Part shown: positions 1-64,000 of the stretch, piece after piece
How the letters are laid out: each line of letters opens with the position of its first letter
Numbering within the stretch: the stretch's first letter is position 1
Assembly: GCF_001304615.2 (NCBI RefSeq)
Contig: NZ_CP032683.1
Location: 1,240,001-1,304,000 of the forward strand
DNA from: Methanosarcina flavescens
Lineage (GTDB): Archaea > Halobacteriota > Methanosarcinia > Methanosarcinales > Methanosarcinaceae
Direction of reading: 5' to 3'
Length of the DNA stretch: 64,000 nt
Translations under genes and position numbers: made by a program
Notes under the pieces: model-generated
Told to the model about the DNA's origin: nothing
Seen by the model: the letters and a program-made list of their open reading frames with translations, nothing else
The model's database searches: none

Positions 1-216
1 GGTTATGACCTGCCAATTACAAGAAAACTCTCAGAAGAGCTCGATATCCCTATTATAGCTTCAGGAGGAGTCGGAAACCCTCAGCACATTTATGAAGGAT
101 TCTCAATCGGAAAAGCCGATGCCGCCCTTGCAGCAAGCATTTTCCACTTCAGGGAATACTCAATTAAGGAAGTTAAAGAATATCTTAAGGAACGGGGAAT
201 CCCTGTCAGACTCTAA
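1..216 (+). CDS. hisF: HisF, imidazole glycerol phosphate synthase cyclase subunit (3' end only)
   Basis: The window opens inside this gene: 71 codons remain, in frame from base 1 to a TAA stop. HisF makes IGP and AICAR in the sixth step of histidine synthesis, using ammonia supplied by HisH. The visible part is the last quarter of the TIM barrel. It includes the phosphate-binding segment [12 protein letters not shown] and the HisF-type end in which [10 protein letters not shown] is followed by a helix and GIPVRL. The N-terminal catalytic Asp and the start lie outside the window. hisS (25995) is the only other histidine-related gene here, so no operon can be judged. Confidence 0.93.
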
Positions 217-315
217 AATTCAGGAAAAGGTTGTAAAGGCAAAAAGTAAGTCAGGCAACTAACATCACGCCGACTAAAAATTTTCCGGAATAAAATAAGG
301 GAATGGGGAAGAACA

Positions 316-603
316 ATGGAAGTCTCAGAATTCCAGAGGATAATGTACGAGCTCTATGCACATAACGACAGGAGAAGGGGAGGTAAGGCTACAATGCTCT
401 GGCTTGTTGAGGAAGTAGGAGAACTTGCCGAAGCCATCCGCAGAGAAGAGCCAGAAAATATAGAGGAAGAACTTGCAGACTGCTTCGCCTGGATAGGGGC
501 GCTTGCCAATCTCTACGGCGTGAACCTCGAAGAAGCTTTCCTTAAAAAGTACCCTGGCATATGCCCTACCTGCAAACAAAAACCTTGCATCTGTACGGAT
601 TGA
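316..603 (+). CDS. MazG-like nucleotide pyrophosphohydrolase
   Basis: A 95-residue protein with the MazG/all-alpha NTP pyrophosphohydrolase core. The metal-binding EEVGELAEAI lies near residues 31-40 and the second acidic motif EEELADCFAW near 49-58. The family hydrolyses (d)NTPs to the monophosphate and pyrophosphate, cleaning the nucleotide pool. The C-terminus adds four cysteines (CPTCKQKPCIC) that could bind a metal; this small zinc-knuckle-like tail is an addition to the basic fold. A GGGGAAG ribosome site sits about 7 nt before the ATG. The gene lies 100 bp after hisF on the same strand. The substrate cannot be told from sequence. Confidence 0.85.
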   Translation: MEVSEFQRIMYELYAHNDRRRGGKATMLWLVEEVGELAEAIRREEPENIEEELADCFAWIGALANLYGVNLEEAFLKKYPGICPTCKQKPCICTD

Positions 604-795
604 AAGTGGTAAGTATTTTATTCGAGAAATCTGAATACCAGGCTTTTTTTTGGAACTTATATCATGCCGGAATCATCATCTGTGAGATCTTTTACATATT
701 TACTTTCATATATTTTGAGATACTTTTTTATTTATTAAAGTCAATATCTTATATGGAATTCTTATCTGGATTCTTCATTTATCGGGGGAACACAA

Positions 796-1197
796 ATGTC
801 AGAAGTCGAAACCATGGAACTTCTTGAGGGTGTGCAGATTAAGGTACTTAACAACACTGGCGAGGATCTTGTGCTGCAGGCTCAGAAAATTGAGAAAGGA
901 ATGTTCAAGAAAGGTCAGCGGGCTCCTGCTAGAATCGGGTCTTATGAGGAAGAAAGCTTTGAACTTGTTGCATGTGAAGGAAGCTGTGAAGGTGGAGCAG
1001 ATATCGAAGGATGGGTAAAGTACGGGCTGGGATGTACGGAAGGGTATTGCAAGATACACTTCAGATACGTGGGGAAAACAAACAAACTAGGTTACTCCTG
1101 TGAATGCCACATACGTGATGGGAAGATGCTCTGCGAAGCCTCAACGGACGAGAAAACTGGAAGAATAGTGAGCTGGATAATAGGACCAAAGGAGTAA
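796..1197 (+). CDS. Small Cys-containing protein, aegerolysin-like beta-sandwich pattern
   Basis: 133 residues with no signal peptide and no membrane segment. The opening VQIKVLNNTGEDLVL, followed by KGMFKKGQRAPARIGSYEEE, a central GWVKYGL strand and IHFRY, follows the order seen in aegerolysin / Bacillus ET79-type crystal proteins: an NNTG strand, a charged loop, a G-x-V-x-Y strand and an I-x-F/H strand. This is pattern matching by eye, so the family call is tentative. Seven cysteines (CEGSC, C-x4-C, C-x-C and one further) suggest disulphides or metal binding. GGGG lies 8 nt before the ATG, and a TATA-like TCTTATATGG lies near 747. An alternative start is at 814. Confidence 0.7.
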   Translation: MSEVETMELLEGVQIKVLNNTGEDLVLQAQKIEKGMFKKGQRAPARIGSYEEESFELVACEGSCEGGADIEGWVKYGLGCTEGYCKIHFRYVGKTNKLGYSCECHIRDGKMLCEASTDEKTGRIVSWIIGPKE

Positions 1198-1623
1198 ACC
1201 CAAAAGAAATGCTCACTGGACTTTGTCCGATAATGTTTTTAATCCATAGCTTCTTTGTTATTTTGGCTATGCTACGACCCTGGTTGTAATTTAATATCTT
1301 ATAGCAGAGCGGACAAAAAGCTCTGCTAATTTAATCAATAATGCCCGTAATCTATAATTATACCAGGTAATCTGTGACTGATCGTCAATAAAAACGGATT
1401 TTATAATATTTTTCAAATAGTTTTTGAAGTCTGTAGAAAAACGGATCGGATTAGCCGTTTCGTTTTTGATTTTTCCTTCAATAACTGCTTTTGTCATAAG
1501 TACAAGATTCTTTGCGCCGCCTTTAGAATGCCGTAGTTTTCTCTTATAAATTCAGTTCCAGGTTTCCCGGAAAGGAAGGGAATGCCAAAGCTTAATTAAG
1601 GGCAGGTTCTGTAATCCCATCTG
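1198..1623. other. Intergenic region, 426 bp
   Basis: AT-rich spacer. A 68-codon frame on the minus strand (1291-1497) has no good ribosome site and no recognisable motif, and I do not call it a gene. TTAATTAA at 1592-1599 is centred about 29 bp before the ATG at 1624, the distance expected for an archaeal TATA box driving a leaderless transcript. No Shine-Dalgarno sequence precedes that ATG, which fits. Confidence 0.4.
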
Positions 1624-4164
1624 ATGAAGCCTAAAAAACCGGAACTGCTTGCCCCGGCAGGCGGCATGGAAGCTTTTGTTGCAGCCGTAGAAAACGGAGC
1701 GGATGCCGTATACGTTGGAGCCAGGGCTTTCAGTGCTCGGGGGTATGCCTCGAATTTCTCAGAGAAAGAACTTGAGGAGGCCATTGACTATGCTCATCTC
1801 AGAGGCGTGAAGGTATATGTAACCGTAAACACGCTGCTTAAGGAAGAAGAAGTGGAAGATGCCCTTAAACTGCTTTCCTGCCTGAGAGAAATAGGAACAG
1901 ACGCGGTCATAGTCCAGGATCTCGGACTAATCTCGCTTGCAGGAAAATATCTCCCAGATCTTCCACTGCATGCGAGCACACAAATGACCCTTCACAACAG
2001 CGAAGGGATCGAGTTTGTAAAAAAACTGGGTATAGAAAGGGCTGTGCTCTCACGAGAGTCTTCACTTGAAGAGATAAGACGGATAAAAGAGAAAACCGGG
2101 ACTGAAATTGAAGTTTTCATACATGGGGCTCTTTGCATTTCCTATTCCGGCCAGTGCCTTCTTAGCAGCCTTATAGGGGGAAGGAGCGGAAATCGAGGAT
2201 TCTGTGCCCAACCCTGCCGTAAAAAGTACAGGCTTTACTGTGAAGGGAAACCGATCAAAACAACAGGCAGCTATCTCCTGAGTCCGAAAGATCTTAACAC
2301 TACCTCAGGCCTGGGAGCTCTTATAGAAGCCGGAATCGAGTCCTTCAAAATTGAAGGGCGCATGAAAAGACCTGAGTATGTAGCAGGCGTTGTCAGAATT
2401 TACCGCCGCCTGATTGACAGGTACATTGAAAATCCTGCAAAGTATTTTGTTTTCGAAGAAGAGCAGGAAACACTCATCCAGCTTTTTAACAGGGGTTTTA
2501 CTCAAGGTTACTTTTTTGAAAATCCACGCTGGGAGCTCATGAGCCGGGAAAATCCGAACAACCGTGGAGTTCCTGCAGGTACGATTACAGGATATTACAG
2601 GCGTACAAACCGTATCCGTGTAAAACTCTCGCAGCCCCTTCGTCTGGGAGACGGAATAATGGTTGAAAACGCAGGAATAAGGCCCGAGGATAAAGGGAAA
2701 ATCATATCTTCAATGTACTCCGGAAAGAGCCCGGTATACAGCGCAGGAGCAGGAGATATAGTAGAGATTCCCTTCGATTCAAGGGTTCCAGCAGGAAGCA
2801 CAATATACAGGACATATGACAAAAAGCTTATGGACTCCCTCAAAAAAGAATGTGAATCCGGAAACCTGAGACCTAAAATCCCTGTATTCATCAAGGCTGA
2901 CATTGCACCTGGAATGCCTGTGAGGCTTGAGGTAAAAGACAGGGATTCAAACACAATAACAATTGAATCTGAGTATATGGTTGAGAAGGCTGAAAAGCAG
3001 CCTACTTCAAAGGACCGGATAGAAAAGCAGCTCTCAAAACTCGGAAACACGCTTTTTGAGGCTTCTGAACTTCATGTCTCTGTGGAAGGGGACGTTTTTA
3101 TTCCTGTCGGACAGTTAAACGAACTGAGGACAAAGGCAATAGAGCAACTTGAAAACCTGCGGATTTCCAGGTGGAAACGAAAACCTATCGATACTCTGCA
3201 ATTCTTTGAATCTGAAGAAAAAGCAGACCTGGATGCAGGAAAACCTGTGAAAGAAAAAATTCCAACGCTTCCTATGCTCTCGGTTTCCGTGTATTCTCTT
3301 GAGGGACTTAAAGGGGCGCTTGCGGGTGGAGCCGATCAGGTCTATTTCGGAGAAGGGCTCTTCAGAAGGCCAGAAACTGCAGGGCAAAAAGAAAGCTCTG
3401 CACAGGAGCTTGATGCTGTTTTTGAAAATGCGGTTTCAGAGACGCAAAATGCAGGCAAGAAAATTTATCTCATTACCCCAAAAGTCGTGAAAGACTCCGA
3501 AATGAGATCTGTCGAAAGAACCTTCTTTCGCGTAAGAGAACTGGGGGCTGATGGCATTGTTGTCTCAAATCTTGGAACTCTGAACCTTGCAAAAGCTAGG
3601 AAAATCCCTTTTATTGCAGATAGTCCACTTAATATCTTTAACAGTCACACTTTTGCCCTTATGCTGCAGGAAGGGGCTCAAATGACTGTAATTTCACCAG
3701 AACTCACCGTTGAGGAGTTAAAAAATATTGTTTCTTATGGACCTGCAGAGTGCATCGTTCACGGCCGCCTTGAACTCATGGAATCGGAGCACTGCCTTAC
3801 AGGCGGGCTTCTTGGGGACGATAAAGGTTTGTGCAATGCTCCATGCAGGTCAGGAAAGTTTGCACTGATAGACGAGAAAAACTACGAGTTTCCTCTGCTT
3901 ATGGACTATGAATGCAGAATGCACCTCCTTAACTCAAGATCACTCTGCATGCTCGAATATATTCCTGAAATCCTTGAAAGCGGAGTTTCAAGTATAAGGA
4001 TCGAAACTCTGGGGATGGAGAATCCTGACGAAATAAGAAGAGTAACTCGCGCTTACAGGAACGCAATTGATGCATATATTGATACCGGGAAGCATGGAAA
4101 GGAAAACTGCGAAAAGCTTGGAAAGGGCTTTACCACAGGACACTATTTTAGAGGTGTACAGTAA
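1624..4164 (+). CDS. U32 family protein (RlhA-like, duplicated U32 module)
   Basis: 846 residues. The N-terminal module starts PELLAPAGGMEAFVAAVENGADAVYVG and carries the U32 signature near residues 165-200 (HGALC, SGQC, GRSGN, then CAQPCR), whose cysteines are likely Fe-S or metal ligands. A second, more divergent module begins near residue 555 (GGADQVYFGEGLF) and repeats the Cys pattern near 720-745 (GRLELM, HCLTGG, CNAPCR). This long layout resembles the U32/DUF3656 proteins that include E. coli RlhA, a 23S rRNA C2501 hydroxylase. Many U32 proteins were annotated as peptidases but act in RNA or cofactor hydroxylation. Function here is inferred; the family is clear. The start has no Shine-Dalgarno and may be leaderless. 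Confidence 0.88.
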   Translation: MKPKKPELLAPAGGMEAFVAAVENGADAVYVGARAFSARGYASNFSEKELEEAIDYAHLRGVKVYVTVNTLLKEEEVEDALKLLSCLREIGTDAVIVQDLGLISLAGKYLPDLPLHASTQMTLHNSEGIEFVKKLGIERAVLSRESSLEEIRRIKEKTGTEIEVFIHGALCISYSGQCLLSSLIGGRSGNRGFCAQPCRKKYRLYCEGKPIKTTGSYLLSPKDLNTTSGLGALIEAGIESFKIEGRMKRPEYVAGVVRIYRRLIDRYIENPAKYFVFEEEQETLIQLFNRGFTQGYFFENPRWELMSRENPNNRGVPAGTITGYYRRTNRIRVKLSQPLRLGDGIMVENAGIRPEDKGKIISSMYSGKSPVYSAGAGDIVEIPFDSRVPAGSTIYRTYDKKLMDSLKKECESGNLRPKIPVFIKADIAPGMPVRLEVKDRDSNTITIESEYMVEKAEKQPTSKDRIEKQLSKLGNTLFEASELHVSVEGDVFIPVGQLNELRTKAIEQLENLRISRWKRKPIDTLQFFESEEKADLDAGKPVKEKIPTLPMLSVSVYSLEGLKGALAGGADQVYFGEGLFRRPETAGQKESSAQELDAVFENAVSETQNAGKKIYLITPKVVKDSEMRSVERTFFRVRELGADGIVVSNLGTLNLAKARKIPFIADSPLNIFNSHTFALMLQEGAQMTVISPELTVEELKNIVSYGPAECIVHGRLELMESEHCLTGGLLGDDKGLCNAPCRSGKFALIDEKNYEFPLLMDYECRMHLLNSRSLCMLEYIPEILESGVSSIRIETLGMENPDEIRRVTRAYRNAIDAYIDTGKHGKENCEKLGKGFTTGHYFRGVQ

Positions 4165-4207
4165 AAGCTGAGATTGCCGGAAAAACGAGTTAAAAGGTGA
4201 AAAGAAC

Positions 4208-4666
4208 ATGGAATATCTGGATAAAGCAATAATTTCCGAAAAACAAAGCCCGAAAATTTTTCTTTCTGGCTCGATCCGCGGAGGAAGGCAACTGCTTGAG
4301 ACATACAGGTTTATATTTGATACCCTTGAGGAAGCAGGGGCTGAAGTACTCACCTGGCACGTTGCCGACCCTGAGCTGGAAAAAGTGGAGATGAGGATGA
4401 CAGAAGAAGAGATTTATGCCAGGGATATGGATTTGCTTGTAAGAAGTGATGCCCTGATTGCAGAGGTTACGGTACCTTCCACCGGGGTGGGTTACGAAAT
4501 CTGCAGGGCGCTTGTCCGTAAAATTCCTGTGCTCTGTCTCTACAATCCGAACGCAGCAGTTTCGGCAATGGTGCTCGGAAATCCAGATCCTTTGCTTGAG
4601 GCAAGGGCTTATCCGGATAAAACCTCACTCAAAAATATTATTACTGAATTTATAAGGAATTTCTGA
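4208..4666 (+). CDS. Nucleoside 2-deoxyribosyltransferase family (DNPH1/Rcl-like nucleotide N-hydrolase)
   Basis: 152 residues. The start [18 protein letters not shown] gives the phosphate-binding loop of this Rossmann-like family. [23 protein letters not shown] supplies the conserved Asp, the Glu of AEV and the G-x-G-x-E nucleophile motif. Family members cleave or exchange the N-glycosidic bond of (deoxy)nucleosides or their 5'-monophosphates; the S-x3-GG loop favours a DNPH1-type monophosphate hydrolase. An AAGGTGA ribosome site lies 7 nt before the ATG. The gene follows the U32 gene by 43 bp and could be cotranscribed. With the MazG-like gene it suggests nucleotide salvage, but no pathway is demonstrated. 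Confidence 0.82.
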
Positions 4667-4780
4667 GAAGAAAAAATCTATATTAACCTCTGTTCTAAAC
4701 GAAAAGCCAATAGATATGTTGCTTAAACCTGAAATGTGAGCTTTTATTCTCTGCAAAGGTATTATAACACTCAGTGATAA

Positions 4781-4789
4781 TTATAAATA
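4781..4789 (+). promoter_or_regulatory. Putative TATA box for the BofA-like gene
   Basis: TTATAAATA, centred about 28 bp upstream of the ATG at 4813, with no ribosome site in between. The spacing implies transcription starting at or next to the start codon, i.e. a leaderless mRNA. Confidence 0.5.
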
Positions 4790-4812
4790 AGTTGAGATCC
4801 TATTTATGACTC

Positions 4813-5070
4813 ATGGTAGTTGAAATTATAGAAATTTTAGTACTGGTTCTGGCAATTGTAGTGGCCTTCCTCCTGTATAAAGTCCTGAAGACCGCAACTG
4901 GCCTTGCAATAAATGCAGTACTCGGGGTCTTAGTCCTGTTCGCAGCAAAAGTTTTTCTTGGACTTAACATTGCAATTACGTGGGTGGCAGTTATTATCTG
5001 TGCAATAGGCGGCATTTTCGGAGCGCTTGCCATAATTGTGTTAAACTATTTGAAAATAGCATTCGTATAA
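4813..5070 (+). CDS. BofA-like small membrane protein
   Basis: 85 residues, almost all hydrophobic, with about three membrane segments (residues 3-22, 30-50 and 55-80). The middle GLAINAVLGVLVLFAAKVFLG and the final segment match the pattern of the pro-sigmaK processing inhibitor BofA family, which has many archaeal members outside sporulation. Its role in archaea is unknown. It stands alone between convergent or unrelated genes and has no Shine-Dalgarno site (see the TATA box at 4781). Confidence 0.75.
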   Translation: MVVEIIEILVLVLAIVVAFLLYKVLKTATGLAINAVLGVLVLFAAKVFLGLNIAITWVAVIICAIGGIFGALAIIVLNYLKIAFV

Positions 5071-5191
5071 TAGGCAAACGGGGAAAGATAGCAGAGATGA
5101 CTGAAAGCTATTGAGGAGGATACAAACCTAGAAGAAGTTTTTTAAAGGTTCAGGAAAGGAGAAACTCAGGATTTCCTGTATGAAAATAATC

Positions 5192-5872
5192 TCAGGATTT
5201 CCGGAAGATTCCTCTTACCAGATGCCTTCTATAAGTTTCTCCTCTGAATGTTTTTTCTTTTATTACCTCTTCTAGCTCGATGACCTCAAATCTCCCGAAA
5301 AGTGCCCTTACTTCCCCTTTGGTAAAATAATGGTAAATTATACCACTTTGTCGGGCAAAAGTCCTTTCCTCATAAGGGGTTGAAATTTCTCCCCCGCAGC
5401 GCATATCCTCACAGCCGAAGGCTTCAAATAAAACAAACCCGCCTTTCCTGAGTATGTAATGAAACTCCCTGACTGCGGATTCTCTTTCTTCTTTGAAGAG
5501 GTGCTGGAGCACTCCATAACAGAGAATTCCGTCAAAAGCATGGGCTTTGAGAGGAAGTTCTGACACATCTGCCCCGAGATGTTCAGCAAACCTGCCGCTC
5601 CGTACTATCTGAGCTCTGGAAGCTTTAAGGGCAGTTAAAGAAACATCAATTCCAATTGCGTCGTAATGCCTTGCAAGTTCACCAAGGTATCTGCCATTCC
5701 CTGATCCGGCATCAAGCACCCTGGACCCGGGCAGAAGATGAGCCTGTATATCCCGGACAGGTGCAGGCCCGCCCCATTTCAGGTGGGCATATTCCCTGTC
5801 CCAGGCAAGGAAGTGATTTTTTGCAGGCGTTGCCTGAGAACTTGAGAGGCTGTAAGCATCCGATTTATACAT
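5192..5872 (-). CDS. Class I SAM-dependent methyltransferase
   Basis: 226 residues. Motif I is VLDAGSGNGRYLGELA near residues 51-66, followed by an acidic strand end (AIGIDVS) and the LPLKAHAFDGILCYGVLQHL segment typical of Methyltransf_11/25 enzymes. The ATG lies 2 nt after the lysS stop, so the two genes are almost surely one transcript. Proximity to lysS may hint at a tRNA or translation substrate, but no substrate-specific domain is visible and this remains a guess. Confidence 0.82.
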   Translation of the reverse strand: MYKSDAYSLSSSQATPAKNHFLAWDREYAHLKWGGPAPVRDIQAHLLPGSRVLDAGSGNGRYLGELARHYDAIGIDVSLTALKASRAQIVRSGRFAEHLGADVSELPLKAHAFDGILCYGVLQHLFKEERESAVREFHYILRKGGFVLFEAFGCEDMRCGGEISTPYEERTFARQSGIIYHYFTKGEVRALFGRFEVIELEEVIKEKTFRGETYRRHLVRGIFRKS

Positions 5873-5874
5873 AT

Positions 5875-7488
5875 TTATTCTTGTTTTTCAGGGCTGTAGG
5901 TTGAGGCTTCTTTGAATCTTTCTACCAGGAATTCCTTCTCAAAGGAAGACAGGAACCACCCAGCTTTGGGGCCCGAGTTTTGCCCAAGTATTGAGATATA
6001 AATTGCTTTGAAAAGCTCCCTGGGGTCCACCTGCGGAGCAGGATTATTTAACTTTTCTGCAATCAGCCTGTTCAGTTCTGAACCCTCATCTTTTGCGGAA
6101 TAGATCAGCATATGATATTCTTCACCGCTAATTTCCCCTCTGGTTTCTATAAGATCTGCAATGGCTGAAAGGAAAGCTTTCTGGGGCTCGGATAGGGTTG
6201 CAGCCTGCACAGGCACCTTCTCTTTCACATTAAACTTGGCAAAAGGTGGAGCATAGAGTTTAAGCCATTTAGAGACATTTTTTGTAAGTTCCTTTATACA
6301 CTTTTTATCTTCAATTGAAAAGCCTGAGCGTTTTACAATTTTCAATATCTGGTCAAAGTCCCCTCTTGCTACCTGATAGATTGTCACCATCTGCTTGAAA
6401 GGAACTTCAGACTGGCAGATGCCTGTTGCCCTGGAAAGCTCATAAACTCGACTTTGGAAAACCCCAAGCGAAGGATTGTTTTCCCTGAACAGCGTTCTGA
6501 GCCTTTCGTATTCGTCAACAAGGGTTAGAAGCGGTTGTCCAGGATCGAACTGGATATGTTTCTCAGGTTTTGTGCGTATAATCAAATAGCGAAGAACCTC
6601 AGGAGGCACAACTTCAAGCATATCCGAAATCGAGATGACAACTCCAGTAGAAGAGGACATTGCACCCTGCTTTCCAAGCATTATCCACTCATAGACAATA
6701 GGATAAGGAGGTTCGTGCCCGAAAATCTCTTTTACTATCCTCTTTCCAGTATCGTAAGAACCACCCTTTGAAGCGTGATCTTTCCCAAAAGGTTCGACTG
6801 TTACTCCTAAAACCGCCCAGCGAGCAGGCCAGTCTACGCGCCAGGTGAGTTTTCCTCCCCCTGCCATTGGCACAGTACCGGAGTGCCCACATGCACAGAC
6901 ATAACCCACAATCTCAGCCTCAAGATCAAAATCCGTAACCTTTGTTGTTGTAATCCTTCCACACTGGTTGCATCTCGGGTTGAAAGGGTTCCAATCCGGT
7001 GCTACAGTCTTCCCCGAGACTTCCTCAAGGATTCTTGCAATAGCATCCCTTTTAACCAGGGCAGTTTTTATTGCTTCGGTGTATCTGCCTGCCCTGTACA
7101 TTTCATCTGCCCTGTAAACCTGCGGATTGATTCCCAGGCGCCTGAGGGCTTCCAGGAAAGGTTTCAGAAAATGCTCGGCATAATTTGCGCAATTTCCGCA
7201 GGGGCAGGGAATTTCAGATATCGGTTTTCCCACGTATTCAGCATAACTTTCGGGAAGGAACGGATAAACTTTGCGCAGGGGATCGTAATTATCTGCAATA
7301 TAAATGAAATTAGCATCTGCTCCTTTATCAATAAGCGATCTATAAGCTGCATCGGCAGTCACGACTTCTCTCATGTTGCCTATGTGAATGTGCCCTGATG
7401 GAGTGATGCCTGTAGCAACAAGGTGCTTGTCGCCTTTTTTTAACACGTCTTCGGCTATGACGTCTGCCCAGTGAATTGTATCAACCAT
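5875..7488 (-). CDS. lysS: Lysyl-tRNA synthetase, class I
   Basis: 537 residues from the ATG at 7488, chosen over an upstream start at 7512 because GGTGAG lies 4 nt before it. The HIGH-type motif is [10 protein letters not shown] near residue 31-40; the KMSKS counterpart is AMSSS near residue 282. Four paired cysteines (CNQCG and CACGHSG regions) form the usual zinc insertion. Class I LysRS attaches lysine to tRNA-Lys and is typical of archaea. Methanosarcina species are known to hold both class I and class II LysRS, and early work proposed that both acted on tRNA-Pyl. A methyltransferase follows 2 nt downstream. The upstream region is occupied by a hairpin array (7500-7745). Confidence 0.95.
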
Positions 7489-7499
7489 ATTTCTCACCA

Positions 7500-7745
7500 G
7501 AATTACAAGCACAAGCTTTTTTGAAAAAGCTTGATCGCAAGTCTTTTCAGAAAAAGTTTGATCACAAGCCTTTTCAAAAAAGGCTTGAGCGAAACCTTTT
7601 GAGAAAAGGTTTTATCGCAAACTTTTTAGAAAAAAGTTTGATCAAAAACCGGCGTGGTCGGCGTGGTCAAGCGGCACAACGCTTGGAGATAAACCGGCGC
7701 AGCGGTTTACGCAAACCTTTTCAGCATAGTCTTGATCAGAAGCTT
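7500..7745 (-). repeat. Multi-hairpin dispersed repeat, copy 1 (upstream of lysS)
   Basis: At least five palindromes follow each other at about 27-30 bp spacing: AAGCTTTTTTGAAAAAGCTT, an AAGTCTTTTC/GAAAAAGTTT pair, AAGCCTTTTC/AAAAGGCTT, AAACCTTTT/AAAAGGTTT and AAACTTTTT/AAAAAGTTT. They are joined by spacers built on GATC or GAGC. Next come a CGGCGTGGTCGGCGTGGTC segment, an AAGCG/CGCTT arm and AAACCG/CGGTTT. The same order occurs in reverse complement at 46850-47040. Read toward the downstream gene, both copies have the same orientation (before lysS here, before ubiA there). A 94-codon plus-strand frame across it is only a by-product of the repeat. Confidence 0.85.
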
Positions 7746-8219
7746 GAATTCACTTCATAATTATCATATCAATTAATAAACCTTGAGCTCGGAGGCAAAG
7801 AACTGAAGTTTACATTTTATTAATACGTTTGGTAAAAACGAAATAGCAGTAAAGGAAAACCAGATAAAAAAATAAAAAAAGAAGGAAAATAATGGAGGTT
7901 CAAAGGCAAATTATTCAGGAGTCTGCAGATTACGGAGATTTAATATGGCACTACACTAAACAAATCAAACAAACTTGATTTACCAAAATATAATAGCACA
8001 TAAAAATATATAAATATATCGAAATGGGTCGGATATGGGAAGAAAGATTAAAACTGATAGAACAAGCTAGATGAAAACAATATAAATGTAAGCTATTCCG
8101 AGAAAAATGTTAAGGCACAGGTTAACAGCTATGAAATTCAGGAAAAAATACGGTACAGCTCAAAAATGTTGAAGAAAAATTCATTCAATATATGACCAGT
8201 TAAATATCAAGGAATTAAA
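7746..8219. other. Intergenic region, AT-rich
   Basis: About 470 bp with no credible reading frame, RNA gene or repeat that I can see. It lies between the hairpin array and the 3' side of the PepSY gene. It probably holds promoter elements for neither neighbour, since both genes point away from or end toward it. Confidence 0.4.
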
Positions 8220-8221
8220 GG

Positions 8222-8240
8222 CTGCCTGCAAAGCAGGCAG
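8222..8240 (-). terminator. GC-rich hairpin downstream of the PepSY gene
   Basis: Perfect 8-bp stem CTGCCTGC-AAA-GCAGGCAG, about 120 nt past the minus-strand stop at 8360. It is the only strong hairpin in an AT-rich stretch, so it could end or stabilise the transcript. The following T run is weak. Confidence 0.4.
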
Positions 8241-8359
8241 TTGTAGGAGCCTATTAGCGAATAAATTCTTAATATGCCTAGCAATTTTAATGGTTTTACT
8301 GTCCCTGAAACGTCCTCCTATTATTTTTACAATTAAACAGTTTAAGTTTTCTGCAAGGA

Positions 8360-8983
8360 TCAATCGTCAAAAACAGGTTCAGAGCTCCATTTTACAATTT
8401 TTCCAGTAGCTGCATCAATTTCAAATTCGTACTCCACATTGTTATAAACAATAGATCCTTCATATACAGCCACTCCGTCTTCTGTATCCAGATGAAGCCG
8501 AATATTGGATTCCGTTGCTCCTGGAACTCTCGCAAGTGCAATGGACCTGGCTTTTTCTTCACCAATATACGTGTTAGTCTGGCCTAATTGCATATTGCTT
8601 GATATCGAATAGTTTTCCACATCAGAGTCAAAACTTAAAATTTCTCCGGTAGACGCATCAATCTCATAATCATACTCCTTATTACCGCTATAAAACTCGA
8701 TTTCATACTCCTGTCTACCATTGTCAGTGTCAAGCTCTGTTTTAACAAAAGTAACATTAGCTTCTGTAAGTCCGGCATCAGTAAGAGCTATTTCCTTTGC
8801 TTCTTCCATAGTGATAATATTGCCTATGCCGGTAGTATTCCCATCTGCGGGAGAGGGTGCAGAAGTTGCTGGGGATGCTGCTTCATCAGCAGTGTCCGTT
8901 GTCGCGTTCTCTGTAGATGTACAGCCAGTAACACTAATTGCTAACAAACTAACTATTAATATTGTGAATAGGGTTCTCTTCAT
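8360..8983 (-). CDS. PepSY-domain lipoprotein
   Basis: 207 residues. A signal peptide (residues 1-20) ends in the lipobox ISVTGC, so Cys21 is likely lipid-modified. A Thr/Ala/Pro-rich linker follows. Then come two PepSY repeats of about 70 residues: the first starts ITMEEAKEIALTDAGL and ends YDYEIDASTGEIL, the second starts YIGEEKARSIALARVPGA and ends YEFEIDAATGKIVKW. PepSY domains are extracytoplasmic and in other systems inhibit proteases or act in surface signalling. The gene stands alone, with about 800 bp of empty DNA upstream. Confidence 0.85.
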   Translation of the reverse strand: MKRTLFTILIVSLLAISVTGCTSTENATTDTADEAASPATSAPSPADGNTTGIGNIITMEEAKEIALTDAGLTEANVTFVKTELDTDNGRQEYEIEFYSGNKEYDYEIDASTGEILSFDSDVENYSISSNMQLGQTNTYIGEEKARSIALARVPGATESNIRLHLDTEDGVAVYEGSIVYNNVEYEFEIDAATGKIVKWSSEPVFDD

Positions 8984-9798
8984 ATGAAATACCTCTATAT
9001 ATTTTTTATTTTGTGTTACAGTATTTTAATTTTCTTATTTTCTTCCCACTCTCATGGTATTTCCAGAATCGATCCGTCTATTATGTTTACTCTAACCTTA
9101 TTTACCGGATATAACACATTGATAAACTTCCTGGATATAAAAACAGATTAAATAAAATTTATCTCAATTAGAAGTAATTCGCCCCCCGATTCTCTATTAT
9201 TTTTAATTTTATATAAAATTTTTTTATGTTTTATTCTCATGTTATAGTTTTATTTTTCACATTATAATTCATATATGAAATATATAAAATCATTCATTAT
9301 AAATGGCACTCATTATCATAAAAGAATAAGTCTTATTTATTTTTTATAAAAGTGGTACGGGAAATTACTGGGATATGGGTATAAAATATATCTGGTAATT
9401 GAAAATCAAGTGCCAAAAAGATATAAGCTATTTTTAAGGAAGCAGGTAGTAACTTATTATCTAACCAGGAAACACATTCAGAAGCGTATAAATCAGGAAT
9501 TCAGAAAATATAAATCAAGTACTTTAGAGACGACTTACTAACTTGTGACGGAATCTAACAGATACAGGGATGGTTACAAAGTAGAACAGGGTCGAAGTTC
9601 TGCTAGCTATAAAGAAATAATTAAAAAAATAGAATAACAGCAGGGGAGGTAGTTGCCGTTTTTTTAAGGATAACTTTTCAAACCTGCCTCAGGATTCACA
9701 GGTATTTTAGAGCTCCTTTTAGTGGCATGTGTTTGTTCTTTTAGATCTTTTTACCCCTGCTGTGGAGGAACATTTAATTTGCTACCTGAATTCTCTCC
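8984..9798. other. Intergenic region, 815 bp
   Basis: AT-rich, with no credible gene. A 9-bp inverted pair, CAGCAGGGG at 9638-9646 and CCCCTGCTG at 9754-9762, lies 107 bp apart just past the 3' end of the mtbB gene. It could fold the tail of the methylamine transcript. The promoter of the PepSY gene must lie near 8990-9040. Confidence 0.4.
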
Positions 9799-11202
9799 TC
9801 AGGCTATCTGCTTTCTAAAGGTGTTGCAGGAATTTATCTTTATATCGAGCAGCTTCTCGATATTCATTTTTGCAGCAATGCCATTTGCAGCTCCAGGGAC
9901 TGAGGTAATCACACCGATATCGAGTTCTTCACGCAGCTCGCGCATGACATGCTCGTCTACCAGGTCCATTACATCGACTCCGAGTTTTTTTGCCACGTAT
10001 TCTTTTGCCTCGCCTATGCGCATGTTCTTTGAGAACTGCATCCTTGCAACAAGGTCGCCTGCAGCTCTTATTCCAGTCATTCCAGAAGCCATTATGTGGG
10101 AAATCGGCATACCCAGAGGGTCGCCGACCCCGATCTATATGCCGTCGACGCCTGCAATTTCGACCATTGCCTTGCTTGCCCTCGTAACAGCATCAATCGG
10201 AGGAGTTTCAAGCATGGGGATTCCGCCGACTCCCATACCCATATCAACGTGACAGGGAATTGGAGAAGCTTCCACAGCTGCCTTCATGAAGGTAACTGCA
10301 CGGGCAAGGTTCCAGGCTGAGGTTTTGCTGGTATTTGTATTACAGACAGGCCCGAAAACATTTGCTCCGGCTTTTGCAACAAGAGGAGCCTGCTGATGAG
10401 GCCAGAGCCCTGCAAGGGTTACTCCGTCATACTGAAGGTTTCCGTGCATACCAAGTACGCATTCCCCTGCCATTCCTGCTTCTATGTACATGTCAGGGAA
10501 TTCCTTTCTAAGGGCCTGGATTGCATGGAGGGTACCGTACATATCAGCGTCTCCTGCTGCACCTGTTGTGTCGAAATTGACACCATCGGCTCCTGAGGCA
10601 AAGAGTTTCTGCATAACCCATACAGTATCCCTTGTCAGGTGCTCGGCTGCATATTCCATTGATTCCCAGGCTTTCTGAATCTTGAAAGCCTTCATAAGGT
10701 CACCGGGGTTCTCGAAAGGACCATCAGGGGTATAATAGAGTCCCATATTGGGCATTGCACCGTAAAACAGCGGAATAATCATGTTCTGCTGGCAAACTTC
10801 CATTGCCTGGCACTCGTTTGAAACAACAGGCTTTACAGGCTTGAAGCTGTAGTCAATGTGTCCCAGTTCCATTGTGTCGGCACCAAAAGCCCGCTCGTGC
10901 ATCATGCACCCAACAAGCCGGCTTGAAGGAATTCCAACGCCACTGTTACCCTGGTCACCGTCAAGCCTTATAGTACCAATGTCGTGCGTTACAGGAACTT
11001 CCATGCCCTGTTCCACACTTACGGCCTTACCCGGCATCATCAGAATTTCTGCAAGCTTATCAACCTCATTGGCATTCAGAGTGGGAATTTCACCAAGGTC
11101 AGCAGCATTTGCAGTACCTGCCTCAATTTCCTCCATGATCTTCTCTTTTGTAAGGAAGATTCTCTTTCCGTCTCCCATACGCAAAGCATATTCTGTTGCC
11201 AT
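9799..11202 (-). CDS. mtbB: Dimethylamine methyltransferase MtbB with in-frame amber codon (pyrrolysine), copy 1
   Basis: Reading the TAG at 10135-10137 as a sense codon gives 467 residues, the family length, with the special residue at 356 as known for MtbB. Without readthrough the product would stop at 355. The enzyme moves a methyl group from dimethylamine to the corrinoid protein MtbC, and the pyrrolysine imine ring activates the substrate. The 3' part after the amber codon (from [20 protein letters not shown]) is clearly the same protein. GGTGAGAG lies 5 nt before the ATG. It is the last gene of the mttB-mttC-mttP run. Residues 1-160 and 320-450 are nearly identical to copy 2 at 15610, while the middle differs. 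Confidence 0.96.
10105..10144 (-). promoter_or_regulatory. Stem-loop enclosing the mtbB amber codon (copy 1)
   Basis: On the mRNA strand CGGCATA stands directly before UAG, and TATGCCG stands 26 nt after the amber codon, giving a 7-bp closing stem. Inside it GGGTCG-G-CGACCC forms a perfect 6-bp hairpin (plus-strand 10118-10130). The amber codon therefore sits at the base of a nested structure. A downstream PYLIS element has been proposed for methylamine methyltransferase genes; whether it is needed is debated. Confidence 0.5.
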
Positions 11203-11263
11203 TTTTCTCTCACCTTTTCCATTTATCTTTAATAATCCAATTTAATAAGCTGTATTTTGGGGC

Positions 11264-11413
11264 TCAGAATTTGGATACAAAGGTTCTGGCCTGCCAGAGG
11301 GCTATTATTGCCAAAATCAGGATAAAAACCATCCACATGATATCGGCTGCCGGTATGAAAGAATTCGCCCAGTAGTTGTTGTAAGCCTCCAGAGCCACTG
11401 CTGTTTGTGTCAT
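11264..11413 (-). CDS. 49-residue single-span membrane protein in the methylamine operon
   Basis: ATG at 11413, GAGGG 6 nt upstream, TGA at 11264-11266. The N-terminal half is amphipathic with Asn and Trp (EAYNNYWANSF). Residues 22-42 form one membrane helix (MWMVFILILAIIALW), and the end RTFVSKF is basic. It lies 18 nt after the 98-residue gene and 61 nt before mtbB, all on the same strand, so it is very likely translated from the operon mRNA. The size and topology suggest an accessory subunit or regulator of the permease MttP, which is inference only. I do not recognise a family. Confidence 0.72.
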   Translation of the reverse strand: MTQTAVALEAYNNYWANSFIPAADIMWMVFILILAIIALWQARTFVSKF

Positions 11414-11431
11414 ATTTTTCCCTCTTTGAGA

Positions 11432-11728
11432 TTATAAGCCTCTAAGGCAGGCATCGGTTGCCCTGGTTATTCCGAAGTCAGTTATCCTGTACCTGTGCAG
11501 AAGGAAACCTTTTTTGTAGATTCCATTCTCGTCAACTTTCTGCTCCAGATCTTTCAACATCCCTCCGGATGCCAGTTCGATAATATCGAAGTTTATACTG
11601 TCCCTGCCGTAGCTGCTCTTCATGCCATATTCTTCCTGAATCTTCGAAACGACCTCGTAATTCCAGTACTCTTTCCCATCAAGGAAAAGTTCCAGAATCC
11701 TGAACTTAATAGGACGTCTTTGGCTCAT
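11432..11728 (-). CDS. 98-residue hypothetical, winged-helix-like, in the methylamine operon
   Basis: The ATG follows the mttP stop directly (TGA then ATGAG), with GAGGTGAG as ribosome site inside the end of mttP, so translation is probably coupled. The protein opens RRPIKFRILELFLDGKEYWNYEVVSKIQEEYG, which reads as helix-turn-helix: a short helix, a loop, then a second helix. It closes with LHRYRITDFGITRA, like the wing strand and last helix of small winged-helix regulators. DNA binding is inferred from this pattern. It is one of two uncharacterised proteins between mttP and mtbB. Confidence 0.75.
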   Translation of the reverse strand: MSQRRPIKFRILELFLDGKEYWNYEVVSKIQEEYGMKSSYGRDSINFDIIELASGGMLKDLEQKVDENGIYKKGFLLHRYRITDFGITRATDACLRGL

Positions 11729-12775
11729 TCACTCACCTCTCAGGGTTTCAAGTGCACCTGTATCTTCAGTAAACATGATGAAACTCCCTGCGATACAGAG
11801 CAAACCACCTAAAACAATAGTCCATTCTGGCACGTCTCCGAAGAAGAGGAATATGAATATGACAGCGCAGAACCCGTATAGGTTTCCAATGCCCTGACCT
11901 CTTCCAACTCCTATTAGCGGAAAAGATTTGTACCAGGTAACATAACAGAAACCAAATGTGATACCTGCGAAGACCAAGACCAGCAGAGTTAAAGGCTCGA
12001 AAACTTGGAATGCAAATGAGTACATCGGAAAGCCAAGGATTGCCAAAATCGGCACGATAATAATCCACCAGATTATGTTTTCTCCAAGGAAACGAAGGGT
12101 AAGCCCCGCATCCGGCTCTGCGATGTCAAGTCCTTTACCTGCAATTGCACCTTCAATACCCCAGCCAGCAGCAGCCATCAAACCTCCGAGATATCCTATC
12201 CAGGGGATGTTACCTGAAGAAAGTTCTGACAGAACTCCGCCACCGTAAATAGAAATACCTCCAAGGACGATGATTCCAATGCCGATTATTGCCCTCTTTG
12301 AGATTTTTTCTCCGTACCAGTAATAGGCAAGAATCGAACCTATAACAGGATAAAGAAGGCCGGCAACAGCTGCAAATGCTCCTCCTATAAAGCCCATAGC
12401 AATAAAAGAACCGAGAATTGCCATCGGGCCACCGAAGATAGATGCAACGAAGAACCACTTGGAGCAGGGATGGAATTCCTTAAGGGTCCTGCCCAGTTCT
12501 CCGTACTTTCCAAGCACTCCATTCCAGAGCATAAGCGCAAGCATAACAGTGAGTGCATTGAAGGCAGTGATCAGAACAGCAGTAACAACAAGGGACATAC
12601 CGTCTCCGCTTGCTTTGGCAATGGCAGCATACATCTCATCGAAGGGGTTGAGTACCCAGACAACAGTTCCTGGCAGATACCAGATTCCCCAGAAAACAGC
12701 ACAGAAAAGGGCCCACATATACCCTTTATTGATTTTTCTTTTACTTTCCTGTTTTTTTAAAGTTATTAAATCCAC
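11729..12775 (-). CDS. mttP: MttP, putative trimethylamine permease
   Basis: 348 residues with about ten membrane segments and a short basic cytoplasmic start (KKQESKRKINKGY). The two-half arrangement resembles EamA/DMT-type transporters. Glycine-rich helices such as GGPMAILGSFIAMGFIGGAFAAVAG and the repeat of a GWGIEGAI-type helix are visible. The position directly after mttC matches the gene called mttP in Methanosarcina methylamine operons, where it is thought to import trimethylamine. It is followed without a gap by a small gene at 11728. Transport has not been shown directly for most homologues. Confidence 0.88.
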   Translation of the reverse strand: MDLITLKKQESKRKINKGYMWALFCAVFWGIWYLPGTVVWVLNPFDEMYAAIAKASGDGMSLVVTAVLITAFNALTVMLALMLWNGVLGKYGELGRTLKEFHPCSKWFFVASIFGGPMAILGSFIAMGFIGGAFAAVAGLLYPVIGSILAYYWYGEKISKRAIIGIGIIVLGGISIYGGGVLSELSSGNIPWIGYLGGLMAAAGWGIEGAIAGKGLDIAEPDAGLTLRFLGENIIWWIIIVPILAILGFPMYSFAFQVFEPLTLLVLVFAGITFGFCYVTWYKSFPLIGVGRGQGIGNLYGFCAVIFIFLFFGDVPEWTIVLGGLLCIAGSFIMFTEDTGALETLRGE

Positions 12776-12997
12776 AAAATTCCCTCCATTTTTCAGAATA
12801 CTGTGGAACTCCCTCAGGGGTGGGGGTCTCCCAGTCCCAATTCCACAGCCTGAAGGTGCAGCCTGCGAATATCTGCAAGATATTTCTTGCTTATGTCAAC
12901 ATCAGGGATCCGCAAAAACTGCACAATAAACTGTGGCAGAAAATGCGTTCCGAAGATCACATTTTCTACAGTTTAAACCGTTTACTAGGGCTGTTTC
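12776..12997 (-). other. mttC-mttP spacer with hairpin
   Basis: 222 bp inside the operon, unusually long compared with the other gene junctions. It holds the palindrome AATATCT-GC-AAGATATT at 12868-12884 and GC-rich patches near 12820. No reading frame is credible. It may be an mRNA processing or stability site that sets the ratio of the abundant MttC to MttP; this is inference. Confidence 0.4.
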
Positions 12998-13651
12998 TCA
13001 GTTTTTCAAGGCTGCTTTTACCTTAGCGACTGCATCGTTAGCGCTTTCACCGTAGATGTCTGCACCGATCTTGTCTGCCCAGTCCTGGGTTACAGGAGCG
13101 CCTCCAACCATAGTCTTTACCTGATCGCGGATACCTGCCTCTTTCAGCTGTTCTTCAATCTGGATCTGGTTTACCATTGTGGTTGTCATAAGTGCGGAGG
13201 ATGCGACAACCACGGGATTGTGTTCTTTTACGGCATCGACATAGTTTTTAATTGGAACATCCCTTCCAAGATCCACAACTTTGAAACCTGCAATGTTGAG
13301 CATGGAGGCTACGATGTCCTTTCCAATGGAGTGAATGTCACCTTCTATGGTTCCGATAACAACAGTTCCAAGGTTCTTTGTCTCGGACTTACGCTTCTCC
13401 ATTTCCGGTGTAATGATATTTATTCCTGCTTTCATCGCCTCTGCGGCTGCAATCACATGTGGCAGGAAAAGAGATCCCTGTTCGAACTGTTCCCCTACTT
13501 CTTCCATGCCTGCAGTATATCCTTTTTCAATAAGCTCTACAGGATCAATCCCTGCAGCAAGGGCTTCTTCTGCGACTTCAGCCGCCATTTCCTCGTCGAA
13601 CTCGGTAATCGCTTCTTTTGCTTTTGCAATGATTTCTTCTTTGCTTGCCAT
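12998..13651 (-). CDS. mttC: MttC, trimethylamine corrinoid protein
   Basis: 217 residues from the ATG at 13651, chosen because AGGAG lies 8 nt before it and because the N-terminus MASKEE matches MtbC; an upstream in-frame start at 13747 would run back into mttB. The N-terminal four-helix cap domain (residues 1-90) precedes the B12 domain with the base-off motif GDIHSIGKD near residue 106 and VGGAP further on. The histidine coordinates cobalt. It takes the methyl group from trimethylamine via MttB and passes it to CoM via MtbA, which is not in this window. It lies 25 nt after mttB. Confidence 0.95.
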   Translation of the reverse strand: MASKEEIIAKAKEAITEFDEEMAAEVAEEALAAGIDPVELIEKGYTAGMEEVGEQFEQGSLFLPHVIAAAEAMKAGINIITPEMEKRKSETKNLGTVVIGTIEGDIHSIGKDIVASMLNIAGFKVVDLGRDVPIKNYVDAVKEHNPVVVASSALMTTTMVNQIQIEEQLKEAGIRDQVKTMVGGAPVTQDWADKIGADIYGESANDAVAKVKAALKN

Positions 13652-13676
13652 TTTTAGATCTCCTGATATCCTGTCT

Positions 13677-15164
13677 TTACATACCTCTGAAGGCTTTATC
13701 AGCCCTGTCCACGACAGCCTGCATATCCTTGAGGATATCTGCATCAATTGGTTTTACCTGGTGGTTCTTAAGAATGTCCTCTACTTTTTCATGCGCAACT
13801 GCTGCAAGATCTTTTGAGCCTGCTGCTGCCCAATCTCCATACATGCGTCTGTCAATGAGCATTGGGCTGGAAGGATAGTCTATAAGCTGCCTGGTCTGTT
13901 TGAGGGCAAGGAAATTGTTTCCGATGCCTACTTTCTGGATGGATTCCACTGACAACGTTTCTTCTGAGACAGGAATTCCTTGCATAGCCTTCTTGACCAT
14001 ACTGATAATATCATTGTCAATTACCAGCTGCTCCATTGAGAAGGTCATTCCAAGCTCAAGCATTCCGGCTCCGTAGATAGTGTTTGCTCCTGCAAGGGCT
14101 GGAAGGAGGGTGGTTATGGTTTTTTCGTGTCCTGCCTGGTTGTCCGGGATCTTCGCATCAGACTAGGAACCTGCCACAAAGGAGGGTAGGCCATAGAACT
14201 GGGCAAGTTTCGCGACAGCGCCGCTTATCAAGCCGAGTTCAGGAGATCCGACAGGAGCAGTTCCTTTTTTCAGGTCAAAGGTAGTTGTGGAACTTCCATA
14301 CCAGACTTTGCTTCCTGGAACAGTCAACTGGGCAAGCACAATTCCTGAAAGCACTTCGGCATTGTGGGTTACAAGAGTGCCTGCAAGATAAACAGGAGAA
14401 GATCCGCCTGACATTGCCATACTCAGAACGTTAACCGGAATTCCGAGACGGGCGCCTTTAATAATAACCTGGCAGGCATTGACACTGAGTTCGAGCGGGC
14501 TGGTCGGACAGAGCAGCATGGAGAAAATCGGTTTTTTCCTTGCCTCTTCTTCGTCACCGCCATAGTATGCTTTTACAATGTCCCAGTAATATTCGACGTT
14601 TTCGCCGACGGGGTCGATGTGATGATAGTGTTTAGAGGTGTTTGCAAGTGGTGTGAGGGTTTCGTGGACATCCTGTGCACCCTGGCCTGCAACGTCCCTT
14701 GCAGAAACTGGTAGTGAGAAGTAGTCAATGTTCTCTGCCCAGTCGCAGAGTTTTGCGATATCTGCAATGTCCTGCTCAACGGAGTCAACTGTTACATACT
14801 TGCCGTCCTGGTATTTGCAGACCTTGACACCGGTACCGAAACAGGTCCAGTGCACTTTACCACCACATTCCTGGACAGTATTGTTCTTTTTATCGCGGCC
14901 CCAGAGGACAAATCTGGAAGGCGCAAGCTGAAGAGCTTTTCTTACAAGATATTCAGGGATTTTTACAACGTTGGTTTTCTCGTCGACTTCGCAGCCATTT
15001 TCTTTGAAGATCTGCCTTGCTTCGGGATCAGAAACCTGAACACCTGGGTTCATCAGAACTTCCATGGTTGCATAGTGAATTGCCTTAAGTTCGTCATTAG
15101 TAAAAAGGTTTAATTCTACACCATTAAGTGCATTAAATCCTGCAACTGCATTATTTTTTGCCAT
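13677..15164 (-). CDS. mttB: Trimethylamine methyltransferase MttB with in-frame amber codon (pyrrolysine)
   Basis: The TAG at 14163-14165, read as sense, gives 495 residues with pyrrolysine at 334, matching the known MttB. It demethylates trimethylamine to dimethylamine and methylates the cobalt of MttC. The sequence before the amber codon ends [12 protein letters not shown] and after it continues [14 protein letters not shown], both family hallmarks. Non-pyrrolysine members of the MttB superfamily lack this codon. The stem-loop that surrounds the amber codon in mtbB is not obvious here. A 445-bp gap upstream suggests it has its own promoter separate from mtbC-mtbB. GGAGAGAGG lies before the ATG. 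Confidence 0.96.
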
Positions 15165-15609
15165 TTCCTCTCTCCTTATTATCGAATTTCCTAAATTTGC
15201 TTTTGTTCACTTTTACCGCACCAGAGAAAACCTGTTTTTTCTCTAGGGCAGGATTCGGTAGAAATGTGAGCAGGAATAAATTTTCTGGGATGGATCTAAA
15301 ACAACTTCAAGAGTTTTTCTGACAAAGCCTGGCGATTCTACCTATGTCTAAAAAAGAAAAGTTTGATATCCCCACACCCCTGAGATTCCTGTTCCGCCTC
15401 CTCTAGCCGCTTCTCCAAAACCCTAAAGAGCCATTCTCCTCGATTGCATTTACAGAGAAAAACCGCGCTGCCTTTTGGCAAAATCTCATACTTTTTACGG
15501 ATTAAATCCCTGTAACTTTAATTTTTCCAGATTATATAACCATATACCTTATAACACCTAATATAATTTCTTGATAATTTCCTCTGATTTTTCTGATAAA
15601 ATTTTCCTC
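15165..15609 (-). promoter_or_regulatory. Spacer between mtbB copy 2 and mttB, probable mttB promoter and leader
   Basis: 445 bp with no gene. A hairpin CCAGAGAAAA/TTTTCTCTAGG at 15221-15247 lies about 60-80 nt upstream of the mttB start and would fold in the mttB leader. AT-rich candidates for a TATA box are at 15525-15580. Long 5' leaders are known for Methanosarcina methyltransferase operons. Confidence 0.4.
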
Positions 15610-17016
15610 TTACTCTCTTATCTGTCTTCTAAAGGTGTTGCAGGAATTTATCTTTATATCGAGCAGCTTCTCGATATTCATTTTTGCAGCAATGCCTTTT
15701 GCAGCTCCAGGGACTGAGGTAATCACACCGATATCGAGTTCTTCACGCAGCTCGCGCATGACATGCTCGTCTACGAGATCCATGACATCGACTCCGAATT
15801 TTTTTGCCACGTATTCTTTTGCCTCGCCTATGCGCATGTTCTTTGAGAACTGCATCCTTGCAACAAGGTCACCTGCAGCTCTTATTCCTGTCATACCAGA
15901 AGCCATTATGTGGGAAATCGGCATACCCAGAGGGTCGCCGACCCCGATCTATATGCCATCGACGCCTGCAATTTCGACCATTGCCTTGCTTGCCCTCGTA
16001 ACAGCATCAATCGGAGGAGTTTCAAGCATGGGGATTCCGCCGACTCCCATGCCCATATCAACATGGCAGGGCAGGGTGGAAACCTTAACTGCTTCTTTTA
16101 TGAAGGTAACTGCACGGGCAAGGTTCCAGACTGAAGTCTTGCTTGTATTTGTGTTTACCACAGGCCCGAAAACGTTTGCTCCGGCTTTTGCAACAAGAGG
16201 AGCCTGCTGATGAGGCCAGAGCCCTGCAAGGGTCACTCCATCATACTGAAGGTTTCCGTGCATGCCAAGCACCATTTCCCCTGCCATTCCTACTTCAATG
16301 TACATATCAGGGAACTCCTTTCTAAGGGCTTCGACCGCATGGAGGGTACCGTACATATCAGCATCTCCTGCAGCCGCAGTTGTGTCGAAGTTGACACCAT
16401 CGGCTCCTGAAGCAAAGAGTTTCTGCATAATCCATATAGTATCCCTTGTCAGGTGTTCTGCAGCGTGTTCCATTGATTCCCAGGCTTCCTGAATCTTGAA
16501 AGCTTTCATAAGGTCACCGGGGTTCTCGAAAGGACCATCAGGGGTATAATAGAGTCCCATATTGGGCATTGCACCGTAAAACAGCGGAATAATCATGTTC
16601 TGCTGGCAAACTTCCATTGCCTGGCACTCGTTTGAAACAACAGGCTTTACAGGCTTGAAGCTGTAGTCAATGTGTCCCAGTTCCATTGTGTCGGCACCAA
16701 AAGCCCGCTCGTGCATCATGCACCCAACAAGCCGGCTTGAAGGAATTCCAACGCCACTGTTACCCTGGTCACCGTCAAGCCTTATAGTACCAATGTCGTG
16801 CGTTACAGGAACTTCCATGCCCTGTTCCACACTTACGGCCTTACCCGGCATCATCAGAATTTCTGCAAGCTTGTCAACCTCATTGGCATTCAGAGTGGGA
16901 ATTTCACCAAGGTCAGCAGCATTTGCAGTACCTGCCTCAATTTCCTCCATAATCTTCTCTTTTGTAAGGAAGATTCTCTTTCCGTCTCCCATACGCAAAG
17001 CATATTCTGTTGCCAT
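15610..17016 (-). CDS. mtbB: Dimethylamine methyltransferase MtbB with in-frame amber codon (pyrrolysine), copy 2
   Basis: Amber TAG at 15949-15951; readthrough gives 468 residues with pyrrolysine at 356. It performs the same reaction as the copy at 9799 (dimethylamine to MtbC). It starts 6 nt after the mtbC stop, so the corrinoid partner and methyltransferase are cotranscribed. Compared with copy 1, the first ~160 codons and the region around the amber codon are almost identical even at silent sites. Residues 170-315 carry many replacements (for example MVLGMH for CVLGMH and VVNTNT for VCNTNT), and the last residues differ (RRQIRE versus RKQIA). Confidence 0.96.
15919..15958 (-). promoter_or_regulatory. 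Stem-loop enclosing the mtbB amber codon (copy 2)
   Basis: Same structure as in copy 1: the closing arms are TGGCATA, immediately before UAG, and TATGCCG. The single base change relative to copy 1 keeps pairing as a U-G wobble. The inner GGGTCG/CGACCC hairpin is unchanged. Confidence 0.5.
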
Positions 17017-17022
17017 TTCTCT

Positions 17023-17673
17023 TCACTTCCTGACCAGTAGCTCTTTTGCCTTTGCCACTGCCTCGCTTGCGTTTTCGGCATAGCAGTCTGCACCAATCTT
17101 GTCAGCCCATGCCTGGGTTGCAGGTGCACCGCCTACCATGACTTTTATTTTGTCCCTGAGCCCTTCTTCCTTGAGGAGCTCGATTACATCCCTCTGCCCC
17201 TGAAGAGTTGTGGTCATAAGGGCGGAAACTCCAATCATATCAGCATTGACTTCCTTTGCCTTTTCGATAAAATTCTTGATTGGAACATCACGGCCGATAT
17301 CATACACCTCAAAACCAGCAGACTGGAGCATTGTGGACACGATTGATTTTCCAATGTCGTGCACATCTCCCTCTACGGTACCGTTTACGATAACCCCCAG
17401 TTTCTTTGTCTGAGTTCCTGCAGGCATTTCAGCCTCAAGAATCTTGACTCCTGCAGTCATTGCATCGGCGGCCATCATTACGTGTGGAAGGAAAAGTTTT
17501 CCTCTCTCAAAAAGGATACCTACCTCGTTCATACCTGCAGCGAGTCCTTTTTCAATTATTTCTGAAGGTTCCATTACTTCTTTTGCTTTGTTTACGGCAT
17601 CAATTACTCTATCCTTTTTACAGGAAACAATTGATTCTGAAAGTTCCTGAAGTAACTCTTCTTTACTTGCCAT
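17023..17673 (-). CDS. mtbC: MtbC, dimethylamine corrinoid protein
   Basis: 216 residues: a helical cap domain followed by a B12-binding domain with GDVHDIGKS near residue 106 (His binds cobalt) and VGGAPATQAWADKIGADCY. It accepts the methyl group released by MtbB and donates it to MtbA for CoM methylation. It shares the MASKEE start and overall layout with MttC. It is first in the run, with mtbB copy 2 following after 6 nt. The 900-bp region upstream is empty of clear genes and should hold the promoter and a long leader. Confidence 0.95.
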   Translation of the reverse strand: MASKEELLQELSESIVSCKKDRVIDAVNKAKEVMEPSEIIEKGLAAGMNEVGILFERGKLFLPHVMMAADAMTAGVKILEAEMPAGTQTKKLGVIVNGTVEGDVHDIGKSIVSTMLQSAGFEVYDIGRDVPIKNFIEKAKEVNADMIGVSALMTTTLQGQRDVIELLKEEGLRDKIKVMVGGAPATQAWADKIGADCYAENASEAVAKAKELLVRK

Positions 17674-18398
17674 TTCAATCCCGTTATCCAGATTTTTGTT
17701 TTATTTTAGAAAGCTTTTATCAACCTTTATCCTTTATAAATAGAAGGCGTGGCTTTTCTAATTCTCGCTGTAGTTAGAAAATTATTCACTGCAGAGATGG
17801 CTGCCAGGATCTAGGGGTTTCAACTTCAGCATCCTTATTAATACAATGATCGAACATTTCCAATCGAGTTTTTTCCATAACTACAACTCTTATAATCCCT
17901 TGCTGCCTGTAAACCCCTAAATCTGGTTTTCACCCCTCTAACCAGATCATAATGTTCCCAAATACTTCTTCTCTATGGGAAGATTCAGCTTTTGAAATCT
18001 TCAAGCAAGCCGTCCTATCTAAACTTCCATTTTGAACTCCAAGGACAGTCTTGATAAAAATTAATATTCTTCTGAGCTTCCCTATATATTATTTTAGATT
18101 TATGTATTTATTCTTATCTTAGAAACTATTTTATGCATTAATTAAATCTTCCGACTTATGCAAATACAATAAGATTTTATCCAATACGCTTTCTAGAAAA
18201 TTTAAACTCCATGAAACTCTATAGAGTTTGCTTACATTATATGACAGCTTCCAGGTGTTTACAGTATGGTACCTTTATTTTCCAACAATTTCTGAGGGTT
18301 TTCCGCCATACTTCAGGCAGGAATTACCAAGCTCTTTTCGAGAAATACAACTGATTAGGTCAATATTCCAGTCCTGGCTTCTTCTCTGTAGCCTTCTG
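17674..18398 (-). promoter_or_regulatory. Upstream region of mtbC with leader hairpin
   Basis: AT-rich DNA of about 720 bp. The clearest element is an 8-bp stem ATCTGGTT/AACCAGAT at 17921-17947, whose minus-strand loop contains AGAGGGGTGA. AGGGG recurs just outside the stem. It lies about 250 nt before mtbC. Several TATA-like stretches occur between 18090 and 18240, so a leader of 400-500 nt is possible. No regulator gene is adjacent. Confidence 0.4.
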
Positions 18399-18575
18399 CT
18401 ATGAATAGAGCCAGAGTGGGATATATAGCGCCAACGCGATGCACTCAATAGGCGTAGATGTCCATCCTATTTCACGACTGTTCAGAAATATTATATCTAT
18501 AAAACAGAAGGGCAGATTGAAAAGTCCATAAGCCAGCGCAATAAATTTCCAACCTCCTGAGCTTTGGAAGATCTT
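18399..18575 (-). pseudogene. Membrane-protein-like open frame without a normal start codon
   Basis: The frame open between a TGA at 18576-18578 and a TAG at 18399-18401 translates to a coherent hydrophobic sequence: FIALAYGLFNLPFCFIDIIF, a short polar loop, then two more apolar stretches ending IPLWLYS. No ATG, GTG or TTG occurs in it. AGGAGG lies 9 nt before an ATT codon at the start of the first apolar stretch. If the final TAG were read as pyrrolysine, 13 more polar codons would follow. It is most likely a decayed gene fragment; a rare-start small protein is the alternative. Confidence 0.3.
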
Positions 18576-18619
18576 TCAAACCTCACACGTTCTGGATTCA
18601 ATTTTGCTTTCTGGACTAA

Positions 18620-19012
18620 TCAGTCGTTTTCCATGCCTGAACTTTCTCCCACTGCAAGCATAAGTTCTCCATAGAGTAGCTTTTCCAGGGTTTCGGCTAC
18701 ATATTTCCTTTGCTGATATTTTTGGATATCCTCATGCATCCTGAGGTCGGAATCTACCTGGACTCGCAGGAGAGCAAAATGGAAGGCTTTTTCGTTCTTT
18801 ATCGGCGCGGTATAGAAAGCCTCTAGCAGGTAAGGGAGTTTGAGGGGATCTTCAATGACTTCGCTTAAAAGCAGCATTTCTTCGGGAATATCCTGATAAT
18901 GCGAAGATATATCTTTTTTCCCTGTAATAAGCTGCAGGTTTTTTTCAGAATACCTTTTCTCTAAGATAATAATTTCACCAACTATATCTCTCACCTCTTG
19001 TTCAGATCTCAT
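18620..19012 (-). CDS. Hypothetical helical protein, 130 residues
   Basis: Almost entirely charged, helix-forming sequence without signal peptide or membrane segment (EQEVRDIVGEIIILEKRYSE, then long acidic/basic helices). No motif is recognised. It lies 112 bp beyond the sufB stop on the same strand, so it may be at the tail of the cob-suf transcript or independent. The ATG is preceded by GAGATC-like sequence rather than a clear ribosome site. The codon and amino-acid pattern is gene-like, so I believe it is real. Confidence 0.65.
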   Translation of the reverse strand: MRSEQEVRDIVGEIIILEKRYSEKNLQLITGKKDISSHYQDIPEEMLLLSEVIEDPLKLPYLLEAFYTAPIKNEKAFHFALLRVQVDSDLRMHEDIQKYQQRKYVAETLEKLLYGELMLAVGESSGMEND

Positions 19013-19123
19013 TCAGATTAAATTGGGATCCCCTTTTAACAGTCTACGGGATAGACTTCCAGTATTCCTGGAGAGATAATTAAGTTTCTTAAGTTATACG
19101 TGAAAAAGGGGATAAAACGGGTC

Positions 19124-20086
19124 TCAGGCCAGCATTCCCTTCACGATGACATCAATTGCGTCGTCTTCTTCAAGGCCGCGAGCCATCAGGGTTTCTACCT
19201 CTTTTTTGTCCACACACCCAATTGCAGCCTCATGGGTTACTTTGGCAAGAGGGTTATCAACACGTACGATGGGAACAGCTTCGGCTTTTGCATTGCCCTG
19301 GATAACCTCCATGCAGTCCACATGCCCTCTAGCTCTCGGGGCATGACCCTCGGTAATTCCCCTGAATTCCGATTCCGCGTTATCGGTAATGGCCAATCGG
19401 CTTTTAATCACGCTTCTTGCATTTTCCCCATTAAGGGATATTTTTTCTAGGATTTTTATTTTATCGTTCTTTTTCCCATAGACTTTGGTAACCATCTCAC
19501 AGATAGCATCTTTCTCGGCATCCACGCTGTAATCAAGCTCAAGATATCCTACTCTGCCCGAGGTAAGTGAGAAATTAGTAAAGTAACTGCCTCCTTCCTC
19601 TATCTTTATATGGGCTTTCGGAATCACCTGAATTCCTCCGTGGGGACCGTGGAAGTGAGTTTCCGTATACCTTAATGAGGCATTTTTCCTTATGACCATT
19701 TGGGCATCCATTCTATGAATAACCTTCACAGCATTAGGAAATGTACAGTGAGCAATGAGCTCAACAGCCGAATCTTCTTCTGCCACGAAATTCATCTTAA
19801 TTTCCTGAAGCCCGTCTTCCGGGATAAGTCCAAAACATAGGTGAACAGGATGTGGAATTTTATATCCTTTCTTAATGGTCATTTTAATATCCACTCCATG
19901 TTCGGTTTCACGCTTTTCGAGCACGATTCCTTCTGTCCCGTTCGCATTGAGCACTTTATTCCCGCTTACCACAAGGCTTGCAAGCTCATGCTTATGCAGT
20001 ACTGCAGCATCCCCTCCTGCTGCCGAATAGGCTGCGTCCATTTCTTTGATTTCGCTGGAAAGCGTATTAACAGTTATCTGGGTCAT
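19124..20086 (-). CDS. sufB: SufB/SufD-family Fe-S scaffold (minimal archaeal SUF)
   Basis: 320 residues, much shorter than bacterial SufB (about 480-495), as is usual for the two-gene archaeal SufBC (SMS-type) system. The C-terminal hallmark is intact: HEAAIGCVDKKEVETLMARG, with a Cys next to the conserved Gly. The earlier SRLAITDNAESEFRGITEGH and ARGHVDCMEV segments form the beta-helix core. With SufC it assembles Fe-S clusters for the many Fe-S proteins of methanogenesis. The ATG lies 2 nt after the sufC stop, implying coupled translation. Confidence 0.9.
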   Translation of the reverse strand: MTQITVNTLSSEIKEMDAAYSAAGGDAAVLHKHELASLVVSGNKVLNANGTEGIVLEKRETEHGVDIKMTIKKGYKIPHPVHLCFGLIPEDGLQEIKMNFVAEEDSAVELIAHCTFPNAVKVIHRMDAQMVIRKNASLRYTETHFHGPHGGIQVIPKAHIKIEEGGSYFTNFSLTSGRVGYLELDYSVDAEKDAICEMVTKVYGKKNDKIKILEKISLNGENARSVIKSRLAITDNAESEFRGITEGHAPRARGHVDCMEVIQGNAKAEAVPIVRVDNPLAKVTHEAAIGCVDKKEVETLMARGLEEDDAIDVIVKGMLA

Positions 20087-20088
20087 TG

Positions 20089-20829
20089 TTAAGCCGCCTT
20101 TGATGGGTATACCCTGTTATCACACGGTATGCACCTGTTTTTGAAAAATTCGCTGATTTCCAGGGGGTCTCCGCTCCTGAGGATAGCCCCTTCGCACATC
20201 AGGGACGCCTTATCGGATGCGGCTGCAATCTCCTCCCTGTGTGTAATTACAAGTACCGAGGAACCGTTTTCCTTTAAGGTCTGGATCAAAGCCACGATCT
20301 CTTTTAAGGAGACAACATCGATCCCGGAATCCGGTTCGTCAAGGATTGCAAGTTTTGGTTTCATCGTGATTATCGATGCAAGTTCTATGCGTTTCCTTTC
20401 CCCTCCGCTGAGTGCTTCACCAACTTCCCTTTCCAGGTATTTTTCGGGCTTAAGGTCAACTTTCCTCAGGGCCTCTTTAAGTTCCTCCTCAGTAATGCCC
20501 CCATTGCCTTTTGCCCCGATTGCCAGGTAATCCCTGACTTTCAGCCCTTCAAAACGAGCAGGCTCCTGCCAGGCAAGAGTAATGCCTTTTCTTGCACGTT
20601 CGGTTATTGAAAGCTGTGTGATATCTTCCCCATCAAAGATGAGGTTGCCTTCTTCGTATTCGTAACCCTGGAGTCCCATCAGGGTATATGCAAGTGTACT
20701 TTTTCCCGCGCCGTTTGCACCGATAATGCTGTGAATTTCCCGGTCGCCTACCTCAAGATTGACCCCATGCAGGATTTTCTTCCCATCACGGCTCAGCACC
20801 AGGTTTTTTAATGATAGAATATACGACAC
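20089..20829 (-). CDS. sufC: SufC, Fe-S assembly ATPase
   Basis: ABC-type ATPase of 246 residues: Walker A GANGAGKST, signature ALSGGERKRIEL, Walker B LAILDEPDSGID, and the H-loop VITHREE. Start chosen as GTG at 20829, giving the normal SufC opening (SYILSLKNLVLSRDGKKILHG); a longer frame to 20889 overlaps cobY and adds an unrelated cysteine-rich stretch. It drives conformational change in SufB. It begins 20 nt after cobY, so Fe-S assembly here is tied to the cobamide genes. Confidence 0.92.
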   Translation of the reverse strand: MSYILSLKNLVLSRDGKKILHGVNLEVGDREIHSIIGANGAGKSTLAYTLMGLQGYEYEEGNLIFDGEDITQLSITERARKGITLAWQEPARFEGLKVRDYLAIGAKGNGGITEEELKEALRKVDLKPEKYLEREVGEALSGGERKRIELASIITMKPKLAILDEPDSGIDVVSLKEIVALIQTLKENGSSVLVITHREEIAAASDKASLMCEGAILRSGDPLEISEFFKNRCIPCDNRVYPSKAA

Positions 20830-20848
20830 CTCTAGTAAGTTTTTAGTT

Positions 20849-21454
20849 TTAAACCTGCAGCAGATCCCTGCAGCGCTGCAGATCCTCAACAGTATTTACG
20901 TTTATTGCTAGTCTGGGATTGTCAAGTATCAGATTAAAGTCTTCCTGTTCTTTTCGGATTTGAGAACTGTCCAGGATATTAATTCCGGCAGGTACTATGA
21001 GCTTCCCATCTTTATTAAAAACTGTGTCCGGCCTGATTCCGGCTCCTTTGCAGACATTTATCGGGACATAGACCGAAAGTGCAGGCTTTCCTTCTTCTCT
21101 ATATTTCTCAATTACTAAATCGATGAGTTCAGGGTTTATCAGGGGGAGGTCGGACATGATAATCATTACAGGGCCAGTTGTTCCTGCGGTTTCTACCGCA
21201 TGGATCATGTCCCCTACATAGTTTCCGCCAAAGGTCCTTATTACGCGGACTTCTCCTTTGTAGCGCTCCTGAATCATGATTTCAGTTTTGGGAGTAACAG
21301 GTGAGACCGCTACGAAAACCCTGTCAATACCCTTTGCGGCTCTGAGGGTATCTATTACGTAGGCTATGAGCGGCTTTCCAAGCAACTCAACACATGGCTT
21401 TTCCCCCATTCCAAGCCTCTGCCCGAATCCCCCTGCCATTACAATAGCGTCCAT
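20849..21454 (-). CDS. cobY: CobY, GTP:adenosylcobinamide-phosphate guanylyltransferase
   Basis: 201 residues. The nucleotidyltransferase opening is [26 protein letters not shown], followed by [12 protein letters not shown]. This is the archaeal replacement for bacterial CobU: it makes adenosylcobinamide-GDP, the partner of CobS. Its start overlaps the cobS end by 16 bp. In a corrinoid-dependent methanogen this pathway supplies the cofactor for MttC and MtbC. Confidence 0.92.
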
Positions 21455-22281
21455 TCTAAACCTCCCATGTGTCCGTTCAATGAGAGCTTCAGGATAACTG
21501 CGAGAATAGTAAGAGCGGTCACCCTGCCGATTTCGTTAGCAGTACCGATTCCGTCGCCATTTAAGCCGCCGAAATGGGCATAACTCCGGTTAAGAATCAC
21601 CAGAGCCGAGATACAGGCTCCAAGATAAGCCAGAAGCCCTATCCACCCGAAGGGCAGGAAACAAACAACGGCACCGAATACGAAGCCTATCAGGAAATTC
21701 TTTCTTGTTGCTCCGTTTATAGTCATGGTTCCAAGGCCAGGATAAGCCTGTTTTTCCCGTGGAGGTATTGGCTTCCCAAAGGCAGCAATAGTCAGCATTG
21801 ACTGTTTTGCACTGACTTCGGCAATAAACATTGATCCAAACATTAGAACCGGAAGGTCAGGTCCGACAACAGCCAGGCCTTCTTCCTGGATTGCCCTTAT
21901 GGAACCATAAAGGGCCAGCAGCAGCAACATGCAAAAAGCTGCCCCTCCTGTCCCAAGGGTTGTATCCTTGAGAGCTTTGAGCTTTTTTTCTCTCGATCCG
22001 TGGGCCATGAAACCATCTCCCATATCAGTAACTCCATCGAGATGGTTAAACCCTGTTATATAATATATGAATCCCATAATAAGGGCTGCAAGCACTGGTC
22101 CGGGAAATATTATCTGCCCGATGTATGCAATTGCCCCTATAAGAAGCCCGAGAACGGCTCCTACCACGGGATAGAAGTAGATCTTCTTCATTAGCTCATC
22201 GATCCCTTCCATGCTGATTCCCACAGGGATCGTGGACAGGAAGCCAAAGCCTGATTTAAAAGCCAGCAAATATGAATTCAT
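21439..22281 (-). CDS. cobS: CobS, adenosylcobinamide-GDP ribazoletransferase
   Basis: 280 residues and about seven membrane segments. The metal-binding motif [21 protein letters not shown] near residues 80-100 is diagnostic. It joins Ado-cobinamide-GDP to alpha-ribazole-5'-phosphate at the membrane. Start at the ATG 22281, with AGGCGAT upstream, giving the expected [21 protein letters not shown]; the 7-codon longer frame begins with TTG inside cobZ. It is followed by cobY with an overlap and preceded by cobZ. Confidence 0.92.
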
Positions 22282-22298
22282 TGGATATCGCCTGTTTT

Positions 22299-22841
22299 TC
22301 AATCCTTTCTTTCAAACTCTGCCATACCTCTTGAATACATGTTGGAGGACACGCCTCCTATGAGGCCTCCTATTATGTCATCCATAAAAGGCCCGAGCTT
22401 TGAAAGGATTCCGGGTTTCTGTTTATCGTACCTGACAAACTCAAACGTGCCTTTGGAACCGCTGATATAGTTTGCAATACTTATGCCAAGCACTTCATCT
22501 GCAATTATAAAAGTAAGGTCCTTTTCATAGGCTTTTTTGCTGAGGTTCGGAAGGTTTCCTGCCCTGCCTTCTCGCTCCAGCAGGATTCCGGAATAGATCA
22601 GAAGGCAGAGGTTTGGATCAGAAAGCGCGTACTTGAGCTCCCTTTTGAACAGAGCGTCGGCTTTCTCCCTGGTCTCAAGCCCCGGATGTGGAACATACAT
22701 TTCCAGAGCCGTATCTGTAAGATCCTGAATACTGATGCCTTCTTCAGCCAGGACGTCGAGAATGTCGACTGTAGCTTTTTCTTGTACTTTCTCAGACTGT
22801 CCTTTTTTCAGGTCCCTTTCCTCAATATCGGATAACTTCAT
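22299..22841 (-). CDS. cobZ: CobZ, alpha-ribazole-5'-phosphate phosphatase
   Basis: 180 residues. The end matches the PgpA-like family: [26 protein letters not shown], with acidic metal ligands. CobZ was described in Methanosarcina mazei as the nonorthologous replacement of bacterial CobC. Its position between cbiB and cobS supports that role over phosphatidylglycerophosphatase. It removes the phosphate from alpha-ribazole-P or adenosylcobalamin-5'-P. A 138-bp gap to cbiB is the only sizeable gap in this run. Confidence 0.85.
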
Positions 22842-22979
22842 ATGATCACTTCGGGGTTGTTAAACGGTTCTATTAGATTTCGAAAATCTTTAACAACATC
22901 ACATGGCTTTTCTGGGAGACCTGCTTCCACATGAAGTTCTGGATGTCTAACGGAATTGGCTCCGGTGGCAAAGGAAAAG

Positions 22980-23966
22980 TCACGGATGCAGGTGTATCCC
23001 TGCTATCTGGATTACTGCCGCAAAGGCAGCAAGCGAGAAGCCTGAAGCTACTGCTATTAACTGGGATACCCTTTTTATATCTTTTACTTCGGTCGGGGGA
23101 TATAAGGCCCCAAGTATGTAATTATCAGGTTTTTCAAGTTTTATTCCGAGCGCTCCTGCAGTAGCTGCCATGGGATAGCCGGAATTGGGGGACGGAGTTT
23201 TCATTCCGTCTTCAAGGGCGCTCTTTATGCTGTTTAAGGGGAAAATTTGCCCAGGCTTTTTCGGGAGCAAAGCCATTGTAAGGGCTGCAGCAAGAATAAA
23301 TATAACTGAGATTCGGGCAGGGATCCAGTTCAGTACATCATCGGATTTTGCCGAGAAGTATCCGAGTTCCCTATACGGTTCGGTTTTGTATCCTACCATT
23401 GAATCCAGAGTACTTATGGCTTTAAACGCATACGCGGCAATAAGCCCGTATCCCCCGAAAAGGGCATAATAGAATATCGGACTCAGGATACCATCAACGT
23501 AATTCTCTGATACGGATTCGATGACTGCCGACGACATCTGGGTTCTGGTCAGTTTGGAAGTGTTACGGCTCACGTATATCGGGAGCATCTCTCGGACTTT
23601 CTCAAGCCTGTTTGCTTCAAGATGCCCGTAAATCTCCCTTGCAGGGCTGAGCAGACAGTTAATGGCAAAGGTAGCTTTCAGGAAATAGGCTTCGAGAAGG
23701 AGCCCAAGTACGCCTGGCATTCCCGGAAGGGCTGCAATGTAAAGCACTGAGTATCCAAGCAAAGCTGCGAAAAAAACGCAGCATAGAGCCATTGCAACTC
23801 CGTAAATCTTTCTGTGAGTGCGAGGAGCCGCATTTTTCAAAAAGTTGATTAATTTTCCTATCCACACAACAGGGTGTACGGCAGCAGGCGGTTCCCCGAA
23901 AACTATGTCTATTGCTGCTGCAAGCAGAAGCACGAGAGCAAGATGCCCGCTGTCTGGCAAAATCAT
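22980..23966 (-). CDS. cbiB: CbiB, adenosylcobinamide-phosphate synthase
   Basis: 328 residues, membrane protein. The family start AIDIVFGEPPAAVHPVVWIGKLI is clear, as is SENYVDGILSPIFYYALFGGYG in the middle and the PSPNSGYPMAATAGALGI region later. It amidates cobyric acid with the aminopropanol phosphate made by CobD. The ATG at 23966 overlaps the cobD TGA in an ATGA arrangement. This neighbour order, decarboxylase then synthase, matches the reaction order. Confidence 0.92.
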   Translation of the reverse strand: MILPDSGHLALVLLLAAAIDIVFGEPPAAVHPVVWIGKLINFLKNAAPRTHRKIYGVAMALCCVFFAALLGYSVLYIAALPGMPGVLGLLLEAYFLKATFAINCLLSPAREIYGHLEANRLEKVREMLPIYVSRNTSKLTRTQMSSAVIESVSENYVDGILSPIFYYALFGGYGLIAAYAFKAISTLDSMVGYKTEPYRELGYFSAKSDDVLNWIPARISVIFILAAALTMALLPKKPGQIFPLNSIKSALEDGMKTPSPNSGYPMAATAGALGIKLEKPDNYILGALYPPTEVKDIKRVSQLIAVASGFSLAAFAAVIQIAGIHLHP

Positions 23967-25414
23967 AGGATAGGCTCCATAACTTTCTTCCATGCCACTT
24001 TCACAAGTTCGTCTGTGTCTCCTTCCTGCATAAGACAGTCAAGGATTTTCTGGGCGGTCTCTTTCTTGTGAACTAGATGACAGTCAACGCAGCTCCATAC
24101 CTTGCCGCCTCTTGAGCTCTCAATCCATTTTCCTCCTGTGCGCTCGTTTTCACAGGGATAGAACGGACAGAAGCAGAAGGTGCAGTTCTGGCCTTCAAAG
24201 TGGCAGGGATAATACTCGCAGGTTTTCCTGCCTCCGATGCCTTCTTCAGAAGCCTTTTCTATTACATGCTGAAGTTCGCTTTTCGCCTGTTCTTTGCCCC
24301 ACTGGGTAATTACGTCCCCTATTGCGGCAATCAGCTTGTCATTTTCTTCTGCAGTCCGAACTGCAACCCTTATGTAGTCCTTTCCGAGGCCATGGAAGGA
24401 AGAACAATCCCTTACAAGGACTCCGTGAGCTGCCAGGCGCGCACTTAACTCAGTCGAGTCAAGCATGAATTTGCTGATATTGACAAAAATAAAATTTACA
24501 TTTACTTCTCCGGCTTTAAAACCCCTTATCCTGTCGAGTTTCGCTTTGAGCTTCTCGCCTTCTTCCCTGATCATAAGCCTGGCTTTTTTCAGGTACGGAT
24601 TTTCTACCCCGCCTTCAATATTAAGAAGCGCAGTTCCCATGGCATTTGCCAGGGTTCCAAGGTTCCACGACAGCCTTGCAGTATCTAGAATCTCAGCCAC
24701 CTCAGGAGAAGCTATTCCGAAACCTATCCTGATTCCAGGGATTGCGAAATCTTTTGTAAGGGAGCGCATGACAAAAACATAATTACTGCTTATTGGAAGG
24801 TCTGCAATGCTCTGTGAAGGATCCGATAGCTCGATAAAAGCCTCGTCAACGAAAAGAAGGGTTTTATGCTTTGCACAGCGCTCGGCAAGGGCTTTGATTT
24901 CATTCCTTGTACGGAGCTTCCCTGTAGGGTTATTGGGGTTGCAGATAAACAGGATTTTTGCTTTTTCCAGAAGCTCGTCAGGAAGTGTTTCTACCTCGTC
25001 TTGGTTTGGGTACTGAAGTTCCGCCCCCATAATCCGGCACTGCATTTCATATTCCCCGAAAGTGGGCTGAGGAAGAAGGACAAGATCTCCTTTTTCAACC
25101 ACACATTCCACTACAAGCCTTATAATTTCTGTTGAACCGTTACCCGGGATTATATTCTGCGGGGCTACCCCAAGTCCTACAAACCTTGCAGCAGCTTCCC
25201 GAAACTCAAGATACCTATTGTCAGGATATTCGGTAAGTTTCTTAAAGCCGTTTTTAAGAACCTCATCAAAATTCAATCCGCTTTCCGGATGCTCAAAAGG
25301 ATTTCCCAAAGGATTAAAGTTGGCACTGAAGTCAAGAATTTCGCTTTCAGGGATCCTATAAGTCTCAGATGTTTCCTGAATTAATCCTCCATGTCTGCAG
25401 GGCTTCAGGTTCAT
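23963..25414 (-). CDS. cobD: CobD, L-threonine-O-3-phosphate decarboxylase with Cys-rich C-terminal domain
   Basis: 483 residues from the ATG at 25414 (AAGGA 8 nt before), giving the CobD-like opening MNLKPCRHGGLIQE and LDFSANFNPLG; a GTG at 25453 would add 13 residues. The PLP-enzyme fold runs to about residue 360, with the lysine in SLTKDFAIPGIRIG. Unlike bacterial CobD, it carries about 100 extra residues with roughly ten cysteines (CEYYPC, CTFCFCPFYPC and SCVDCH), a likely metal centre. The Methanosarcina mazei enzyme with this tail has been reported to combine threonine kinase and decarboxylase activity. First gene of the cob-suf run. Confidence 0.92.
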   Translation of the reverse strand: MNLKPCRHGGLIQETSETYRIPESEILDFSANFNPLGNPFEHPESGLNFDEVLKNGFKKLTEYPDNRYLEFREAAARFVGLGVAPQNIIPGNGSTEIIRLVVECVVEKGDLVLLPQPTFGEYEMQCRIMGAELQYPNQDEVETLPDELLEKAKILFICNPNNPTGKLRTRNEIKALAERCAKHKTLLFVDEAFIELSDPSQSIADLPISSNYVFVMRSLTKDFAIPGIRIGFGIASPEVAEILDTARLSWNLGTLANAMGTALLNIEGGVENPYLKKARLMIREEGEKLKAKLDRIRGFKAGEVNVNFIFVNISKFMLDSTELSARLAAHGVLVRDCSSFHGLGKDYIRVAVRTAEENDKLIAAIGDVITQWGKEQAKSELQHVIEKASEEGIGGRKTCEYYPCHFEGQNCTFCFCPFYPCENERTGGKWIESSRGGKVWSCVDCHLVHKKETAQKILDCLMQEGDTDELVKVAWKKVMEPIL

Positions 25415-25994
25415 CAGATGCTTCCTTAAAGGTACACTTCTTTGCTCTGACACGATGATCGCAATTATTTAGTGTAAATCATGTATATTAAGCTGCTTAT
25501 TATATTATTCATTTTAAACTTGCCTTTATTTGCTTTACAATTGTTTGATTGCGAAAACTTCTCTTTCCGGAATCCATTCTACTTTATCTTACAGGACAAA
25601 TATATTAATTTAGATTTTTCATTGTTATTTGTGCTTTTTTTTTTAATTCAGATTTTTTCTTTGTTATTTATGTTTTTTTCCTTATCTTTATCTTACTTTT
25701 TTCTTTATCCTTCAGCATTCCATTCCTATCGGTTTCATATAGTATCGAAAAAGTAAAATAGCTTGCTTTTAACTTAGTACAATCCAGAATCATTCAGGAT
25801 CATTCAGAGTCATTTGGAATCGTTCAGAATCACAAGAATCATCAGAATCATCCAGACTAGCTGAAAAAGATCGCATCTATCAGCAACATGCATTAACGAC
25901 ATGCATAAAGTTAGAAGAACAATAAAACCTGGTTCGAAGCTCAGTAAATCAGGAACATAAGGAACATATTTGAGATTATCAGGTGCATTTAAAA
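25415..25994. other. Divergent promoter region of cobD and hisS, with degenerate repeats
   Basis: 580 bp, very T-rich on the plus strand between 25480 and 25750; a 91-codon hydrophobic frame there follows from base composition and is not called. At 25791-25856 a roughly 10-bp unit (consensus GAATCATTCA) is repeated about six times with changes. AGGTG at 25981-25985 is the hisS ribosome site. Confidence 0.45.
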
Positions 25995-27230
25995 ATGATA
26001 GTTAATAGACCAAGAGGGACCCGGGACTTTTTACCTGCCGATACTGCCCGGAGAAGATACGTGGAAAGTATTATGCGCGATGTCGCCCGCAAATGGGGCT
26101 ACAGTGAGATCATTACGCCCACGTTTGAACATCTTGACCTTTTTACCCTGAAGTCAGGGGAAGGAATAATAGAGGAACTCTATAACTTTGAGGATAAAGG
26201 CGGCAGGGAAATGACCCTCAGACCCGAGCTTACAGCCCCTGTCATGCGCCTGTATGTGAATGAACTCCAATCCTTCCCGAAGCCTCTGAAACTATTCTAC
26301 TTCGAGAATTGTTTCCGCTATGAACGCCCCCAGAAGGGTCGTTTCAGGGAATTCTGGCAGTTCGGGGTTGAACTTATAGGAAGCGGAAAACCTGATTCAG
26401 ATGCCGAGGTTATCGCCCTTGCCGATGCCCTGCTAAAAGCTGCTGGAGTGAAGGGGGATATGAAAATTGGAAATCTTGCAGTCATACGCACACTCCTGAG
26501 TGGTCTTGAAGCCGAAATTGTGAGCAAGGTCATGCGCTTTGTGGATAAAAAAGAATATGCAGGCCTTGAAGCCCTGCTTGATGAGATCGGAGCCGAGGAA
26601 AAGCTCAAGTCAGATCTCTTCCACCTTATTAAGCTGGAAGGCAAGTATATCCTCCCCGAAGTAATAAAAATTGTCGGGAATATTTCCGAACTCGTCAGTT
26701 TTGAGAAAACCCTCAATCTTCTTGATGCCTATGGGGTAGACTATTCCCTTGACTTCGGGATTGCCCGCGGGCTGGACTACTACACAGGCATGGTTTTTGA
26801 GGTCTATGCCGAGGGTCTCGGCGCCCAGAGACAGGTCTGCGGAGGCGGCTCCTACCAGCTTATCCAGCTTTTCGGCGGTGGAGACGTACCCTCAACCGGC
26901 TTCGGAATCGGTTTCGACAGGGTAATGGAAATCTCTCCTCTCACCCCGCCCACCCCCAAAACCCTTGTCCTTGTATCGAAACCCGATGTCCACCTCGAAG
27001 CAATTCGCTTTGCAAACGAATTAAGAAAGCACGTGCCAGTCCACATAGACCTCATGGAACGCAATTTCAAAGCCCAGCTCTCCTATGCAAATACAATCAA
27101 TGCCGATTACGTTGTCATAGTCGGGGAAAAAGAATTAGAAGCTGGAAAACTTACGCTGAGAGATATGGTTTCAGGAGAACAGGAACTTCTGACGCTGGAA
27201 GAGATTATTGAGAAGGTTTCACATAGCTAA
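25995..27230 (+). CDS. hisS: Histidyl-tRNA synthetase
   Basis: 411 residues. Start is the ATG at 25995 (AGGTG about 9 nt before) rather than a GTG four codons upstream. Class II motifs: motif 1 around [13 protein letters not shown], motif 2 [20 protein letters not shown], motif 3 GFGIGFDRV. The histidine-binding [11 protein letters not shown] is present, and a C-terminal anticodon-binding domain starts near residue 320 ([20 protein letters not shown]). It stands alone, divergent from cobD. Confidence 0.96.
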
Positions 27231-27639
27231 AGTTGAAAGCTTCTTTTTCCATTCTTTTTACCCATAAATTGGGTTCCATTGCAAAAATTCAGCATAAGCA
27301 TGTAAATCTATAAGTAATGAATAAAAGACAAAAGATCCAAGGAAAATGTACCGACATTATAAAATTATACCAAATAATTGATTAATATATTTGACTTCAT
27401 TAAGAACAGAGTAATTTAGATCAGTTACTATCTTTTTCTGTCATTATTTTCTTTAAATTTCGATAACTCAATATTTATTTTAAGTACCACCTTACTGTTT
27501 GCAAGATGATTTATCCTGCAAAGTGTTTTCATTTAAAGGCATTTACTGAATATCGATACTCATAAATTCCTGTTATTTCATAGTATCGATCTGATATTTT
27601 TTGCAACGGAATACGTTTTGCAAAATTAATCAATGACTC
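27231..27639. other. Intergenic region downstream of hisS
   Basis: 409 bp of AT-rich DNA. No gene, strong hairpin or repeat is seen, apart from CATTCTTTTT-type T runs right after hisS that could serve as an archaeal terminator. Confidence 0.4.
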
Positions 27640-27816
27640 ATGGGTACGACCAGAATTCCACGGCATTCACAAGTTTTTATAAGATCTACTACATATTTAG
27701 ATTTGGATGATCTTTTGGACCCTATCCGGGAACGCGAAAAAAATAAACTGAATAGTAGACTAAAAAGAACCAGCATCAAGAACTTTGATAGGATTTATGA
27801 AAAAATAAAAATCTGA
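27640..27816 (+). CDS. Possible small hypothetical protein, 58 residues
   Basis: ATG at 27640 to TGA at 27816. The translation is soluble, charged and helix-rich (YLDLDDLLDPIREREKNK, then basic residues and KNFDRIYEKIKI). It ends 37 bp before the rubrerythrin-like gene on the same strand. No ribosome site precedes the ATG. Gene-like amino-acid composition and position argue for it; short length and missing signal argue against. Confidence 0.4.
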   Translation: MGTTRIPRHSQVFIRSTTYLDLDDLLDPIREREKNKLNSRLKRTSIKNFDRIYEKIKI

Positions 27817-27853
27817 GGGGGTATAAGGAATAAGGAGCGCATATCAGGATGTA

Positions 27854-28408
27854 GTGGAGGAAGTAAAAAATCTTAAGGGAATTGAAGAAGCAGTAGCTCT
27901 GGCGATTGAGAGAGAAAAAGAAGCAAGGGACTTCTACCTGAGTAAAGCCGCTTTAATGGAAGATCCTAAATTTAAGGAGCTTTATGAATACCTGGCAGAT
28001 GAAGAAGCAGGGCATATAACCTATCTTGAAGTGTACCGTGATACAAAACAATTGCCCGTAATCAGTACGAAAACAAAAAGCGGCCAGTCTTTCACTCCAG
28101 AGTTCAATGTTACTCAAACAAAACAATATATAATGTTACACATGTACGATCAACAGACAACTTTCCCTCCTGAGTTCGATACAATTCGAACGACAAGTGG
28201 TGAAGCTAAACTTGGGGACGCCGGCATCCATATTGCAGCTATGAGGCACGAGAGAAAAAGCGAGGACTTTTATTCGGAACTAGCAAAAAGAGTTGGAGAC
28301 GATACACAGAAAAACTTCTTCGAGATGCTGGCAAGATACGAGAGAAGTCATTATGAGGTTCTTGACAGTTATCTTGATTACATCACCGGCTTCAGGATGC
28401 AGACTTGA
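27854..28408 (+). CDS. Rubrerythrin/ferritin-like diiron protein
   Basis: 184 residues from a GTG start (AGGAT 3-4 nt upstream; the nearby ATG is in another frame and runs into TAG). The four-helix bundle has E-x-x-x-x-F-Y ligand patterns: EREKEARDFY near residue 20, DEEAGHITYLE near 50, RHERKSEDFY near 132 and ARYERSHYEVL near 157. The rubredoxin domain of classical rubrerythrin is absent. Family members reduce peroxide or store iron in anaerobes. The electron donor is not identifiable here. Confidence 0.82.
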   Translation: MEEVKNLKGIEEAVALAIEREKEARDFYLSKAALMEDPKFKELYEYLADEEAGHITYLEVYRDTKQLPVISTKTKSGQSFTPEFNVTQTKQYIMLHMYDQQTTFPPEFDTIRTTSGEAKLGDAGIHIAAMRHERKSEDFYSELAKRVGDDTQKNFFEMLARYERSHYEVLDSYLDYITGFRMQT

Positions 28409-28672
28409 AAAACTGAGAAGATTGTGGAGATATGAAAACTTTCCTAGCGTGGATATAGTGAGTAAATTTTGGAATCAATATGTTAAGGCATTAAAGATGT
28501 GATATTCATGATGTGTCTTCTAGTCATTGCCAAAAACTCCCACCATAGTTTTTTTATTACTAAGAGATAGCAGAGATCGCGAATATCCCCTCCCTTTAGA
28601 AGCCGTCCGACAATTACTATAAGTAATTAACTGGACTTCTTTTTTTATTTAGAATTTTTAAACATTATTTTT

Positions 28673-28867
28673 TTACATGTTTTTGCCCTGAAATTTAACT
28701 ATCTGAACATCTTCATCTTCAAGATAGAGTTATACAGCCTCTTTGAGCTTATCAATAGTTTCCTCGATTGTCTCTCCTTGGCTTGCTACGTCAAGCTCCG
28801 GGCACCAGGAGACATACCATTTATCTTCTTTGTGGATTACGGCTGAAAACTTATAGATCTCTTCCAT
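28673..28867 (-). pseudogene. HicB/UPF0150-like antitoxin gene interrupted by a TAA stop
   Basis: ATG at 28867 starts a HicB-type sequence: FSAVIHKEDKWYVSWCPELDVASQGETIEET, the usual beta strands followed by the first helix. The frame stops at TAA 28730-28732 directly after DKLKEAV. The codons after it, LYLEDED and onward, are exactly what HicB proteins have next, ending at 28673. A GAA-to-TAA change would explain it. TAA is not a pyrrolysine codon, so this is a broken gene or a shortened 45-residue product. No HicA partner is adjacent. Confidence 0.6.
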
Positions 28868-28932
28868 ATGTGAAACTAGGTTATATGCGCTGTTAGATTT
28901 TTCTTAAATCATATACATTATTAGAGTAATCG

Positions 28933-29004
28933 CATAAATGCTCACAGTTCATTGCACATAAATGCTCACAGCTCATTGCACATAAATGCTCACAGCTCAT
29001 TGCA
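28933..29004. repeat. Tandem repeat, 24 bp x 3
   Basis: Three abutting copies of a 24-bp unit beginning CATAAATGCTCACAG. The first differs from the other two by one base. It lies 190 bp upstream of the SDR gene and 65 bp beyond the start of the broken HicB gene. Confidence 0.95.
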
Positions 29005-29193
29005 ATTCAAATAAAACAAGAACAAGAAACTGATTTTGAATACAGATGAGCTCCTATAAAAATCTACTCTCAAAGTTTATATAGAGTCGATACTAAATTT
29101 TATAAAGACTCTGAATAAAATATAATTTCGGGGATTTATACAGAGCCTACTTTTAGTTATGTACTGAAACAACAATTAAAGGGGAGGATTATA

Positions 29194-29961
29194 ATGAAGA
29201 ATCTATTTGATTTAACCGGAAGAGTTGCTATTGTAACAGGGGCTTCTTCAGGGCTTGGAGTGGATTTTGCAAAAGCTCTGGCAAATCAGGGTGCAAATCT
29301 TGCTTTAGTCGCACGCAGGGAAGAAAAATTAAAGGAAGTACAGAAGGAAATTGAAAAACTCGGCGTAACCTGCCGCTATTACGTGTGTGATGTAACGAAA
29401 ACCGATCAAATTAAAGATGTTGTAGAGCGGGTGGAAAAAGACTTCGGCAGAATTGATATTCTTGTAAATAATGCCGGGCTTGGGCTTGTTGATGCTGCTG
29501 AAAAAACAACAGATGAAATGTGGCGCACAATGGTTGATACCAACCTGAACGGGGTTTATTTCTTCGCCCGCGAGGTCGGAAAAGTAATGCTGAAGCAAAA
29601 ATACGGAAGAATCATTAACATAGGGTCGATTCACTCAACCGTGTCAATGAAAGGATTACCTGTCACAGCTTATTGTGCAACAAAGGGCGGAGTATTAATG
29701 CTTACTAAGGCTTTGGCAACTGAATGGGCAAAAGAAGGCATTACGGTTAATGCAATCGGACCCGGATATTTTGCGCTTGGAATGGCCGAAGGAGTTGTTG
29801 CTGATCCGGAATTTGCGAAAATCATTGAATATATGTCTCCGATGGGACGTGCAGGAAGGTCCGGAGAGCTCGATACGACAGTTATTTACTTAGCATCCGA
29901 TGCGTCGACATTTATCACAGGTCAGATAATTACAGTTGACGGCGGCTGGACTGCACTTTAA
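29194..29961 (+). CDS. SDR-family NAD(P)-dependent oxidoreductase
   Basis: 255 residues. Cofactor loop TGASSGLG near residue 16, NNAG near 93, catalytic Ser in GSIHS near 145, and Y-x-x-x-K in YCATK near 158; the end is FITGQIITVDGGW. This is a complete classical SDR, closest by eye to gluconate 5-dehydrogenase / 3-oxoacyl-ACP reductase types, so the substrate is open. GGGGAGG lies 8 nt before the ATG. AT-rich surroundings, a nearby broken gene and a bacterial flavour suggest it was acquired. Confidence 0.88.
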   Translation: MKNLFDLTGRVAIVTGASSGLGVDFAKALANQGANLALVARREEKLKEVQKEIEKLGVTCRYYVCDVTKTDQIKDVVERVEKDFGRIDILVNNAGLGLVDAAEKTTDEMWRTMVDTNLNGVYFFAREVGKVMLKQKYGRIINIGSIHSTVSMKGLPVTAYCATKGGVLMLTKALATEWAKEGITVNAIGPGYFALGMAEGVVADPEFAKIIEYMSPMGRAGRSGELDTTVIYLASDASTFITGQIITVDGGWTAL

Positions 29962-30045
29962 CGCAAAAAAAATTCTGTTTTACAATATTTATTTCCTTGA
30001 GAAATAAAAGCTAAATACTCCCTTCAGATATTAATTTTCATATTT

Positions 30046-30213
30046 TTATCTATTTTTCAACAAAAACATAGCGAATGCTGATGCACCCATTAGCAAATTG
30101 AATAAAGCTGCGATTAAGAATACCTTAACCTCTGGATTTACGTCTTCACTCAGATTATTATTTCGTAGCCAGAAGAGTAGCAAATTTTTTATACTCTGGC
30201 AGACTAAATTCAT
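30046..30213 (-). CDS. Possible small membrane protein, 55 residues
   Basis: ATG at 30213, TAA at 30046. A polar/acidic middle (NNNLSEDVNPE) is followed by one membrane helix (FLIAALFNLLMGASAFAMFLL) and a basic end KNR. The layout, acidic-Pro then apolar helix then basic tail, resembles a surface-sorting C-terminus, but the protein is too short to carry a passenger. Ribosome site is weak. It is convergent with the SDR gene. Confidence 0.38.
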   Translation of the reverse strand: MNLVCQSIKNLLLFWLRNNNLSEDVNPEVKVFLIAALFNLLMGASAFAMFLLKNR

Positions 30214-30289
30214 TATTCTCTATTCTCGACACTCAGAATTTCAGGAGTTCTGGATGGGGGGCTAATTTACGGTTAATGAAGGTCCAGTT

Positions 30290-30775
30290 TTGCCTCGTCG
30301 GATTGGAACTGACGAATCTGCTGTTACTTCGCTTCCTTTCAGGCTTACGGTTTCAGGCATCCTTTTTGCTGTAATTTTACTTCTCTCCTCAGTTTACCTT
30401 TTTGATTTTCTTGAGGAGGCAAAAGAAAATGCAGCTCTGAACGAGATCTCAAAGCTTACGGCTGCTGCCGAGCAGCTCTCACTACATGGGGAAGGAAGTG
30501 AGATTTCCCTGGAACTCAGGCTTCCTGAAGGTGTGAGCGTGGATTTTGGGGCTCTGCCCGGCCGGGAAGACAAATGGCCTGCGGATGCAAATGATTACTG
30601 CGTCCGTACAGCAGAAAAGGTCACTTTCTACTATTCTGCCGCTTCATTTTCAAATCCTGAGCTTAATGGGTCCGTATCCCTTGCTTCAGGCAGGCACAGG
30701 CTCTTTCTCTCTACAAAGCTCGAACCAAAATCCGGAAGATTATTCGTACTTATTTCCGAAAAAGAAAGCCTTTAA
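30290..30775 (+). CDS. Pilin-like single-pass membrane protein
   Basis: 161 residues from a TTG start with AAGGT upstream. A short N-terminus precedes one membrane helix (LTVSGILFAVILLLSSVYLF, about residues 18-38), then an extracellular helix and beta-rich domain with the usual pilin-like EISKLTAAAEQL spine. It is first of four same-strand genes of similar design. Clusters of such proteins accompany type IV pilus-like ATPase and membrane genes in other Euryarchaeota, but none is in this window. Confidence 0.65.
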   Translation: MPRRIGTDESAVTSLPFRLTVSGILFAVILLLSSVYLFDFLEEAKENAALNEISKLTAAAEQLSLHGEGSEISLELRLPEGVSVDFGALPGREDKWPADANDYCVRTAEKVTFYYSAASFSNPELNGSVSLASGRHRLFLSTKLEPKSGRLFVLISEKESL

Positions 30776-30804
30776 AAAATCTGACACTCAGGAGAAGATT
30801 TGCT

Positions 30805-31476
30805 GTGAGAAATTTCGCTCACGATGACTCGGCATGGGCCGATTTTCTAATCTCAAAGGCAGCACTTATTCTTGCAAGCGTTATTTTGTTTGCAGCAATC
30901 TTTCATCTGGCTGCAAGCTTTAAAGAGCTTGAGATTCAGGAACAGCTTGATATTCTTGCCCGGGATTTTAAAACTGCGGTAGATATGGTTGGATCAAGTA
31001 ACTCAGGATCGGATAGCCTAAGACCAGATAATTCAGGTTCAGATAATTCAGATCCAGGTAATTCAGGTTCAAATAATCTTCAGGCGGATGCTTACTATTG
31101 TTTTGAAGATGAGGAAATTTTCAGGAATTCGCCTTTTATGGAAGATATAAAAGTAAAAATTTCAGGAGAATACATCTGTCTTGAAACCGAGTATCGAGAA
31201 CGGAGTTTCAGGGCTGTCAAACCCTTTACATTCAAAGTTTTACCATTTAATGAATCCGTCCTGCATGAAAAGCTCAGTACAAAATTCGGAGCTCGAGGCG
31301 ATGAAGAAACTTCCCTTACAGCTGATTATGCCGAAATAGAAGCTTTCCTTCAGGCAATCGGGACAGAAGAAGCAGTTTTAGATCCAAATGAAAAAATTTC
31401 ATTGAAAAAAAAGCTTATTTATGTAAAAGATGAGGAGGGAGTTTCTGCTTTTGGCTGTGTCCTTGCTTATCAATGA
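30805..31476 (+). CDS. Pilin-like protein with Ser/Asn/Asp/Gly linker
   Basis: 223 residues, GTG start with AGGAG 9 nt upstream. One membrane helix near residues 14-33 (AALILASVILFAAIFHLAA) is followed by an amphipathic spine (ELEIQEQLDILARDFKTAVDM). A low-complexity linker follows, built on NSGSD/NSDPG units (about residues 58-91), and then a folded domain. The linker repeats at DNA level (GATAATTCAGGTTCA-like) and may vary in length. It probably belongs with the gene before it, which ends 30 bp upstream. Confidence 0.68.
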   Translation: MRNFAHDDSAWADFLISKAALILASVILFAAIFHLAASFKELEIQEQLDILARDFKTAVDMVGSSNSGSDSLRPDNSGSDNSDPGNSGSNNLQADAYYCFEDEEIFRNSPFMEDIKVKISGEYICLETEYRERSFRAVKPFTFKVLPFNESVLHEKLSTKFGARGDEETSLTADYAEIEAFLQAIGTEEAVLDPNEKISLKKKLIYVKDEEGVSAFGCVLAYQ

Positions 31477-32101
31477 TTGGCTCAAGGTTCATCTCAAAAG
31501 TCTTCTCAAAAATCCCATCGAGAAACTGCTGCCCAAAGGTCGGTTAGTGACTGTGTATCTACCCTGCACTGCCATAACGCCTGTAAAACAAACGTGCGCT
31601 GCAATGTTCACTGACGAACGAGCAATAATTGAACCCCACGCCGATTTGCTTTCCGTAGCCCTTGCTGTCACAGGTTTTATGGTTTTTGCAGCCCTGATTT
31701 CGCAGACCTACTTCGGCTATGAGGACCGTTCATTTGCCTTGGAGAATTATGAAAGCGCTTCCCTTCTTGCCGAAACCCTTGCTGACAATCCTATCCTGAA
31801 GACAGGAAGTTCAGGTTTGCTGTCGGCAACTGCCCTTGATTCTCTTTCAGGCCCAGATGGATTCAATGAAAGAGAAAGGCTTTTTGCAGCTTTTTCCGAG
31901 AACTACCGATTTCTGGTTGAAATCCGCACAGGGGACGCCCAGTGTTGCTGGCGGATTATGCCGGACAATGTTGAGCCTGAAGCTTTTGCCGACGGTAAGG
32001 AAAAGGTTGCAGCCTCTGTACCTGTTGTTATTGAGTTGAATCCTGCACAATCGGTGCCTGGGTTCCTTACTGTCGTGATTTATAAGACGGCATGGACGTA
32101 A
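31430..32101 (+). CDS. Pilin-like/secreted protein, start uncertain
   Basis: The frame opens at an ATG overlapping the previous gene by 47 bp. The typical pilin-like part begins only at residue 59 (MFTDERAIIEPHADLLSVALAVTG, ATG at 31604). The membrane helix LLSVALAVTGFMVFAALIS is followed by GYEDRSFALENYESASLLAETLADNP. Residues 1-58 look less protein-like, but GGAGGGAG at 31433-31440 could serve a TTG at 31451. I cannot choose between the starts. Domain of unknown function, part of the same cluster. Confidence 0.62.
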   Translation: MRREFLLLAVSLLINDWLKVHLKSLLKNPIEKLLPKGRLVTVYLPCTAITPVKQTCAAMFTDERAIIEPHADLLSVALAVTGFMVFAALISQTYFGYEDRSFALENYESASLLAETLADNPILKTGSSGLLSATALDSLSGPDGFNERERLFAAFSENYRFLVEIRTGDAQCCWRIMPDNVEPEAFADGKEKVAASVPVVIELNPAQSVPGFLTVVIYKTAWT

Positions 32102-32190
32102 GAAAACCAGTAATAAATGATAGATAAGTAAATTCGAAGCGAGAAATGAGGAACGAAAGTGTAAATATGGGTTGAGATGAGAGAGGTCGC

Positions 32191-33492
32191 ATGAAAAGAA
32201 GAAAAACTGAAGAAATTATAAAAGAAAGCCAGAGATCCAAGCTCCGAAGGCAGGGTAAAGTAGCGCATTTAAGATCTTCTGAGACTTCCGGAAAGTACCG
32301 AAGGAAAAAAGCCGGGCTGGCTTCAGAGTGCTCAGGTTATTCCACTGTTTTTGATGCTATCTTTTTGCTTGTTCTGATTTCGCTTGCAGGTGTCGTGTTA
32401 ATGCCCTCCATGAAGGCCGAAAATCAGTATTATGCAGCCGGGTACACTACTTCTTCAGAACTTGATGTTTATCTGCTTGAGTCGCTGCTTTCCTGTAAAC
32501 TTGAGGATTTCGAATATGTAATTTCTCCTCTTGCAGCTCTTAATATCTCAGTACCTCAAAATTCATTTGTGGAAAATTCCTCTCATGCCCTCTTCGGGAA
32601 AGAGCAGAAACACAGGACTTTTGCTGACCTGGTTGCTGAATATCTTGCCCTTTCCCTGGCAGTTTCAAATAATGATTCTTCGGTTTTTCTAAACCCTCTT
32701 GCTGCGAACTACTTTTCCAGGGATGCGGAGGTCCTCTTAGCGTATCTGGATCAAAAGGCTGCAGGGAGATTCTCTTACAGGTTTGAAGCCTACTGGCATC
32801 CCGTAGAAGCTTTTCCCATTCAAAGCGAACTTATTATAGGGGAGGAACCTCCTGGAAATGCTATCCGGCAAAGTACAGAACTTTCAATGCCCCTCTATGC
32901 CAGCGCTATTTCAAAAACTTCTCTGCTTGCCTGTGTCAACGATTCCGTGCTTGAGACTTCTTTTAACTCCTCAGATGAAGAAGCCAGTAAGATACTCTTT
33001 GAGGCTTTTAATGCTTCACTTGACACCGCAGCTATTGAAAGAGCCGAAGCAGTTACCGGGTTGCTTTTCCCTTCGGATTATTTCGGGCCGGTTTTCGGAG
33101 AGGAAAATGAAGAATCTTTCCAGATCCTGCTCTACGGAGTTTCCGAACAGCCCGCTGGGGAAATATCCGGGGAAGAGGCTTTCACAGCATATTTTTCGAA
33201 TCTGCTTAAAGCCGGGTTCCCGATAGATTCTGGGACTCTTCCTGAAAATATGTCGGCGGCTGATCTTCCTTTGCTTGAGGAACAGATGACCCAATATTTA
33301 AGGGATGAAATTAGAAACGCACTTGAAACTGAATTCTCAGGTGAAATCAATGAAACAGTTTCTTCCATTCTTGAGACTGAAGACCTCACGGAAGCCCGGA
33401 CGCTTCGGGACAAGCAGGTTGAATCTATTTACAGGCAGATAAACCCGGGCGGAGCGCGTATAGTTTTGAGCTTCTGGAATCCCTCATCCTGA
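32191..33492 (+). CDS. Large single-pass secreted protein of the pilin-like cluster
   Basis: 433 residues. A long strongly basic cytoplasmic start (about residues 1-45) is followed by one membrane helix (VFDAIFLLVLISLAGVVLM, 52-71) and about 360 extracellular residues rich in helices. Several N-x-S/T sites (NISV, NSS, NDS, NMS, NET) could be glycosylated. GAGAGGTCGC before the ATG is the ribosome site. The ordering, three small pilin-like proteins then one larger one, suggests a shared surface assembly. Unknown function. Confidence 0.68.
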   Translation: MKRRKTEEIIKESQRSKLRRQGKVAHLRSSETSGKYRRKKAGLASECSGYSTVFDAIFLLVLISLAGVVLMPSMKAENQYYAAGYTTSSELDVYLLESLLSCKLEDFEYVISPLAALNISVPQNSFVENSSHALFGKEQKHRTFADLVAEYLALSLAVSNNDSSVFLNPLAANYFSRDAEVLLAYLDQKAAGRFSYRFEAYWHPVEAFPIQSELIIGEEPPGNAIRQSTELSMPLYASAISKTSLLACVNDSVLETSFNSSDEEASKILFEAFNASLDTAAIERAEAVTGLLFPSDYFGPVFGEENEESFQILLYGVSEQPAGEISGEEAFTAYFSNLLKAGFPIDSGTLPENMSAADLPLLEEQMTQYLRDEIRNALETEFSGEINETVSSILETEDLTEARTLRDKQVESIYRQINPGGARIVLSFWNPSS

Positions 33493-33551
33493 GCATAGAA
33501 AATTTACTTATCACTGAATTTTTCTATATATAAGGTTGAGTTTTTTTATTT

Positions 33552-33866
33552 TTACTCAGGCATATGTATAATAACTGTCAATTCCTTTCCTTCAAGTTCT
33601 TGCCCCACAGAAGAAAGTCGTCCATTGCTCCTAAAAGCACCAGTGAATACTCGATCTTCAGGAGTAACCACAAGGTAACTTCGTTCTTTGTGTCCTACAA
33701 TTATAGTTGCTTCTCTATTGGCATATTCTGTTTTTTTCGGAGCTGGATATCCCTTAGAATCAACGGTGAAGTATTCAACTTCATCATTAAGGTTCGGGAT
33801 TAATACCATATTACACAAAATTTTCATAGCAGTGGTCCTTGGTGGTTTTTTAGGTTCTCCAGTCAT
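33552..33866 (-). CDS. Hypothetical protein, 104 residues
   Basis: Soluble, beta-rich translation (EVEYFTVDSKGYPAPKK, then REATIIVGHKERSYLVVTPEDRVFTG and ELTVIIHMPE). AAGGAA lies 3 nt before the ATG; ATGs at residues 14 and 20 are alternatives. It ends convergently with the pilin-like cluster. No motif recognised; composition and ribosome site make a real gene likely. Confidence 0.65.
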   Translation of the reverse strand: MTGEPKKPPRTTAMKILCNMVLIPNLNDEVEYFTVDSKGYPAPKKTEYANREATIIVGHKERSYLVVTPEDRVFTGAFRSNGRLSSVGQELEGKELTVIIHMPE

Positions 33867-33899
33867 ATTCCTTTCTTATAAGACTCAGATTATATATTC

Positions 33900-34209
33900 T
33901 TTAGGACTTTAGAAAAAGACTTAATCCTTCCTTCTATCAGGGATACAACTCAACGCATTCAGCCCTATAGATTCTAGTGCAGGAGTAGAATCCCAATCAT
34001 TTTACCGCACAATACGAATCTGCCGGCTCATTGAATTATTAAAAGAGTGGCATTTTTAAGCCTTCTGAGCATTATCAAATTTGTTTATCATAGTGGTTTT
34101 CCAGCTTCAAAGGGAGCCCAATACCTCCTCTTCCCAACACAAAGTATATATGGTATGGTGCATTCTCTAGTGATGTTTTTACCGAAAAATTTACGCTTTT
34201 GCAGGGATT
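33900..34209. other. Intergenic region before the rps15 leader
   Basis: About 310 bp, no credible gene. AT-rich stretches near 34145-34165 (AAGTATATATGG) are the likely TATA region for rps15. Confidence 0.4.
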
Positions 34210-34808
<599 letters not shown>

Positions 34809-35054
34809 ACACCTGGAAATCTTTTTTTCACTTTTATGTTATTGTTTTTCTCTGTCCTACTTTGTTTTTCCGTTTTTTCTGTTTTTCTCTGTTTTTCTCT
34901 GTTTTTCCGTTCTCTTCTATCTTTTCCACTTTTTCGATTTTTCCGACTTTTCCAACCGGCTTTGCTTCGCTGTACCAGTTATTTTCGTCCTTTTCTACTG
35001 CTTTTTAAGTTATTGCTGATTATTTCTTGAAGGAATTCCAGAATCCTACATTTT

Positions 35055-35837
35055 TTACAGGTTATTTACAAGTGCCACTTCAGGATTTCCGGGAACCACG
35101 CACCGCATACCTGCAATCTCTCCGATAACTACTGGCAAGCCGTATACCTCCTCGATTACCTGAGGTGTAATCACTTCAGCTCCTCCGTGTGCATGAACCT
35201 TTCCACCCTTCAGGAGAATAAACCTGTCTGCGTACCTGAGAGCCTGGTTAAGGTCGTGCATGGTCATAACGGCTGCAATCCCGTGTTCAAGGACAATCTG
35301 CCTGATAATGGCAAGGATCTCAACCTGATTTCTCAGATCAAGGCTGCTTGTGGGTTCGTCAAGGAGGAGGACTTTTGGCTCCTGTACGAGGGAACGAGCG
35401 ATCGCGACTTTCTGGAGTTCCCCCCCGCTCATTTCGTCGATATAAGCCAGGCGCAGTTTTTCCATTGAGAGCAGCCTGAAGACAGAATCGACTATTCGAA
35501 GATCTTTTTCGGTTACATCCCATTTGATATGGGGCCGTCTTCCGAGCAGGACTGCATCAAAAGCGGTCAACCTTCCGGTTTCCACCCTCTGGGGAACATA
35601 TCCTACAAGGCGTGCAATTTCCATTGTTCCAAGGTCAAAAAGGTTATTCCCATCAAGATGAACTGCTCCTCCTTTAGGACGGAGAATCCTATTAAGGCAT
35701 TTTAAAAGTGTAGTTTTGCCAACTCCATTGGGTCCAAGTATCGCTACAATTTCTCCTTCATCAATAGAAAAAGCAATTTCGTGAAGGACTTTACGGTTTC
35801 GATATAGGAATTCAAGTTCTTCTACAGATAGAATCAT
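35055..35837 (-). CDS. Metal-chelate ABC transporter, ATP-binding protein
   Basis: 260 residues. Walker A GPNGVGKTT near residue 35, Q-loop VGYVPQ, signature MSGGELQKVAIARSL, Walker B KVLLLDEPTSSLD and H-loop MTMHDLNQ. This is the FecE/BtuD class that powers uptake of iron-siderophore, cobalamin or related chelates. It overlaps the permease gene by 4 bp. The surrounding operon (permease, lipoprotein) gives no decisive clue between iron and cobamide. Confidence 0.92.
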   Translation of the reverse strand: MILSVEELEFLYRNRKVLHEIAFSIDEGEIVAILGPNGVGKTTLLKCLNRILRPKGGAVHLDGNNLFDLGTMEIARLVGYVPQRVETGRLTAFDAVLLGRRPHIKWDVTEKDLRIVDSVFRLLSMEKLRLAYIDEMSGGELQKVAIARSLVQEPKVLLLDEPTSSLDLRNQVEILAIIRQIVLEHGIAAVMTMHDLNQALRYADRFILLKGGKVHAHGGAEVITPQVIEEVYGLPVVIGEIAGMRCVVPGNPEVALVNNL

Positions 35838-36916
35838 CGTTTGTACCCCCTGAGAAGTAAGTAAATGAAAGCAGGTGCTCCCATGAAAGCCGTAAGGACA
35901 GAGACAGGAAGCACGTATGGTGATATTATAAGCCTGGCTGCGGTATCCGACACCAGAAGCAGGATTCCTCCAAATAGGGTGGAACCGGGTATCAGGTATT
36001 TCTGGTCGTCTCCTATTACTCTTCTAACCATATGAGGACAGATAAGCCCTACAAACCCAATAACCCCAAGGAAAGCAACAATCACTGCTGAGACCAGGGC
36101 TGCGATTACCATGCCTGTTAACCTTATCCTTTCCACATTGACACCAAGACCTTTTGCGGTCTCATCACCTGCGTCTATGGCATTGTAGTTCCAGCTGTTG
36201 ACAATGAAGAATAGGATTGCAAGCAGCACAACGCCTGTCATTATCTCAAGTTCCAGCCAGTTCACCCTACCTACATCTCCAAAAGTCCAGAATACGACTG
36301 CTGCAAGTTGAGTATCATCAGCAAAGTACTGGAGAAACATCGTGCCTGCGGTGAAGAGAGACGAAAGTGCAACTCCTGCAAGCACCATTACCTCGGGTGA
36401 AGTTCCCCGGATTTTCGAGATTAACAGGATCACTCCGGTTGCAAGGAGGCAAAAGAGGAAAGCTACCATTGTCGTCATGTAAGGGTTATTGATTATGATA
36501 GCGTCTGCAACTGTGGATTGCACCTTGCCGGTGCCCAGAACTACCACAGACACTGCAGCTCCGAAAGCGCCGGCATTTGAAACGCCAAGCGTAAATGGAG
36601 ACGCGATCGGATTACGCAGGATGGATTGCATCACAACCCCTGCAACTGAAAGTCCAGCTCCTGCAACTATTGCAGCCAGAGCTTGAGGGAGCCGGATATT
36701 CCAGACAATCCTCCATATGTTTTCATCAGATTTGGTTACAGGTTCCTGACCTAATAATGTCTGTATCACTTTATAAAAAGGGATCTCTACCGCTCCTACC
36801 GAGATTGAGTAAACAAGCATAAAGAAGAGGAGCAGTAGCCCCCCCATGATCCAGAAGTATTTTCTGCGCACATATGCGAGATAATCTTCCGGAACTGCTC
36901 CACTGGCAAAATGCAC
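35834..36916 (-). CDS. Metal-chelate ABC transporter, permease (FecCD family)
   Basis: 360 residues, about ten membrane helices. FecCD hallmarks: IRLPQALAAIVAGAGLSVAGVVMQ, NPIASPFTLGVSNAGAFGAA and the C-terminal GFVGLICPHMVRRVIG, where the coupling helix meets the ATPase. It forms a homodimer channel in this family. It lies between the ATPase and binding-protein genes on the same strand. Confidence 0.93.
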   Translation of the reverse strand: MHFASGAVPEDYLAYVRRKYFWIMGGLLLLFFMLVYSISVGAVEIPFYKVIQTLLGQEPVTKSDENIWRIVWNIRLPQALAAIVAGAGLSVAGVVMQSILRNPIASPFTLGVSNAGAFGAAVSVVVLGTGKVQSTVADAIIINNPYMTTMVAFLFCLLATGVILLISKIRGTSPEVMVLAGVALSSLFTAGTMFLQYFADDTQLAAVVFWTFGDVGRVNWLELEIMTGVVLLAILFFIVNSWNYNAIDAGDETAKGLGVNVERIRLTGMVIAALVSAVIVAFLGVIGFVGLICPHMVRRVIGDDQKYLIPGSTLFGGILLLVSDTAARLIISPYVLPVSVLTAFMGAPAFIYLLLRGYKR

Positions 36917-36936
36917 CTGTTTTTACCCTCCATCCA

Positions 36937-38148
36937 TCATAGTGAAATCTGTTTGAACCCTAGATTGTCGTACTGTTCGTTAAGGTCCGAGAACACGGGT
37001 TTGCCAACAAAGAAAGTATATATCTCGTCAGCCTTTGCCTCAGGATCGACATCTTCAAACCTGTCCGGATAGAGCACTTTTCCAATAAAATAAGCGTTTG
37101 CCAGCACGGACTCATAGTTGGTGCTATAGAAGTTATAGGGGATTACTCCATACACTTTGCCGTTCTTTACTGCCGAAAGCCCTGTAAGGGACGCATCACT
37201 CTTGAGTTCTCCAATTGCGCCTTCATTACCGAGCTGGAGGGTACCGACATCAATAAATATATACTCTGGATCCCAGCCTACGAGAGCTTCTTTAGCAATA
37301 TCCGCATGTTCTGTGCCCATGCCGGCTGCAACATTATCTGCATTTACCCAGAGGAACGGCGCGTAAGCCGGTTCTGTGGAGACTATTCCGTGAGCTCCTG
37401 ACATACTTACCCCACCAACATAGACCGTCTTTCTTTCGGATTCTGGAATGTCCGCAGTCCTGCTTTCAAGATCCTGCATGGTAGCCTCGATATAAGCAAT
37501 TACCTCTTCTGCTCTCTCCTGTTTGCCTACAGCCTCGCCCATAATCCTGAGAGAACTATACATTTCGGCTTTTTGCTCCTCATTGTTCAAAGACCCGTAA
37601 GGGAATGAGATAACAGGGATACCGGTTTTACTCTGAAGGGTGTCAGCTTCAGCAGCAGCCTGTGCCGATGCCTGGCCAATTGTGCTGCTTTTCAAGATAA
37701 TCTGGGGGTTAACCTCAATGAGCTTCTCAGGATCATCCTTGCCTCTGAACTCACCAATAAGCGGATAATCTTTAAGTTGCGGGTTTGCAAGGAAATAGGG
37801 GCGGCCTTCAATCTCGTTTACCTTTTTCTCCATGCTATCGACTCCTACTACATAATCCTCAGCCTGGAGGTATACAAGGTAGCGCAGACAGCCGGATCCC
37901 GAGCAAACAAGCCTCTCGGCATTCCCGGGTATTGTGACTTTCCTACCGAAACCATCCGTGAGTGTAAGCTCTGCTGATTCAACTCCTTCATCGGCATCTG
38001 CAACTCCTGAAGCTTCCGCTGGAGCCGGTACTTCCGAATTATCAGCCGAAGTAGAATCCTCAGCACATCCCGAACTAATAACTAGGGCAGCAATGAGTAT
38101 TCCAACTAGAATAATTTTATTTAATTTAATACCGTGGCCTACTTTCAT
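36937..38148 (-). CDS. Metal-chelate ABC transporter, substrate-binding lipoprotein
   Basis: 403 residues. Signal peptide with lipobox LVISSGC (Cys about 28), an Ala/Glu-rich linker, then a class III periplasmic-binding fold: VTIPGNAERLVCSGSGCLRYLVYL, GVDSMEK, and later PEYIFIDVGTL and VYGVIPYNFYSTNYES. It captures the chelate outside the cell and hands it to the permease. The gene is first in a three-gene operon. The promoter region upstream contains palindromic AAAGTT/AACTTT motifs. Confidence 0.92.
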   Translation of the reverse strand: MKVGHGIKLNKIILVGILIAALVISSGCAEDSTSADNSEVPAPAEASGVADADEGVESAELTLTDGFGRKVTIPGNAERLVCSGSGCLRYLVYLQAEDYVVGVDSMEKKVNEIEGRPYFLANPQLKDYPLIGEFRGKDDPEKLIEVNPQIILKSSTIGQASAQAAAEADTLQSKTGIPVISFPYGSLNNEEQKAEMYSSLRIMGEAVGKQERAEEVIAYIEATMQDLESRTADIPESERKTVYVGGVSMSGAHGIVSTEPAYAPFLWVNADNVAAGMGTEHADIAKEALVGWDPEYIFIDVGTLQLGNEGAIGELKSDASLTGLSAVKNGKVYGVIPYNFYSTNYESVLANAYFIGKVLYPDRFEDVDPEAKADEIYTFFVGKPVFSDLNEQYDNLGFKQISL

Positions 38149-38551
38149 ATTACTTTCCTCTATAATTAGAGAGTGAAAGTATTACATAAAGCTAACTTAA
38201 TTCACCTGTTTATTATTTAAACCTTAAAAGATTCCCGAAATTGGTGAGTTATTGTGACTTTTAAAGCCAGATGAAAATAAACTAACAGCACTACCTGAGT
38301 TCAGTCTGAGTTCAATCATTGAAATCGATATCCTGTGAATGCTTCTGTTTTTTCGTAGATTTAAGGTTGAAAAAAGGTTAACTTTATGAAAACTGATCGG
38401 GTAAACTTTGATTAAAGTTAGGTAAAGTCCTCAAAAGTAGATAAAGGTCTGATGAAAGTTAAAATAAGTGAAAAATAAATGAAAACTAAATAAATATAGG
38501 ATGAAGTCGAATAATAATACTTACTTTGAGGTTATCCACAAAAAAGTTAAT
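38149..38551 (-). promoter_or_regulatory. Promoter region of the ABC operon with palindromic motif
   Basis: 403 bp, AT-rich, no gene. AACTTT-GATT-AAAGTT at 38404-38419 is a 6-bp inverted repeat, and related half sites (AACTTT, AAAGTTA) recur at 38379-38390 and 38455-38465. They could bind a DtxR- or NikR-like metal regulator, but lie 250 bp upstream of the gene, far for an archaeal operator. Confidence 0.35.
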
Positions 38552-39667
38552 TCAGTATTCAGGTTCCAGTCCTTCGATCATGGAGAAAGTTTTGTCCAGT
38601 TCGGCTTCTTTTTCTACCCTCTGCTTTTTCTCCTTTTCCTGTTGAATCGCCTGGATGGCTACACTATACAGTTTTTCCATCTCATGAGCTGACTCCAGAG
38701 TGAGTACGGACAGAACCTGGGGAAACTCTCCACTGCGTACGATTATTCCCTTAAAAACATGCCCTATGGCTCTGGATAGTTTTTCGATTTCATCTGAGAT
38801 ATCATCTACGTTCAGGTACTTGCGGTCGCCTTTTATGATGACCATTGCACGGCTTGCTTCCTTATACACATCTGTGGAAAAGAGAAGCCCAGCTGGAGAG
38901 AGGGTACTCTGGATTGCAGTTTTTATGGATGTTTCCCTGTCAGATTTGAAAAAACCCATTGTTGCAAGACCTGCCCCCCCACTCATAACAGATTTAAAAT
39001 CCCCGAGGTCAGTTACCATCATCATTTCACTATCAAGGGCATCGAGCAGGAAAAGAATGCGTTCGGCAATCATGTCGTTAATGCCATTATAGGCTTCCTG
39101 AATGCTTCCTCCGATGTTTTTAAGGTACTGGTTATCTGCAAGGATCATTCCATCTGCTCCGCTCTGGCGGATTTCCCGGATTGAAAAAGCGGTGTTCTGC
39201 AGATAAAGCGTTCCTTCCTCCCTGAAAGGAAGCACAACAAGGCAATAAACAGGATAGTTATACCGATTTTTCATTTCTTTTACGAGCAGAGGAGTAAAAG
39301 AAGAACCTGTCCCCCCCGATGCCGAGGTTATCAAGAAAGCAATATCAAAACTGCCCCTTTCCTCGATCTGCCGCATTATTCTCTCTTTTTTATCCTCAAA
39401 AACCTGTTTCCCGATATTCCGGTTTGCACCAACCCCATGCAGGTGCTCGATATGGATTCTATCCCTTGCTTTCGTAAATTTCATTTCCTTGAGATCGTTA
39501 ACTGCGGTGTTCAATGCAAGAGTTTCAACACGACTCTTAAATCTCTGCCTGGAATAAAACCTGGCAAGCCTGCCGCAGCTTTTCCCCCCTCCCAGAGCAT
39601 GCCGGTTAATAGAATCAAGAATTCTGTTCCCACACTGCCCATTTCCTATTATCAGTATATTAAGCAA
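38552..39667 (-). CDS. cetZ: CetZ-type tubulin/FtsZ-family GTPase
   Basis: 371 residues, TTG start with GGAGGAG upstream. N-terminal NILIIGNGQCGNRILDS nucleotide loop, VETLALNTAVNDLKEM, and the tubulin signature SASGGTGSSF near residue 117; NQYLK and a T7-like NGINDMIAERI follow. The divergent loops and acidic tail (EAELDKTFSMIEGLEPEY) fit CetZ, which controls cell shape in haloarchaea, more than division FtsZ. It lies alone, next to a secreted repeat protein on the same strand. Confidence 0.85.
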   Translation of the reverse strand: MLNILIIGNGQCGNRILDSINRHALGGGKSCGRLARFYSRQRFKSRVETLALNTAVNDLKEMKFTKARDRIHIEHLHGVGANRNIGKQVFEDKKERIMRQIEERGSFDIAFLITSASGGTGSSFTPLLVKEMKNRYNYPVYCLVVLPFREEGTLYLQNTAFSIREIRQSGADGMILADNQYLKNIGGSIQEAYNGINDMIAERILFLLDALDSEMMMVTDLGDFKSVMSGGAGLATMGFFKSDRETSIKTAIQSTLSPAGLLFSTDVYKEASRAMVIIKGDRKYLNVDDISDEIEKLSRAIGHVFKGIIVRSGEFPQVLSVLTLESAHEMEKLYSVAIQAIQQEKEKKQRVEKEAELDKTFSMIEGLEPEY

Positions 39668-39793
39668 AAAACTCCTCCGTTTCGAGGATAATCCGAAATC
39701 TTCCTGCTGGAGTTACTTCTCAGCTTTTATGATCTACGGTTACACTTCCCGGAGTTTTACCTCGAATTGCTTTTCTAATATTCCCACCCAATT

Positions 39794-41053
39794 CTAATAT
39801 CGATATTCTTTATGCTTTTTATATATATGGATACTCACAGCTGCCAGAATAATGGTAGAAACTACAATATACAGCGGATTTTTAATGAGAAAATCGAACT
39901 TTCCTTCTTTCACATAAATATTCAGCGTGGTTGAATTATTACTCACCTTTTGATTCTGTGTCTCTATGCCGTTATTATATTCATAAGAAAGCTTGGAATT
40001 GATGTTATAGGTTCCCACTTCTTTTGCCTTTAAAGTGTATGTGAATTCTTTATCATTATTTGGTTCCAGGGTCTCAATGTATATCCTGGGGGTTCCGCCG
40101 ACGGACTCGATGCCTTCTTCCCCTTCCACATATTCAAAGTTTTCTGGAAGAAGGATATCAACCCGGACAGCCTGTGCAGGAGCATTGCCTGTGTTTCTCA
40201 GGATAACGTTCGAGACTATTTTTTCATTCCTTTCTACGGATAAGCTGTCAACGTTCATTCTGGCTTCCACATTTGCATGCAATTTGTTTCCTTCACTCAC
40301 GGTTATGGAAGGCATGTTAGAAGACGTCTGGTAGATCTGCCCGGCACTGTTGGTGTAGCTCGCATTAACAGCTTTGAGGTCAAAAGTTCCCGCATCGGTT
40401 GCCTTTAATTTATATATATAAACTAGCGTTTCAGGGACTGATTCCCCATATTCCATTTTAGGAATCGTACTTGAGACTTCATATACGGTCTCTTCAAGGA
40501 CAAAGTGTTCCTGCTTCGGGTCCATAAACGTGACGTTATTTGCAGTATCATTTCCGGTATTCTTTGCCTTTACCGTAACAGTTACAGTTTCCCCGAGTTT
40601 GATTTTCGATTTATCTATGCTTTTTGTTATCACGACCTCAGGATCACCTGCAAAAACTGCTTCTGATCGCCCATTTTCAAGAAGTTTGTTTATATAAAGG
40701 TCTCCCGGATTGTAGTTTGACAGCATGATCACAACCGTGGCAACTCTCCCACCATGCACCGACTTAAGGCGCATCTCGACTTTGCCTTTTTTCTCAAAAC
40801 TAAAATCGGCAGACTTGTTTACACCCAGCAAGCCGTCCTTTACTTCTCTATCTTTCTCATACACATAGTATGAGGCTGTATTGGCTTCCGGAAAAATATC
40901 AGTAAATTCGATTATGTAATTATTAAGCTGGTATGCCTGCCCTTCCTTAATGTTACCTTCATATACTGCAGTTTTTGCCGATGCTGTGCTGCCAGATTCC
41001 AGCAGAATGAAAAACGCAAGTAACAAAGTCATATGGATCTTTTTCAGTTTCAC
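39794..41053 (-). CDS. Secreted membrane-anchored protein with two DUF11/CARDB-like domains
   Basis: 419 residues, GTG start (ATG at 41032 is an alternative). Signal peptide (FFILLESGSTASA). An N-terminal domain of about 130 residues is followed by two Ig-like repeats: ITKSIDKSKIKLGETVTVTVKAKNTGNDTA and later LSVERNEKIVSNVILRNTGNAPA. The gene ends with a membrane helix (LYIVVSTIILAAVSIHIY) and a basic tail KKHKEYRY. This is a typical S-layer-associated surface protein. Several N-x-T/S sites. Confidence 0.8.
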   Translation of the reverse strand: MKLKKIHMTLLLAFFILLESGSTASAKTAVYEGNIKEGQAYQLNNYIIEFTDIFPEANTASYYVYEKDREVKDGLLGVNKSADFSFEKKGKVEMRLKSVHGGRVATVVIMLSNYNPGDLYINKLLENGRSEAVFAGDPEVVITKSIDKSKIKLGETVTVTVKAKNTGNDTANNVTFMDPKQEHFVLEETVYEVSSTIPKMEYGESVPETLVYIYKLKATDAGTFDLKAVNASYTNSAGQIYQTSSNMPSITVSEGNKLHANVEARMNVDSLSVERNEKIVSNVILRNTGNAPAQAVRVDILLPENFEYVEGEEGIESVGGTPRIYIETLEPNNDKEFTYTLKAKEVGTYNINSKLSYEYNNGIETQNQKVSNNSTTLNIYVKEGKFDFLIKNPLYIVVSTIILAAVSIHIYKKHKEYRY

Positions 41054-41386
41054 TTCTGCTACCCCAAAGACCTGATAAAAAAGCCTGTCTACAACAGTTA
41101 CTACTTGAATGTTTTAGATAAGCTGCTTTAACAGTAATTTTACTCCCTTGACCCTAAATATCTTCAACAAAAACAAATATAAAGTTTGTGATCTTTTCTT
41201 TTTATTCTTTTCAAAAGAAAAATATGAAAATAAGCCCTTAAACCTGTGAGTTCGGTTTCTAAACGAACTTAAAGCTAACGGATTTTTTCCTGATCTATTA
41301 ACAACATAAGTTTTATGATTTACCTGTCTCTCTTATCTCCGTTTTTACATTTTATATTCCTTCCTGTTGCTTCCTTAATAAGAGTT

Positions 41387-42211
41387 TTAACTTATTATTT
41401 CCAGGCTGAGATCTATCCATCTTGATTTATGGATAAGAGAACCCATAGATATTACATCCACTCCTGTTTTTGCATAATCTTCAAGGTTTTCCTGGGAAAT
41501 CCCTCCGGATGCTTCCACAATAACCGAGTCTCTAAGCCCTTTTTCTTTAAGGATTTCCAGTGTTTCCCTGACGGCTTCGGGTTGCATGTTATCCAGCATT
41601 ATAATATCAGCTCCGAGTTTTGCAGCGAGCACAGCATCTTCTGCAGACTCCACCTCAACTTCTATTTTTCGGATGAAGCTGGTTTTTTTCGCAGCATCAA
41701 TCGCAGCTTCTATTCCCATCAGTTTGACATGGTTATCCTTAATCATAACCGAATCCGAAAGGTTGAACCTGTGGGTGTCTCCTCCGCCCGCAGCCACAGC
41801 CAGTTTTTCGAATTTCCTTATGCCTGGAGTGGTTTTTCTGGTGCATGCCACCCTTGTGGTCTCAGAATGCCTTCTTACTATATCCACACATGCTCGGGTA
41901 AGGGTTGCAATCCCGCTGAGGTGACCGAGGAAATTCAGGGCAAGCCTTTCTGCTCTAAGGATGGATACAGCTCCTCCCTTTAGCCTGAAAATCATATCGC
42001 TTTCATTGACATGGTCTCCATCTTTAAGCGTCGTCTCAGCCTGAACTCCAAGATAGCAAAGAATTGATTCGGCTTCTTTAATTCCGGCAATAACACAGGC
42101 TTCTTTTGTGAAAATAATGGCTTTTACAGGTCTGTCAGGTACAATAGTGCACGAAACATCATCGTATCCCAGATCTTCTTCTATAAATCTTTCAACTTCT
42201 TTAATAAGCAT
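41387..42211 (-). CDS. nadC: Quinolinate phosphoribosyltransferase (nicotinate-nucleotide pyrophosphorylase)
   Basis: 274 residues. ILRAERLALNFLGHLSGIAT, the ACTRKTTPGIRKFEKLAVAAGGGDTHRFNLSD phosphoribosyl region, KDNH, and VEVESAEDAV are all NadC hallmarks. It turns quinolinate and PRPP into nicotinate mononucleotide. It is divergent from the aspartate dehydrogenase gene, sharing a 256-bp promoter region. Confidence 0.95.
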   Translation of the reverse strand: MLIKEVERFIEEDLGYDDVSCTIVPDRPVKAIIFTKEACVIAGIKEAESILCYLGVQAETTLKDGDHVNESDMIFRLKGGAVSILRAERLALNFLGHLSGIATLTRACVDIVRRHSETTRVACTRKTTPGIRKFEKLAVAAGGGDTHRFNLSDSVMIKDNHVKLMGIEAAIDAAKKTSFIRKIEVEVESAEDAVLAAKLGADIIMLDNMQPEAVRETLEILKEKGLRDSVIVEASGGISQENLEDYAKTGVDVISMGSLIHKSRWIDLSLEIIS

Positions 42212-42467
42212 AATTTTACCCTGCTATGTTATGATCCCGTAATTAATAAGAGGTACGGTGTCCTTGCTGCCGGATTTTGTAAAAACAATAGAAAACGGTC
42301 TGTGCATACAAATAGAGAAAGGTAGGTCTTCTACTAAAGGAGCCCAGCAGAAGATTTAAAGATAGGAAACGGAATACAGTATCCCTGTCCTCAGGCTTAT
42401 GAAGCCTGCTGCTAAAAGTAATAATAAAACGACGATAAATTTATTGGTTGTTTCTCAGGAGCCTGGA

Positions 42468-43283
42468 ATGCTGAAAATAGGAATTATTGGTTGTGGATTT
42501 ATTGGCAGACAGATTTGCAGAGCTATTGATAGTGGGGCTTTTAATGCGGAGCTGTATGCTCTTTTTGACTCTTCTCAGAGCAAAGCCCTTGAACTTGCAG
42601 CCTCCCTGAAAAGGTGCAGCCCTGCATATATGAGAATTGAGGAGTTACTGCAAAGCGTAGACCTTGTTATAGAAAGCGCCTCTCAAAACGCTGTCAGACT
42701 CATAGTACCTCAGGCTCTTGAAGCAGGGTGTGATGTAATGGTACTCAGTGTGGGTGCGCTTGCGGATGAAGAGCTCCGGGAAAAACTCTTCAGGCTTGCA
42801 GAACAGAACAATTGCAAGCTGTATTTCCCTTCAGGAGCAATCGTCGGTATAGATGGAATAAATTCCGCCTCAGCTTCCGAAATTTCCTCAGTTACCCTTA
42901 CTACCCGAAAACCGCCTCTGAATCTTGCAGGAGCCCCACACATTGAAGCCCTTGGAATTGAGCTTGAGAAGATCGAAAAAGAAACCCTGCTTTTCGAAGG
43001 GCCTGCTTCAGAAGCGGTCAAAGCCTTCCCTGCAAACGTAAATGTTGCAGCTACGATAAGCCTTGCAGGTATAGGCTTTGACCGGACGAAAGTAAAAGTA
43101 ATAGCCGACCCTTCCCTTTCCAGAAATGTGCATGAGATAACCGTAGAAGGCAAATTCGGCAAATTTTTCACCAGAGTCGAGAATGTTCCCTCCCCTGAGA
43201 ACCCGAAAACAAGTTACCTTGCAGCCCTCTCTGCAATCTCAACCCTGAAGAAAATCCTGAACCCGGTCCAGATAGGAACCTGA
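42468..43283 (+). CDS. nadX: L-aspartate dehydrogenase (NadX type)
   Basis: 271 residues from the ATG at 42468; AGGAG lies upstream and the next residues are the dinucleotide loop KIGIIGCGFIGRQI. A longer in-frame start at 42399 adds 23 residues with no family support. Further motifs: VIESASQNAVR, FPSGAIVGIDGINSA and GPASEAVKAFPANVNVAATI. It oxidises aspartate to iminoaspartate, the NadA substrate, replacing NadB, which is sensible in a strict anaerobe. Next to nadC and nadA it completes de novo NAD synthesis. Confidence 0.93.
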   Translation: MLKIGIIGCGFIGRQICRAIDSGAFNAELYALFDSSQSKALELAASLKRCSPAYMRIEELLQSVDLVIESASQNAVRLIVPQALEAGCDVMVLSVGALADEELREKLFRLAEQNNCKLYFPSGAIVGIDGINSASASEISSVTLTTRKPPLNLAGAPHIEALGIELEKIEKETLLFEGPASEAVKAFPANVNVAATISLAGIGFDRTKVKVIADPSLSRNVHEITVEGKFGKFFTRVENVPSPENPKTSYLAALSAISTLKKILNPVQIGT

Positions 43284-43392
43284 GCTCGAAAAAAGCAAGA
43301 AATCAACTTGCCGCCTAGCTCTTTTTTCACAATCAGCAATCTAATGTTTCTTCTCTAGTTTACCTCAATTGAAGAAATTGTCAAATCATAAC

Positions 43393-43610
43393 GAGACGGA
43401 ACTTGGGAAGTGAAAAGGGCAGTGTGCTGTTGCGATTATATCGCAACTCCGAGAAAATCTCTGATTTTCTGCGATCCTGAAGCGCAATTCGGGGCGTACT
43501 CCTGAGGCGCAATTCGGGCGAGACGGAACTCGGGAAGTGAAATGGGCAGGGCACTCCCGATCGGGACTCGGGAAGCTACTCGGGCGAGACTCATAAATGT
43601 TATATAGTGC
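43393..43610. repeat. Short dispersed-repeat patch between nadX and nadA
   Basis: A 30-bp direct repeat starting GAGACGGAACT occurs at 43393-43422 and 43520-43549 (two mismatches). CGCAATTCGGG occurs twice between (43481 and 43508 areas). TTGCGAT-TAT-ATCGCAA near 43435-43451 and GAAAATC/GATTTTC next to it are perfect hairpins. GGGATTCGGGCGAG near 47207 is related. The nadA promoter probably lies after it. Confidence 0.65.
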
Positions 43611-43817
43611 GGGGGAGTTAAGCACGTAAGTTCCCAGAAGCAAATGGTATATGTACAAAAAGAGCATACTGGATAAGGTTTCCTTTGTTTAACTCTTTTT
43701 TACATCCATTTGCCTGTTAAACTTCCGTTAAATTAAAATTGGTTATTTCAAGCTTGACCTTCAATCTCAGATCCGAATCTTACTTTTCGGATCTTGTTCC
43801 AAAAACCAGGTGGTCAA

Positions 43818-44732
43818 ATGCAGCAAGCAGAGCTTATTGAAAGGATCAAAGAACTCAAATTAAAACGAAATGCAGTTATTCTTGCTCATTACTATGCCCG
43901 TCCTGAGGTTCAGGATATTGCAGATTTTGTTGGAGACTCTCTTGGTCTGAGCCAGGAGGCTGTCCGTCAGACTGCTGATATTATTGTTTTTTGCGGTGTT
44001 CATTTCATGGGAGAAAGCGCTGCAATTCTCTGTCCTGACAAAACTGTCCTTTTGCCGGAAATCGATGCCACCTGCCCTATGGCAGACATGGTGGATATTG
44101 AAGGTCTCAGGCGAGAAAAGGAAAAGCATCCCAATGCCCTGGTTGTCTGCTATGTTAATAGTTCGGCTGCCATCAAGGCTGAATCTTACATCTGCTGTAC
44201 ATCGGCCAATGCCGTTGAGGTGGTAAATTCACTGGATGTCGATGAAATTGTCTTTGTGCCTGATAAAAACCTGGCTGCCTACGTTGAAGCCAGGACTGAC
44301 AAAAAAATCATTCCCTGGGAAGGACACTGCCCCACTCACCACCAGATCCTGAGAGAGGATGTCCTGAGAATGAAGGAAAAGCATCCTGAAGCTAAGTTTA
44401 TTGCACATCCCGAGTGCCGCCCTGAGGTTCTGGAGCTTGCAGACCACATAGCAAGCACGCGGGGGATGATTATGTATGCAAAGAACTCTCCTGCAAAAGA
44501 GTTTATTATAGGTACGGAATGTGGACTTCTCCACGGTCTCTATAAAGCAGCCCCGGAAAAGAAATATTATTGCATTTCCGAATTCGCCTGCTGCCCGAGC
44601 ATGAAAATGATCAATCTTGAGAAAGTCCTGATCTCCCTTGAGAAAATCCAGCATATGGTGACCGTTCCCTATGACATCAGGACCAGGGCAAAAAAAGCAC
44701 TTGACCGTATGCTTGCAGTAAAAATCCGATAA
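43818..44732 (+). CDS. nadA: Quinolinate synthase NadA
   Basis: 304 residues from the ATG at 43818 (AGGTGGT upstream; the 8-residue longer frame lacks a site). [25 protein letters not shown], the cysteines in [11 protein letters not shown] and TECGLLHGL, and CCPSMK that ligate the [4Fe-4S] cluster, and FCGVHFMGE are all present. It condenses iminoaspartate with DHAP. The Fe-S centre ties it to the SUF genes at 20 kb. Confidence 0.95.
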
Positions 44733-44845
44733 GTTTCTGGTACTTTAAACCTTGCTGCCTGTAACAATTTATTCAATTGAAATTATAAAAATGATAAGGG
44801 ACAGGTATAAAAAATCCACCTTCCCCATCTAATATAAATTCATTC

Positions 44846-46294
44846 TCAGATCTTTTTCTTTAATACGCAGTACCCGGCAATAATCATGAAAAGTGGTAAG
44901 GAAATTGCCATAAATATCCTGGCTGCCCCCATCGGATTCTTGATTCTACTATTTCCTCCCGCGTTTCCGCTCATAGCTATTCTTCCTTCGCTTCCAATGC
45001 TTCTCAGGGGTATCTTATTTGCGCCTCGGATTTCTCCATTTCCTTCATATTCCGTTATTGCAAAGAAAGAATAGCCAGGAGTTTCCGCTTCAAAATAAAC
45101 GTAATTCTTGTCTTCTCTGACTTTTTCAGTATAAAGAGGATGCCAATCTTCGTCGTACCTTTGGAGAGTTATCAGAGTCTCATTAATATTCTCATCTTTA
45201 ATCCACGATTTTTCAACCTTAAACCCTATAAGTCCGTTTCTAATGGAAGTGGGAAGTCCTGCTCCCTTATCTCCTACCCAGACATTTACATGTTTATAAA
45301 CTGTGCCTTGAGGAGTTGCCGGGACAAGAGTAGATTTGCTTTTAAGTTCTTCTACAACTGTTGTCGTTCTCCTGAAGGTCTTCTTCGGATCAAATTTGAT
45401 ATAGGTAACGCATGTGACATTTTCTACAAAGTCAAATTTGACAGGATAACCACTTATAACGCTTCTGGTGACAAGTTCCTTGGCGGCAATATTGCTCGCA
45501 TCCTCACTAGAAACAAGGTTCATTCCCCAACCGCTAGAGGACGAACTGCCAAAAGAGGATGAATTGTTAGTAGGGGATGAACTATCGGTAGAAGAATTGG
45601 AATTATTATCTTCTTTATTTTCCCTGTTATCTAAAGTTACAGTATTCGGATTTTTGGTGTTTGGATTTTGTTTATTTGGACTCTTTTTATTTGGACTTCT
45701 CTCATTTGGACTCTTTTTATTTGGACTTCTCTCATTTGGATTCTCCTCATTTGGGCTTTCCTCATTTGGATCCTCCTCATTTGGATTCTCCTCATTTGGA
45801 TTCTCCTCATTTGGATTCTCCTCATTTGGATTCTCCTCATTTGGATTCTCCTCATTTGGATTCTCCTCATTTGGATCCTCCTCATTTGGATTCTCCTCAT
45901 TTGGATTCTCCTCATTTGGATTCTCCTCATTTGGATTCTCCTCATTTGGATTCTCCTCATTTGGATTCTCCTCATTTGGATTCTCCTCATTTGGATTCTC
46001 CTCATTTGGATCCTCCTCATTTGGATTCTCCTCATTTGGATTCTCCTCATTTGGATTCTCCTCATTTGGATTCTCCTCATTTGGATTCTCCTCATTTGGA
46101 TCCTCCTCATTTGGGCTTTCCTCATTCGAAGTTCCATCTCTCGGATTTTCCTCATTCAGATTGGGACCTGCTGTATCACTTCCATCATTTCCGGGATCCT
46201 GATCTATAGCAGATGCCATACTGGAGATTGTCCCGGGAATTATTAGTATTATAACTAATATATAAATCAAAGAGCTAAAAAAATCGGCTTTCAT
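44846..46294 (-). CDS. Surface protein with NEENP pentapeptide repeats and PGF-pre-PGF-like domain
   Basis: 482 residues from the ATG at 46294 (GGAGG 8 nt upstream; ATG 46327 is in frame but has no site). Signal peptide (SLIYILVIILIIPGTISSMASA). Then about 30 five-residue repeats of NEENP with periodic NEEDP or NEESP and a degenerate basic end (NERSP, NKKSP). A Ser-rich linker follows. The folded domain of about 170 residues (from WGMNLVSSEDASNI, ending ETPGYSFFAITEYEG) resembles the PGF-pre-PGF domain of Methanosarcina surface proteins. A C-terminal membrane helix and KKKI anchor follow. Likely a stalk holding a domain off the cell. Confidence 0.85.
   Translation of the reverse strand: MKADFFSSLIYILVIILIIPGTISSMASAIDQDPGNDGSDTAGPNLNEENPRDGTSNEESPNEEDPNEENPNEENPNEENPNEENPNEENPNEEDPNEENPNEENPNEENPNEENPNEENPNEENPNEENPNEENPNEEDPNEENPNEENPNEENPNEENPNEENPNEENPNEEDPNEESPNEENPNERSPNKKSPNERSPNKKSPNKQNPNTKNPNTVTLDNRENKEDNNSNSSTDSSSPTNNSSSFGSSSSSGWGMNLVSSEDASNIAAKELVTRSVISGYPVKFDFVENVTCVTYIKFDPKKTFRRTTTVVEELKSKSTLVPATPQGTVYKHVNVWVGDKGAGLPTSIRNGLIGFKVEKSWIKDENINETLITLQRYDEDWHPLYTEKVREDKNYVYFEAETPGYSFFAITEYEGNGEIRGANKIPLRSIGSEGRIAMSGNAGGNSRIKNPMGAARIFMAISLPLFMIIAGYCVLKKKI
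45640..46135. repeat. 15-bp coding minisatellite
   Basis: Unit CTCATTTGGATTCTC (plus strand) repeated about 30 times, nearly perfect from 45740 to 46115. Variant units containing GGATCC (Asp in place of Asn) are spaced 6, 9 and 7 units apart, suggesting larger blocks were duplicated. Because 15 is a multiple of 3 and the unit lacks stops, other frames are open too and create false long ORFs on both strands. Confidence 0.97.
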
Positions 46295-46327
46295 CTTATT
46301 GGCCTCCACCCATGCGTCAGTAAACAA

Positions 46328-46845
46328 AAATTTCCGGTTCTTTCCTAATTATTAACGGAATAGTATATAATTAGTATAAATAAAATTTAAGATCTTGATT
46401 ATAGTAGATTTTTAATAGATCCTAAGTCAACACATTTCTTTGCTCCAGTTCAATATTTGAATCTGTTTAAGATTGAACAAATATTTATTTGAGTTTAGGG
46501 CATTTTTTGGGTTTGCCTGTTTCTGAAATTGGTAAACCTTTTATATATCAAAGGGAAGAACGGCAGGACATAAAACCGTCTTACTTAATATTAACTTTTT
46601 AATTAGTATGTTACTATAAATTTCCTTTGATTCAATATCCGCATATTTACTATATAGCTTCCTCTTACATCGCATAATTTTAAATAAATCGAAAAATAAA
46701 ATATTTTAAGAAGCCCATATTATAATTCTTTTTATTCCCTTGTTAGTTGTATTCTTCCTCCCTGAAATCCTGTCCTTCATGTAACCTCTCGTAATAACCA
46801 GTAATTTACTCTCTAATGCAAATTTTATACCAGAACCATTGACTC
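46328..46845. other. Intergenic region, very AT-rich
   Basis: No gene seen. It should contain the promoter for the surface protein on the minus strand (TATA-like runs at 46355-46385). GGTAAACCTTTTATATATCAAAGGG near 46531-46555 is a partial inverted repeat (CCTTT/AAAGG). Confidence 0.4.
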
Positions 46846-46849
46846 GAAA

Positions 46850-47040
46850 CCGTTGAACTGCGACCCTTTTACGAAAAGGCTTGACCGAAACCGTTGCACC
46901 GGTTTATCACCAAGCGTTGTGCCGCTTGACCACGCCGTCACGCCGTTTTCGATAAAACCTTCTCAAAAGGTTTTCGCTCAAGCCTTTTTTGAAAAGGCTT
47001 GTGATCAAACTTTTTCTTAAAAAGTTTGTGTTTATCACGC
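46850..47040 (+). repeat. Multi-hairpin dispersed repeat, copy 2 (upstream of ubiA)
   Basis: Reverse complement of the array at 7500-7745 over about 170 bp. Shared in order are the segment reading CCAAGCGTTGTGCCGCTTGA, the CACGCCG pair, AAAACCTT/AAGGTTTT, CAAGCCTTTTTTGAAAAGGC and AAACTTTTT/AAAAAGTTT with TGATC between. This copy has an extra hairpin (CCTTTTACGAAAAGG) and AACCGTTGCACCGGTT at its left end. It ends about 220 bp before ubiA. Confidence 0.85.
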
Positions 47041-47261
47041 CAGATAGGGTTAGGGGATAAAGTTCTAAAATCCAAGATTATGCCGTTTTTGATCAAACAT
47101 TATAGAAATTTGCGGAATTGGAGTGGAAATATTATAAATTCTGTCCAATAGATACGCTTCTTGAGCGAACGAGGTGAAAGAAAAAGGAGCCATCCTCCCA
47201 AGACGGGATTCGGGCGAGAAAATCCGATACCTTTAATACTTTATAATACTGCTTTGTACTG

Positions 47262-48131
47262 ATGTCTGCAGGCATACGCACATATCTGGAACTTATGAGA
47301 TACGAAAACTGCCTGATGGCGGGTTTTGCAGCCGTAATTGGAACATTGATCGCTTTTAATATCCTGATCTCTGATGCCTCAGGGTCTTATAGCCCTGAAA
47401 ATTTTCCTTTGTTTTATTCTGGCCTTGTATTCCTAGTCGTATTATTAATCTCAGGTGCAGGAAATACTATTAATGATTATTTTGATGTAAGGATAGATTC
47501 GATAAATCGCCCTGATAGACCTATCCCCTCAGGACGGGCAACGTTAAAAGAAGCTCTCTATTTTTCTTACACTCTGTTTTCCCTTGGCACACTCCTGGCT
47601 TTCTGGATTAACTTAATCTGCGGATTTATTGCCCTGTTTAATTCCCTGCTGCTCATCTTCTATGCGAAAACTCTCAAAGGTACTCCTCTTTTAGGAAATC
47701 TGAGCATAGGCTATCTCACGGGCTCAACCTTTCTGTTCGGAGCCTCAGTTTTTGGGTTTGAAGGACTGGAAGTGCTTTTCGTACTCTTCCTGCTAGCGGC
47801 CCTCGCGATTACTGCCAGGGAAATCGTAAAGGATATTGAGGACATTGAAGGGGACAAGGTCGAAGGGGCAGACACCCTGCCTATCAGGGTCGGGGCAAAA
47901 AAGGCAGGTTACCTTGCAGTATTTATAGGACTCCTTGCCGTGCTTTTAAGCCCTCTTCCTTACTTTATGCAGATGCTTGGCGTACGTTATCTTTATCTTG
48001 TCCTTCTGGCAGATATGGGATTTTTCGCAGCCATCTACCAGTTACTTGTCAGGAACAATCCTACAAAGTCCTCAAGAATGTTCAAGATCGCTATGTTCTT
48101 TGCTCTCATTGCTTTTATTGCCGGGGTATAA
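47262..48131 (+). CDS. ubiA: Digeranylgeranylglyceryl phosphate synthase (UbiA family)
   Basis: 289 residues, eight to nine membrane helices. First Asp-rich motif [21 protein letters not shown] near residue 69, second [21 protein letters not shown] near 193. It adds the second geranylgeranyl chain to GGGP, a committed step of archaeal ether lipids. No ribosome site precedes the ATG. TTTAATACT at 47232-47240, about 26 bp upstream, fits a leaderless promoter. Other UbiA enzymes (menaquinone-type) are possible, but the archaeal DGGGPS pattern fits best. Confidence 0.9.
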
Positions 48132-48153
48132 TCTCTTCCCAGCTAAGTGATTT

Positions 48154-49386
48154 TTAGCAAACAGGGCATTTTCCTGCGACCAGTTCCATTGAAAAAGCCT
48201 GTATATTCTCAAGCTCTTTTTCCATTACTTCGGCTGCCTCCTTTTCTACTTCGCTTGCAGATCCTTTCTCCATTATCAACTGGGCAGTGGCGATCTGGGG
48301 CTGATCAATTGGGGTCCCGATTTCACTCAAAAGCCAGACATAAACTTCGGAAACATCAGGCACTTCTCTATAGATCCGGGCTGCAATCCTGTGGGAAAGA
48401 AGGTTGTAAATTTTTCCTATATGGCTCACAGGATTTTTGCCTGCCGCGGCTTCACTGCTAACAGGACGGTTCAGGGGAATTACTCCGTTTACGCGGTTTC
48501 CGCGTCCAACCTGCCCGCCGTCCGCATCTTCTGCAGAAGTGCCAGTTACAGTGGTATAAATTCCCTGTAGCCCCCTGCCCGGAACATCCAGAGTGTTCAG
48601 GGAAGCTGTCGGCTTCAGGCACATACAGGCTTCAAATTCAGCCCTTGCTTCCTCTGCAAACTCGGCAGCAAACTCCTCTATCCGCTCGTGCAGTTCGATT
48701 TTTTTCTTAAAATACTCATTTTCGGATTCAACAAACCTGTCCACCAACGGCATTGCAACGGTCAGATGCATGTCTTCCCTGTGCCTGAGTCCCATAACTT
48801 TTACATCTTCTCCTGATTCCGGATACTCCTTTTTGAACTTCTTCGAGTTCAGGTATCTCTCACATTCAAAAACAAGCCTTTCAGTAGGGCTCAATGGTGC
48901 ATATCCGACTGCTGCAGATGTGTCGTTTGCCCCGAGAATTTCCCCTCCTCTGCTAAATATATCCATAAGTTCTGCAGAACCTTTTTTTAACTCTACCTGA
49001 TAGATAAGATTCTCAGGATCCACAAACCGGAGGTTATCCTGAATCCATTGCTGCGCTGTACTGACCGCAAGCTCGGGAACGTCAATCTCTATTCCCTGCG
49101 CTTCAAAAGTCGCCCTGTCCCCGATGATAAGCCTCATAGGGCTTAGTATTCTGCCTCCTCCTAATTTCCCTTCCACTTCTCCTGCAACAAGCATGCCCTT
49201 GTCAATGTTATAGTGCAGAATAGTCCCGAAAGTCTCAAGGTATTTCTGGCTCAAATTCACTGATATTTGTTCCATAACTGCATCGCAGATATAATCCGGA
49301 TGCCCCAGCCCCTTTCTTTCAACAACTTCAACTCTCTGGCGGTAAACCTCAGACGCTTTTAATTCTTCTATGACTATATTTCTCAA
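48154..49386 (-). CDS. mat: S-adenosylmethionine synthetase, archaeal type
   Basis: About 410 residues. [61 protein letters not shown] and [18 protein letters not shown] are archaeal MAT hallmarks, unrelated in length to bacterial MetK. It makes AdoMet from methionine and ATP. The start is a TTG: 49386 gives the usual MRNIVIEEL opening with GGGGG 6-8 nt upstream; TTG 49401 would add five residues. It is convergent with ubiA. Confidence 0.94.
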
Positions 49387-49625
49387 ACTCTCGTCCCCCA
49401 AATTCTAAAAGCACAGTTGCACTAAAGGCAGTTGCATTAAAGGCAATAATTCCCTTAAGGCTTGATAAAGATTAATGATACTACTTTTCACTGAGATTCA
49501 TGTTTCAATAATATAGCCCGAAACCAACTTTCATAATAAATTTACAGATATTAATCTGTCGAATTCAAATCCTTTATCGATGAATCTCAAGAATCTTGTT
49601 GTTATTATTATTCAAGATTAACCTA

Positions 49626-50375
49626 TTAAATGAATTCCAATTCTTCAGATGATCTTTTTTTGCTTTTGTCCCGGCTTCCGGGTTCGGGTTCATTTTCGAT
49701 TTCCGGAAGATGTTTCAGGTACTCTTTCATCATCATGGGAAAAGTATTTGCAGGCACAAAACGGACTCCAAGCTGCTCGGCCCACTTCTCAATCCCATAA
49801 TCGCTTGCAATAACTGCGGCGTCAAGCTCCTTGGCAAGGATGAGAACATCAATATCAGGAGCACTATCAAGAATCCCATATCTCAGGGCAGCACGATACT
49901 TATTCCGAAATTTGCCAATGATCCCCCCGATTACTTCCCTCTCAACTTCTTCCTTATACTCTTTTTTCTTATTTTGCGGATTTTCCATGAAGAGGCACTC
50001 AGTAGCGGCTTCCCATATCGCATCTTCTGCAACTCCCATGCCCCGGTTGATCCTTTCCCGCATATAAGCAACATATTCATGAAAAATCTGAGAAGTTACA
50101 CTAACCCTATATCGGTCAGGAGATTTCTTCACAAGCCAGGTATCTATTTTTGCCATAACTTCCCTGTCACAGCCATTGTGACTTGCGAATTCATACATCT
50201 CTTTATACACTGACGGATAGGGCACATAACAGCTTATACCAAACTGCAGGCGAACATTGGCTATCAGATCAAGGATTGCCTTCATTCCCTCACAAAGGGA
50301 AGCATAGCCCATAACCTCACGCGTCTGCAGGTCCGTTAATGCTGTAGTATCCAGCACGAATCTCTGTTTGAGCAT
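49626..50375 (-). CDS. HARP, protein-only RNase P homologue (PIN domain)
   Basis: 249 residues. PIN-type start [15 protein letters not shown] with the first catalytic Asp, Asp/Glu residues in the middle, and [30 protein letters not shown] near the end. The central helical insertion matches the 'RNA ligase partner'/HARP family (homologues of Aquifex RNase P). It can trim tRNA 5' leaders in vitro. Deletion studies in Haloferax and Methanosarcina mazei indicated it is not the main RNase P there. The acidic/basic tail ([20 protein letters not shown]) is a local feature. Confidence 0.88.
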
Positions 50376-50630
50376 TTTTTAAACCTTTAAGAACAGTCTT
50401 CTTTACCCATTTTATGTATTGATCAAGGATCAATAAAATTCTTTGTTTTAACCTGATTATTTACTAACTTTTTATCTTTTTTCTGTTTTTATAGTCCTTC
50501 TTTATTTTATTATTCGTTTATTTTTTAATTAAAATCAATAACTGTATATAGTTTTAAGACATATATTTCCATAGGGAAGTTAAAACCAGAGGCTAGAAAG
50601 CTGTCTAAAACGCATTTTATAAAGTGTCTC
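50376..50630. other. Promoter side of HARP and start of the leader region
   Basis: 255 bp of AT-rich DNA with T-runs. The HARP promoter should lie at 50400-50460. No gene. A 188-codon minus-strand frame spanning 50525-51091 is antisense to the structured region and the zinc-ribbon gene and is not called. Confidence 0.35.
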
Positions 50631-50963
50631 CTAATGTTGTTTCGATTCAAATGCGAAAAGCATTTTTGAACCAACATTAGAATAAATATTGCACTGTTAA
50701 TCCTTATTGTTTGCTTTTCAGCTCTGGACCGATCTTCTCGAGATCGATGTGCAAGTCGGGTAATACCGGCAGGTAGAACACAGCTCAATGTTGTGAAAGA
50801 TTGAGCCGGATTGGACATCTCAAAATAGTCCGATTCGGTATAGTATGGGTAATAAGCTGAAAATGGGGTATATAATTTGAGTGCAAACACGGAGACATTG
50901 AAACCCTGTGGAGGCTCAGCACAGGGCGTGGTGAGAAACCCTCTGAGTAAGGGAGGCGACACA
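50631..50963 (+). ncRNA. Highly structured RNA-like leader, possible group II intron fragment or cis-regulator
   Basis: Stems in order: CTAATGTTG/CAACATTAG with inner TTCAAATGC/GCATTTTTGAA (50631-50680); CGATCT/AGATCG (50730-50746); GTCGG/CCGGC (50755-50770); GCTCAAT/ATTGAGC (50783-50806); CCGGATTGGAC/GTCCGATTCGG, 11 bp with two G-U pairs (50806-50838); CCCTGTG/CACAGGG (50904-50926); CCTC/GAGG (50940-50956). The last one covers GGGAGG, the ribosome site of the next gene. GAAA and GTGAGAAA linkers recall group II intron domains, but no domain V or reverse transcriptase is present. No coding frame explains the region. Confidence 0.5.
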
Positions 50964-51308
50964 ATGAAGGAGTATTGCAATATTTGTGGTCGAGAATTGC
51001 TGGAAGACGTACTGGTTGTGGACACTAGCCTGGATATGAAACCAATAAAGTTCAAAGAGGTCCACGGGGATAAGTCCGATCTGATCTGCATTGAGTGTGC
51101 AATTGATTCGATTGAAAATCCACCCTTTGTATGTTCAAGATGCGGGCAGCCAATCGAATTTAATGAAAAGTTCTATGTGTTCAAGGAGGCAACCACAAAA
51201 CCTGGCGGTCCCAAAGTTGACTTTAAAGAGATATGCCTTGACGATAAATATATCTGCAGCACATGTTTTTCTGAGATAATGAATCCCGAGGGTGACGAAG
51301 AAGATTAA
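50964..51308 (+). CDS. Zinc-ribbon protein with four CxxC motifs
   Basis: 114 residues from the ATG at 50964 (GGGAGG 7 nt upstream). An upstream in-frame start exists at 50877 but lies in the structured leader. Cysteine pairs: CNICG (residue 5), CIEC (about 43), CSRCG (about 59) and CSTC (about 102), suggesting two zinc ribbons. It ends in an acidic tail GDEED. No catalytic motif, so it may bind nucleic acid or protein. Its ribosome site lies inside a predicted hairpin. Confidence 0.8.
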   Translation: MKEYCNICGRELLEDVLVVDTSLDMKPIKFKEVHGDKSDLICIECAIDSIENPPFVCSRCGQPIEFNEKFYVFKEATTKPGGPKVDFKEICLDDKYICSTCFSEIMNPEGDEED

Positions 51309-51729
51309 ACGGAAATCCATGCGTAAACTTAATCCCTCTACCTGAATTTTTAATCAATAGACACGAATCGGGTACCAGTTTTTGTCTTTACTTTTTATCT
51401 TTCTTTGCTTCTTTTTCTTCTTAAGCTATCTAAGAATTCTTCATTTGAAAATTGATGGTTCATCGTATTTCCTATACAATTATTCGCGGATCCATGAAAT
51501 TAGATTTTATAAAGCATAAATATTAATCTTATAAAAGTAGAGACTATTGATCTAATAAACAGGTCTGACAAACATAATCCAATAAACGGAGACTGACAAA
51601 TAGAACCAGATAAATAGAATAAATAAAACAGATAAATAAAATCTTACAAATAGAACGACTGATATCTATAAGCATGGAATTCTGTTTGTTTCGTTCTATT
51701 AAACTATATAATCTCGCGGGGGTAATAGA
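51309..51729. other. Intergenic region with degenerate A-rich repeats
   Basis: 421 bp. From 51560 to 51665, units like GACAAATAGAAC and AGATAAATA recur irregularly. No gene. TATATAATC near 51705 is the likely TATA element for the thioredoxin gene, with GGGGG at 51718-51722 as its ribosome site. Confidence 0.4.
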
Positions 51730-52122
51730 TTGAATGGAAGCAGTGTGATTGAAATTGGAGATATGAACTGGGGAGAAATAGTAGAGAGTTCTAAAAAACC
51801 GGTTATCGTAATGTTCTACAGCTCTACCTGCCCTTATTGCAAAGCTATGGAACCTTATTTTATAAACTATGCAAGAGAATTCGAGAACTCGGCAGTTTTT
51901 GCCCGCCTGAATATTGAAACAAATCCATGGACTGCAGAAAGGTACGGCGTTCTGGGCACGCCTACGTTTAAGTTTTTCTGCCAGGGAAGACCCGTGTGGG
52001 AGCAGGTAGGCCAGATCTATCCTTCCATACTGAAAAAGGCAGTTGAAGATATGATTAATTACGGAGAAGAGTGTATAAGGAAAAGCACTCCAATCGGTCA
52101 GGACATCACGGGATACGTTTGA
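51730..52122 (+). CDS. Thioredoxin-family protein
   Basis: 130 residues from a TTG start with GGGGGT upstream. Active site in YSSTCPYCKAMEP near residue 37 (C-P-Y-C, glutaredoxin-like). cis-Pro is in LGTPTFKFFCQG near residue 77. The fold continues GRPVWEQVGQIYPSILKKAVED. It reduces protein disulphides; the extra Cys after the cis-Pro strand is uncommon. No reductase gene is adjacent. Confidence 0.87.
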   Translation: MNGSSVIEIGDMNWGEIVESSKKPVIVMFYSSTCPYCKAMEPYFINYAREFENSAVFARLNIETNPWTAERYGVLGTPTFKFFCQGRPVWEQVGQIYPSILKKAVEDMINYGEECIRKSTPIGQDITGYV

Positions 52123-52440
52123 CCTGCAGGTCAGCACCCAGGTTCTTTTTTTCCTTTTCTTTCTGCCTGTAGATTCCTTTTTCACAAGCCCGAACTTCCC
52201 AAATGTAGCCTGAACTGCGGCCAGGATACTGACACGCCTGTCTTTCCTACGATATTCAACTTCAGCTTTTCTAAAATCTTTTACTATATTCTTAGAAAAG
52301 AAACTTATCAGAAGAGAAGGTTTATGTATACAGACATGCCCACATAAACTCTCTCAGATCAGTACTCCATTTGAGACATGAACCTGTAATTACTCTTACA
52401 ATAATTTCTTAATTAATCCTGTAAATTTTGAGGAATAAAA
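52123..52440. other. Intergenic region before the deoxyhypusine-synthase-like gene
   Basis: 318 bp. I see no gene or strong repeat. GAGG at 52430-52433 is the ribosome site for the next gene. Confidence 0.4.
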
Positions 52441-53394
52441 ATGGACTTTGAAGACTCTTCTAAGAACCTTACAACTCCGATCAGGGGTGCAAAGATAGTT
52501 GCGGATATGACCGTAGACGATCTTGTAAGGGAATATAGTGGCTGTGCCTTTGGAGCAGGCAGGCTGGCTGAAGCCGTGGATATCTATTATGATATGCTGG
52601 CTTCCGAGAAAACTACGAAATTCTTCGGGCTTGCAGGAGCTATGACTCCAGCAGGCATGAGAAATATTATCGCTGATTTGATACGCGACGGCCATATCGA
52701 TGTGCTTGTTACTACTGGAGCGAATATGGTACATGATACTGTTGAGGCTCTGGGTCTTCACCATTATAAGGGTACAGCCTGTGCAAATGATATCCAGCTC
52801 AGGCACGACTGCATCGACAGGATATATGACGTCTACCTGCCAGACCACCATTTTACCGAACTTGAAGAATTTCTGCAGAGCACCTATGCCGGGCTTCCTA
52901 AGGAAAAGCTTTCTATCCGGCAGGTTCTCACTGAGATAGGGAAAAACCTTGATGACGATTCCTCTATCCTGAAAACCGCAGCAGATATGGGTGTGCCTGT
53001 GTACTGCCCTGCCCTTCAGGATTCTGTAATAGGGCTTCAAGCCTGGCTATATAAAGAAGGGAATCCTCTGCATGTGGATGCTTTTGCTGATATGCACGAG
53101 TTTATGGAAATCTGTTATGAGACCGAGAGTGCAGGCGCCCTGCTCCTTGGGGGTGGAGTTCCGAAAAACTATATTCTGCAGTCTATGCTTGTGACCCCCA
53201 GGTCATTTGATTATGCAATCCAGTTGACCATGGACCGCCCTGAGACCGGTGGTCTAAGCGGGGCAACACTTGACGAAGCCCAGTCCTGGGGAAAGGTCGG
53301 AGAAAATGCAAAAGCTGTAACTGTGTACGCTGATGCAACTATTACTCTTCCACTTATAGTTGCAGCTGTGCGGACACGCCTTTTAAAGAGATGA
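52441..53394 (+). CDS. Deoxyhypusine synthase-like protein
   Basis: 317 residues. NAD-binding [30 protein letters not shown], and [10 protein letters not shown] are family features. The catalytic lysine segment reads [12 protein letters not shown], followed by [21 protein letters not shown]. Canonical eukaryal and archaeal DHS has GGG-x-x-KHH at this point; the PKN form is typical of the DHS-like branch that includes bacterial homospermidine-type enzymes. Lys is kept, so an aminobutyl transfer from spermidine is likely. Acceptor (aIF5A or a polyamine) is uncertain. Followed by pyrF after 4 nt. Confidence 0.85.
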
Positions 53395-53398
53395 ATTT

Positions 53399-54064
53399 AT
53401 GGAAAGGAAAACCCGTATGATTCTTGCCCTGGATGTTTCTGACAGGGAAGAAGCACTTAAAATTGCAGAGGATGTTTCAGAATTCGTGGACGCCATAAAA
53501 GTAGGCTACCCCCTTGTACTCGCAACCGGGCTTGAGATAATCAGGGAACTTGCTGAATTTGCTCCAATAATCGCAGATTTCAAGGTTGCCGATATTCCCA
53601 ATACCAACCGCCTTATCTGCAAACAGGTCTTTGAAGCAGGAGCCGATGCCGTGATTGTCCAGGGTTTCACAGGTCGTGACAGCCTTGATGCCTGCATTGA
53701 GGTTGCCTCTGAATACAGGAGAGATGTGTTCGTAGTAAGCGAGATGAGCCACCCAGGAGGAGCCGAATTCCTCCAGCCTGTCGGGGAAGCAATTGCGAGA
53801 ATGGCATCTGAAGCAGGAGCCTTTGGCCTTGTTGCCCCTGCGACCAGGCCGGAAAGAGTAAAGAAAATAAGGAAGATTATCGGAGATAAACTCACTATTA
53901 TCTCGCCCGGAGTCGGTGCCCAGGGAGGAAGAGCCTCTGATGTTATTGCCGCAGGTGCCGATTGGGTAATAGTAGGAAGGAGCATCTATAAAGCAGAATT
54001 ACCGAAAGAGGCTGCCAGCGAGATTGCTGCCGAGATTGAGGCTGAACTCAGAGGAGAGGGCTGA
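53399..54064 (+). CDS. pyrF: Orotidine 5'-phosphate decarboxylase
   Basis: 221 residues. Catalytic D-x-K-x-x-D in [12 protein letters not shown] near residue 61, the opening [13 protein letters not shown], and SPGVGAQGG plus [11 protein letters not shown] phosphate loops near the end. It makes UMP in the last step of pyrimidine synthesis. The ATG is 4 nt after the previous stop, so the two genes are cotranscribed. Confidence 0.96.
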
Positions 54065-54348
54065 AAAATATTTTTAGAATTTATTTCTTTTAAAAATATT
54101 TTCCGTTTCTTGAGAGATATTTATTATTTAACTATATATTATCTGATCAATTGAGTGCCTGTGATGAAAAACTTTGCTGATTTATGATGAGCCCTATGAG
54201 TTCTGAGGCACGAAAATTGAATATTTAGTATTAAATAAAAAGAAAAACCAGTTCCAGGTTTTACATGAAACAGGGAAGCCATTTATACAAATAGAATATG
54301 TTTTTTTGTCGCTGCCGGGTATGACAGGCTTAAGGAGGGTTGTCCAGT
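54065..54348. other. Spacer downstream of pyrF
   Basis: 284 bp, AT-rich, no gene. T-runs at 54075-54110 could end the pyrF transcript. Confidence 0.4.
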
Positions 54349-54897
54349 TTAAGAAACTACTGTTATCCGGCTATAACCAGGACAGTTTTTTACTACTTTT
54401 TTGAAAGAAAGCCTCCTGTCTTCCAGTTGCTTTTTTATCGCCAGGTCTACAGCTTTAATGAGCTCATCCTGGGGCACCAGGGTTACAGCAGAAAGTACCT
54501 TTACTCTGGACCGTGCGCTTTTCTCTTTTTTGAGAATTTCTATCTCCGGGATTCTATGGGCTGATGTCACACTTCCCTTTACAAAATTTCCTTTATGAGC
54601 AAATGAAAGCTTGATATGCCCTATAAACTCGGAATTAAGTTCTTTTACTTTATTTTTTATATTATTCAAGATCTGTTCCGAAATCGAAACTGCAGTCTCA
54701 AGAGAAATTTCCTGCGAAATAATTTCAAACTCGGATGAATAAGCCGAAACTCCGGACATTTGAACTGATTTTTTCCTGCCCTCAGTTATATCTCTCCTGC
54801 TGGTATCATTCAGCATCCCGAGAAATTTATCAAAATTTTCTCCTCCGGGTGCTGCCTCATTAATTAGTTGATATTTTGCTCTTCCTGTAATTAACAA
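54349..54897 (-). CDS. Hypothetical protein, 182 residues
   Basis: Soluble, mixed alpha/beta sequence with no recognised motif. The middle, SSEFEIISQEISLETAVSISEQILNNIKNKVKEL, is helical; a basic segment RIPEIEILKKEKSARSRVKV and the end KNCPGYSRITVVS follow. The frame starts with TTG at 54897 without a good ribosome site; the ATG at residue 28 is an alternative. Adjacent to a decayed transposase, so it may be accessory. Confidence 0.55.
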   Translation of the reverse strand: MLITGRAKYQLINEAAPGGENFDKFLGMLNDTSRRDITEGRKKSVQMSGVSAYSSEFEIISQEISLETAVSISEQILNNIKNKVKELNSEFIGHIKLSFAHKGNFVKGSVTSAHRIPEIEILKKEKSARSRVKVLSAVTLVPQDELIKAVDLAIKKQLEDRRLSFKKVVKNCPGYSRITVVS

Positions 54898-54936
54898 ACC
54901 TGTTAATGTCCATTTACGCTTAGTAATTCCAGCTTC

Positions 54937-55416
54937 TCATGCTGGTGTTTTTCTTTCTGAAATTCCATTTTGTTTTTCTTTAGCTAATCTCCTGTCATCT
55001 ATACTTTGACCAAAGATAGCTCTTTTTTCAATATTCTGAAGCTTCCTTGTTTGTTTTTGATAACCTGAGCACATCTGAGATTCTCATCAGTACAATTGCC
55101 GGTTTTCTAGGTCTTCCTTTCTTACCTGTTTTAGGAAATTCTACCAATTTACCATATTTTTCTAAAAGAGCTTTAGCATAGAATTTTAATTCATCTGTAA
55201 CAAAAAGAGATTTTAAATTTGAAAGGTGTCTATCTGTAATCTTTACTAATTCAGTTGCTACATAATGTTTTCTTGGTCCCAATACAAAATCACTTATTAA
55301 TCTGAATTCAGGTGCAAAGCTTACCCACAACCATGCTCCATCATCTTCAATTTCTATTTTTGGCGTAACAAGCGCTCCTAATACTATGCCTACTATTTTT
55401 TCTAATCCTGAGCAGT
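54937..55416 (-). pseudogene. Degenerate IS transposase (IS1-like, Methanosarcina type)
   Basis: The minus-strand frame open from 55416 to 55028 encodes KIEIEDDGAWLWVSFAPEFR and then LFVTDELKFYAKALLEKYGKLVEFPKTGKKGRPRK, the catalytic core of a transposase common in this genus. Its end drifts into unrelated residues. The true C-terminal part (IEKRAIFGQSIDDRRLAKEK) continues in another frame to a TGA at 54937-54939. The N-terminal DNA-binding half and terminal inverted repeats were not found. The upstream boundary is a TAG in this frame. It cannot be active. Confidence 0.7.
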
Positions 55417-55796
55417 CTACTTAAAAACTTTTAGTAATCTTGATTTTTAGCAGTCTTGATTAATACCACCTGTATTCTAACTCTTTTCCATATTTATCTG
55501 TATTTTGAAGAGCAGGAAGTAGCCAAAAACTTTCGTTTTCCACAAGAATCTCTTCGTCTTAAAATTTCAGAAAAAATCAATAAGAACCAATTTATAGAAT
55601 TATAACTATATTAAAAAACAGGGTTGTAATCGGTAAAAGGATGCATAAACATGCTTAAGTAGGTTTTTTAAAGGAGTTCTCGAGCGATATACGCTGGCGC
55701 AGATGTCATACTGGGGAAAACTGGGGACGTTGAGAGAAAATTTGCTGAACGGAATTATCAGATATAACTTTTTAAAGAAGGATTTGGGGCGAAAAT
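55417..55796. other. Spacer upstream of the MDR gene
   Basis: 380 bp. The left part (to about 55480) is probably more of the transposase remnant. GGGGCG at 55787-55792 is the ribosome site of the next gene. No other element seen. Confidence 0.4.
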
Positions 55797-56726
55797 TTGA
55801 AAGCGATAAAGATTTATGAGTTTGGGGGACCAGATGTTCTCAGATATGAAGATATCCCGAAGCCTAAGCCAGGACCTGGGGAAATCTTGATTCGAATTAT
55901 TGTAGCCGGAGTTAACCCTATAGATTGGAAAATTCGCAGCGGATATATACGTGAGTTGCCTCTGCCGACAATTATGGGGCTTGATGTCGCAGGTATCGTG
56001 GAAGCTGTAGGGCAGGGAGAAACTTCCTTCCAGCCTGGAGATGAAATTTTTGCTAAAGTTTCTATAGGGCAGGGAGGCTACGCCGAGTATACCGTTACCA
56101 GTTCTACGCAGGCGGCGAAAAAACCCAGAAGTATCGGGTTTGTTGAAAGTGCTGCCATTCCTACTGCCGGCCTTGCTGCCTGGCAGTCACTTTTTGATAT
56201 TGCAGGCCTGGAGAGTGGACAGAGCGTACTCATTCACGGAGCTGCGGGTGGGGTAGGGACTTTTGCAGTCCAGTTCGCCAAATGGAAGGGAGCACATGTT
56301 ATCGGCACAGCATCGAGTAAAAATGCCGAGTTCCTGAAGAGTATAGGCTCTGACGAAGTGATCGACTACAGGAACCAGCGGTTTGAGGAGATCGTCAATA
56401 ATCTGGACGTAGTTCTGGATACCATAGGTGGAGATACATTCGAAAGGTCGTGGAAAGTACTGAAACCCGGCGGATTCCTGGTATCGACCGTAGCCAGCAT
56501 TCCCGAAGGGATGCCGCAAAAGTATGGGGTACGTGCAAAAACTCTTATGACTCAGGCTGACGGAAGAGAACTTGCTCAGATAGCAGCCATAGTAGATGAA
56601 CAAAAAATCAAGCCAATCGTAACGACTGTGCTTCCTCTAGCTGATGCTAAAAAAGCGCATGAAATGAGTGAAAGCCGTCATATCCGCGGAAAGATCGTAC
56701 TGCGCGTTGCAGAGGATCCCAGATAA
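55797..56726 (+). CDS. MDR-family NADPH:quinone reductase-like oxidoreductase
   Basis: 309 residues from a TTG start with GGGGCG upstream. N-terminal GroES-like domain (YEFGGPDVLRYEDIPKPKPGPGEILIRI, GLDVAGIVEAVG), then the Rossmann motif HGAAGGVGTFAVQFAKWKGA near residue 150. Zinc ligands of alcohol dehydrogenases are missing, as in zeta-crystallin/QOR-like enzymes. It probably reduces quinones or enones with NADPH. It looks bacterial and sits beside an IS remnant, so acquisition is plausible. Confidence 0.9.
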   Translation: MKAIKIYEFGGPDVLRYEDIPKPKPGPGEILIRIIVAGVNPIDWKIRSGYIRELPLPTIMGLDVAGIVEAVGQGETSFQPGDEIFAKVSIGQGGYAEYTVTSSTQAAKKPRSIGFVESAAIPTAGLAAWQSLFDIAGLESGQSVLIHGAAGGVGTFAVQFAKWKGAHVIGTASSKNAEFLKSIGSDEVIDYRNQRFEEIVNNLDVVLDTIGGDTFERSWKVLKPGGFLVSTVASIPEGMPQKYGVRAKTLMTQADGRELAQIAAIVDEQKIKPIVTTVLPLADAKKAHEMSESRHIRGKIVLRVAEDPR

Positions 56727-56939
56727 AACCTGAATCCGCCTGCAGGTATTGATAAGGTGCAGGAGACCTGCTCTAACATTGAAATGGAGATGATATCCAA
56801 TCCTGTAACTTTTACCGGCTTGCCTGTAAAATTATGATTTTTCTGCGGTAAGGGAAAGGAGTCATCGAGAACAAACTTCAATGGGGACGATAAGTGCCAG
56901 TTATGTAAATACCCAGATTGCACGAAGGGAGAGAAAAAG

Positions 56940-57326
56940 GTGTCAGAAAAGCAAAAAAACTCCAGGAGCCTCATCCCGCTTTACATAATGATAGTATTAT
57001 TTTATATAGTTACCTCATTTCAGGGAGGCGGAGATAATGTCCTTTCAAAATCTGTGTCTAAGGAGTCCGATTTTGAAGTCAACCTCACTCAAGGTGTGAA
57101 TTACACCCTCTGGCTTGAGAGCCCTGATGGCCCCGAGAAAATGAATGTGACAATAAGCAAAGGTTCCTATGTTGCTTTTGAAAACACATTTGTTATGGCA
57201 CACTCAGGAAAAGATTACCTCCCTTACCATCCGGAATTTACTGTGAAAGAAAATGGGATTTACCACGTGCATGTCAAACCACTGGATTCTGGAATTGTCA
57301 ATTTGGAAATCAAGAAAATCAGATAA
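56940..57326 (+). CDS. Secreted/membrane-anchored hypothetical, 128 residues
   Basis: GTG start with GGGAGAG upstream. A basic start, one membrane helix (LIPLYIMIVLFYIVTSF, about 11-27), then about 100 extracellular beta-rich residues (FEVNLTQGVNYTLWLESPDG and ENGIYHVHVKPLDSGIVNLEI). It resembles an emp24/GOLD- or CARDB-like small beta-sandwich, but I do not name a family. Three N-x-T/S sites. Confidence 0.65.
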   Translation: MSEKQKNSRSLIPLYIMIVLFYIVTSFQGGGDNVLSKSVSKESDFEVNLTQGVNYTLWLESPDGPEKMNVTISKGSYVAFENTFVMAHSGKDYLPYHPEFTVKENGIYHVHVKPLDSGIVNLEIKKIR

Positions 57327-57353
57327 ACGGGAGAACGCATCCTAGATCGATTT

Positions 57354-57824
57354 TCATTTAACGAGATACTTTTCCATTATAAAATTAATTAAAGTTTGAC
57401 CTTTACGCTCAACGCTTTGCTGCTTAATTGTTTTGTAACCGCGCTTCTCAAAAAATGGTTTTGCAGTAATTGATGCCTCGGTGGTAATAATAATATCACG
57501 CCGCTGTGCGTATTTTTCTAATTCATCTGCGATTATGGTTGCTATTCCCTGCCCCTGGAAGTCTTTATGGACATAAAGCCGGTCAAGATATCCGGTTTTA
57601 TCCAGATTTCCAAAACCGACAATTGAACCATTAATTTCAATTACAACCGTATAGGTACTGGAAAGTGACTTATTCCACATATCTACATTGTTCTCTTCCG
57701 GTGCCCAGGCATCAAGTTGTGCTGAACTGTAGTCCTTCGAATTAATTGTATGGACTGTATCGTAAAACAGCTTAACTATTTCTCTGCAATCCTGTGATCT
57801 ATATAGTCTGACTATTTTCTTCAT
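57354..57824 (-). CDS. GNAT-family N-acetyltransferase
   Basis: 156 residues from the ATG at 57824 (AAGGT upstream); an 18-residue longer frame lacks support. The acetyl-CoA loop is VHKDFQGQGIATIIADELEKYA near residue 88, followed by TTEASITAKPFFEKRGYKTIKQQ, the usual motif B. Substrate unknown; similarity by eye is to YafP/ElaA-like small GNATs with the YLDRLYVHKDFQG pattern. Convergent with the previous gene. Confidence 0.85.
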   Translation of the reverse strand: MKKIVRLYRSQDCREIVKLFYDTVHTINSKDYSSAQLDAWAPEENNVDMWNKSLSSTYTVVIEINGSIVGFGNLDKTGYLDRLYVHKDFQGQGIATIIADELEKYAQRRDIIITTEASITAKPFFEKRGYKTIKQQSVERKGQTLINFIMEKYLVK

Positions 57825-58099
57825 TTTAGTGGACCTTCTAGACCATTCATGTAATATGCATGAAAATTGTGAATACAAAGCTGAGAATTGTAAGTTAAAG
57901 AAAATAATATCGGCTCTAACCGTATAATGATCAGCCGACGAAGTTTTTATAAAACCTGTTTCAATAAACTTAATATACCTATTAATTCTATTTTTATTTA
58001 AATATAATTATTTTTATTACTCCTGCGAACCCTGGCCGATACAAGGCGAGAATTCAATTTAGTTTTGTGGGAAAAATCCGATAAAACTGGAGGGTTATT

Positions 58100-58492
58100 A
58101 TGGATAAAACCGATAACATCAGAACGAAACATATTGAAGCAAATCTTGAACATTTCAACCCCATTCCAGACAAGGTTTCCGATACAAGTGTGGGTTTTCC
58201 AGAAGAAGTCAGAGACTATCGTTACAGTTCGACAGATTACAGAAATATCTGGGAGTATTTAGAATTATTGTTCTCTATGCTGGTAGATTCCTTTAAAGGA
58301 AAATATCCGCTCCCAAAGAGAACCGCAATAGTGTTAACACTCACATTTCTGTATCTTATAAATCCAGTTGACATCGTTCTGGATATTGTTCCTGTAATTG
58401 GATTTGTGGATGATGTCGCTGTGCTCGCTTTTGCATCCAGACTTATTAAAGGTGACCTGGAAAATTATAGAGCCTGGAAAATGAGTCACTGA
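58100..58492 (+). CDS. DUF1232 (YkvA-like) membrane protein
   Basis: 130 residues. The last 70 form the DUF1232 pattern: a helix, then LPKRTAIVLTLTFLYLINPVDIVLDIVPVIGFVDDVAVLAFASRLI, with the conserved NPVD-x2-LD-x2-P-x2-GF-x-DD. One membrane span. GGAGG lies 7 nt before the ATG. Function of the family is unknown. Confidence 0.85.
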   Translation: MDKTDNIRTKHIEANLEHFNPIPDKVSDTSVGFPEEVRDYRYSSTDYRNIWEYLELLFSMLVDSFKGKYPLPKRTAIVLTLTFLYLINPVDIVLDIVPVIGFVDDVAVLAFASRLIKGDLENYRAWKMSH

Positions 58493-58660
58493 TAGCCACT
58501 TATTTAACCTGTAACCTCAATTCGCCTGACCATTCTTGCTCCATCATGACCGTAAAAATCAAACTCCTGCCTTATTTTTACCGGAACAGCAATCTTCTCC
58601 TGCTTACATTACATTGAAAGTTTTTTTCTATTCTTAAAACTATAAAGAGAGGAGACATAT

Positions 58661-59173
58661 TTAAGTTATTCCTGCTAACTCCGATGCATTCATAAGATGA
58701 CCTGTACCGGAATTCCTAAATGTTCTGGCTTTTTGAAAATTTTCAATCCCTCCAGTCCCATTTTTCGCTTCATTTGCTCCCTGCAACAAAAACTGACCTG
58801 CAGAGTTATAGTCCTGAAGAGCCGCTCTCCATTCTTTCTGTGCATCCTGGAGTTTGAGAGATACTGTATACTGGTCATTCTCCTGAATAGCAATCTGAGT
58901 ATCATTTACTATATTCTGTGCATATATCGCGAGCATAATATAATCAGAATTGTTTGCAGCATCAGATACGCCTTCCAGATCGGCTTTAAGTATCTTCAAA
59001 TGCTTCTGGACGTTAGCTCCCCATGTAATATCCTGGTAGGCTGACTTAAGGGGATTCTGCGATGAATCTTGTTGAGCCTGAGAGGCATTTCCATCGTTTT
59101 GTGATCCGGCAAAAACTCCGATAACGAGTGCAAATAGTAAAACAAAAAATGTGAAGTAGATGTATTTTTTCAT
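58661..59173 (-). CDS. Secreted helical protein with signal peptide
   Basis: 170 residues from the ATG at 59173 (GGGG 8 nt upstream; GTG 59179 in frame). Signal peptide YFTFFVLLFALVIGVFAGS, a Gln/Ser/Asn linker, then a four-helix-bundle-like region (KHLKILKADLEGVSDAANNSDYIMLAIYAQNIVNDTQ and so on). Resembles small periplasmic helical proteins of Methanosarcina; no named family. Stands alone. Confidence 0.7.
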   Translation of the reverse strand: MKKYIYFTFFVLLFALVIGVFAGSQNDGNASQAQQDSSQNPLKSAYQDITWGANVQKHLKILKADLEGVSDAANNSDYIMLAIYAQNIVNDTQIAIQENDQYTVSLKLQDAQKEWRAALQDYNSAGQFLLQGANEAKNGTGGIENFQKARTFRNSGTGHLMNASELAGIT

Positions 59174-59420
59174 ATACACGCCCCTAAACTTCCTTTCTGA
59201 CTATAGAAATTTAGAGGGGGTGTATTATAAGATTTCCGTGATAGATTCTATATAAATAGGGAAAAATCGTTTAAGAAAGAGTGTATATTGTGAGTTCTAA
59301 ATCAGAAATAAGCTTTTATTGAACACTTTTTTATTATATCCATCCCAGCCTCCTCGAATAGTCAGACAAAGAAACTAACGTGATAGTACCTGAGAGAAAC
59401 AGATCTAGAAAAAGAGCATG

Positions 59421-59428
59421 TATAAATA
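59421..59428 (+). promoter_or_regulatory. Putative TATA box of the toxin-antitoxin pair
   Basis: TATAAATA centred about 27 bp before the antitoxin ATG at 59451, without a ribosome site between, suggesting a leaderless transcript. Confidence 0.5.
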
Positions 59429-59450
59429 ATATCCACAGCAATTTTCTATT

Positions 59451-59654
59451 ATGGCTCAGGCGGATTTTGAAGAAAGAATATTCAAGGAACTAGATATTAT
59501 TAAAAAACAACTTATCGAAATAAGAGAGAACATGATAGATATAGACTGTGTACTTACCGATGAAGAAAGAGACCTTGTAGACAAAAGTTATGAGCACAAA
59601 AAAGAAGGAAAATTGATACCTATCTCGGAAGTAAAGAAAGAACTGGGACTCTAA
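59451..59654 (+). CDS. RelB-like antitoxin
   Basis: 67 residues: a long N-terminal helix (DFEERIFKELDIIKKQLIEIRENM) and a C-terminal segment with acidic and basic patches ending SEVKKELGL, the pattern of archaeal RelB-type antitoxins that wrap the toxin with their tail. Its TAA is immediately followed by the toxin ATG, the classic antitoxin-first order. It should repress its own promoter. Confidence 0.75.
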   Translation: MAQADFEERIFKELDIIKKQLIEIRENMIDIDCVLTDEERDLVDKSYEHKKEGKLIPISEVKKELGL

Positions 59655-59918
59655 ATGTTTGAAATTCTCTTTGAGAAAGCTGCGTTCAAGTTTCTTAGCA
59701 AGCTCGATACAAGCAACAGGCAACGGATATTCGAAGCTATCGAAAAACTCTCAGAAGATCCGATACCCCATGATGCCAAGAAAATCTACGGAACCCGAGA
59801 AAAGCTTTTTAGAATAAGAGTTGGGAATTTTAGAATTCTTTATCGGATCGAATATGAAGAAATTATCATAATCATCGTCAATATCGATTCGAGAAAGCGC
59901 ATATATCGAGAGTTCTAA
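59655..59918 (+). CDS. RelE/ParE-superfamily toxin
   Basis: 87 residues. FEILFEKAAFKFLSKLDTSNRQRIFEAIEKL opens the fold; the core GTREKLFRIRVGNFRILYRIEYEEIIIIIVNI and RKRIYREF end are RelE hallmarks, with basic residues Arg and Lys and the Tyr expected in the RNA-cleaving site. RelE cleaves mRNA in the ribosomal A site. It starts directly after the antitoxin stop. Confidence 0.85.
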   Translation: MFEILFEKAAFKFLSKLDTSNRQRIFEAIEKLSEDPIPHDAKKIYGTREKLFRIRVGNFRILYRIEYEEIIIIIVNIDSRKRIYREF

Positions 59919-59974
59919 AACTAAAACTAACCGATTTTAAATCACTTTTTTATTATATTTCCTCCCAAGTACCA

Positions 59975-60181
59975 TCAAAATCTTCCAATTGCGCCGCCCG
60001 TAACATCTTCAAGTTCCTCAGCTTCAAGACAGACCTGTATAGCTTCTCTTACACGTTCCATAGCCTGCTCAACTGTCTTTCCCTGAGTGTAACAACCCGG
60101 TATGTCAGGAACTTTTGCAATATATATCCCATCTTCATCTTGCTCGATCAGAACCGTATAGTTCAAGCTCTTGCCTTCCAT
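59975..60181 (-). CDS. HicB-family protein (orphan antitoxin)
   Basis: 68 residues from the ATG at 60181 (GGTAAAG directly upstream). LNYTVLIEQDEDGIYIAKVPDIPGCYTQGKTVEQAMERVREAIQVCLEAEE is a textbook UPF0150/HicB partial RNase H-like fold. No HicA toxin gene is found on either side. Orphan HicB copies are common in methanogens. It is convergent with the RelE gene. Confidence 0.85.
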   Translation of the reverse strand: MEGKSLNYTVLIEQDEDGIYIAKVPDIPGCYTQGKTVEQAMERVREAIQVCLEAEELEDVTGGAIGRF

Positions 60182-60222
60182 CTTTACCAGAATAACATTT
60201 AATCTGTGAGTATTTAAAGTTG

Positions 60223-60318
60223 TTACAGCCAAAATTGAAGACTTTTGATTGTTCCTTCTTTTTCAAGGAATGAAGAAATTTTTTCGAACAATTCTTTGTG
60301 CCGGGCAGCGTTTTCCAT
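60223..60318 (-). CDS. Possible 31-residue peptide or gene fragment upstream of HicB
   Basis: ATG at 60318 to TAA at 60223. The sequence ENAARHKELFEKISSFLEKE forms one clean amphipathic helix, like the first helix of minimal nucleotidyltransferase or related toxin-antitoxin proteins, then stops. It lies 41 bp upstream of hicB on the same strand. Probably a remnant; uncertain. Confidence 0.25.
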   Translation of the reverse strand: MENAARHKELFEKISSFLEKEGTIKSLQFWL

Positions 60319-60559
60319 GTCAGTATATTTTGTTTGTGATCATTTAAAGGTATGCTGGAGTAAAGTGACGACAAAAGAGGGAGAAAACAGATTTAGTAAA
60401 TTAGAAATTTCGGAGCGATATTACCTTTTTATTATATTTCCGCCCTAGCCCCTCAAATCCTTCGATTGAAAATCAAAATGTTGCGCCTCTAATTTAAAAT
60501 TTAGTTGGATTTTAAGAAAAAATGCATTTTTTAAAAAAATGAAGATACTGAAAAATATG

Positions 60560-63500
60560 TTATAGAATTACTCTTTTGTTTTCTATTCTTTTTAGAATTA
60601 TCTCATGCATTAATGGATTCTCCTTTAACTTATCTATTCCTAACCTAGCCCCTTCTATTACAAACTCATTTGGATATTCGAATCTTTGTAGCAATAGATC
60701 TATTTTGTCAATGTCTCCACTGTCAGTCCATTTAATAGGTGAAAATTCGAGATCGCCCATTAAAAAATCGACAAAATTAACACTCGCATTAGTTATTTTT
60801 TCCATAGTCTTAAGTTCTTCAAAAATGGAAAAAAATTCTATTGAACGAGGAATGGGAACAAAAAAATTTTCTTTTCTTCCTAAAATATTAAAAGATCTCT
60901 TTATGCTTTCACTGTAAAATTCCATATATCTTTCAGGATAATACTTTTTTACAAAGTTACATTTTTCAATAAATTTTTCTCTGTCAGTTGTGTAAGTAAA
61001 CCAATAGTTTTCTGCTTGAGCTAAACAAACATATTCAAAAGCCATACTACTATCGAATTCATATGTTAAAGGGAAGAGAATATCCAATACTCGATACGAG
61101 AGATTTTTTAATCCACGTTCACTTATATATTGGACAAGTACTTGGTAGATTTTACTCTTATCATAGTTTTGCTCATCTAACCACAAAGTAACGCAATCTG
61201 CTAAAATTGTATCCTTTTCCCAATCAGACTCAAGAGAGTCTAGATATTTAAAAGCCATATTGCTTTCGAATTCATATATTAAAGGGAAAAGAACATCTAA
61301 AACTCTATACGAGACACCTTTTATTCCATGCTCATCTATGTATCTGACAAATGTTCTATAAATCTTATTATTATCATACTTTTGCTCATCTAACCAATGT
61401 TTAAAACAATTTACTAAAAAATTATCTTTCTCCCAATCAGACTTAAGAGAGTTAACAAGTTCAACAAATGTATCAGGTTCTATCTCCGAGTAATCATGTG
61501 CTTGAGATTCCGAATAAATATTTGAAGGTTCATTTTTAGGATACTCTATCTTTCCTATAGAAATTTCAACAATTTCTAACACTCTTTTAACGTCAGTATT
61601 CTCTTCTGCCATAGACCTAAGTTCATCTAAAGAGTATTCATCTAAAGCCGTAAAAGCAAGTGCAAGATCTTCATCTTGATCAAAATTTAATGATCGAAGA
61701 ATATACCTAAAAAGATAAGAGGCTAAAAACCAATTTTCCTTCTCTACAATACAGAAATAATATTTATAAAGTAGTCTAGGATCATGCTCCCACAAAATTT
61801 CTGCATAATCTATAGGAAAATAACGTGTATGATCTTGATCTGTATATTCGTTTATATGTTCAATAGCTGGAGATATTCTTTGAATCCAATTTTCTATACT
61901 CAGAGATCCAGCTTTTTGACATAGTTTAATCGAATCTAGGACTCTATCGAGATACATATCTTTATGGTAATGGTACCCCAATAAGTTAATTGCAGCTGAT
62001 TTTAAAAAGTAATCTTGGTTTTCCTTATCCTTATGAATACCTGCAAGTTTTGCCAAATCAGAATAATGATCTGCCCTTTCTGAGAAATTTACTATTGTTT
62101 GTTTCCAGCGGTTTTTTTCATCGGAAACAAACTTAGTATATACTTCATTTGAAATTACTGGCTTATTGAAACTCAACAAGAATTGGAGTAAATCACTTTC
62201 ATTATAGTAATTCCTTTCAAAAATTACATTATTCAGTTCAATATCGTCAAATAGAAAAGAGAAACCTAATTTGCATTTATAGATATAAATAACTTTTAAA
62301 CAGTTGGACAGAGCTATTCGCAAGCACTCTTGAAGTTCATAAAGATCCCTATTATGAGGATAACTTAGTGAACCGACTTTAGCGATGTTTTCAAATAAAC
62401 AGATAAAGCTTGGATTTCGATGATCTACGATATTTTTTGAAATTTCTAAAGAAGATGCGAAAATCTGTGACATTATCTCTAAAGGCCATCTTTTTTGAAT
62501 GTCTTGAGTCCAGTATTTAATGTCCAGATCTTCGTTTAATATTCCATAGATTAATCCTAAAATAAAATTATTAGAAAAGATCTTTGATCTTTCAATTCTC
62601 TTTCCAGTCTCTAGCATTGGAACCTTATAAGGAAATTCTTCATAGGTAGGAAGAGGCGGAATATAACTGATTCTTTTACCGTTTAATAACAAGTATAGTA
62701 AACATAGGTTATCTAAATCCTCATGTTTAATACTATACACTATTTCTAAAAATTGCTGTCTATTTAGTTCAAGATCATTTTCTACACATTTATCCAAAAT
62801 CTCCTGTCTATCTGCATTTTCAGTGGCGAGTTCAATTAATTCTTCTATTTTTAAAATTTGATCGGTCTTCAGTAAAGAACTTACATATATTCCAAAAAGT
62901 TCTGCTGACCAGCCAGAGTCAGAAAATTGCTTAATATAGGAATAAATTCTTTTCACATCGTGCTTGCGGTCAAGAGAAACAGTTTTGATTGTAGAAACAG
63001 CTAGCTGAGGGATTTCAGCATTCATGTTTTCTTTATTTAGAACTTTCAAATTACTATGGAATTCAGCGAGTTTATCTATCGACACAGAAATTAAATCGAA
63101 GTTTCCCTGTTTCTCAGACATCTCGGCAATCAATTGAATGTGCTTAGACGGTGAAGAAATGAAATCCATGTCTGTATCTCTATTTTGAGACCTAAACACC
63201 CTTTCCCAAGAAAGTTTATTAACATCAATATATGACAAATCTGGATTTCTTCTTTTAAATGACTCTTGCCAAATTTTGGAACTTTGGATTTCACGAAATC
63301 TGAAAGAGTCTACATAATATTCCATTAGAGTTCCTAATTCAAAAGCCTTATCAAATAAGTTATTTTCAAAAGCAGCCTTGACGGCTAATGAAAGTTGAGA
63401 AATAATTTTTTCACAACATCTTGGATAACATATAGCTTCAATAAGCCACTCCCTGTCAATTCCAAGAAGTTCTTTAGGATCACCGAGTTCATAAGCAAGT

Positions 63501-64000
63501 TTTTTCAGTTCAGCCCATTTTAAATCTTCATAGTCGGATTCTACTAGCCATTTCCGTATTGCCTTCTTTAAAAATAACTTCTGTTGTTCAAATTCAGGCT
63601 GACTTAACACAAAAAGTTCAAAGCTACTGTGATATATAGATAAGATTCTTTTATTTTTAAATAATAAATGTGATATGGAATTGTAATCGCTGGTTATTCC
63701 AAAAGGAGAACTCGTGATTGAAGATAGTAACTCAAAAAGTTCCTTTTCGTGAAAACTAAACTCTACACTCGAAATAACTAGAGCTATTGTTTTACTCACT
63801 TCTGGGAGTTGCTTCCATAAAGTAGTGTAGTATTTTTCAATATCCTTCTCATAAGGAATGATATTTTCACAATCATAAACTGTAACAAATCCGTTTTCAC
63901 AATTTGTTTTCAATTGATAAAGGGTATATCTAAGGTGTAGTGGATTTCCTTCAGTTAATTCATAGATTCTTTCTGAAAGTGATTTAATATGAAGTTCGTG
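60560..64000 (-). CDS. STAND-type NTPase with C-terminal helical repeats (5' end outside window)
   Basis: Open from base 64000 down to the stop at 60560: 1146 residues, no start seen. The first visible stretch, SERIYELTEGNPLHLRYTLYQL, is the GNPL segment that follows the ATPase core of STAND NTPases (NB-ARC/NACHT-like), so Walker motifs must lie beyond the window. The rest is alpha-helical, like TPR/HEAT sensor regions, and contains a 71-residue tandem repeat (LKSDWEKD to KYLDS, then LESDWEKD again). Strong AT bias compared with the window. Antiviral Avs-type and regulatory STAND proteins share this layout; the role here is inference. Confidence 0.75.
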   Translation of the reverse strand, partial: HELHIKSLSERIYELTEGNPLHLRYTLYQLKTNCENGFVTVYDCENIIPYEKDIEKYYTTLWKQLPEVSKTIALVISSVEFSFHEKELFELLSSITSSPFGITSDYNSISHLLFKNKRILSIYHSSFELFVLSQPEFEQQKLFLKKAIRKWLVESDYEDLKWAELKKLAYELGDPKELLGIDREWLIEAICYPRCCEKIISQLSLAVKAAFENNLFDKAFELGTLMEYYVDSFRFREIQSSKIWQESFKRRNPDLSYIDVNKLSWERVFRSQNRDTDMDFISSPSKHIQLIAEMSEKQGNFDLISVSIDKLAEFHSNLKVLNKENMNAEIPQLAVSTIKTVSLDRKHDVKRIYSYIKQFSDSGWSAELFGIYVSSLLKTDQILKIEELIELATENADRQEILDKCVENDLELNRQQFLEIVYSIKHEDLDNLCLLYLLLNGKRISYIPPLPTYEEFPYKVPMLETGKRIERSKIFSNNFILGLIYGILNEDLDIKYWTQDIQKRWPLEIMSQIFASSLEISKNIVDHRNPSFICLFENIAKVGSLSYPHNRDLYELQECLRIALSNCLKVIYIYKCKLGFSFLFDDIELNNVIFERNYYNESDLLQFLLSFNKPVISNEVYTKFVSDEKNRWKQTIVNFSERADHYSDLAKLAGIHKDKENQDYFLKSAAINLLGYHYHKDMYLDRVLDSIKLCQKAGSLSIENWIQRISPAIEHINEYTDQDHTRYFPIDYAEILWEHDPRLLYKYYFCIVEKENWFLASYLFRYILRSLNFDQDEDLALAFTALDEYSLDELRSMAEENTDVKRVLEIVEISIGKIEYPKNEPSNIYSESQAHDYSEIEPDTFVELVNSLKSDWEKDNFLVNCFKHWLDEQKYDNNKIYRTFVRYIDEHGIKGVSYRVLDVLFPLIYEFESNMAFKYLDSLESDWEKDTILADCVTLWLDEQNYDKSKIYQVLVQYISERGLKNLSYRVLDILFPLTYEFDSSMAFEYVCLAQAENYWFTYTTDREKFIEKCNFVKKYYPERYMEFYSESIKRSFNILGRKENFFVPIPRSIEFFSIFEELKTMEKITNASVNFVDFLMGDLEFSPIKWTDSGDIDKIDLLLQRFEYPNEFVIEGARLGIDKLKENPLMHEIILKRIENKRVIL

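Follow-up and report, generated by a model that had tools for sequence, protein, structure and literature searches.

Upstream of a small zinc-ribbon gene of Methanosarcina flavescens lies a stretch of DNA that can form an impressive number of stems, which raises the question of whether it is transcribed as a regulatory leader, and of what kind, or whether it represents something else, such as the remains of an intron or the beginning of the gene itself. The window analysed here is a stretch of 64,000 nucleotides (positions 1,240,001 to 1,304,000 of contig NZ_CP032683.1) taken from a Methanosarcina chromosome of 3.28 Mb represented by a single contig. A preliminary description of this DNA had assigned positions 50631-50963 to an untranslated leader, and proposed that a last stem of this leader covers the ribosome site of a gene starting at 50964.

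The zinc-ribbon locus and its start codon

The features of the locus around the start codon are the following.

49626-50375, minus strand: divergent gene for a PIN-domain 'RNA ligase partner' protein (TIGR03875)
50865-50868, plus strand: GGGG, likely ribosome site for the start at 50877, within a conserved GGGG(A/T)AT block 8 nt 5' of the start in most orthologues
50877-51308, plus strand: double zinc-ribbon gene, probable long form, 143 amino acids, TTG start, four CxxC motifs
50904-50926, plus strand: 7-bp hairpin with a 9-nt loop
50940-50956, plus strand: possible CCTC/GAGG pairing over GGGAGG
50951-50956, plus strand: GGGAGG, ribosome site of a possible internal start ATG 50964, with a GGA codon that all 27 sequences share
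51730-52122: thioredoxin-like gene, downstream neighbour of the zinc-ribbon gene

Upstream of 50964, the gene's reading frame stays open as far as 50877, and the frame from 50877 to 50963 is kept in 27 of 30 orthologues, two of them from a second genus, with the conserved N-terminal pattern [M/L]SANTExLKPxVGSAQGxVRNPLxKGGxTMKEYCNICG. About half of the orthologues have ATG at the position of 50877, the rest have TTG, and several orthologues carry stop codons directly upstream of this codon. Because this frame is conserved, the gene probably begins at TTG 50877. A single stop was found in the frame among 27 sequences, against a median of 42 under column permutation (13 of 2000 permutations were as low), and its pN/pS of 0.60 compares with 1.05-1.2 in the other frames. 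However, the column-permutation test on the pN/pS of this stretch by itself did not reach significance (153 of 2000), and the value is far higher than that of the gene body (about 0.1), so that the N-terminal extension appears to be constrained as protein only weakly relative to the body. Its gap fraction is 0.002. Synonymous sites differ about half as often in the extension (0.294, bootstrap 0.20-0.42) as in the body (0.57), which points to constraint at the nucleotide level as well; a second ribosome site at the GGAGG ahead of ATG 50964 would be expected to impose it.

The extension is broken in three orthologues, by one TAG in L021 and by frameshifts in L046 and L047, and several zinc-ribbon paralogues have lost its frame and retained the internal start. 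By standard decoding, these three orthologues and several paralogues could make the short form from ATG 50964 only, which makes both starts plausible. We favour TTG 50877 as the probable main start; a second and shorter product may also be made from ATG 50964, given the strong GGAGG ahead of it. The locus thus suggests a possible two-start gene. In Methanosarcina mazei, an N-terminal extension missed by the annotation has been revealed by Ribo-seq in another gene (PMC11456600).

Two of the broken copies call for separate mention. In L021, a Methanosarcina genome of 3.1 Mb, the in-frame TAG replaces a conserved CAG at codon -14 of the extension, and translation might continue through it instead of ending there, since the archaea concerned here code for pyrrolysine. 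A paralogue in the window genome itself (L050, G000:C1:957500-960500) is about 69% identical to the gene, has no leader and a broken extension frame, and retains both the internal start and the ribosome site belonging to it.

The encoded protein carries four CxxC pairs, nearly all of them invariant among the orthologues. Its match to Pfam DZR_2 is weak (23.2 bits, under the cut-off of 27), its predicted structure is poor (mean pLDDT 59.9, with most of the N-terminal extension below 50), and a search against solved structures returned nothing significant. The relatives recovered by homology search all belong to the Methanosarcinaceae, in nearly every case to Methanosarcina. The order PIN gene, leader, zinc-ribbon gene and thioredoxin-like gene is the same in nearly all relatives, and in the second genus the three protein genes also stand in this order. 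The 'RNA ligase partner' gene thus adjoins the leader and the zinc-ribbon gene in nearly all Methanosarcina, and is also found at the locus in the second genus.

The conserved frame changes the interpretation of several structures that had been attributed to a leader RNA, given that everything from 50877 on is probably translated. The 7-bp helix with its 9-nt loop exists (50904-50910 with 50920-50926), but lies inside the frame and is complete in 14 of 27 orthologues. The CCTC/GAGG stem can likewise form (50940-50943 with 50953-50956, in 25 of 27 orthologues) and almost never varies. This is explained by the conserved Pro-Leu and Gly-Gly codons on which it lies; the pairing shows no covariation, and its near-invariance is no evidence of a selected pairing. 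The strings GUGAGAAA and GAAACCC, which had been thought to resemble the linkers of group II introns, are codons of the same frame. None of these three elements is evidence for a switch, and the case shows that the N-terminus of a small conserved protein may be mistaken for leader RNA.

With the linkers falls the only ground for regarding the leader as a relic of a group II intron, which the preliminary description had put forward as the main alternative: the resemblance was one of style, limited to these superficial short strings. The preliminary description had itself remarked that neither a domain V nor a reverse transcriptase accompanies the region, and this holds for the whole genome, in which neither domain V (RF00029) nor the GIIM maturase domain was detected anywhere, whereas the same domain V search was positive in Methanosarcina acetivorans and the maturase search in control genomes including that species. 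No group II intron model of Rfam matches the leader, and the leader is single-copy in the genome. We consider intron ancestry already refuted as far as it can be tested, the chance that it is correct being negligible.

Borders, conservation and distribution of the leader

Upstream of the extended gene, three features delimit or mark the predicted leader.

50545-50550, plus strand: TATA box (TATATA) of the putative leader promoter, read in the sequence, the surrounding block being strongly conserved in orthologues
50574-50876, plus strand: conserved 5' leader of 303 nt, predicted to begin about 25 nt past the TATA box at a conserved GGGAAG
50734-50739, plus strand: CUUCUC, all six columns invariant among 24 aligned orthologues

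The TATA box and the highly conserved block ATAGGGAAG place the predicted transcription start near 50574, upstream of the 50631 at which the leader had initially been made to begin. The distance from this start through the start codon is nearly fixed, at 300-317 nt in 26 of 28 Methanosarcina and 285 nt in the other two. In the alignment of orthologues, the leader has a p-distance of 0.298 and a gap fraction of 0.065, against 0.477 and 0.433 in the downstream intergenic DNA and 0.472 and 0.385 in the DNA upstream of the promoter; the p-distance of the promoter is 0.201. These values support the view that the leader is under constraint relative to the neighbouring intergenic DNA. The best conserved blocks of the leader are columns 26-50 and the stretch around the ribosome site, and no upstream open reading frame within the leader is conserved across the genus. 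CUUCUC stands invariant amid variable surroundings and could pair weakly with the GGGG of the ribosome site.

A covariance model (R1) was built on the 3' part of the leader. Its structure was taken from RNAalifold, and the model therefore served to locate copies, not to support the structure. It gave one strong match per genome, at the zinc-ribbon locus, in 28 of 31 Methanosarcina genomes, and no convincing match away from that locus across the class; weak matches of the model or of DNA searches with E values of 0.004-0.09 were taken as chance. DNA searches revealed no other copy in the window genome, and no leader accompanies the zinc-ribbon paralogues. Matches of 30 nt in another genus were discarded, their context being unrelated. 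The leader was found in Methanosarcina alone and always ahead of the zinc-ribbon gene, together with which a putative promoter of its own and a long, apparently untranslated stretch are conserved.

This distribution bears on the possibility that the stretch is an independent small RNA gene, with read-through into the zinc-ribbon gene. Such a gene would account for the separate promoter, the conserved body and the high degree of structure, and M. mazei is credited with more than 200 small RNAs (Jager et al., as cited in PMC5378194). However, conservation continues unbroken from the leader across the ribosome site and on into the gene, and the leader has never been found apart from it. We judge a separate small RNA to be unlikely.

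Probable folding of the leader and its possible mode of action

The helices that can be followed among orthologues are given below.

50586-50601, plus strand: 5' strand of the putative long-range helix P1, CCAGAGGCUAGAAAGC, pairing with 50713-50727
50713-50727, plus strand: 3' strand of P1, GCUUUUCAGCUCUGG, proposed on duplex energies and one covarying pair
50631-50680, plus strand: putative hairpin H2, with an outer helix CUAAUGUUG/CAACAUUAG and an inner helix UUCAAAUGC/GCAUUUUUGAA
50805-50839, plus strand: putative hairpin H4, a long helix with two G-U pairs in which GCCGGATTGGAC (50805-50816) pairs with GTCCGATTCGGT (50828-50839)

The dense set of stems described at the outset can be read in the sequence, and the region folds better than its shuffles: the fold of 50574-50963 has an energy of -122.5 kcal/mol and a z score of -4.53, with none of 100 shuffles as good. 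The leader by itself has a z score of -4.8 in the window genome and a mean of -1.8 over 29 orthologues, compared with -0.41 for the gene body. The stretch downstream of the gene also beats its shuffles somewhat (mean -1.2), which counts against a structured leader.

In 28 of 28 orthologues the P1 duplex exceeds the shuffle mean in stability, with z scores of -0.5 to -4.4 that reach just -0.5 to -1.5 in some of them, and its energies are no better within clades than across them, the most divergent genome excepted. The inner helix of H2 has 89% paired cells and three pairs changed on both sides; the outer helix is not retained in the second clade. H4, the helix with two G-U pairs noted earlier, is real, and both clades retain it with consistent changes, its register differing between them. 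For the inner helix of H2 and H4 the 89% of paired cells fall to 20-48% when the pairing is slid, but a column-shuffle control on helix pairing was not decisive (36-39 of 500).

Of 50 pairs submitted to a tree-aware covariation test modelled on R-scape, a single one, in P1, was clearly significant (p=0.0001), and two H4 pairs reached p 0.005-0.02. P1, H2 and H4 are thus retained with consistent changes, but the covariation is weak, and the stems within 50877-50963 yielded no informative covariation. The RNAalifold consensus from the full alignment, an implausible low-energy structure, was set aside, its failure being due to the register shift of H4 between the two clades. Given the weak covariation, this register shift and the loss of an H4 arm in two genomes, folding of the leader into an RNA structure is likely, not proven. 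The two genomes are those with 285-nt leaders (L025 and L029), in which a deletion of about 25 nt takes out the 5' arm of H4 and the 3' arm is conserved; in these, either H4 is dispensable or its 3' arm has another role.

Weak covariation leaves room for a leader conserved for its sequence, as a track for a binding protein or as a DNA element, with incidental folds. The position of the best conserved blocks would agree with this, but P1 surpasses the shuffle means in all orthologues, the leader folds with lower z scores than the gene body, and H2 and H4 are retained despite sequence change. A sequence-only element is in our view improbable.

The preliminary description had seen in the region the architecture of a cis-acting RNA switch. 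A conserved, folded leader linked in cis to its gene in 28 of 31 Methanosarcina genomes agrees with the first part of this proposal; the switch architecture, by way of a last stem masking the ribosome site, does not hold. A riboswitch or RNA thermometer of the classical type would flip, in response to a ligand or to temperature, between two folds, one of them masking the ribosome site. The window genome would permit this, for the strand at about 50713-50727 can pair with 50586-50601 or, alternatively, with the ribosome-site stretch AAGCUGAAAAUGGGG, the latter duplex having an energy of -18.5 kcal/mol, and the fold of its leader is unusually stable. Over 28 orthologues, however, the masking alternative has a mean z score of about 0 and is on average no better than shuffles, and no conserved expression platform masking the ribosome site was found in them, either through CCTC/GAGG or through the P1 strand. 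Rfam scans of the window and of the region with 4227 families, the check suggested for riboswitches, produced only chance-level matches at the leader and no riboswitch class. Moreover, the leader is restricted to one gene in one genus, and CUUCUC is the sole long invariant block in its middle. A conserved switch of this type is accordingly quite unlikely.

Since a pairing that masks the ribosome site is not conserved across orthologues, we favour a leader that acts on mRNA stability and ribosome access. With moderate confidence, we propose a genus-specific structured 5' leader of about 303 nt, with its own TATA promoter, that forms the front of the zinc-ribbon mRNA and acts in cis. Transcription from this promoter would produce the leader as the front of the mRNA, P1 would close its 5' part around H2, and H4 would sit directly upstream of the ribosome site, the three helices jointly setting mRNA stability and the access of ribosomes. 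Control would probably come from a protein bound to the leader or from a physical condition, and not from a conserved ligand-driven masking helix. A more elaborate version, in which the leader senses a metal or redox signal, chooses between the in-frame starts TTG 50877 and ATG 50964 and represents a new archaeal class of cis-regulatory RNA, is speculative and would be surprising if true.

Comparison with known leaders

M. mazei and Methanolobus commonly have long 5' untranslated regions (PMC5378194), and according to Anderson 2009, as cited in PMC5112694, a cdh operon of Methanosarcina is under the control of a 5' leader. The Methanosarcina leaders share with the present case the genus Methanosarcina, a long untranslated leader and a proposed post-transcriptional control. 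In contrast to the cdh leader, the leader described here precedes a different gene, a small zinc-ribbon gene, and is known from sequence alone. RNA thermometers and other untranslated regions that mask the ribosome site (cspA; Methanolobus psychrophilus, PMC5378194) have in common with it a structured 5' region able to bury the ribosome site, a masking that is not conserved here. The riboswitch classes of Rfam resemble it in their position ahead of a gene and in their dense folding, yet it matches none of the families scanned.

The leader is thus absent from Rfam and undescribed in the literature searched, in which older Methanosarcina transcriptome work is mostly outside coverage, although leaders of its kind are known in Methanosarcina. 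Archaeal regulatory leaders are poorly catalogued. The present one, a clear case of a leader tied to a single gene throughout its genus, has defined helices that lend themselves to mutation, in methanogens amenable to genetics.

Elsewhere in the window, the Rfam scan recovered three pyrrolysine insertion elements of methylamine methyltransferase genes, on the minus strand at 10038-15951 (two PYLIS_2 and one PYLIS_3), corresponding to two copies of mtbB and one mttB. A predicted protein encoded at 44846-46327 contains a long run of NEENP/NEEDP tandem repeats.
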